From: a virus
DNA: 25,813 nucleotides
IMG/VR virus record: IMGVR_UViG_3300010151_000140
Coordinates: 1-25,813 of that record
Strand: one strand, 5' to 3'
Below, in pieces: positions 1-25,813 of this stretch (within the stretch, counting starts at the first letter, position 1; each line of letters opens with the position of its first letter). Below the pieces are notes generated by a model, which saw only the letters and a program-made list of their open reading frames with translations, searched no databases and was not told where the DNA came from. The translations under genes were made by a program, and so were the position numbers.

Positions 1-228
1 CTTGCCACCTCCAGCCGCTTGGAATGTTGGAGCCGCACCAGCACCATTGGATGTCAGCACATGTGTCGCCGTGCCAACAGCCACCGCCGCCGGATCACCA
101 GAGGCATCCCACGAAATTAGTTCGCCATCGGTCCCGGCTGCGAGTTTTCCTAACGACACAGCATCATCTGCAATGTCGGATGTCTGCACCGTGGTCAGCG
201 AGGTGCGGCCTGAGAGGTAATTACTCAT
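1..228 (-). CDS. Tail fibre / fibre-associated protein, N-terminal part (3' end off window)
   Basis: The frame opens with ATG at 228 and stays open to the left edge (76 codons). The ATG overlaps the TAA stop of the upstream gene by one base (TAATG), which supports the start and suggests translational coupling. The visible protein begins MSNYLSGRTSLTTVQTSDIA and contains AAGTDGELISWDASGDPAAV and THVLTSNGAGAAPTFQAAGG. Low-complexity stretches of this Gly/Ala/Thr type (GTDGELI.WDA and HVLTSNG.GAAPTFQ) are common in phage tail fibre and receptor-binding proteins. It lies after the T7-type tail fibre gene and is probably part of the same host-recognition module. The distal, receptor-binding part would be off the window, so exact function and length cannot be given. 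Confidence 0.75.
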   Translation of the reverse strand, partial: MSNYLSGRTSLTTVQTSDIADDAVSLGKLAAGTDGELISWDASGDPAAVAVGTATHVLTSNGAGAAPTFQAAGGGK

Positions 229-554
229 TATGTCTGCACCAAGTAACTGAGTGATGCCTCCAGACTTGAAGCGTTTTCAGCGTCGAGCCACAACGCATCG
301 CTGGAGTTCAAGATTAGCTTACCGCCGTTCAATAACTGCAAAGAGTCATTGATTGGAATATTCACCTGGTGCGCGATTTCACTGTCTACACCACTAGACC
401 TGACGATATTAGCTGTCACCCACGAGGCTGTTGTTGCGTGGATATTGGTGATCTGCAATCCAACGAGAGTGATCGTTTCAGATCCACCGGCTGTAAGCGC
501 AGCGGCGTCTGTCGTTGTGATGAGATAGCCCTTGCCTGTTAATGTGTCTGCCAT
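228..554 (-). CDS. Small fibre-module protein, unknown function
   Basis: A 108-residue protein starting at ATG 554, five bases after the tail fibre stop, with AGGA about 8 bases upstream. It overlaps the next gene by one base (TAATG). The sequence is rich in Thr, Ser, Ala, Leu and Ile with alternating hydrophobic residues (YLITTTDAAALT, ETITLVGLQITNIHA, KLILNSSDALWLDA), which suggests an all-beta protein. There is no signal peptide, cysteine or membrane segment. Its position between two fibre genes suggests a virion component, perhaps a fibre adaptor or a small fibre subunit. That is inferred from context only. Confidence 0.75.
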   Translation of the reverse strand: MADTLTGKGYLITTTDAAALTAGGSETITLVGLQITNIHATTASWVTANIVRSSGVDSEIAHQVNIPINDSLQLLNGGKLILNSSDALWLDAENASSLEASLSYLVQT

Positions 555-559
555 AGTCT

Positions 560-1639
560 TTATCCTAGTCCTAGTATCATGCCGATGCCGAATGTTCCGC
601 CAGCGGAACCAGTTGATCCGGTGGCTCCTGTGTCGCCTTTTAGACCCGTCCGAGAGAAGTGGACCGCGATATCGTCAGTGTCGTCAAAACCAGTGCTGCT
701 ATCCACATGAGCCACGGTGAGTTGAAGCCAGCCGGTGTTATCTGCCACAGCGCTGAGAGTAAAAATTGCGAAGTTCTGGTTGGCCCCTTCTTCGACAATC
801 TGCACATAGCCTTTGACCGTTGAAGTGCTATCGTCCCAGGTTGTGATGAAGTCAGATACGTCTGGATTACCTGACGCTGCACTGGTCGCATCGACGGCTA
901 TGGCTGTGACACTAGCGAGCGACGAGTTGTTGAAACGTAGTACACCCGCCCCAGGGTCGGCCATTGCTGTCGTTGTCGAAAACGTGTACGGCACTGCGAC
1001 GGCCGAAGCGGCAGCGGTTGCAGTGGCGGCAGATGCGGCGGCGGCGTTCTGGCTAACCAATGCCGCCGCTGCCGATGTCGCTGCATTTGTCGCTTCAGTT
1101 GCCGCGCCACTGATAGCTGTCGTTGTTGGCCCAAGCTCCAGGGCCGTGCCGGCGGAATCGTAGGCCACCACCTTGCTGGCATTGTTGCTGGCCGTGTCTT
1201 CATAGGGCCAGATTAATGGACCGCTTGTGCCGGTGCCTGATGTGGTACGCTTGGTGGTCGAGGTCAGTTGGATCTGACGGCTTAGTTCTGTCTCTATTTG
1301 CTGGTCATTAATCGTCAGCCGGTCGAGAGCGTCATTAATCGACGCCGCCGTAAAATCGCCGCCCGTGCTATAGTCAGTGGTCCTGGCGATGGCCTGATCC
1401 GACTCGATTGTAACCAGAGCATCGGCCGCTGGAGCGTTGCCGCTGGTGAAAGTAACCGATCCGGTGCCGTCACTGTTATATGTGGTGGTGTAATGCGTGG
1501 TAACCGTTTTTTCCGTGGCTCCGACACTGACTTTTATATCGGTAGCCGCCAGCACCTTGAACGCGAAAGCATACGGCCCCAACGATCCTGTCGAGGTGTA
1601 TTGCACTTTGCGATGGACTGCTTCAACTGTAATTGCCAT
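560..1639 (-). CDS. Tail fibre protein with T7 gp17-type N-terminal domain
   Basis: A 359-residue protein. Residues 1 to about 135 match the pattern of the T7 tail fibre N-terminal domain, which attaches the fibre to the tail: V.YTSTGSLGPYAFAFKVL, a D.IKV.V strand, YNSDGTGSVTFTSG, and a helix ending DALDRLTINDQQIETELSRQ. A Ser/Ala-rich stretch follows (about residues 175-215, AATSAAAALVSQNAAAASA), probably a helical shaft. Next is a beta-rich region (about 215-330) and a short collagen-like tail, GLKGDTGATGSTGSAGG. At 359 residues it is shorter than T7 gp17 (553), so receptor binding may sit in the downstream genes. Start ATG 1639 has AGAGG upstream. A 52-bp AT-rich gap separates it from the previous gene. 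Confidence 0.9.
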   Translation of the reverse strand: MAITVEAVHRKVQYTSTGSLGPYAFAFKVLAATDIKVSVGATEKTVTTHYTTTYNSDGTGSVTFTSGNAPAADALVTIESDQAIARTTDYSTGGDFTAASINDALDRLTINDQQIETELSRQIQLTSTTKRTTSGTGTSGPLIWPYEDTASNNASKVVAYDSAGTALELGPTTTAISGAATEATNAATSAAAALVSQNAAAASAATATAAASAVAVPYTFSTTTAMADPGAGVLRFNNSSLASVTAIAVDATSAASGNPDVSDFITTWDDSTSTVKGYVQIVEEGANQNFAIFTLSAVADNTGWLQLTVAHVDSSTGFDDTDDIAVHFSRTGLKGDTGATGSTGSAGGTFGIGMILGLG

Positions 1640-1691
1640 ATGTCATGCCTCTAAACGAGTTATATACCCTTGTGATACAAAAGTGAAAAAA

Positions 1692-4493
1692 TTATTGCTT
1701 CATTCTCTTGCCGGTATCTATCTGAAATTCTTCCAGTTCTATTTCTTTTTCCCCCAGGCCCAGTTCCGGATCATCAAACATTTCTGTTAATACAGCTTTT
1801 TTGCGGCGAGTTAGTATAGACTTCAACTGTTCCAGCTTGCCGTCATTCCCGCCAATCGGTGCATTCTGATATATGCTTAGTTCGATCAGACCTTCCATCT
1901 CTTCCATCATGGTTTCCCGACCGTGTTCATTTATTCGGATCATCATCTCATTGTATTGGTCGGATGTTAGCTTGACCCCCTTTTGAGTTCTTGACGGCAT
2001 CCGAAGGCCCAGCCCAAGCTCGACCATTTCTTGATCAACAACACTGCCCTTGGTGGACTGCACCCGAATAGGTGAAATGAAACACCAGGCGCCATTATGG
2101 CATTGGTGCATGGCCTCACCCCAGAGGTTCAGCTTTGGCGGAACGGAATCGGAGAAAAACGGGTTGCGTGACTTGGCACGGTTCACCGCCTCATAAAAAC
2201 CTTTCATCGTATTGCTGGTCTGCAAAGCATTTTCAGTATCCGCCTCTGACGGCTTCACATCGCTGGCAAGCGGGTTCATTGTTCGTTCAACGGTTGCCGT
2301 CAGAGATCCGGTCGGCGCCAGGGGAATAGACGTAATCACCGCACCGGTAAACTGTTTAACCAACAGTTGCCAAGTCCGGTCCCACTTTTTATGAAAACCT
2401 TCGTATTCTGAACCGCTCAATTCCGTGAGACTGAACAGCCCCTGGAGCATGGGCAATTCCTTTATTACGTTATACATACCGGCACCAGCGTGGAGAAACA
2501 ATTCTTCCAGTTCGCTTTCGGATTCCGCATATTGCGAATAATGGGCATAGTCAGCCGCCGATGCAAAAACACCGGCCACCGGAGCCAGCCGGCCGTAGTT
2601 ATAATTTTTCCAAGTGCCGTCTTCCTGACGCACCGAAAATGAATAAGGCTCCCAACCGTTGCGTTCCCAGGCTTCTCTAGCCAGATCATTCTCTGGCCCC
2701 TGGCCGGTTATCATAAACCCGTCGATCATCTGACCAGTAGCCATCGACGCAACCGTGGCAAAGATCCCGGAGCCAACCATCATGCGGCCGATAGCGGCAT
2801 CAGCTTTGGCGCCGCCCTCTGCAACCTCCGACCAGAAACCGGAAGGCGAAACCATTCCCAGCGGTGTCCGTTGCAAAGTCTCCTTGATAATGTTTGTCGG
2901 CGTTTTGAAAAACGGGAGCCATATTTTCATAAGCGGATGCGACATTCCTTTGTTGGCCCACGATGCAATCGGACCCAGGTCACCCTGGAATGTAGTACGA
3001 ACGGCAAAGTCTTCCGCATTCTTTACAATCTGTGCATCCTGGCCGGAAAGAATCCTGGCGCCGTTCTTGACCACTTCGGCTTCATCCATGCCTTCTTCAA
3101 GCTGACGCATCATCGTGCGTCTGGCCTGTGACCTAAGTTCCATATGGAATGTAATGCCCTTGGCGAACTCATCCTCTGCCAGCAACATACGCGAACCCAT
3201 GAAACGGGTAATAATGCCCAGACCGTCTAAAAATCTACCCAATCCGGATTCCGGTTTGACATCCCAGTAATTAGCACTGATTGCACGGTCCACCCGTGTA
3301 TCAACCTTGGTGGCTGTAGGACCGCCGAATGTGCCCTCTTCATGCCGCAAAGCCTTCCAGGCGGCGCGGAGGCCGGTCGGCACTCCATCGGCAAGGCTGA
3401 CGATCATCTCCCAGGCTTCACCCATGTAAACACGGTCTTTGCCACCAAGACTTTTGAAGATGTTTGTGCGAACCGCACCCACAGCACCAGCCGCCAAGCG
3501 TTCCGGAATCTGTATAGCGCCGAATATAGCATTGCCCACAATGTTAACGGCATGTGTCACAGGTGAACCCAATAACGAACTTAGGAACGCCTCAACCCAT
3601 GCATTGGCGCCTTTGGTTGCAAGCACCCGAAGGAACTGCATCTTTTGCGCCGGCTCCGGAACGGCTGCATAGGCCGCACGAATATTACCCACTGTATCAG
3701 GCGTGATGCCATATGCCTGGATTAGCTCTGGCAGCTTCTTCATCGATGCATCAGTGATGTGTAACTTGCCGGCATGAGACAGGACCGCACCGGTACGGCC
3801 AAACTCCGCAACCGCGCCGGCCGTTTGTATCTCAACGCTGGCGGCTAATGGCAGCATCCGGAGCAACTCTTCATCGGTGCCTTCTCTGACAACCCGATCC
3901 ATTTCCGTTGCCATAGCGCCACGAATCCAAAATGCACGATACATCTGTTCCGCATTAAACGCTTCGCCAACCTTACGGCCCAACAACTCCAGCATCGCCT
4001 CATTCATACCCATTGCCTTGGCAGAACGGGCAATCTGATCCAGGGTGCGTTCCCCACGGGTTGCCGCCTTGATTTGTTCATCGAAGATGCGGTGCAGACT
4101 ATTGATCCAATCCACCGCACCGTCTTCGATGTTCATCACGTTGACCATGCCGGTAGGATCGCCCCTGGTTAAGTTGGGCAATTTGACTTCAAAGTCACCC
4201 GGCAGATTCAGATGATCACGAAATTCTTGTTGGGTTTGTTCCGGTATACGCTGGAGTACAAGTTCGCCTTCAACCACTTGGCTCATAGGCGCCGGCTTGG
4301 GCACAACCGGATCGCCGCTAAAATCGTCAGCTAGTTTCCTGGCGGCTTTGACCATGTTCCCTAATCCAGCCACCTGGACTTCTTCGGGTTCCGGTGGAGG
4401 CGGTTCTACCGGCAAGACATCAGCATCAACCACCGGTTCCAGACCTAGTTCCGGTTGTGATTCTTCTACAAGTAAAGCGGGATCAGTAGACAT
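1692..4493 (-). CDS. Very large internal virion (ejection) protein, gp16-position
   Basis: A 933-residue protein. I chose ATG 4493: it overlaps the upstream TGA by one base (TGATG) and has GAGGGGG at good spacing. A GTG codon directly before it is an alternative. The N-terminus is acidic and proline-rich (PVEPPPPEPEE). The middle is mostly helical with two hydrophobic stretches, LLGSPVTHAVNIVGNAIFGA (near residue 280) and MMVGSGIFATVASMATGQMI (near 570). The segment PFFKTPTNIIKETLQRTPLG resembles a feature I associate with large podovirus virion proteins. The C-terminus is charged. Its place after gp14- and gp15-like genes and before the tail fibre matches T7 gene 16, the largest ejected core protein. 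I see no lytic transglycosylase motif. Assignment rests on size, order and composition. Confidence 0.8.
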   Translation of the reverse strand: MSTDPALLVEESQPELGLEPVVDADVLPVEPPPPEPEEVQVAGLGNMVKAARKLADDFSGDPVVPKPAPMSQVVEGELVLQRIPEQTQQEFRDHLNLPGDFEVKLPNLTRGDPTGMVNVMNIEDGAVDWINSLHRIFDEQIKAATRGERTLDQIARSAKAMGMNEAMLELLGRKVGEAFNAEQMYRAFWIRGAMATEMDRVVREGTDEELLRMLPLAASVEIQTAGAVAEFGRTGAVLSHAGKLHITDASMKKLPELIQAYGITPDTVGNIRAAYAAVPEPAQKMQFLRVLATKGANAWVEAFLSSLLGSPVTHAVNIVGNAIFGAIQIPERLAAGAVGAVRTNIFKSLGGKDRVYMGEAWEMIVSLADGVPTGLRAAWKALRHEEGTFGGPTATKVDTRVDRAISANYWDVKPESGLGRFLDGLGIITRFMGSRMLLAEDEFAKGITFHMELRSQARRTMMRQLEEGMDEAEVVKNGARILSGQDAQIVKNAEDFAVRTTFQGDLGPIASWANKGMSHPLMKIWLPFFKTPTNIIKETLQRTPLGMVSPSGFWSEVAEGGAKADAAIGRMMVGSGIFATVASMATGQMIDGFMITGQGPENDLAREAWERNGWEPYSFSVRQEDGTWKNYNYGRLAPVAGVFASAADYAHYSQYAESESELEELFLHAGAGMYNVIKELPMLQGLFSLTELSGSEYEGFHKKWDRTWQLLVKQFTGAVITSIPLAPTGSLTATVERTMNPLASDVKPSEADTENALQTSNTMKGFYEAVNRAKSRNPFFSDSVPPKLNLWGEAMHQCHNGAWCFISPIRVQSTKGSVVDQEMVELGLGLRMPSRTQKGVKLTSDQYNEMMIRINEHGRETMMEEMEGLIELSIYQNAPIGGNDGKLEQLKSILTRRKKAVLTEMFDDPELGLGEKEIELEEFQIDTGKRMKQ

Positions 4494-7180
4494 CACTCGC
4501 CCCCTTCAGCGGAGTTCGTTTGCGAGTAAACAGTCCCAGCCGCCGCTGCCGCCGCTGCAAGCGTGGCTAGTTCTCCTGGCGTTGCTGTAGAGGGATTGCC
4601 GGGAGCGGCTACCGGCGGCGTTACTTCGGAACCGCTTCTGTATCGATTGTTGAGTTCGTCGTTTCTTGTCCAGCCGTATCGTTCTGAGAAGTCGATGTCG
4701 ATGTCATCGATTCTTTCCTGGATTTCGGAGACGATACTACGAACCTTCCGTTGAATATCGGATCGTCCTTTGAGGCTTGACTCCAAGTACCCTTCGCCAT
4801 GCTTTGTTGCTCCCCAATCATTCCGCAAGTAGCCATTCTGTGAGGCAAATCGCTTCGCTTGATAGGTGATATCACCATCAAACTTCATCCGATCAAGCGC
4901 ACGTTTCAAAATAGCATGGAACTCCTTGTTTGTAACTAAATGATTTTCATCAACCCAGCCGCCATTCTTTTTTAATGCTTCCGGAACTAATGGCTTAAAT
5001 CCACCCTTGCCATCCGGAACTTTTTGCAAATGGTCAAAATTAATTATTCTTGCACCCTGCCTGGAACTAATCGGGTTATACCCCCCGTGCCCTGCTTCCT
5101 TCTTAATCAGCGCCCACAATCTTGTCGTTTCATCTTCGCTGAGATTACGGCCAATCCTAATGTCAATACCATTACTGTCAGCAGCCTTTGCATTATAAAA
5201 AGGCCGGTGCCAGCCGACGCCATCTTGTTTCATTAAAATGCCACGGGCGGCGGAATATGCATTAATCAGATCAGTTGCAGCGGGTTCCAGTTTTTTTGTA
5301 GGTGGCCCCTTGTACATCTGGGGCATAACCATTTCTGTTTGGGTGCCCGGACTTACCTTTCCTTCAAAAAAGCCTGGAGCCTCAAAATCTCCTGGCGATA
5401 AAATCCCCAGTTCTTTGGCAATAATATCGTTGCCATCGTCATCCAAAAACGCCTTGGAAATAGCAACATGATATTCCGCTTGCTGTTCATACGGAGCGTT
5501 AAACATCTCTGGCATGTGATTGCCGGTACGGCCTGGGATACTCTCCCATGATACCTGGGCTAAATTTTCACCAATGGCGTCCGCATAATCAAATTTGGCT
5601 TTTTCAATATCTTCCGCCGTTGGTGTATGCCTCATGGCGTGTTTAAACCAATTAGCCAGATGTTTTTCTTTATCTAGAACTACCCGTTCTTTTTTGCCCT
5701 TCTTGTTTGTCTTGTAAGTAATCCAGCCTTTGGCCTCTGATGTCTTTTCCGTAAGCGCCTTAACGCCAACATTTTCTGACCGCGCTTTCATATTGACCCA
5801 TATCGCTGCCTGGACCTGGTGCGGTTCCCAGCCAAGCTCATTGGCTATCTTCTGGGTTTCCTTCGTCATAAATGCATACTGTTGAGGCGAAGGCATTTCG
5901 TTGGCCTTGGTGAAACCAAATGCCCGTAGCATCCAGATATCTCCGGTCACAGGTCCAGCCCTTTCCGGATCGATATGGATCATTAGATTGTTATAAAAAT
6001 CATCCGTTTTCCTGCCGGCCCAATCTTTACCGGAAAATATCTCTTCCAGTTTTTTACTCATTGACGTTGGGAATCGGCCTGTTTTAATCGGCTTACCAGC
6101 TTTCCATTGCGAATAGGCTTGAAGCGCAAAATCAAAATTTAATTTTACTCTTGTCCCTGGTGACGTTACGGCAATTGCCTGGATTACTTTATCCGCCTCA
6201 TCGATGTCACCGCCAACCGCTTCCAATATTTGCTGGCCGCTGCGCTCATACCAGAACCGTCCTGGTTCACCTTCCTTAACAAGAGCCTTAATCTTGCGGC
6301 GCAATCCGGATAGCTTTTGAGGTGAATTGATCCCCCTTGGTGCCCCGACATATTGGCCGGTGGTTCCAACTCTTCGCGTTGCAACATCGGCCGCATCTGC
6401 TATCTCCGCTTGGGCTTTATCCAATGCGGCAATATTTTCTTCCGGGGTCAACTGACTCCACCTAGACCCATATCCGAAGCCCGACATCATACTGTCGAGT
6501 CGTGCTTGGGCCGCTTGACCAGCTTCGATCAATGCATCCTGTGTAAGTTCACCGGTTCTGTTAAAGGCATCGCCAGCCACAGTTATAAACTCTTTTACAA
6601 CTTCAGACTGAGCCGCCTTGTTGAGCATTTTAAAACCAACGCCGAAAACAGGGATGCTCTCCAATGCCCCAGCCGCTGTTAAGAGCCCGCCAATTGCCAT
6701 ATCCGTTCCGCTGCCGGTTTCCATGCCTTGGCTAAATTGCTGAGCCCCCTCTTGCATGGTCAACGGTGCGGCAGTGATTGGAAGCAGATCAGCCAGACCG
6801 ATACCGAATGCAGTTGATGACAACTCGCCGGTCGATCCCCATAATATTTCCGAAAAATCTCTGGCGGTCTGTGTGTCCCATCCGAATCTCTCTTGTAGAA
6901 ATTCCAGCGTGTCATATCTTACCGACTCTCTCCATGTCGGTTCTGGTCCCGCCGCAAGAGTATCCCTGGTGTCCATTGGCTCATCCAGACCACCGCCGGC
7001 CGTAATCATTTCCGGCAGACCATATTCATCGCGCTGGTCTTCATTCAACTGAAATGGCTGGTTCCGACGATCCGCATAAACGTATCCGCTCTCGCCAATC
7101 CGAATATTTTCGGTTGCACCCAAGTCGCGGTTTTCATGCCGCTCTTCCATGAAGTTTTGAACGGCTTCCCAAGTTGACAT
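4493..7180 (-). CDS. Large internal virion protein with conserved helical domain
   Basis: An 895-residue protein starting at ATG 7180, one base into the stop of the gp15-like gene. Residues about 120-190 are Gly/Ala-rich and hydrophobic (FGIGLADLLPITAAPL, MAIGGLLTAAGALESIPVFG), as in other ejection proteins. Residues about 290-465 form a compact, probably helical domain with KLSGLRRKIKALVKEG, AIAVTSPGTRVKLNF, KTDDFYNNLM, VTGDIWMLRAFGF and GWEPHQVQAAIWV. This pattern occurs in large phage virion proteins. Its K..FYNNL...VTGDIWM.RA layout faintly recalls HhH-GPD glycosylases, but that is speculation. The C-terminus ends in a Pro/Thr/Ala-rich tail with a run of eight alanines. Together with the next gene it occupies the T7 gp16 position. 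Confidence 0.8.
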   Translation of the reverse strand: MSTWEAVQNFMEERHENRDLGATENIRIGESGYVYADRRNQPFQLNEDQRDEYGLPEMITAGGGLDEPMDTRDTLAAGPEPTWRESVRYDTLEFLQERFGWDTQTARDFSEILWGSTGELSSTAFGIGLADLLPITAAPLTMQEGAQQFSQGMETGSGTDMAIGGLLTAAGALESIPVFGVGFKMLNKAAQSEVVKEFITVAGDAFNRTGELTQDALIEAGQAAQARLDSMMSGFGYGSRWSQLTPEENIAALDKAQAEIADAADVATRRVGTTGQYVGAPRGINSPQKLSGLRRKIKALVKEGEPGRFWYERSGQQILEAVGGDIDEADKVIQAIAVTSPGTRVKLNFDFALQAYSQWKAGKPIKTGRFPTSMSKKLEEIFSGKDWAGRKTDDFYNNLMIHIDPERAGPVTGDIWMLRAFGFTKANEMPSPQQYAFMTKETQKIANELGWEPHQVQAAIWVNMKARSENVGVKALTEKTSEAKGWITYKTNKKGKKERVVLDKEKHLANWFKHAMRHTPTAEDIEKAKFDYADAIGENLAQVSWESIPGRTGNHMPEMFNAPYEQQAEYHVAISKAFLDDDGNDIIAKELGILSPGDFEAPGFFEGKVSPGTQTEMVMPQMYKGPPTKKLEPAATDLINAYSAARGILMKQDGVGWHRPFYNAKAADSNGIDIRIGRNLSEDETTRLWALIKKEAGHGGYNPISSRQGARIINFDHLQKVPDGKGGFKPLVPEALKKNGGWVDENHLVTNKEFHAILKRALDRMKFDGDITYQAKRFASQNGYLRNDWGATKHGEGYLESSLKGRSDIQRKVRSIVSEIQERIDDIDIDFSERYGWTRNDELNNRYRSGSEVTPPVAAPGNPSTATPGELATLAAAAAAAGTVYSQTNSAEGGE

Positions 7181-9099
7181 CAGTCAGCCCCCAATTCTTC
7201 CAAGGACTCTTCCAGTGCAAAAATCGCTTGCAAGGCTTTCAATGCCCGACTCAAGGCTTTTGCGTCACGGCCAATATATTTGCCTTTTGGGTTTTTCTTA
7301 TATCTGGGTTTTGTTCCAAATAAAGTGGTTACCGTACTGTCAAGGGCTTGCCTAAGACCAGACTGCGTCTCATCAAAGGGTATAAAGCCTTTGACACCTT
7401 TGCCGATGTTTCTGAGAACACCGAATCCCTTATCAACCTGTTTTCGATAGTTGCTTATGTCTACATTAATCATCCGGGTGTGAACTGTCTTGACGGCATC
7501 AACCGCAACTTCACTGGCATTGAAATAATCGGTGGACTTTATTTCCTGGCCCAATCGCATTTTTTCTTTCAAAGCGTTTTCAAATGTTGTTCTTGCTTTG
7601 TAAACAATATCCTGGGCCTGGAGATACCTCTGGCGAATCAAGGATTGTTTGGGCATATCCGTATCCGCATTAGTATTTAAGTCCGGAAGATTCTTGAACA
7701 AAGGATCGCTCTTAATATCCTGTAAAGCCTTCCTGACGTTCTTGTCGCGTTGCGATGACAGATCGTTCATAAAGGCGTCGGCATCATCTCCATTGAGATG
7801 CGAATCCATAATCATACGCAAAGTCAAAGCGCCCATCGACTTGGCTTTCATTAATTTCGATTTATCCGCTACATTGCTTACCAGGCGTGTAATCGGTCCA
7901 CGGTCCACAATCTCTTGCATATCGGTCGTATCGTGACCAATGCTGTTCAGCTTGAGAATCGCGGCGTTCATACTTCTGGCTCTCTCTTTCCATGATTTAT
8001 TAGGGTCCGTATATGCCTTGTTGAAATTGTCCGTGTAAGTCTGAATAAATGTGTCTTTGTTCTGCTTGGTACGGGCATTTTCCATATCGTCCAGTTTGTT
8101 TAACTCACCGGCCAGCGAAGTCAGACTACTGAATACCTTGTTTCGGGTTTCGACATCGGTGATTTTCCAAACGTCCTTGATGTGATCCGGAACCATTGAC
8201 GATTTGTTAAGGTCGAATTTTTGTAATTCCCTGACGGCACCGGTTGGGTTTTCAAAAAAACTTTCGGTTGTCCGTGCCCAGTTTAAAACAACAGATTCCT
8301 GTGCTTTTCTGATCTTGGTATCGAATCTCTTTTCCTGCCGAAGAATATAGTCTTCGCCAATGCTTGGGCTTTTCTCCAATATCGACCGCACCCGTGACCT
8401 GTCTTTTGTCAACGTTTCTAATAGCGTCAAATTGCCATTGGCCTGATGGCCCGTAATAACTTGATGGGCGTTGTTTATGATCGTGTTAGCATTTTCCTTT
8501 GATATGTTAACTTGCTGTTTGATAGCCTTCGCCATGAACTCACGGCTGAACGAGACCACTTGCGAATTGGCTACCATCGACAAACTTGCATTCACCTTTC
8601 CGGCCGATGACGGGCTTATGGCGCCAAGCACATTACTGTATTCCGTGATGATCGTATCAAGGTTTGCCGTGAAGGTTTTGGGGTCCATGCTTGGGTCAGC
8701 CGCCGCCTCTGCCATTGCATCTGTCATGGCTCTTCGACCAGCAATTTCAGTGGTGTCTTCTAGCCGTGATAACCCGGCTGCATAGGCCGCTTGGTCGGCA
8801 ATCTTCAAGCTGGTCGGATCACCCGGCAGTTCGATAACCGCGCCGGTTTCTTGTGCCTTTATTAACTGATCATAGGTTGGTGCGTGTTTCGCACCATATA
8901 GCGTCCCTAAAGCCTTGGCTTGCTTGCCGGCAATGGAAAACGCCGTGGAAGAAAAAGCGTCCAGCCGTTTTGACAACGTGCCGAAGCCAGATACGCTTTC
9001 AGCCAAACCAGGGTCTTTCAGCGCAACCTTAACACCGCCACCACTCGCTGGAGCCACGGCGCTTTGCAACAAACTGGCACGGTTAAATTTCTCGGCCAC
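7180..9099 (-). CDS. Internal virion protein, T7 gp15-like
   Basis: A 639-residue, highly charged, almost entirely helical protein, without obvious membrane segments. T7 gp15 has 747 residues. It starts at GTG 9099 directly after the TAA of the gp14-like gene, with no gap; only a weak GGAT lies upstream, so translation is probably coupled. The order gp14-like, gp15-like, then larger proteins matches the T7 genes 14-15-16, whose products form the internal core and are ejected into the cell envelope to help DNA entry. The C-terminus is basic (RYKKNPKGKYIGRDAKALSR) and then ends acidic (LEESLEELGAD). The assignment depends more on gene order and composition than on motifs I can name. Confidence 0.75.
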   Translation of the reverse strand: MAEKFNRASLLQSAVAPASGGGVKVALKDPGLAESVSGFGTLSKRLDAFSSTAFSIAGKQAKALGTLYGAKHAPTYDQLIKAQETGAVIELPGDPTSLKIADQAAYAAGLSRLEDTTEIAGRRAMTDAMAEAAADPSMDPKTFTANLDTIITEYSNVLGAISPSSAGKVNASLSMVANSQVVSFSREFMAKAIKQQVNISKENANTIINNAHQVITGHQANGNLTLLETLTKDRSRVRSILEKSPSIGEDYILRQEKRFDTKIRKAQESVVLNWARTTESFFENPTGAVRELQKFDLNKSSMVPDHIKDVWKITDVETRNKVFSSLTSLAGELNKLDDMENARTKQNKDTFIQTYTDNFNKAYTDPNKSWKERARSMNAAILKLNSIGHDTTDMQEIVDRGPITRLVSNVADKSKLMKAKSMGALTLRMIMDSHLNGDDADAFMNDLSSQRDKNVRKALQDIKSDPLFKNLPDLNTNADTDMPKQSLIRQRYLQAQDIVYKARTTFENALKEKMRLGQEIKSTDYFNASEVAVDAVKTVHTRMINVDISNYRKQVDKGFGVLRNIGKGVKGFIPFDETQSGLRQALDSTVTTLFGTKPRYKKNPKGKYIGRDAKALSRALKALQAIFALEESLEELGAD

Positions 9100-9747
9100 T
9101 TATAAATATCCAGTTGGTTGTAAGAATTTTGAGCCTTGCGAACCTGACCAAATCATGGAAGATCCTGATGATGGAAATTGATAAAGTGAGTATGGATTAG
9201 TTAGATATCCTGCCCCTGTGCCAGATGGGAAACCTGGGTTTGGTTGTATCGAAGTTGATGTCATCCCAGGTGACGTTTGGAAATAATTAAAGGCACCACC
9301 GGCCAGCGTCAGCATTGCGCCCATCATGCCGAATTGCTTGGCTGTCTTGCCGGCAGCACGGGCACGGGCCGCTTGATATTCTTGCATCTGCGCTTGACCC
9401 TCACCGGTCAAAATGGTGATGGTTTCGTTCAGCCTAGCCATTGCATAGTTGGTGCCGCCGACATCCAGGGCCTGGACGCGAAGACCATATGGATTGCCCG
9501 AAAACGGGTCCATATAACCGGCACCAGCCGCCGCATTGATCTGTGCCAGACGCATCAAAGTTGCATCCAGACTATCGGCCGCATTCTTACGATGTTTCAA
9601 GCTTTCCTGTTTGGCGCTGAAACGGGTGAACTGGGCCTGGACTTCCAAACCACCGGCCATGCCTTTGTACATCGCCGCCTGGGCCTGACCCTGGCGAAAC
9701 TGCATGAAGGCAGAGGCGGCGGAGAGTGCTAAACCTATACCGGACAT
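9100..9747 (-). CDS. Internal virion protein, T7 gp14-like
   Basis: A 215-residue protein (T7 gp14 has 196) starting at ATG 9747, overlapping the tail tubular B stop by one base (TGATG). The N-terminus is a hydrophobic Ala-rich helix (IGLALSAASAFMQF). A Gln/Ala-rich helical region follows (QGQAQAAMYKGMAGGLEVQA, then EGQAQMQEYQAARARAAGK), and a second hydrophobic stretch, GMMGAMLTLAGGAFNYF, near residues 140-157. The C-terminal 60 residues are Gly/Ser/Pro/Tyr-rich and probably disordered. This architecture and the position just after tail tubular protein B fit T7 gp14, which forms an outer-membrane channel after ejection. Confidence 0.8.
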   Translation of the reverse strand: MSGIGLALSAASAFMQFRQGQAQAAMYKGMAGGLEVQAQFTRFSAKQESLKHRKNAADSLDATLMRLAQINAAAGAGYMDPFSGNPYGLRVQALDVGGTNYAMARLNETITILTGEGQAQMQEYQAARARAAGKTAKQFGMMGAMLTLAGGAFNYFQTSPGMTSTSIQPNPGFPSGTGAGYLTNPYSLYQFPSSGSSMIWSGSQGSKFLQPTGYL

Positions 9748-12164
9748 CAGTCCACCGCCACGCTAACGCGATAGTCGAGATTCAAAAGTGTCATATACAT
9801 CGGCTGGCTCTGTGTGATTTCAATTTGGCCCTTGTAGTCATACCCAAGGAACGGACCCATCACCTTGGTGCCGGTGAACTTGGTAATGCCCTGATCCAGA
9901 AAATCTTCGCCCAGGGTACGCATCGGTACTTCCGCACCGTTGACCGTGATGTTTTGAGTGTTGTCGAGAATCAGGTTGGCTTTGACGATGCGCTTTTTGT
10001 TTCCGGTCACGGGCCCGGACGGCAACCTTGTCTCGACCGGCATGGTGCGGACCAGCGGAGTCGTCTTCGATGCGCCGGCCAGGGTGTCGGTAAACGTCGG
10101 ATACTCTATACCGATCTCCATATAGGTCGTTGCGACACGGTCGGTCGTAATCTGGTTCGATGCCACCGTTTGATCAGACAGCATGTTGTCATCCGCCACA
10201 ATTTTAACCGTCTGGTCTTCAAGGAAGCTCAAAGAACTGACGGTCGTTGACGCTGGAAGATTACCGGCGGTGGCCGTATATTGAATAGCACAATCGGTGG
10301 TGAAGTCGTTGGAAAACAATTCCAGATAATACACTTCGGTATTGGTGAAATCCGTAACAGCCAGACGGGTGGAGTCAGAAGAAGTGACCGTCAGGTTGTT
10401 TTTACCGATTGCCGCACGAGTAACCGTTATAACATTTGCGGCTGGGTTGGGAGCAGAATAACCAGATAAAGCATTAATACCGAGTACACCGCCAGCACCG
10501 ACCGCAATGTTATCCGCTGTCGATGCATTATCTACTCCTACACTAAATTCATTTGGATCAGTTGTCGGATTTGTTGCTGTGCCTGTCATCGTTGTCGATA
10601 CACCAGCGTTGTCCGTAATTGTGATAGTGGTTCCGACCGCTATATTTTCTGCGTCAGTGACCGTGATGGTGCAAGTTGATTGATCCGGTATGGTCCGTTT
10701 GATCACCGTATAGATCGCCGGGTTGTCAGCGTCTTCCACCTGACAATCCTGGAACTCGCCGTCTGTGGTGAACAAACTGGGCGCAATGACGTTCTGAGAT
10801 CGAAGGATACTAAAAGCAGCGATGGACCCGTCACCGGAATTGGTGATCAGCATCAGGTCACCCTCATCGACATTGGTGCCGCGCCGCATCGTCATCCGTG
10901 TCGGCGTCTGCAACAAATGTGAAGACAGCATACTGATGTCGTTGGACACATAGGAGCCTTCAACATCAGAGAACAGGAACTCACGGATCGCCTTGCCGCC
11001 ACGTTGTAGGTAAAGCGTTCCCCCTTCGGTCGAAACCGGATGGGTGCCCTGCTTCGATCCACGGGTGGTCATTGGCTTGAATATGAAACTGGTCGGCGTA
11101 AGCGGAGAGCCGTCCACTTGTGGGCAAATAAACTCCGTGCCTGTGGTGAAGATCTGAAGATCACGTCCGGAGAAAACGCCGACAATCGCATTGACCTGGT
11201 TGGTGTCTATGGTTGCCGACATGCCTTCATCATCAAGAACCTGACCTGGGTTGAAATCGAAATAATCGCCAACCCGTGATCCCCAGACGGTACTTGGTAA
11301 AGAATACGATCCGCCGACAATCAACCGGCCTTCGTGGAAAGCGGCCGTCCTCGGCCATTTACGAGTCGCAGACCATGCATCTTCATAACCGGCTTCCAGG
11401 GTCCACTCTCCCGACGCAATCGCATCGGTATTATGAAACGGAACATCCGTGATGGCTTTGACTTCAGTGCCGCTGACATATTCGGTAATCCTTGCCCGTC
11501 CGAAATTGTTGTCGGACTCCACATACTGGTCGACATTGCCGGATGCAAAAACGCTGGAGCCAGCCGTCAAAGTTATGTTGCCGGAAACGGCAGACGGCGT
11601 CAGGGTTGCAGCCGGCTGTGAGGTCGAAAGCGTGAACGCATAACTTGGAATATTGTCCCAGGCTATGTCACTAACCGTCCAGGTTGCGTGATCCGCGCCG
11701 CGCACGATCTTTAGCGGCTTCATGCTTTCTTCAAATAACAGGAGCGTATCGGCACTCTGGGTGTACCAAAGATTTGACAGCCGTGCGGAAGTCAGGCCAT
11801 CAGTAACACCGCTGACACTGGAAGACACATCCAGATAGTCGGTTCCACCAGCGTTGATATTGGTAACTTGAACGCCTTCTTTAAACACCATCATACGGGT
11901 GCCAGAGAACAGCATCATATAGGTTTGGGTAGTCGAAAATGAGAAGGGTATTAACCGCACACCGTTTTCCGGAGTGGCGGCTGATGGAATCGTGTAAACG
12001 TATTTCAGCCCTGGCCGGCGCTCTACACTTCCATGCGGCTTACAGACTACATTTCTTGCACGTTCCAATGCGCTTTCATATTGGCGCAGATCGATACGGC
12101 CACGGAGTTCCGGATTGATTTCACCGACGCTGAAATTGGTCTGGACTTTGACAACCCGTGGCAT
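9747..12164 (-). CDS. Tail tubular protein B (T7 gp12-like nozzle)
   Basis: An 805-residue protein, near the 794 of T7 gp12, which forms the tail nozzle. The N-terminus carries the family signature: QTNFSVGEINPELRGRIDL, then YESALERARNVVCKPHGSVE and RRPGLKYVYTIP. Later landmarks include AAFHEGRLIVGGSYSLPSTV, VWGSRVGDYFDF, LQIFTTGTEFICPQ, LYLQRGGKAIREFLFSD and MTMRRGTNVDEGDLMLI. At about residues 495-606 a Thr/Ala/Asn-rich beta domain (ITVTDAENIAVGTTITITDN, later NVITVTRAAIGKNNLTVTSS) interrupts the segment that otherwise reads AIYTVIKRTI...EVYYLELFS. It starts seven bases after the gp11-like gene. Confidence in the family is high; the inserted domain is discussed as a finding. Confidence 0.95.
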   Translation of the reverse strand: MPRVVKVQTNFSVGEINPELRGRIDLRQYESALERARNVVCKPHGSVERRPGLKYVYTIPSAATPENGVRLIPFSFSTTQTYMMLFSGTRMMVFKEGVQVTNINAGGTDYLDVSSSVSGVTDGLTSARLSNLWYTQSADTLLLFEESMKPLKIVRGADHATWTVSDIAWDNIPSYAFTLSTSQPAATLTPSAVSGNITLTAGSSVFASGNVDQYVESDNNFGRARITEYVSGTEVKAITDVPFHNTDAIASGEWTLEAGYEDAWSATRKWPRTAAFHEGRLIVGGSYSLPSTVWGSRVGDYFDFNPGQVLDDEGMSATIDTNQVNAIVGVFSGRDLQIFTTGTEFICPQVDGSPLTPTSFIFKPMTTRGSKQGTHPVSTEGGTLYLQRGGKAIREFLFSDVEGSYVSNDISMLSSHLLQTPTRMTMRRGTNVDEGDLMLITNSGDGSIAAFSILRSQNVIAPSLFTTDGEFQDCQVEDADNPAIYTVIKRTIPDQSTCTITVTDAENIAVGTTITITDNAGVSTTMTGTATNPTTDPNEFSVGVDNASTADNIAVGAGGVLGINALSGYSAPNPAANVITVTRAAIGKNNLTVTSSDSTRLAVTDFTNTEVYYLELFSNDFTTDCAIQYTATAGNLPASTTVSSLSFLEDQTVKIVADDNMLSDQTVASNQITTDRVATTYMEIGIEYPTFTDTLAGASKTTPLVRTMPVETRLPSGPVTGNKKRIVKANLILDNTQNITVNGAEVPMRTLGEDFLDQGITKFTGTKVMGPFLGYDYKGQIEITQSQPMYMTLLNLDYRVSVAVD

Positions 12165-12170
12165 GTCACA

Positions 12171-12800
12171 TCAACTCAACGTCAAGCGTGTATCGATTAA
12201 AGGATAATCTCCGATGAAGGTAGTGCCGCTGCCCATGCCGTCCGTGGCGGCGGCTTGGCGAAAGTGTCCACCCCTGCCACCTTCGACGGGGTTACCAAAG
12301 GCAATCCGCTCCCAATGCTGGGCCTTGGACATCTGATCAGTGACCGGCTCCGCGATGTGCATCGCTACGGCATATTTAAGCAATTGCACAAAGTACGATG
12401 GCATCTCCGCTTCCAGAGGACGTTTCTGATAGTCCACCGTGATCGCTGCTTGGTCGGTCAGGATTTCACCTTGATAGACTTCCCAGCCGGAAGTTATCGG
12501 GTTAGCTCCCACAGCGGAGGAATTAAATACTGCCCGTGGAACTTTGGTGATGGCATCCGAAGGCATCGGATAAGCGTATGACCACTCATTAATCGGGGTT
12601 GTTGATGATCTTGCCAGATCCACTTTCGCCAGTGAAAAACTCCACGGGTACATTGTAATGCACATATCGCGGATGTCTGGATACAGTTCCGAACAGACGT
12701 TTGCCTGGACCGTACCGTCTGCAAAAGAGGAAATGGTGTTCTCTCCAAGAAGGGTCAGAGCGTGGCTGCAAATGGTTACATCTGTATCATTTACTGCCAC
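12171..12800 (-). CDS. Tail tubular protein A (T7 gp11-like adaptor)
   Basis: A 209-residue protein (T7 gp11 has 196) that in T7 forms the ring joining portal and nozzle. Signature features are CSHALTLLGENTISSFADGT, VCSELYPDIRDMCITMYPWS, FSLAKVDLARSS, then AYPMPSDAITKVPRAVF and YFVQLLKYAVAMHIAEPVTD. The start is GTG at 12800, set by GGGAG seven bases upstream; no ATG fits as well. It is the first gene after the strong terminator at 12813-12864, so it is expressed by readthrough or from a promoter I cannot identify. Confidence 0.95.
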   Translation of the reverse strand: MAVNDTDVTICSHALTLLGENTISSFADGTVQANVCSELYPDIRDMCITMYPWSFSLAKVDLARSSTTPINEWSYAYPMPSDAITKVPRAVFNSSAVGANPITSGWEVYQGEILTDQAAITVDYQKRPLEAEMPSYFVQLLKYAVAMHIAEPVTDQMSKAQHWERIAFGNPVEGGRGGHFRQAAATDGMGSGTTFIGDYPLIDTRLTLS

Positions 12801-12812
12801 GCTTCATCTCCC

Positions 12813-12864
12813 AAAAAAAACCAGCGAAGGGGGAAAAAGGAGAGGAAAAAAACCTTCGCTGGTT
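12813..12864 (-). terminator. Rho-independent terminator after the capsid genes
   Basis: A perfect 12-bp inverted repeat, AACCAGCGAAGG (minus strand 12864-12853) and CCTTCGCTGGTT (12830-12819), encloses a 22-base pyrimidine-rich loop. On the minus strand the second arm runs into eight T residues (12820-12813). The plus strand has no T run after its arm, so it acts only on minus-strand transcription. It sits between the small gene after the capsid and the gp11-like gene, the position of the phi terminator downstream of T7 gene 10. There it would favour high capsid expression over tail genes. Confidence 0.93.
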
Positions 12865-12872
12865 CATGCCAC

Positions 12873-13148
12873 CTAGTCAGTATCGGTCTCAGTGATAGCA
12901 AGGCCGTCACTGACATCGACTACGCCGGAAGCATTCGACAGAACACTGACGATGTGTGCGGTTGGCGTGTTCGAGTCCACCACAAAGATGATGTCACGCA
13001 CGTTGAACAGGGTTGACGCATTGTTAAAATACGCAGCGGTGTTCACCGTGGCAATCGCATCGGCTGATGTGTAAGACCAAACCTGGGGTGCTGCCCCAGC
13101 TTTGCCCCCTCCGCCGATTAATTGAAGTCCGTCTTTAGAATAAGCCAT
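12873..13148 (-). CDS. Small structural protein following the capsid gene
   Basis: A 91-residue protein starting at ATG 13148 with TAGGAG seven bases upstream, ten bases after the capsid stop. It opens MAYSKDGLQLIGGGGKAGAA, then PQVWSYTSADAIATVNTAAY, DIIFVVDSNTPTAHIVSV and VVDVSDGLAITETDTD. I associate small proteins with this opening with the position just after the major capsid gene in podovirus-type phages. It has the look of a beta-rich decoration or head-associated protein: high Ser/Thr/Val/Ala, no cysteine, acidic end. It shares the strong expression unit of the capsid, closed by the terminator eight bases downstream. Function is inferred from position. Confidence 0.82.
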   Translation of the reverse strand: MAYSKDGLQLIGGGGKAGAAPQVWSYTSADAIATVNTAAYFNNASTLFNVRDIIFVVDSNTPTAHIVSVLSNASGVVDVSDGLAITETDTD

Positions 13149-13158
13149 TGATAATCTC

Positions 13159-13998
13159 CTACTCTCTGGCCGTTATCGTAACGCAACCATTCGCATCGAC
13201 TGCGATGGCTCCGGCCGACAAGACTACGTTGGTCAGCCAGGAAATCCGCTCCGGAACGTAATTGATTTCCGTTTTCGGAGAGATACCTTCGGCGTAACCA
13301 ATTGCAGACTTATGCCAAGCGAAACAGGTCCGGTCATCACTGCCGTCGATAGCAAGACCGCCTTCGTCCATATCGCCAACCATTATCATCTTGAAGCCCA
13401 GGAAATTATCGACGCGCCCGTCCTCCATAGCCTTGTGCATCACATAGTTTTGCGATGCGGCTTTCTCTTCAGTCAGAAGAGCGGCAAGCCCGTCTGCGCT
13501 GATCGCCATATAGCGGTCACCGGAGGGGACGTTTTGACCATTGAGCAAACGGCCAGCCTCTAACACTTTAGCCACGTTTATATTGGTGTTCGATCCGCCA
13601 ATGCTGTTTGCCACCGTTAGCGATGTCGATGATGCCGCAAGAGCATCAAGAACAATCTGGTCGGCTCTGCGCCCGATAGCTTTGCCCAGCGTCTGAACGA
13701 GTTCTTGACGCTCGTCATAATTGACCTTCTGTTGGTCAAATATCGACGTATATTCGGGTGCGGCATAATCGGATAATGTGGCCGTCACGAGACTATGGGT
13801 GACGTTTAACGCTGAGACAGCGGATTGCGGCACTACCACCTGTGCTTGGGCGGATGCCATTTTCGGAAACTGAACCGTGGAGCCTACGACTCCGGTACGG
13901 GTCCGGATCGTGCCAGCGAGTTTTCTTTCGGCCTGATACGCATGATGTACTTCAGCCTCAAATCGCTTCACGAAATTTGTTGACAGACTTGTTGCCAT
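13159..13998 (-). CDS. Major capsid protein
   Basis: A 279-residue protein starting at ATG 13998 with AGAGGATC upstream. Typical features of podovirus coat proteins are visible: an N-terminal FVKRFEAEVHHAYQAERKLA helix, TGVVGSTVQFPKM, SDYAAPEYTSIFDQQKVNYD, RQELVQTLGKAIGRRADQIV, and late strands with FLGFKMIMVGDM, HKSAIGYAEG and NYVPERISWLTNVVLSAGAI. An HK97-like fold is expected for the family but is not shown by sequence alone. It is shorter than T7 gp10A (345). The gene has its own leader with a candidate promoter (14109-14138) and hairpins (14046-14079), follows the scaffold, and ends upstream of a strong terminator, all consistent with the most highly expressed late product. Confidence 0.93.
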   Translation of the reverse strand: MATSLSTNFVKRFEAEVHHAYQAERKLAGTIRTRTGVVGSTVQFPKMASAQAQVVVPQSAVSALNVTHSLVTATLSDYAAPEYTSIFDQQKVNYDERQELVQTLGKAIGRRADQIVLDALAASSTSLTVANSIGGSNTNINVAKVLEAGRLLNGQNVPSGDRYMAISADGLAALLTEEKAASQNYVMHKAMEDGRVDNFLGFKMIMVGDMDEGGLAIDGSDDRTCFAWHKSAIGYAEGISPKTEINYVPERISWLTNVVLSAGAIAVDANGCVTITARE

Positions 13999-14045
13999 TT
14001 TTCGATCCTCTCGATCAAGGTTAAAAATAGTCGCTGAACAGGTAG

Positions 14046-14079
14046 GACTAAATTTTTAGTCGGCTGCTACTAAACCGAC
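14046..14079 (-). promoter_or_regulatory. Hairpin cluster in the capsid mRNA leader
   Basis: Three related short arms lie here: GACTAAA at 14046-14052, TTTAGTC at 14055-14061 and ACTAAA at 14069-14074. The first two form a perfect 7+7 inverted repeat with a two-base centre. The middle arm can pair instead with the third, and GTCGG (14059-14063) can pair with CCGAC (14075-14079). The pairings are mutually exclusive. The cluster lies about 50 bases upstream of the capsid start. A role in mRNA stability, attenuation or protein binding is inference. Confidence 0.5.
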
Positions 14080-14108
14080 CGGCCTCAAGAGAGGGTAGGG
14101 TCAAAAGA

Positions 14109-14138
14109 GTTGTAGGCATAGAACGCTTAAAAAGTCAA
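14109..14138 (-). promoter_or_regulatory. Candidate sigma70-type promoter for the capsid gene
   Basis: Minus strand TTGACT (14138-14133), an 18-base spacer, then TACAAC (14114-14109). It lies just after the stop of the small gene at 14144, in the largest gap of the head block, upstream of the leader hairpins and capsid start. The -35 box matches 5 of 6 consensus bases and the -10 box 4 of 6. Position makes it attractive; strength is uncertain. Confidence 0.45.
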
Positions 14139-14143
14139 GGCGC

Positions 14144-14374
14144 TTAATGCTTTTTATAGGGTTGTGACGTTTCAGTCGTTTTACTATGGCACGAATAGAG
14201 GGATCCCATGTCTTCCACTGCATCGTCATATTCTTCTCGCAGATTATTTATAATGTCTTGGAGAATGTCTGCTCTCCACAGTGGACCCTTTTTATGAAAA
14301 TCGTTGGTGAAGATTACTTCTGCCTCACCGCATTCGCTATCGATCTTAATGTTAAAATATTTCGTTATTGGCAA
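14144..14374 (-). CDS. Small unknown protein between scaffold and capsid (TTG start)
   Basis: A 76-residue protein. The start is TTG at 14374, chosen because a near-perfect Shine-Dalgarno, AGGAGGT (14385-14379), lies five bases upstream of it and no ATG or GTG fits. The gene begins 15 bases after the scaffold stop. The protein reads PITKYFNIKIDSECGEAEV, then VIFTNDFHKKGPLWRADILQ and an acidic helix, IINNLREEYDDAVEDMGSLY, with a polar tail. No membrane segment or known motif is seen. The strong ribosome site with a weak start codon suggests tuned translation. A virion-assembly role is possible from position only. Confidence 0.75.
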   Translation of the reverse strand: MPITKYFNIKIDSECGEAEVIFTNDFHKKGPLWRADILQDIINNLREEYDDAVEDMGSLYSCHSKTTETSQPYKKH

Positions 14375-14389
14375 TTTGACCTCCTGTAA

Positions 14390-15163
14390 TCACTCTCCGT
14401 AATGACGGGTAAACGCATCTGCCACCTTTTTCCGATAGGCGCTGCTTTTGTTGTAATCGGGATGGGCAACCATTTCTCGTAATTCGCTTTCAGTCGGCAT
14501 CGATTCCGTATCCGGTGTACTGTTCACCGGAATATCTTTTTCACCATAATATTGCCGTAATCTGTTCAGCGCACGAATGCCGGCGGCGTTGCCGCCCATG
14601 ATCTTGAACTCTTCAAAATCATCGCCGGTCCAGGCTCCCTGGCGAACCAGACCTTCGGCCCATTTGACCACGCCGTTGGTGATCGCTTCGGCATTCGGAC
14701 CCAGCTTTGCCATTTCGGCATCCATGTCGAACTTTTCTTCCGGAGCCTCAACCGCTTCGGGCATCGTTTCCAGGACCATGCCGACAATCGACTCGAAATC
14801 ATCCTGGGTCAGGCCACGATCCGACGCCATCGACTTGAACTTGGTCATCAGTTCATCATCTGCCGGTATTTTTTCACCGACAAATTTCAGATCGTAGGCA
14901 CCGTCTTCCGGCGCTTCGTGTTTGCCGTTTCGGAGCTTCTTGTAAAGTTCCTGTTGGGACTTAGCCAATCCCTTATAGTCGGCTCCTTTGTCTTCATCCC
15001 AGAATCGATCTGGCAACCAATCTGGCCGCTCTCCGGATGCGGCTTTGTCAATGTGGTCAAGCTCCTCCTCATCAACCTCCGCTTCTGGTTCTTCGATCTT
15101 GGCATTGTCCAACAGTCCCTGTGGTTCAGCTTCCGCTTCCTGTGCTTGTGCTTCTTCAGCCAT
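14390..15163 (-). CDS. Capsid assembly scaffolding protein (T7 gp9-like)
   Basis: A 257-residue, very acidic protein. The N-terminus is almost all Glu/Ala/Gln (AEEAQAQEAEAEPQGLL, then EEPEAEVDEEELDHIDKA). The motif RPDWLPDRFWDEDKGADYKG and the following LAKSQQELYKKL are typical of T7-like scaffolds (WLP.KFW d...Y..La.sy.eLekk). The region YDLKFVGEKIPADDELMTKF through DFESIVGMVL is also characteristic. The C-terminus contains MVAHPDYNKSSAYRKKVADA and ends in a basic-aromatic tail. Scaffold binds coat protein during procapsid assembly and then leaves. The start ATG at 15163 overlaps the upstream gene by 8 bases. The order portal, small gene, scaffold, capsid is canonical. Confidence 0.93.
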   Translation of the reverse strand: MAEEAQAQEAEAEPQGLLDNAKIEEPEAEVDEEELDHIDKAASGERPDWLPDRFWDEDKGADYKGLAKSQQELYKKLRNGKHEAPEDGAYDLKFVGEKIPADDELMTKFKSMASDRGLTQDDFESIVGMVLETMPEAVEAPEEKFDMDAEMAKLGPNAEAITNGVVKWAEGLVRQGAWTGDDFEEFKIMGGNAAGIRALNRLRQYYGEKDIPVNSTPDTESMPTESELREMVAHPDYNKSSAYRKKVADAFTRHYGE

Positions 15164-15443
15164 CGCTTGCTCTCTCGCTCCTTAATAAGATTTCCCTGAT
15201 TAAAGTGTTCTGGCCTTCCCGAAAAAAACCGAAATCGGTTGTGTATCCGGGCGCCCAGGACGGCTGGTGCAAAAACGCACCGCACAGCCAATCCAACAAC
15301 CTTTGACCGTCATCGGTCTTGGAAATCCTGGCTATGGACTTGTCCAGTTCCGTTTGAAACTGTTCCGAATTGGGCGGCGGCAACGGGCTTTCGGCGTTGA
15401 CGCCTTCCCAGCCTGGGGTGGTTAAATCGATGATGTCAGCCAT
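15156..15443 (-). CDS. Bbp19-like small phage protein between portal and scaffold
   Basis: A 95-residue protein from ATG 15443; a TTG one codon upstream is a less likely start. The core pattern, I.KTDDGQRLLDWLCGAFLHQP...FGFFREGQNTLIREILLRSE, matches small proteins like Bbp19 of Bordetella phage BPP-1, which also lie beside portal and head genes. In that family a TP.G..vL..L...F.......F....+...GQR.lv.~I pattern is usual. The N-terminus is Pro-rich and probably flexible. It begins 11 bases after the portal stop and overlaps scaffold by 8 bases. The molecular role is not established. Confidence 0.82.
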   Translation of the reverse strand: MADIIDLTTPGWEGVNAESPLPPPNSEQFQTELDKSIARISKTDDGQRLLDWLCGAFLHQPSWAPGYTTDFGFFREGQNTLIREILLRSERASDG

Positions 15444-15454
15444 CAATTAGCCGA

Positions 15455-17014
15455 TCATGCCGCTGGCGGCGGCGGTGCGCCGTCCGGTGGCATCTGTTGC
15501 TGGGCTTGCATCATTTCCCCGATTTGCTGTTCCAGTTGCTGACGCTCTTCATCAGACGTTCTCAAGTCAAGCGGAACGCCCAGCTTGTCGGCAACGTAGT
15601 CAGCCAGCGCATCTTGCTTGATGGTCGATTGCGCCACCGGACCCATTTGGGTGGCGATTTGCGCCCACTGCATGGCGTCTTGAATATCATCCAGGTTTTG
15701 CGCTTTCGCCAACGGCGATACCGGTACGATCTTGACTTCCAACCCGTTGATCTTCAGCGGCAGATTAATCAGGCCCATGTCATCCATGATCTGCATCGAC
15801 CTACGGGTTAGTGGAATCATTGCTTCGGTAATTAGCCGGCCGAAGCTTGATCCCATATTAACCGACAGCATCTTCATTCGCTCGACGATTTCTGTAGCCG
15901 ATCTGGCCGACATGTTATCGGGCGGCAAGCTGTCATCCAGGAGCGTTTGCTTGATCGCCATGCGTAAATCTTGAAGTACAATTTGTGTCAGTTGCAGATC
16001 GCCGGCACGGGGCAACGGTTGCAGGGACGGGCCTCTGGCTCCGCCGTTCGATGCCACCGGGATGATGGCACCAGGGACGATGCGGATCGATTGCGGATTG
16101 AGAACGCCGTCATCAACCGCCGTGAAAATCCCACTGATATTGAGCGAGGCGTTTTTAAGAAGCAGTTCGACGGCCTTGTTCAAGGTGAGGATATCACCCA
16201 GTGCGCTGACCACCGGCCCTCTTCCCATGACCTCGCCGCTGATTTTACTGAACCGGGCGCAGACCCAGGGTGATATGGTCAACTTGCGCTCGACCAGAAC
16301 CATTTCATCGTCATCTTCAGACTTGTAGCAGATGTAATAGCCGTATCCGCCGTCCTTGACATCCAGGATGGTGGACTCTTGCAGATTGACCATTTCCTGT
16401 GGCTTGTCTTCGATCAGACGTTTCAGAACGTCAGGCAGTTCCGCATCGGGCCAGGTCAAGGTGATGTTCTCCGCCGCTATCCGCATTTTACGGAACACGT
16501 TTTCGACCGTGCCTTGCGGCCCTTCTTCCAACGCCACCAGGGTTTGCGGTATGGCCTGGAAGCGTATCGGTTGCAAATCATCACCAGGTTGGATCAACAT
16601 GATGCCGGTGCCGACCGATAAATCTAAAAGAAACTCGCCCATAGCCAGATCGAAATTGGTCTGGCGGATAATGGAGAAAAACTTATCGGTATAATTTTGC
16701 AGACCGGCACGGACTTCGTCTTGAGCCTCTTCCGGGATCTCCGTACCAGGAGCTAGAATCATCCATTCCTTGTCCGGTGGAAACAACCCTGCCTGGATAC
16801 GGTTGGCAAACCGCTGTACCCCGTGGACGGCTGTCGAGTCGAACACCTGGAGATTTTTTACCCTGCCGCCGGTTCCGCCTTCCCAGTAGCCGTCATACAG
16901 ATTACGTTGCGGCAAGGCGTACTGGTAGCATTGCTCATACAGATTACGCCATTGCTCTTTTTTCTGCCACGCCGTCTTGTAGCGTTTGCTGATCTGTTCG
17001 GCTGAAAATTTCAT
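15455..17014 (-). CDS. Portal protein (T7 gp8-like head-tail connector)
   Basis: A 519-residue protein, close to T7 gp8 (536), forming the dodecameric portal through which DNA is packaged and ejected. Landmarks: WRNLYEQCYQYALPQRNLYD, NLQVFDSTAVHGVQRFANRI, QAGLFPPDKEWMIL, LLDLSVGTGIMLIQPGDD, FRKMRIAAENITLTWP, a glycine-rich GGYGYYICYKS strand, ARFSKISGEVMGRGPVVSAL, GDILTLNKAVELLLKNASL and DDSLPPDNMSARSATEIVER. The C-terminus is Gln/Pro/Ala-rich (QQLEQQIGEMMQAQQQMPPD). It starts at ATG 17014, one base into the upstream stop (TGATG). The family assignment is secure. Confidence 0.96.
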   Translation of the reverse strand: MKFSAEQISKRYKTAWQKKEQWRNLYEQCYQYALPQRNLYDGYWEGGTGGRVKNLQVFDSTAVHGVQRFANRIQAGLFPPDKEWMILAPGTEIPEEAQDEVRAGLQNYTDKFFSIIRQTNFDLAMGEFLLDLSVGTGIMLIQPGDDLQPIRFQAIPQTLVALEEGPQGTVENVFRKMRIAAENITLTWPDAELPDVLKRLIEDKPQEMVNLQESTILDVKDGGYGYYICYKSEDDDEMVLVERKLTISPWVCARFSKISGEVMGRGPVVSALGDILTLNKAVELLLKNASLNISGIFTAVDDGVLNPQSIRIVPGAIIPVASNGGARGPSLQPLPRAGDLQLTQIVLQDLRMAIKQTLLDDSLPPDNMSARSATEIVERMKMLSVNMGSSFGRLITEAMIPLTRRSMQIMDDMGLINLPLKINGLEVKIVPVSPLAKAQNLDDIQDAMQWAQIATQMGPVAQSTIKQDALADYVADKLGVPLDLRTSDEERQQLEQQIGEMMQAQQQMPPDGAPPPPAA

Positions 17015-17283
17015 CAGCCGGTGGTTCCTGCCCCGCCTCTTGAGTATGGCGCCGGCCCAAGGGTGGTCTGCGATGGAACACCCAGGAAGGGATTATCGCG
17101 CTGGGCCAGAAGAGCCCGATTGCCGCCGGTACGCCGTGCCCGTTTCCTGGCAGAAATTTCACGTTGGCTTTGTTGCTCACGGGCTTCGATCCGTGCTTCC
17201 TGTTCGCGCTGCGCCTTCAGCATCTCCGGATCTGGTCCGGGTGGTGGTGGTGGTGCTTTTGGAGTTGAAAACAATCCGCCCAT
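17014..17283 (-). CDS. Small Pro/Arg-rich phage protein upstream of portal
   Basis: An 89-residue protein starting at ATG 17283 (TAATG overlap with the gene before) and overlapping portal by one base. It opens MGGLFSTPKAPPPPPGPDPE, continues with a charged helix, MLKAQREQEARIEAREQQSQ, then a basic ARKRARRTGG and a Gly/Pro/Ser tail. The MGGLF...P.PPP opening recurs in small proteins next to portal genes of related phages. It has no cysteine or membrane segment and looks largely disordered or helical. A role in assembly is inferred from position only. Confidence 0.8.
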   Translation of the reverse strand: MGGLFSTPKAPPPPPGPDPEMLKAQREQEARIEAREQQSQREISARKRARRTGGNRALLAQRDNPFLGVPSQTTLGPAPYSRGGAGTTG

Positions 17284-17777
17284 TATGTCCTCGCCATCAT
17301 TATGAAATCGTGACCATCAGGGCCGAACTTCTTCAAAACCCCTTCATCTTTAAAATAGAGAACCTTTGCCCACTTGTGAGCTAGAAAATTCTGTGAATGT
17401 ACCGTGATTTGAAGGCGAACAATCTGTAACTCTGACATAAATCTGTCTAAAACCAGCTTGGTTACCCGATGAAACGGACGCTTGTGATCCGGTAGACTGA
17501 CATCAGTGATCAGCCAACATTCGGCCACACCGGGCCAGAGCGGAATGCACCCGAACATACAAATTGGATAGCCCTGAAAGCATCCCATATAGGCCGGTCC
17601 CAGGGCGGCATATCCGGAAAGGATAGTTTCAAAATTTGGAATATGTTCAAAAAACGTGGCGTCCGTGCCTCTAGGCTTGAGCATCGGCACCAGCGCCGGT
17701 TCAAAGTCGATCAGCTTGTAATCGGCTTGCAGCTTCGCCGCATCGTTCAGCGCAACGATGTCACTGAGCAAAGACAT
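17283..17777 (-). CDS. T7 gp13-like / GNAT-like phage protein
   Basis: A 164-residue protein from ATG 17777, overlapping the terminase end by 17 bases. The middle and C-terminal parts resemble phage proteins with an acetyltransferase-like layout: MFGCIPLWPGVAECWLITDV, then a helix with HRVTKLVLDRFM, LQIVRLQITVHSQN, HKWAKVLYFKDEGVLKKFGP and GPDGHDFIMMAR. In T7, gp13 is an assembly protein of this type. Whether this one keeps acetyl-CoA binding is unclear, since I cannot point to a clean Q/RxxGxG/A loop. Its location between terminase and portal differs from T7 but is common in related podoviruses. Confidence 0.78.
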   Translation of the reverse strand: MSLLSDIVALNDAAKLQADYKLIDFEPALVPMLKPRGTDATFFEHIPNFETILSGYAALGPAYMGCFQGYPICMFGCIPLWPGVAECWLITDVSLPDHKRPFHRVTKLVLDRFMSELQIVRLQITVHSQNFLAHKWAKVLYFKDEGVLKKFGPDGHDFIMMART

Positions 17778-19290
17778 CGAAGTCGGCAGTTGCCACCGGC
17801 ATTTGTGAAAAGTTCACCGGCCGCTTGGTCATGCGTTTATGCTCACCCTGGAGAACGAGATATCCGTAAGCGTCACCAACGTGCGAATGCTCATTTTTGT
17901 TGGGCACATCCCGAAACCGTTCCTGACCCGAACCCATTGCAACCCTGGAAAAGTGATAGCCGCCGGCCAGGGCTTTACGGGTGCGCTGGCATTTCTTGTC
18001 CACCAGCAACCCTGGCTGTTTCTCTAAATATCGGATCATCGGTGCGGCCATCGCTTCGCGTCTGGTCTTCCAATCGTTGGTTGCCGCCGGCCGTGCCAGC
18101 AAGCCCAGGGTCTTCAGATGATCGAAGGCGGTCACCTCAAAAATCTGGTCACGCTGCATACCCGCCGGGTCACCCCAGACCATCACTTCTGCTTTCGGAT
18201 ACAGGGTTTCGATCTCCGTTTTCAACTGATTGCCGAACCGCTCCAAACCCATATCGAAGGTCACCAGTTCATGTAAGATCCGCCACTGACCGCTGGGATG
18301 TTTCTGACCAAACACCGCCGCCGGCGTCAGGCCGAAATCCAGGCCGATCTGGAGCGGCAAGCTCTGATCGAACTCCAGGCCATCGACAGACATGGCCTCG
18401 TCATCATACTCAGGCGTAATCGGCCGACCTTCCTGGACAAAGGTATATTCGCCTTTGGCGTAGCACCTGATCCAATCCAGGTTCTTGCCGCCGACCAACT
18501 GGTCATAATATCCGGTCGGCAAGTTGGGTAAGTTCTCTGCATTCGGCGATGTCATCCACCAGCGGCCAGCACTCTTAGTAAATCCGTTGAACTCCGGCTC
18601 GTCCGGTAGCTCTTCGGCCGACACTTCCAGCACTCCGCCGGGTTGGCGAAAGAACTTCCATGCAAACTTGCCGCCAGGTGCCTCACGGTTTTCGGCAAGG
18701 CGGAAATACCAGTGATCATCATCCATAGGGTTGCTGTCCATCCAGATCCCTCTCCAGGACGCGCCGCCATCGGCCTTGGTAGGGTAGCGGCCGACACGGT
18801 GCGACAGTCCATCGATGATCGCCTTGGGCAGTTCCCTGGCCTCGTTAATCCAGGCTCCGGTCAGTTCCAGCGATAACAGCTTCCGTACATCCTTGGGCTG
18901 ATCCAGGGCCAGGAAAATCACTTCACAGTCCACACCGTGAGCGTCACCACGGCTGGGCAGTTTGATGTGATGGGTGATAGGCGGAGACCAGTGGGCACGG
19001 CCCCAGATGTTTTCCGGAAACAGTTCCATCCAGGTCTTCAATGTAGTGGTCCGCAACATCGGATACGAGTTCCGGACAACGGCAAACCGGCTATAGCGAA
19101 TACCATCTCTAGGGCTGGGTTTTTGCTTGACGGCGCGGAGCATGATCTCCGCCGCACAGGCGTAACTCTTTCCACTGCCGACCGGCCCCATCAAGCCGCG
19201 CACAAAACTATCGTCGCGTAGAAACTTCCAGACATTCGGCGCCGTTTTGAAGTCGAGATTTAAACTTGCGTTTTGCGGTTCTTCGGTCAT
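17761..19290 (-). CDS. terL: Terminase large subunit (packaging ATPase/nuclease)
   Basis: A 509-residue protein with all key motifs of a large terminase, the motor that cuts and pumps DNA into the procapsid. Walker A is GPVGSGKS at residues 35-42. The Walker B/catalytic segment is TGAWINEARE, with Glu150. An SNP motif appears in MDSNPMD (near 185-190). The C-terminal RNase H-like nuclease shows acidic residues Asp318 (GLDFG), Asp374 (WGDPAG) and Asp473 (HVGDA). The start ATG 19290 forms an ATGA overlap with the preceding gene. This is one of the most reliable identifications in the window. Confidence 0.97.
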   Translation of the reverse strand: MTEEPQNASLNLDFKTAPNVWKFLRDDSFVRGLMGPVGSGKSYACAAEIMLRAVKQKPSPRDGIRYSRFAVVRNSYPMLRTTTLKTWMELFPENIWGRAHWSPPITHHIKLPSRGDAHGVDCEVIFLALDQPKDVRKLLSLELTGAWINEARELPKAIIDGLSHRVGRYPTKADGGASWRGIWMDSNPMDDDHWYFRLAENREAPGGKFAWKFFRQPGGVLEVSAEELPDEPEFNGFTKSAGRWWMTSPNAENLPNLPTGYYDQLVGGKNLDWIRCYAKGEYTFVQEGRPITPEYDDEAMSVDGLEFDQSLPLQIGLDFGLTPAAVFGQKHPSGQWRILHELVTFDMGLERFGNQLKTEIETLYPKAEVMVWGDPAGMQRDQIFEVTAFDHLKTLGLLARPAATNDWKTRREAMAAPMIRYLEKQPGLLVDKKCQRTRKALAGGYHFSRVAMGSGQERFRDVPNKNEHSHVGDAYGYLVLQGEHKRMTKRPVNFSQMPVATADFDVFAQ

Positions 19291-19478
19291 ACCGCTTTTT
19301 CGACCGAACTACCCGTTGCCGGTACTGGCTTGTCCTCAAATTTTTCGCTATCGGGTTGCGCTGTTTCGCCATCACAACAATCCATCACCGGCCTTCTACA
19401 CCTTCCACAGATGTATTTTGAATTATGGAAGACCGGCCTTGTCCAGCTACCGCACCATGGACAATCAAGCGGGTTCAT
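19287..19478 (-). CDS. Zinc-ribbon-like small protein between terminase subunits
   Basis: A 63-residue protein with cysteine pairs DCPWCGS (near residues 6-9), YICGRCRRP (24-27) and then VMDCCDGE (33-34). The first two CxxC pairs could bind one zinc. The remaining C-terminal half is polar, charged and probably disordered. Both ends use ATGA overlaps, with the small terminase upstream and TerL downstream, so it is clearly a gene in the operon. A packaging-related role is suggested only by position. The CPxCG...CGxCxxPVxDCC pattern resembles small phage zinc ribbons of unknown function. Confidence 0.85.
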   Translation of the reverse strand: MNPLDCPWCGSWTRPVFHNSKYICGRCRRPVMDCCDGETAQPDSEKFEDKPVPATGSSVEKAV

Positions 19479-19906
19479 CCGCTTTGATCTTCTTTCCGCA
19501 TTGACACAACTTCTGGCCCGTGCATCGTAATGCCCACGACACTAGGCGCAGAAGATTCCTCTTTAACAGGCTCCAAAAGACCAGCACTCTTTGCCAGCAC
19601 TCTAAGGACAGAGACTTTATCATGCATTTCAATTTCAAGAGTAGGTTGACCATCTTTGCTCCTTGTCACTCTTAGTTTCTTAATAGCCTGGGCCACTGAA
19701 TCCGGGATGTCATCGGACGCCTTGACCTTAACCTCTCCATTTTCATTCCACTCAATTACATCGGTTAAATTTGCCCTGGCGATGTCAATCAACGTCTGGG
19801 CAATACCCTCTTTGTTATGAGCAATCACCTCGCTTCGGCCGCGCAGCCGGTCCTCCAGTTTCTTCACACCGCCAAAGCGGCCGGTAGGATGCGGTGATCC
19901 GCTCAT
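19475..19906 (-). CDS. Probable terminase small subunit, short form
   Basis: A 143-residue protein starting at ATG 19906 in an ATGA overlap. Residues about 35-120 follow the C-terminal half of phage small terminases: IAQTLIDIARANLTDVIEWN, a charged loop, DDIPDSVAQAIKKLRVTRSK, then LEIEMHDKVSVLRVLAKSAG and LLEP. The usual N-terminal helix-turn-helix, which recognises the packaging site and normally contains a T..QA....GY pattern, is not visible. The frame is not open far enough upstream to supply it. It sits two genes before TerL. Small terminases select phage DNA for packaging. The missing DNA-binding part makes the call probable rather than certain. Confidence 0.75.
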   Translation of the reverse strand: MSGSPHPTGRFGGVKKLEDRLRGRSEVIAHNKEGIAQTLIDIARANLTDVIEWNENGEVKVKASDDIPDSVAQAIKKLRVTRSKDGQPTLEIEMHDKVSVLRVLAKSAGLLEPVKEESSAPSVVGITMHGPEVVSMRKEDQSG

Positions 19907-20217
19907 TCAATCACCCGTGTCGCCAGCAAGGCATGAACAGAATGGTGACCCAAATCGATGTTAATATCCCAGCCATCAGCGATGTATTCATCGTATTCAA
20001 AAGGGCTGATATATCGGGTCTCCATCTGTTTGAAATCGGTCACCACAGTAGTTACCGCTCTACGTTTTCCGCACTTGCAAACACGGTTGCAGAAACACCG
20101 GCCATTCAATAAACGAACAAACTCCGCATTGGCTTTAACCGGATCAGATATGCCGCCCTTCGGAACCCACTTAAGGCGTTCCGCGCTTTTCTTGCCGCCA
20201 CGGCGGCGCGATTCCAT
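19903..20217 (-). CDS. Small basic cysteine-containing protein, unknown
   Basis: A 104-residue protein from ATG 20217, nine bases after the frameshift-frame stop of the previous gene. A TTG at 20229 would overlap that stop as TTGA and is an alternative start. The N-terminus is basic (ESRRRGGKKSAERLKW). A cysteine cluster, CFCNRVCKCGKRR, near residues 45-57, could bind metal. The second half, KQMETRYISPFEYDEYIADG then WDINIDLGHHSVHALL, looks globular. It ends in an ATGA overlap with the small terminase gene. I do not recognise the family. Position suggests a link to packaging or replication, nothing more. Confidence 0.72.
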   Translation of the reverse strand: MESRRRGGKKSAERLKWVPKGGISDPVKANAEFVRLLNGRCFCNRVCKCGKRRAVTTVVTDFKQMETRYISPFEYDEYIADGWDINIDLGHHSVHALLATRVIE

Positions 20218-20225
20218 GCTGGCAG

Positions 20226-20494
20226 TCAAAACGGAATCTCGTCATCCAGATCAATCGGCGTGTCACCAGAACCGGCAACACGCCCAGTTACTTTTTTTCA
20301 GTGTACGGCTCCGCCATCATCACATCACAACTCAAGGTGCCGTCATCGCGTAGTTGTGCAATCGGCAAGGCATCAAACGTCAGGTTGAAACCATCCTTGC
20401 CAGACTTCCAAGGCCACGCCGCACCGATCTTGGTGCCGTAATCTTTCCCGTCCTTACCTTTCCGCATAACTTTCAAATCGTATCTTTCAGCCAT
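20226..20494 (-). CDS. Small SSB-tailed phage protein made by probable -1 frameshift
   Basis: The zero frame runs from ATG 20494 (CGGAGA upstream) to TAA at 20288-20290, giving 68 residues: MAERYDLKVMRKGKDGKDYG, then AAWPWKSGKDGFNLTFDALP and SCDVMMAEPYTEKK. This looks like a compact beta-rich domain. The zero frame leaves 60 unexplained bases before the next gene. Slipping back one base on A_AAA_AAG (20297-20291) opens 21 more codons to a TGA at 20226-20228, for 89 residues in all. The added tail ends DLDDEIPF, like the DDDIPF tail by which bacterial and phage SSBs recruit replication and repair proteins. It lies among replication genes, 8 bases into the MazG-like gene. A homopolymer error (A7 for A8) would give the same protein without shifting. 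The family of the N-terminal domain is not recognised. Confidence 0.8.
20257..20312 (-). promoter_or_regulatory. Predicted programmed -1 ribosomal frameshift signal
   Basis: On the minus strand, in order: GGAG (20312-20309); 11 bases; slippery heptamer A_AAA_AAG in the correct phase (20297-20291); an immediate zero-frame TAA (20290-20288); then, six bases after the heptamer, an 11-bp stem GGCGTGTTGCC (20284-20274) / GGTGACACGCC (20267-20257) with the six-base loop GGTTCT. All 11 positions pair, two as G-U. E. coli dnaX uses the same heptamer with a Shine-Dalgarno about 10 bases upstream and a stem-loop about 5 bases downstream. The functional claim is inference from this match. Confidence 0.7.
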
Positions 20495-20708
20495 TTCTAA
20501 TCTCCGTTTTTAGCCGTTCCAAATACAAAATCGCGTCCATCAATTCCTCCTGCGCGGCTTCAACCCACGCCATCTTCGATGCTTCGTTCTCTTCCATCGT
20601 AATGCCGTAGCGGTCCATGCCGTCACGGCTACGGATGACAAATTTCTGAATCACCCGATTGACCACAGGGTCAGCCGACAAACTCCGCATGAACTCAACC
20701 GGACCCAT
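20487..20708 (-). CDS. MazG-like small phage protein
   Basis: A 73-residue protein from ATG 20708, chosen because GAGGGGG lies about seven bases upstream. An in-frame TTG at 20714 is less likely. The core, RSRDGMDRYGITMEENEASK followed by WVEAAQEELMDAILYLERLK, matches small phage proteins related to MazG nucleotide pyrophosphohydrolases (R..GI.RYGTTLE....d...W..h..EElLDa..Yle+l). The acidic EE...D helix is the part that would bind magnesium in active enzymes. With only one short helical core, enzymatic activity is unproven. It overlaps the neighbouring genes by 14 and 8 bases. Confidence 0.75.
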   Translation of the reverse strand: MGPVEFMRSLSADPVVNRVIQKFVIRSRDGMDRYGITMEENEASKMAWVEAAQEELMDAILYLERLKTEIRNG

Positions 20709-20904
20709 TCGCAACCCCCTCTATGATCTCGGTGATGGTCACACCAACCCGGGTCGGCACCTTCCTGGCATAGCCAGAAGATACGCACTGATCCGAAGCC
20801 ATCTGTAATTCCAACATTCGGGCCGCTAGGGCTATCGCCGTATCCAATCTATTTTCCTCCGGTAGTTTATTGAGAGCAGTTTTGATTTCCGAAAACAGGG
20901 GCAT
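20695..20904 (-). CDS. Small unknown protein
   Basis: A 69-residue protein from ATG 20904, with only GGA as a weak ribosome site seven bases upstream. The frame continues upstream to a TTG at 21027, but that extension is extremely basic and Pro/Arg-rich, crosses homopolymer runs and lacks a ribosome site, so I exclude it. The protein has an amphipathic helix region (LFSEIKTALNKLPEENRLDT, then AIALAARMLELQMASDQCVS) and a short C-terminus, VGVTITEIIEGVANGSG. No family recognised. It follows the largest gap in the early block and overlaps the MazG-like gene by 14 bases. Confidence 0.6.
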   Translation of the reverse strand: MPLFSEIKTALNKLPEENRLDTAIALAARMLELQMASDQCVSSGYARKVPTRVGVTITEIIEGVANGSG

Positions 20905-21063
20905 GAAAAAATCCGTAAATATTTTTGTTAGGGCCCCCCTACGCACACGGCGGATAGGGGGGGGAAAGGGTCGTTTTTTTCTATGGCGCGGAATCCTTTT
21001 TTTCCTGGCCCGATTGGCCGGCGTCAACGGGGTTATGGAACGTATAGCGATGTGACGCTCCGG
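20905..21063. other. Noncoding gap with homopolymer tracts and a GC hairpin
   Basis: This is the longest gene-free stretch in the window. It contains CCCCCCTA (20934-20941) and TAGGGGGG (20955-20962), an 8-bp perfect inverted repeat with a 13-base loop. The right arm belongs to a run of eight G. Two runs of seven T lie at 20974-20980 and 20997-21003. Minus-strand transcripts would carry the hairpin as leader of the gene at 20904. No T run directly follows the hairpin in either direction, so it is not a standard terminator. I see no convincing promoter. Confidence 0.6.
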
Positions 21064-21774
21064 TCAATTTAAAAGGAAGCCCAGGTGTTCCGGGGCGCTC
21101 TGCCTTTCTTGTCTGCACTTGTCCAGCACGGCCTGGGCTCTGACCTTGATCTGGTCCTCGCTCAATCCTTCAGTCAGGCATCGATGTGCTTGCTCCACGG
21201 CCCTTGGATTCACCAGCCTCAACTGCCCCGTCGCCGCCTCCGCTGCCCTACTGTACCACCTTGCCACCACAACCCCCTCAACTAGTTCTATCTGCCCCTC
21301 TTCGGGGTTCTGTTTACTGGCTTCGACCTCATCAACTGTCGGCAGATCCTCTTCTAATACCGGCGCTGGATCTTCTACATTCATCCGGTCGATGAGTTCT
21401 TCCTGGTCTAGCCGATCGTCATAGATGATCCGCCATACTGTGCCCATTACATGGCGCCATTTAGGATGTGATCTGAACTTGCTGACCTTTTCTATGTAGC
21501 CCAGCTTTTCAGCCCTGCCTAATGCCCTTGTGACGTTCTGTCTGTTCATACCGGCCAGTTCTGCAATCGTCTGGCTGTTAGGCCAAGTGAAGCCCTGGTT
21601 GTTGGCGTAGCAGCACAGAATGCTGAATATGTGATAGTCACCGAAGCTTAGACCTTTATTCTTGTTACGCTTTCCAGGCCGTCTGACATTCCATGTGGCT
21701 CTTGATGGCACCCGGCCGAAGAAGCTTGGCGGAGCGTTATGCGCTTTGCCGAAGTCTGGTAATTTGTCGCTCAT
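21064..21774 (-). CDS. Winged-helix replication-type protein (second O-like)
   Basis: A 236-residue protein from ATG 21774 with AGGAAG upstream. Residues about 38-115 form a winged helix-turn-helix: LSFGDYHIFSILCCYANNQG, FTWPNSQTIAELAGMNRQNV, TRALGRAEKLGYIEKVSKFR. This matches the HTH found at the N-terminus of phage O-type initiators and related regulators (TW.s...iA...g.sr..v.ral..L...G.i). The C-terminal half is acidic, then helical (RAVEQAHRCLTEGLSEDQIK), and lacks the typical O C-terminus. It overlaps the P-like gene by 38 bases. It could be an accessory initiator or a transcription regulator. Confidence 0.78.
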   Translation of the reverse strand: MSDKLPDFGKAHNAPPSFFGRVPSRATWNVRRPGKRNKNKGLSFGDYHIFSILCCYANNQGFTWPNSQTIAELAGMNRQNVTRALGRAEKLGYIEKVSKFRSHPKWRHVMGTVWRIIYDDRLDQEELIDRMNVEDPAPVLEEDLPTVDEVEASKQNPEEGQIELVEGVVVARWYSRAAEAATGQLRLVNPRAVEQAHRCLTEGLSEDQIKVRAQAVLDKCRQERQSAPEHLGFLLN

Positions 21775-22234
21775 TTTGCTTCCTTTCTATAGCCTTGAGT
21801 AGTCCGGTTCTATGTCTGCAACGGAACTCGACATCGTCCTTGATCTCTGACCAGGACGGGAACCATTTGTTTTCATCCGACAGCTTGTTGAGGCTTTCGA
21901 TGACGGCGTCCTTTGGATACTGGCGTAACTTCTGAACGTAGGACTCCAGCGTCAGATCGATGTCCTTGGCCTTGCCGGCGGTCAGTGCCATTAGCTTCGC
22001 CAGGGCCCTGGCTATCACTGAATCGTCGGCTGGCGTCATGGTGCTTTGTATGGCCTCATAGGTTTCGTTCAGCTTCTTATCACTGACATCGTTGGTGATG
22101 ATGTAGCCTTTGAAGTCGAAGTCACTAGTCAACTGTTCTTCGACCTTCAAACCGACTGACAGCGTCAACGATGTCGCCACCTGTTTGTCGATTTGCAGTG
22201 CGGTTGGCGGTTGACTGATAGCTATCTGGTTCAT
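21737..22234 (-). CDS. P-like protein, possible helicase loader
   Basis: A 165-residue protein from ATG 22234. A strong AGGTGGAG lies just upstream, inside the end of the O-like gene, and the two genes overlap by 110 bases in different frames. The C-terminal half reads TLESYVQKLRQYPKDAVIES, then LNKLSDENKWFPSWSEIKDD and VEFRCRHRTGLLKAIERKQ. The LR.YP...V..aL......FPSWsE+ pattern occurs in small helical proteins next to phage initiators that load or modulate the replicative helicase. No nucleotide-binding motif is seen. The functional call rests on this pattern and on following an O-like gene, as lambda P follows O. Confidence 0.65.
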   Translation of the reverse strand: MNQIAISQPPTALQIDKQVATSLTLSVGLKVEEQLTSDFDFKGYIITNDVSDKKLNETYEAIQSTMTPADDSVIARALAKLMALTAGKAKDIDLTLESYVQKLRQYPKDAVIESLNKLSDENKWFPSWSEIKDDVEFRCRHRTGLLKAIERKQNERQITRLRQSA

Positions 22235-22796
22235 CGCTCCACCTTTCCTGATTGAGCCACGTTGTCGGATTGCAAATGTAGTCTGGGTCCGGATGGTATT
22301 TAGCCACCCCAGCCATGATGGTTTCGTGGGATGTTTTGCGTAGTGCCTTCTGGTAGGATTTCAGTGCCGCACCCTTGCCGACCTTTTTCGGGTATTGTTT
22401 CCAGAATGCGTCAAAATCACCGTTCCCCTTATATAAGATATGACGGTTCAATGACGGTTGGGGTGATGCTGGAGTCACTACCTGGGTGATGCTGGCATCA
22501 CTAGTGACGGTAGCATCACTAGTGACGGTAGCATCACTAGTCAGGACAATTCTATAGGTCGTTGCCTTACCGGTATGGCCCTTCTGAACCCGTTCAAGTT
22601 CACCTATTTCGACCAGCTTATTAATGGCCGCTATGACGTTGCGCCGGTCAACATTTACATACTGGGCCAGCCTCGACAGTGACGGCCATGCCACGCCGGT
22701 CGGATTGCAGTGATCAGCGATAGCCAGAAGCACCAGCCGTGCCGTTCCCTTGGCCTTGGAATGCTCCCAGACCTTACCCATGACCTTGACGCTCAT
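22125..22796 (-). CDS. O-like replication initiator with internal iterons
   Basis: A 223-residue protein from ATG 22796, fixed by an ATGA overlap with the upstream gene; the frame stays open further upstream but only through that gene. Residues about 1-90 form a winged helix: MSVKVMGKVWEHSKAKGTAR, LVLLAIADHCNPTGVAWPSL, SRLAQYVNVDRRNVIAAINK, LVEIGELERVQKGHTGKATT. A Thr/Ser-rich linker (about 85-115) is encoded by 18-bp direct repeats and contains TSDATV twice and TSDASI. The C-terminal domain, FDAFWKQYPKKVGKGAALKS followed by YQKAL, is the conserved end of many phage replication proteins. Such proteins bind the origin and recruit helicase. Confidence 0.88.
   Translation of the reverse strand: MSVKVMGKVWEHSKAKGTARLVLLAIADHCNPTGVAWPSLSRLAQYVNVDRRNVIAAINKLVEIGELERVQKGHTGKATTYRIVLTSDATVTSDATVTSDASITQVVTPASPQPSLNRHILYKGNGDFDAFWKQYPKKVGKGAALKSYQKALRKTSHETIMAGVAKYHPDPDYICNPTTWLNQERWSDEPDSYQSTANRTANRQTGGDIVDAVSRFEGRRTVD
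22440..22539. repeat. Iteron-like repeats inside the O-like gene: candidate origin
   Basis: Four 18-bp units related to GTGAYGSTRGCATCACTA lie at 22463-22480, 22486-22503, 22504-22521 and 22522-22539. The last two are identical and the second is a perfect dyad (GTGATGC-TG-GCATCAC). The last three abut directly; the first is set off by five bases. Two extra copies of ATGACGGTT lie at 22440-22448 and 22451-22459. Next to them is TTATATAAGATA (22429-22440), the most AT-rich nearby stretch. In lambda, four 18-bp dyad iterons and an AT-rich region inside gene O form the origin; the match in number, length, symmetry and position is close. Confidence 0.75.
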
Positions 22797-23242
22797 AGAT
22801 TTAACTCCGATTGCGGCACAAAGTATGCTGGCCGACCACCGGCTGGGTCTTTCCAAAATTGTTGTTTCTTGCCTTCCGCTCCAAGAATATTGCCGCGCAC
22901 CGTATATTTGCCGTTTTGACCGGTGAGCAGCCAAAACACCCGGTCATCTGGGTCATTGGGATGGAGGATCAATCGATTATTTGGTCCGGAAGTAGTGCGA
23001 ACATCACAGTCACCGACATCCGCTGCCCTCAATGTGCCGGTTCCGCCCAAATAAACGTCAAGATACTTCGCCAGGGCCATTTCTCCCAAAGCACCCTCGA
23101 CATGCATCTGCCAACCATTCTGGGTTTGCGCTCCGTAGGCATCATTGCGTCTGGCTTTGAGGTTCTGAACCTGGCGCATCACGCCCATCATTGAAGCTTG
23201 TAAAATCTCGCTGGGAGATAACGATATAACCGGACAAGTCAT
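22793..23242 (-). CDS. Conserved phage protein, possible PD-(D/E)XK-like fold
   Basis: A 149-residue protein from ATG 23242 (ATGA overlap with the methyltransferase), ending in an ATGA overlap with the O-like gene. Conserved-looking blocks are MRQVQNLKARRNDAYG, then MHVEGALGEMALAKYLDVYL, ADVGDCDVRTT, RLILHPNDPDDRVFWLLTGQ, YTVRGNILGAEGKKQQFWKD and GRPAYFVPQSELN. The order E..GE, then D.D.RT, then a strand resembles a degenerate PD-(D/E)XK nuclease core with Arg in place of the usual Lys. I recognise the pattern as widespread in phages but not its function. The nuclease-like reading is inference. Confidence 0.8.
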   Translation of the reverse strand: MTCPVISLSPSEILQASMMGVMRQVQNLKARRNDAYGAQTQNGWQMHVEGALGEMALAKYLDVYLGGTGTLRAADVGDCDVRTTSGPNNRLILHPNDPDDRVFWLLTGQNGKYTVRGNILGAEGKKQQFWKDPAGGRPAYFVPQSELNL

Positions 23243-23775
23243 GCCGACCACCGTCCAGCTTCATAGCCCCAGGCATCCCATCCCTCACGATCCGTGCGGC
23301 TGAATATCTCCAGGTACGGGCCCGAATATAGCTCTTCGATACGTTCATAGATTTCATCAGGCTTGCGGCTATGCTCCCGTCTGGGTGACATGATGATCTG
23401 ATGCACACCACCAGATAACCGCTTCGGCTTGCCCCTGGTTGCCAGGAGACATAGCTCCGCATTTTGACGGGTGTGATACCCTAGTCCCATAAACAAAGTA
23501 GAGGCTTTACGATTTGTTTTAACCCAGACGAAGCCGACCGTCTTGTATGTGAATCCCCAAGCATCAATGAGGAGAAGAGCATCAGGCAGCATTGAAGAAA
23601 TGCTCCACATAAAAAGAACACAATCATCGGCGGCAACATTAGACACAGGAATATTATGAAGATCGTCCTGTTCCATGAGGTCGTAATGGTTTGATGCACT
23701 TTTTCCGTTTCCTTTTTTTCCCCAGGCTTTCCAGCACCACGGCGGGTCAACCAAAATAACGCTATTGTTGGGCAT
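23239..23775 (-). CDS. MT-A70 family DNA N6-adenine methyltransferase
   Basis: A 178-residue protein. I start it at ATG 23775, immediately before NNSVILVDPPWCW; upstream in-frame starts lie deep in the preceding gene. The catalytic DPPW motif is at residues 10-13. Other family blocks follow: DDCVLFMWSISSMLPDALLL, WGFTYKTVGFVWVKTN, GYHTRQNAELCLLATRGKPK, HSRKPDEIYERIEELYSGP and LEIFSRTDREGWDAWGYE. MT-A70 enzymes transfer a methyl group from S-adenosylmethionine to adenine N6; in phages they often protect DNA from host restriction or mark replicated DNA. The target sequence cannot be read from the protein. It overlaps neighbours by 14 and 4 bases. Confidence 0.92.
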   Translation of the reverse strand: MPNNSVILVDPPWCWKAWGKKGNGKSASNHYDLMEQDDLHNIPVSNVAADDCVLFMWSISSMLPDALLLIDAWGFTYKTVGFVWVKTNRKASTLFMGLGYHTRQNAELCLLATRGKPKRLSGGVHQIIMSPRREHSRKPDEIYERIEELYSGPYLEIFSRTDREGWDAWGYEAGRWSA

Positions 23776-24007
23776 TAATTTCTGCCGCCGCCGTGCATTC
23801 CGGACAGGCATCCAGGCCACCTATCTCGACCTCGCCGGGCACCTCTATGGTCTGTATCGATATGTCGGCGCTGTTCGACAGGGTGCGCGTTGTTTTGGTC
23901 TGAACCATTTTGACCGGCCGATAGATCATGGCTTCACCGTTACAGGTTCGACATCCAAAAGGGTGACGTATAACAGGACGCCATTTGCTACATTTTCGCG
24001 GTCCCAT
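23762..24007 (-). CDS. Small CxxC-pair protein overlapping rusA
   Basis: The frame ends at 23762. Two starts compete. ATG 23929 forms an ATGA overlap with the RusA stop, has GGTGA upstream and gives 55 residues with a single CPEC. ATG 24007 gives 81 residues and includes RKCSKW and GCRTCNGEAMIYRP, so that CRTCNG and DACPECTAAAE form a CxxC...CxxC zinc-ribbon pair like those of DnaJ-type fingers. That start lies inside RusA and has no ribosome site. I list the long form because the cysteine pattern is hard to explain by chance, but translation signals favour the short one. Function unknown. Confidence 0.55.
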   Translation of the reverse strand: MGPRKCSKWRPVIRHPFGCRTCNGEAMIYRPVKMVQTKTTRTLSNSADISIQTIEVPGEVEIGGLDACPECTAAAEINAQQ

Positions 24008-24300
24008 TTCATATGCAGATCGTGAATCCAATGATCGTCCTCCAGTAAGCCTAGATGCACCGCCACGTCACACAGCGATTTTGATAAGTTGTCCAGGTCG
24101 CGCCGTCTCCGATCCGGAGGACAGGCGAGGACTTCCATCTTCACAGGTGCATCCAACGGCGGTCCTTGATGCACCTGCAACGCCTTGCATTCTGCGATGT
24201 ACGCCATGTATTTGGCAGTTCGATAAACGCCACGATTGGTGTATCGCCATAGTGAATTCGTAGAGGGCGGATACGGAAGCAGCGCGGTCCTTTCGATCAC
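23926..24300 (-). CDS. rusA: RusA family Holliday junction resolvase
   Basis: A 124-residue protein (E. coli RusA has 120). It starts at GTG 24300, which overlaps the upstream TGA as GTGA. Family features: an N-terminal LPYPPSTNSLWRY, and the catalytic region PDRRRRDLDNLSKSLCDVAV followed by HLGLLEDDHWIHDL, with the Asp residues of DLDN and the EDD pair corresponding to Asp70, Asp72 and Asp91 of E. coli RusA. The enzyme cuts four-way DNA junctions as a dimer, and in phages it helps clear recombination intermediates before packaging. It is the second gene of the early operon. Confidence 0.95.
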   Translation of the reverse strand: MIERTALLPYPPSTNSLWRYTNRGVYRTAKYMAYIAECKALQVHQGPPLDAPVKMEVLACPPDRRRRDLDNLSKSLCDVAVHLGLLEDDHWIHDLHMKWDRENVANGVLLYVTLLDVEPVTVKP

Positions 24301-24503
24301 GAGACATTGCCGGCGGCTCTGACCAATTTCCGAAACTGATCCAGCCGATCCTCATTTGTGTTAGCCCTGGCCTGTAGTCCCAGGTCACACAAATCGGCAA
24401 TCAATGCGGTCATCGATTTCCGTTCCAGGGTGGCCTGGAGCTTCAATCGCGCAATCAGATCGTTTGGAAAACGCAAGGTGGTCTGATGATATTCAGTGTC
24501 CAT
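24297..24503 (-). CDS. Ribbon-helix-helix DNA-binding protein, first early gene
   Basis: A 68-residue protein from ATG 24503. HQTTLRFPNDLIARLKLQAT followed by LERKSMTALIADLCDLGLQA has the pattern of an Arc/MetJ-type ribbon-helix-helix: an N-terminal strand, helix A with a Leu/Ile repeat, a short turn, then helix B. The C-terminal part is charged. Such proteins bind DNA as dimers and usually repress. It is the first gene of the minus-strand operon and faces a divergent promoter, the usual place for an autoregulator. No repressor of the CI type is in the window, so this may be part of the lysis-lysogeny control, but that is inference. Confidence 0.82.
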   Translation of the reverse strand: MDTEYHQTTLRFPNDLIARLKLQATLERKSMTALIADLCDLGLQARANTNEDRLDQFRKLVRAAGNVS

Positions 24504-24538
24504 AGGGATTCCTATCTCAAAAAGAATCGATTAGCCTA

Positions 24539-24567
24539 TTGACACTATCAGAGGATGGCCCTATATG
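24539..24567 (+). promoter_or_regulatory. Sigma70-type promoter for the plus-strand genes
   Basis: TTGACA (24539-24544), a 17-base spacer, then TATATG (24562-24567). The -35 box is a perfect consensus match and the -10 box matches four of six. It lies in the 107-bp divergent region between the ribbon-helix-helix gene and the plus-strand genes, 43 bases before the first start. AATCGATT (24525-24532), a perfect palindrome just upstream, could be an operator. I could not pick a convincing minus-strand promoter in the same region. Confidence 0.7.
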
Positions 24568-24610
24568 TAAGTAGAACAAGGGATGAAAACTTTAATAACG
24601 GAGAGAGAAA

Positions 24611-24835
24611 ATGTTTATTAAGGAACACATTATCGATGAGGCGGTAGATGCCATCATCAACGCCCGTGACTTTTGTGGCAGCGAAAAAGAGGCGGTGATC
24701 ATTGTAGTAGATGACCACAAGATTAAAGCGCCCGCCGATAGGAACAAAGTCTGGAAGATTGCCAAGTTCCGCGCCAACGCAAGATGGAACAAATTTAAAA
24801 GAGAGGCCGGTGTAAATGAAAAATGGATTTTTTAG
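24611..24835 (+). CDS. Small unknown protein, first gene next to the integrase
   Basis: A 74-residue protein from ATG 24611 with GGAGAGAG six to eight bases upstream. The N-terminal half is helical and acidic (MFIKEHIIDEAVDAIINARD), then a hydrophobic strand, EAVIIVVDDHKIKAP, then a basic C-terminus, KVWKIAKFRANARWNKFKRE. It has one cysteine and no membrane segment. A small DNA- or RNA-binding role is possible from the basic tail but unsupported. It is transcribed from the promoter at 24539, away from the early operon, and followed by a strong hairpin. Confidence 0.72.
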   Translation: MFIKEHIIDEAVDAIINARDFCGSEKEAVIIVVDDHKIKAPADRNKVWKIAKFRANARWNKFKREAGVNEKWIF

Positions 24836-24860
24836 ACAAAGACAAATCGAGCTAAACGCT

Positions 24861-24894
24861 CCGCAAGCCCGGATCAAGCGCCGGGCTTCAGCGG
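24861..24894 (+). terminator. GC-rich intergenic hairpin (terminator-like, no T run)
   Basis: CCGCAAGCCCGG (24861-24872) pairs with CCGGGCTT (24881-24888) and GCGG (24891-24894) across a two-base bulge, with an 8-base loop. It lies between two plus-strand genes, just before a purine-rich ribosome site. There is no T run, so it may be an attenuator, an RNA-processing or an mRNA-stabilising element rather than a true terminator. Confidence 0.5.
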
Positions 24895-24917
24895 TAGTAG
24901 AAACAAGGAGAGAAAAA

Positions 24918-25175
24918 ATGACCAAGACCAGAACTTCAATTTTCACCATCAAGGGCATCGACCGCATGATGGATGAAACCTATGTGTCGGATAAAGTCTA
25001 CTGCTCCAAGGCCGAAGCTTGGGATGCTTGCCGGGTCAGCGAGTGGGTTGAGGAGTGGGCCTTTCATAAAGTCATTAGCTGGATGGACAACTCCACCGAC
25101 ATTATCTACCGCAATGTGAAAACGGGCGAAGAGAAAAAAAGCACCGGCATGTTCGCCCACGGTGACCTCTGCTAA
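24918..25175 (+). CDS. Small unknown protein, second gene next to the integrase
   Basis: An 85-residue protein from ATG 24918, chosen because AGGAGAG lies seven bases upstream. An upstream in-frame ATG at 24816 would extend it through the hairpin and overlap the previous gene, which is less likely. Sequence: TKTRTSIFTIKGIDRMMDET, then YCSKAEAWDACRVSEWVEEW, AFHKVISWMDNSTDIIYRNV and KTGEEKKSTGMFAHGDLC. It is rich in Trp (four) and looks like a small compact alpha/beta protein. No family recognised. It shares leader and orientation with the serine recombinase, which suggests a role in integration control or lysogeny, but there is no direct evidence. Confidence 0.75.
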   Translation: MTKTRTSIFTIKGIDRMMDETYVSDKVYCSKAEAWDACRVSEWVEEWAFHKVISWMDNSTDIIYRNVKTGEEKKSTGMFAHGDLC

Positions 25176-25204
25176 TTCCCCAACCCCATAGCGATGTATC
25201 GCCC

Positions 25205-25234
25205 AGCCCCGGAGCCTGACAGGTGGCCGGGGTT
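25205..25234 (+). terminator. Second GC-rich intergenic hairpin (terminator-like)
   Basis: AGCCCCGG (25205-25212) pairs with CCGGGGTT (25227-25234), one pair being G-U. An inner CCT/AGG can extend it. Like the hairpin at 24861 it has a CCCGG/CCGGG core, sits between two plus-strand genes and comes just before an AAGGAGAGAGAAAA ribosome site. A short dyad, GCGATGTATCGC, lies just upstream. No T run follows. Confidence 0.5.
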
Positions 25235-25261
25235 AAGGCGTAAAAACAAGGAGAGAGAAAA

Positions 25262-25813
25262 ATGATAGCTGCCAAAAACAATTCAACGGTCTGTGTCCTG
25301 TATCTCCGTGTATCGACAGGGAAGCAGGGCATCGACGGCCTTGGTATAAAAGCGCAGGAAGAAATGGCCCGTGGAAAGGCCGCTGAACTGGGCCTTGAGG
25401 TCATCGGTGTCTTCAAGGAAGTCGAGTCGGGCCGCAAGAGTAAGCGGCCGGAGTTCCGCACGTGCATGGAACTGGCAATCGAAACCGGCGCCGTTGTGAT
25501 CGTTGCGGCCATGTCCAGGCTGACCCGTAATTTCAACTTCATGTCTTATATTGCCGACATTTCAGAACGCCACGGCATTGGTATCGTGGCTTGCGATGTG
25601 CCCCAGTTGGCTGACCCAGCCCAGACAAAGTTCATCTGGCGGATCATGGCAGCGGTGGCCGAACTGGAAGTCGAACAGACCCGTGAGCGGACCCAGCGTG
25701 GCCTGAAGAAAGCCCAGGACGATATCAAGAAAAAGGGCTTTTATATGACCAACGAAAAGAAGGTCGGCCTGGATATTATACCGTCCCGCAAGATCACCAG
25801 CCTGGGGAATCCC
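25262..25813 (+). CDS. Serine recombinase / integrase, N-terminal part (3' end off window)
   Basis: The frame opens at ATG 25262, with AAGGAGAGAG upstream, and stays open for 184 codons to the edge. Residues 11-19, CVLYLRVST, contain the catalytic serine (Ser18) and Arg16 of the resolvase domain. The second arginine motif, AAMSRLTRN, is at 82-90. The long helix follows (AAVAELEVEQTRERTQRGLK), as in serine recombinases. The sequence continues into KITSLGNP, the expected start of the C-terminal DNA-binding part. Large serine integrases run to about 450-600 residues and resolvases to about 200, so size cannot be judged. Beside phage genes it most likely integrates the phage, with its attachment site nearby or off the right edge. 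Confidence 0.93.
   Translation, partial: MIAAKNNSTVCVLYLRVSTGKQGIDGLGIKAQEEMARGKAAELGLEVIGVFKEVESGRKSKRPEFRTCMELAIETGAVVIVAAMSRLTRNFNFMSYIADISERHGIGIVACDVPQLADPAQTKFIWRIMAAVAELEVEQTRERTQRGLKKAQDDIKKKGFYMTNEKKVGLDIIPSRKITSLGNP

Follow-up and report, generated by a model that had tools for sequence, protein, structure and literature searches.

Organization of the locus

The stretch of DNA analysed here, referred to throughout as the window, comprises 25.8 kb from a tailed phage, a fragment that encodes head-tail connector, major head, tail and internal virion proteins, a terminase large subunit and a Terminase_2-like small subunit. The small gene of interest lies on the minus strand, with replication genes on one side and terminase genes on the other; upstream of it are replication-initiation genes, an MT-A70 methyltransferase and a RusA-like resolvase. 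Its zero-frame ORF (20288..20494, minus strand) encodes 68 residues, the body common to the tailless and tailed products proposed below, and closes with the codons ACT GAA AAA AAG TAA. The slippery heptamer A_AAA_AAG (20291..20297, minus strand) comprises the last seven nucleotides of a GA7G string, in which the A7 run occupies 20298-20292 and the G stands at 20291. The zero-frame stop TAA (20288..20290, read as 20290-20288 on the minus strand) abuts the heptamer, as the first-pass annotation of this DNA had proposed.

A -1 shift at the heptamer would append the 21 residues VTGRVAGSGDTPIDLDDEIPF (20226..20291, minus strand; stop codon at 20228-20226) for a product of 89 residues. The acidic D/E-I-P-F tip found at the C terminus of SSB proteins is present here as DLDDEIPF, encoded in the -1 frame. 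The next gene (19903..20217, minus strand; likely start ATG at 20217) begins after the tail stop and not after the zero-frame stop, which agrees with the initial description of a tail of this length and ending that reaches toward the next gene. In five relatives (L003, L004, L005, L191 and L161) the tail stop codon and an ATG share bases, as TGATG or TAATG, which is expected if the tail is the true end of the gene. In the window, the part of the tail frame that runs from the preceding stop to the end of the tail contains no ATG, GTG or TTG, and the tail is therefore not producible from a usual start. Across the 8,076 codons of the 31 candidate ORFs in the window, in-phase V_VVA_AAG heptamers occur twice and just one, the site at 20291-20297, is followed by a stop, which places the arrangement beyond chance.

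Conservation of the slip site and the tail

Among close relatives, L002 is 99.6% identical to the window over 7.5 kb and identical over the frameshift region. DNA identity to the window is 83–85% for L003 and 68–77% for L004 and L005, with protein identity in these three down to 90%. The sequence GAA AAA AAG plus a stop is kept in four distinct sequences (the window, equal to L002, and L003, L004 and L005); the stop is spelled TAA in the window, TAG in L003 and TGA in L004 and L005, and the tail lies in the -1 frame throughout. On the question raised at first pass, whether the run is A7 or A8, these divergent contigs, all of which read A7G followed by a stop, make A8 very unlikely. The chance that the three synonymous sites of the heptamer stay unchanged is 0.2–0.8 per pair within this clade, and heptamer identity there is weak evidence when taken alone.

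Synonymous divergence between the window and L004 is 0.62 per site. Over the tail, these two sequences differ by 11 synonymous changes and one nonsynonymous change when read in the -1 frame; read in either of the other frames, almost every change replaces a residue. The Sd/S is 0.67 for the tail in the -1 frame and 0.62 for the body, and the corresponding Nd/N values are 0.02 and 0.05. Judged by these substitutions, the tail is under purifying selection in the -1 frame.

A hairpin downstream of the slip site

A putative stimulatory hairpin with a 12-bp stem and a 4-nt loop (20257..20284, minus strand) starts 6 nt past the heptamer. The 11-bp stem noted initially, GGCGTGTTGCC/GGTGACACGCC, holds 11 pairs, two of them G-U; RNAfold extends it to 12 closed pairs at -20.4 kcal/mol, with a z-score of -3.9 against dinucleotide shuffles. 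In all six frameshift sequences (the four above plus L161 and L191) a hairpin begins 5–7 nt after the heptamer. We compared the folds of these six members and of twelve relatives carrying the tail in frame with those of synonymous shuffles that preserve the tail peptide. The frameshift members returned z-scores of -2.35, -2.48, -2.61, -1.91, -2.01 and -1.51, and the in-frame relatives a mean of about 0 (range -1.5 to +0.7). Fairly strong folds also occur in the in-frame L189 (z -1.5) and L010 (z -1.3), the lowest of the twelve, so that folding beyond synonymous shuffles is limited to the frameshift members only on average. The alignment of homologues suggested at the outset as a test of covariation found heptamer, hairpin and tail kept together, but the stem changes among the four close sequences are one-sided and preserve pairing; no compensatory double change occurs in them, and covariation is uninformative there.

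A Shine-Dalgarno-like GGAG (20309..20312, minus strand) lies 11 nt before the heptamer and may act as a further stimulator. GGAG or GAGG is found upstream of the heptamer in the window, L003, L191 and L161. The element is inconsistently conserved: L004 and L005 carry GGAA in place of GGAG, and several in-frame relatives possess GGAG too, from the same codons. While its presence at this spacing was noted correctly, it is not specifically conserved, and we set it aside as evidence.

Distribution within the protein family

The 89-residue product matches the profile of phrog_18187, the family to which it belongs and whose function is annotated as unknown, at 3.4e-07 and 31.6 bits over profile positions 1–94 of 94; the 68-residue form scores 25 bits. 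All 12 members tested match this profile. Scans of IMG/VR retrieved about 30 distinct family members, most of which carry the tail in frame with no slip site and end in DDEIPF, DDDIPF, DREIPF, DDHIPF, DEMPF or similar. The tail is therefore the rule in this family and the frameshift one variant of it, and two forms are not generally needed. In-frame homologues lacking a slippery site had been named beforehand as evidence against frameshifting; they make up most of the family, while the arrangement in the window's own clade stands.

Beyond IMG/VR, the INPHARED phage collection returned no match to the close family. A distant member in Methylophilaceae phage P19250A ends in an in-frame TDLPF, and genome contigs gave only weak, partial Caedibacter matches. 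L195, L196, L197 and L198 end in NDDPFGLPDV, with residues after PF, so that the Phe gripped by SSB partners is no longer terminal. L193:1095-1337 (+) carries the tail in frame together with an A7T run (A_AAA_AAT) close to the corresponding position, and might represent an intermediate.

The body itself has no Pfam match at E up to 1, PF00436 SSB included, and 24 members of the family have no Pfam match. A pattern search retrieved two phage proteins ending in PIDFDDEIPF and PIDLDDEIPF, the latter SSB-like; an SSB profile seeded with the former gave no useful alignment to the body. PF00436 SSB is also absent from nine contigs that carry the family, which may be fragments. An AlphaFold2 model of L186, examined for an OB fold, is beta-rich, with a pLDDT of about 90 in the core. 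Foldseek ranked SsbA structures at the top for this model, weakly (E 0.26, TM 0.27), and a second look at the fold with VIA returned nothing above Z 2.6, where a Z of 5 or more was sought. Searches of solved structures gave no confident match; the sole significant fold match is an unnamed viral protein, R9TH26. The gene product may be a small protein associated with ssDNA or replication, with a tail that would dock on host SSB-binding proteins.

Recurrence on other protein bodies

To find further instances, IMG/VR was scanned for A6G followed within 20–50 nt by DD[DE]IPF and a stop, which yielded 106 stretches. The tail frame is open through the A run in nearly all distinct loci analysed. Among these loci, a tail reached by a -1 shift alone with a zero-frame stop abutting AAG is found in the window group, L161 and L150, and none has the opposite phase, with the tail reachable by the other shift. 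L133, which also fits the pattern, was rejected as a frameshift site: the frame that holds its heptamer runs on to a distant end, and no stop adjoins the heptamer.

L161 (MADRYELKTVRQGSDGKTYW...GDAGKK) belongs to the family but is divergent; in it, A6G is followed by TAA. Its hairpin, GGGGCGCGGC..., differs in composition from that of the window and begins 6 nt on; the -1 tail reads VTRGAADVSAPLNDLDDEIPF. In L191, G_GGA_AAG is followed by TAA and by a hairpin and tail of the L004 type, whereas the body resembles that of the in-frame L192–L194 group. Identity between L004 and L191 is 88% upstream, 91% over the tail cassette and 91% downstream, as compared to 65% over the body; the body has therefore been exchanged, leaving a different efficient heptamer in the same phase. 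Of 64 heptamers in E. coli, the three that shift most efficiently are C_CCA_AAG, G_GGA_AAG and A_AAA_AAG (PMC4066793). Comparison of L191:3001-3276 with L004:3001-3270 places the swap in only the roughly 200-nt body, with a recombination edge at the slip site.

In a tree of the bodies, the frameshift members fall in three places with four changes, and a single clade is rejected (AU p 3.6e-6). The predicted frameshift arrangement is therefore carried by three bodies, those of the window group, L161 and L191, the latter two each represented by a single contig. With a recombining cassette, three bodies are shown, not necessarily three origins.

Possible parallels in SSB genes

L150:385-830 (+), known from a single contig, is an unrelated 126-codon SSB-like gene distantly similar to Staphylococcus Rountreeviridae ssb. 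Its 3' end reads AAA AAA AAG TAG, and the -1 frame continues as VVENQPEIIDDFDDDIPF, ending DDFDDDIPF; no strong hairpin comparable to that of the window is found there. In Andhravirus ssb genes, the run preceding ...PIDISDDDLPF is A8 with the tail in frame in Andhra and Pontiff, A7 in St134 and PSU3, where TAG follows and the tail lies in the -1 frame, and A6 in S-CoN_Ph30 and Ph32, whose tail is out of frame in the opposite direction. We treat L150 and the Andhravirus genes as a lead, with homopolymer error possible, and not as evidence for the window. Run length varies across the Andhravirus ssb loci L210, L218, L219, L220, L209 and L216, and annotation drops the tail in several. In L215 and L226 (S-CoN_Ph17 and Ph35), the ssb region holds many short fragmentary ORFs, suggesting uncorrected homopolymer errors.

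Discussion

The heptamer, the adjacent zero-frame stop, the hairpin and the -1 tail are kept together across diverged phages. From these sequence comparisons, we regard the -1 frameshift signal of the window clade as real, of a known type and maintained by evolution, and consider it very probable that programmed ribosomal frameshifting yields both a tailless form and one tailed with an SSB C-terminal tip (SSB-Ct). Most ribosomes would terminate at the TAA after A_AAA_AAG, giving the tailless form of 68 residues. The hairpin 6 nt downstream would pause a fraction of them, which would move back by one base at the two lysine codons and translate 21 more residues ending in DLDDEIPF. We infer that this slip occurs on the ribosome rather than in transcription and that both forms are made. 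The tailed form could then dock on host SSB-binding proteins while the tailless body acts without recruiting them, and the slip rate would set the number of tails per complex; our confidence that the slip rate controls the ratio of tails is clearly lower than that in the frameshift itself. The initial proposal of a dnaX-type -1 frameshift appending an SSB-type tail is thereby upheld by the heptamer and stop, by purifying selection in the -1 frame and by a hairpin beyond coding constraint, but not in its Shine-Dalgarno element; its fixed ratio of forms and its control of the SSB network stay conjectural.

Were the tract truly A8, through a sequencing or assembly error, or were the gap in frame a recent mutation, the tail would simply be in frame, as it is in most homologues, and homopolymers are error-prone. 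However, A7G recurs in four diverged sequences on separate contigs, the zero-frame stop is maintained as three different codons, L161 and L191 share the arrangement without an A7 run, and 0/38 contigs carrying the A8 pattern match the family. Because A7G and the stop are kept and the tail changes are synonymous, neither an error nor a recent mutation can explain the data, and we consider this reading highly improbable. Scarcely credible is an untranslated tail, conserved as an RNA element such as a terminator or regulatory hairpin: a strong hairpin does follow the zero-frame stop, but no T run comes after it, substitutions are synonymous solely in the -1 frame, conservation extends past the hairpin to the DLDDEIPF codons, and the tail stop of five relatives shares bases with the following ATG.

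RNA polymerase might add or drop bases on the A run, such that a mixed mRNA population encodes both forms; the window clade does have A7, and A6, A7 and A8 all occur before the SSB tail of the unrelated Staphylococcus Andhravirus ssb genes. Functional transcriptional slippage usually involves longer runs, An with n above 7 (PMC3711429), and the steady hairpin spacing and in-phase X_XXZ_ZZN heptamer suit ribosomes. Since the run in L161 is just A6, and the corresponding position in L191 holds G4A3, a G_GGA_AAG heptamer devoid of a long homopolymer, transcriptional slippage is disfavoured and appears improbable. Alternatively, an old frame-disrupting change may have been rescued by chance slippage, leaving the tailless form functionless. 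Given how common the in-frame tail is in the family, the tailless form may be of no use, and V_VVA_AAG heptamers slip at about 0.3% even without stimulators (PMC4066793). Against such compensatory frameshifting, all six frameshift members have a hairpin beyond coding constraint and the arrangement survived a body swap and a heptamer change in L191, both of which suggest selection for efficient shifting; we judge it unlikely.

On programmed frameshifting as the preferred reading, a broader proposition suggests itself, that phages have repeatedly placed an SSB recruitment peptide behind a -1 site (on three bodies and in some Andhravirus ssb genes), with the slip rate setting the number of tails per ssDNA-bound complex. 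We advance this as a tentative possibility, about which we are more doubtful than persuaded.

SSB-Ct is a docking peptide in bacterial DNA replication and repair, and the number of tails per SSB complex is a long-standing biochemical variable that is normally altered by mutants only. Should tailed and tailless forms arise from one mRNA at a set ratio, tail number would become testable in a phage, with the slip rate amounting to translational dosage control of the SSB interactome, and close relatives with an in-frame tail offer a built-in comparison within the family. The well-known cases of frameshifting in tailed phages mostly concern virion and assembly proteins; the present case, if true, would be a use in the replication module. 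Gene callers that halt at the zero-frame stop miss such tails, as the annotated St134 and PSU3 ssb genes suggest.

What is new is the apparent use of a known type of signal to switch an SSB-type tail on or off a small phage protein, which we could not find described. No report of frameshifting used for an SSB tail was found in the open-access literature, where absence weighs little, and the term SSB is absent from the accessible portion of the Atkins 2016 recoding review.

Comparison with known systems

Like bacterial SSB, the window product has a linker leading to an acidic terminus, here DLDDEIPF; SSB genes encode that tip in frame, whereas here it follows a -1 site on a body with no Pfam SSB match. 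The acidic tip of SSB is described as docking at least 17 proteins (PMC7145534, PMC10018359). The ssb genes of the Staphylococcus phages St134 and PSU3 are alike in ending TEKK or SEKK at A_AAA_AAG followed directly by TAG, with ...PIDISDDDLPF in the -1 frame; they differ in their unrelated body, in having close relatives with A8 and an in-frame tail or with A6, and in records that carry no description of recoding.

As to the signal, E. coli dnaX shares A_AAA_AAG, the downstream stem-loop and, in the window, the upstream Shine-Dalgarno-like GGAG, but its shift gives the shorter product, whereas that of the window gives the longer, and the Shine-Dalgarno element is kept inconsistently in the window's family. 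The closest signal architecture is that of OrfA/OrfAB of IS911, an IS3 family element, with a Shine-Dalgarno-like GGAG upstream, a stem-loop downstream and a longer shift product. The longer IS911 product, OrfAB, is made by frameshifting. It differs in being a transposase and in having a three-way junction as stimulator (PMC5009743); A_AAA_AAG and A_AAA_AAA make up 72% of the heptamers in IS1/IS3 elements (PMC4066793). Two further systems, lambda G-T and T3/T7 gene 10, are alike in belonging to tailed dsDNA phages and in a -1 shift near the 3' end that places an interaction domain on a fraction of the protein (PMC5009743); they are unlike in being structural or assembly proteins, none of which gains an SSB-type peptide. 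The longer frameshift product had at first been noted as a contrast to dnaX; lambda G-T and the T3/T7 coat protein make longer forms (PMC5009743), as does IS911 with OrfAB, and a longer product is therefore not unusual.
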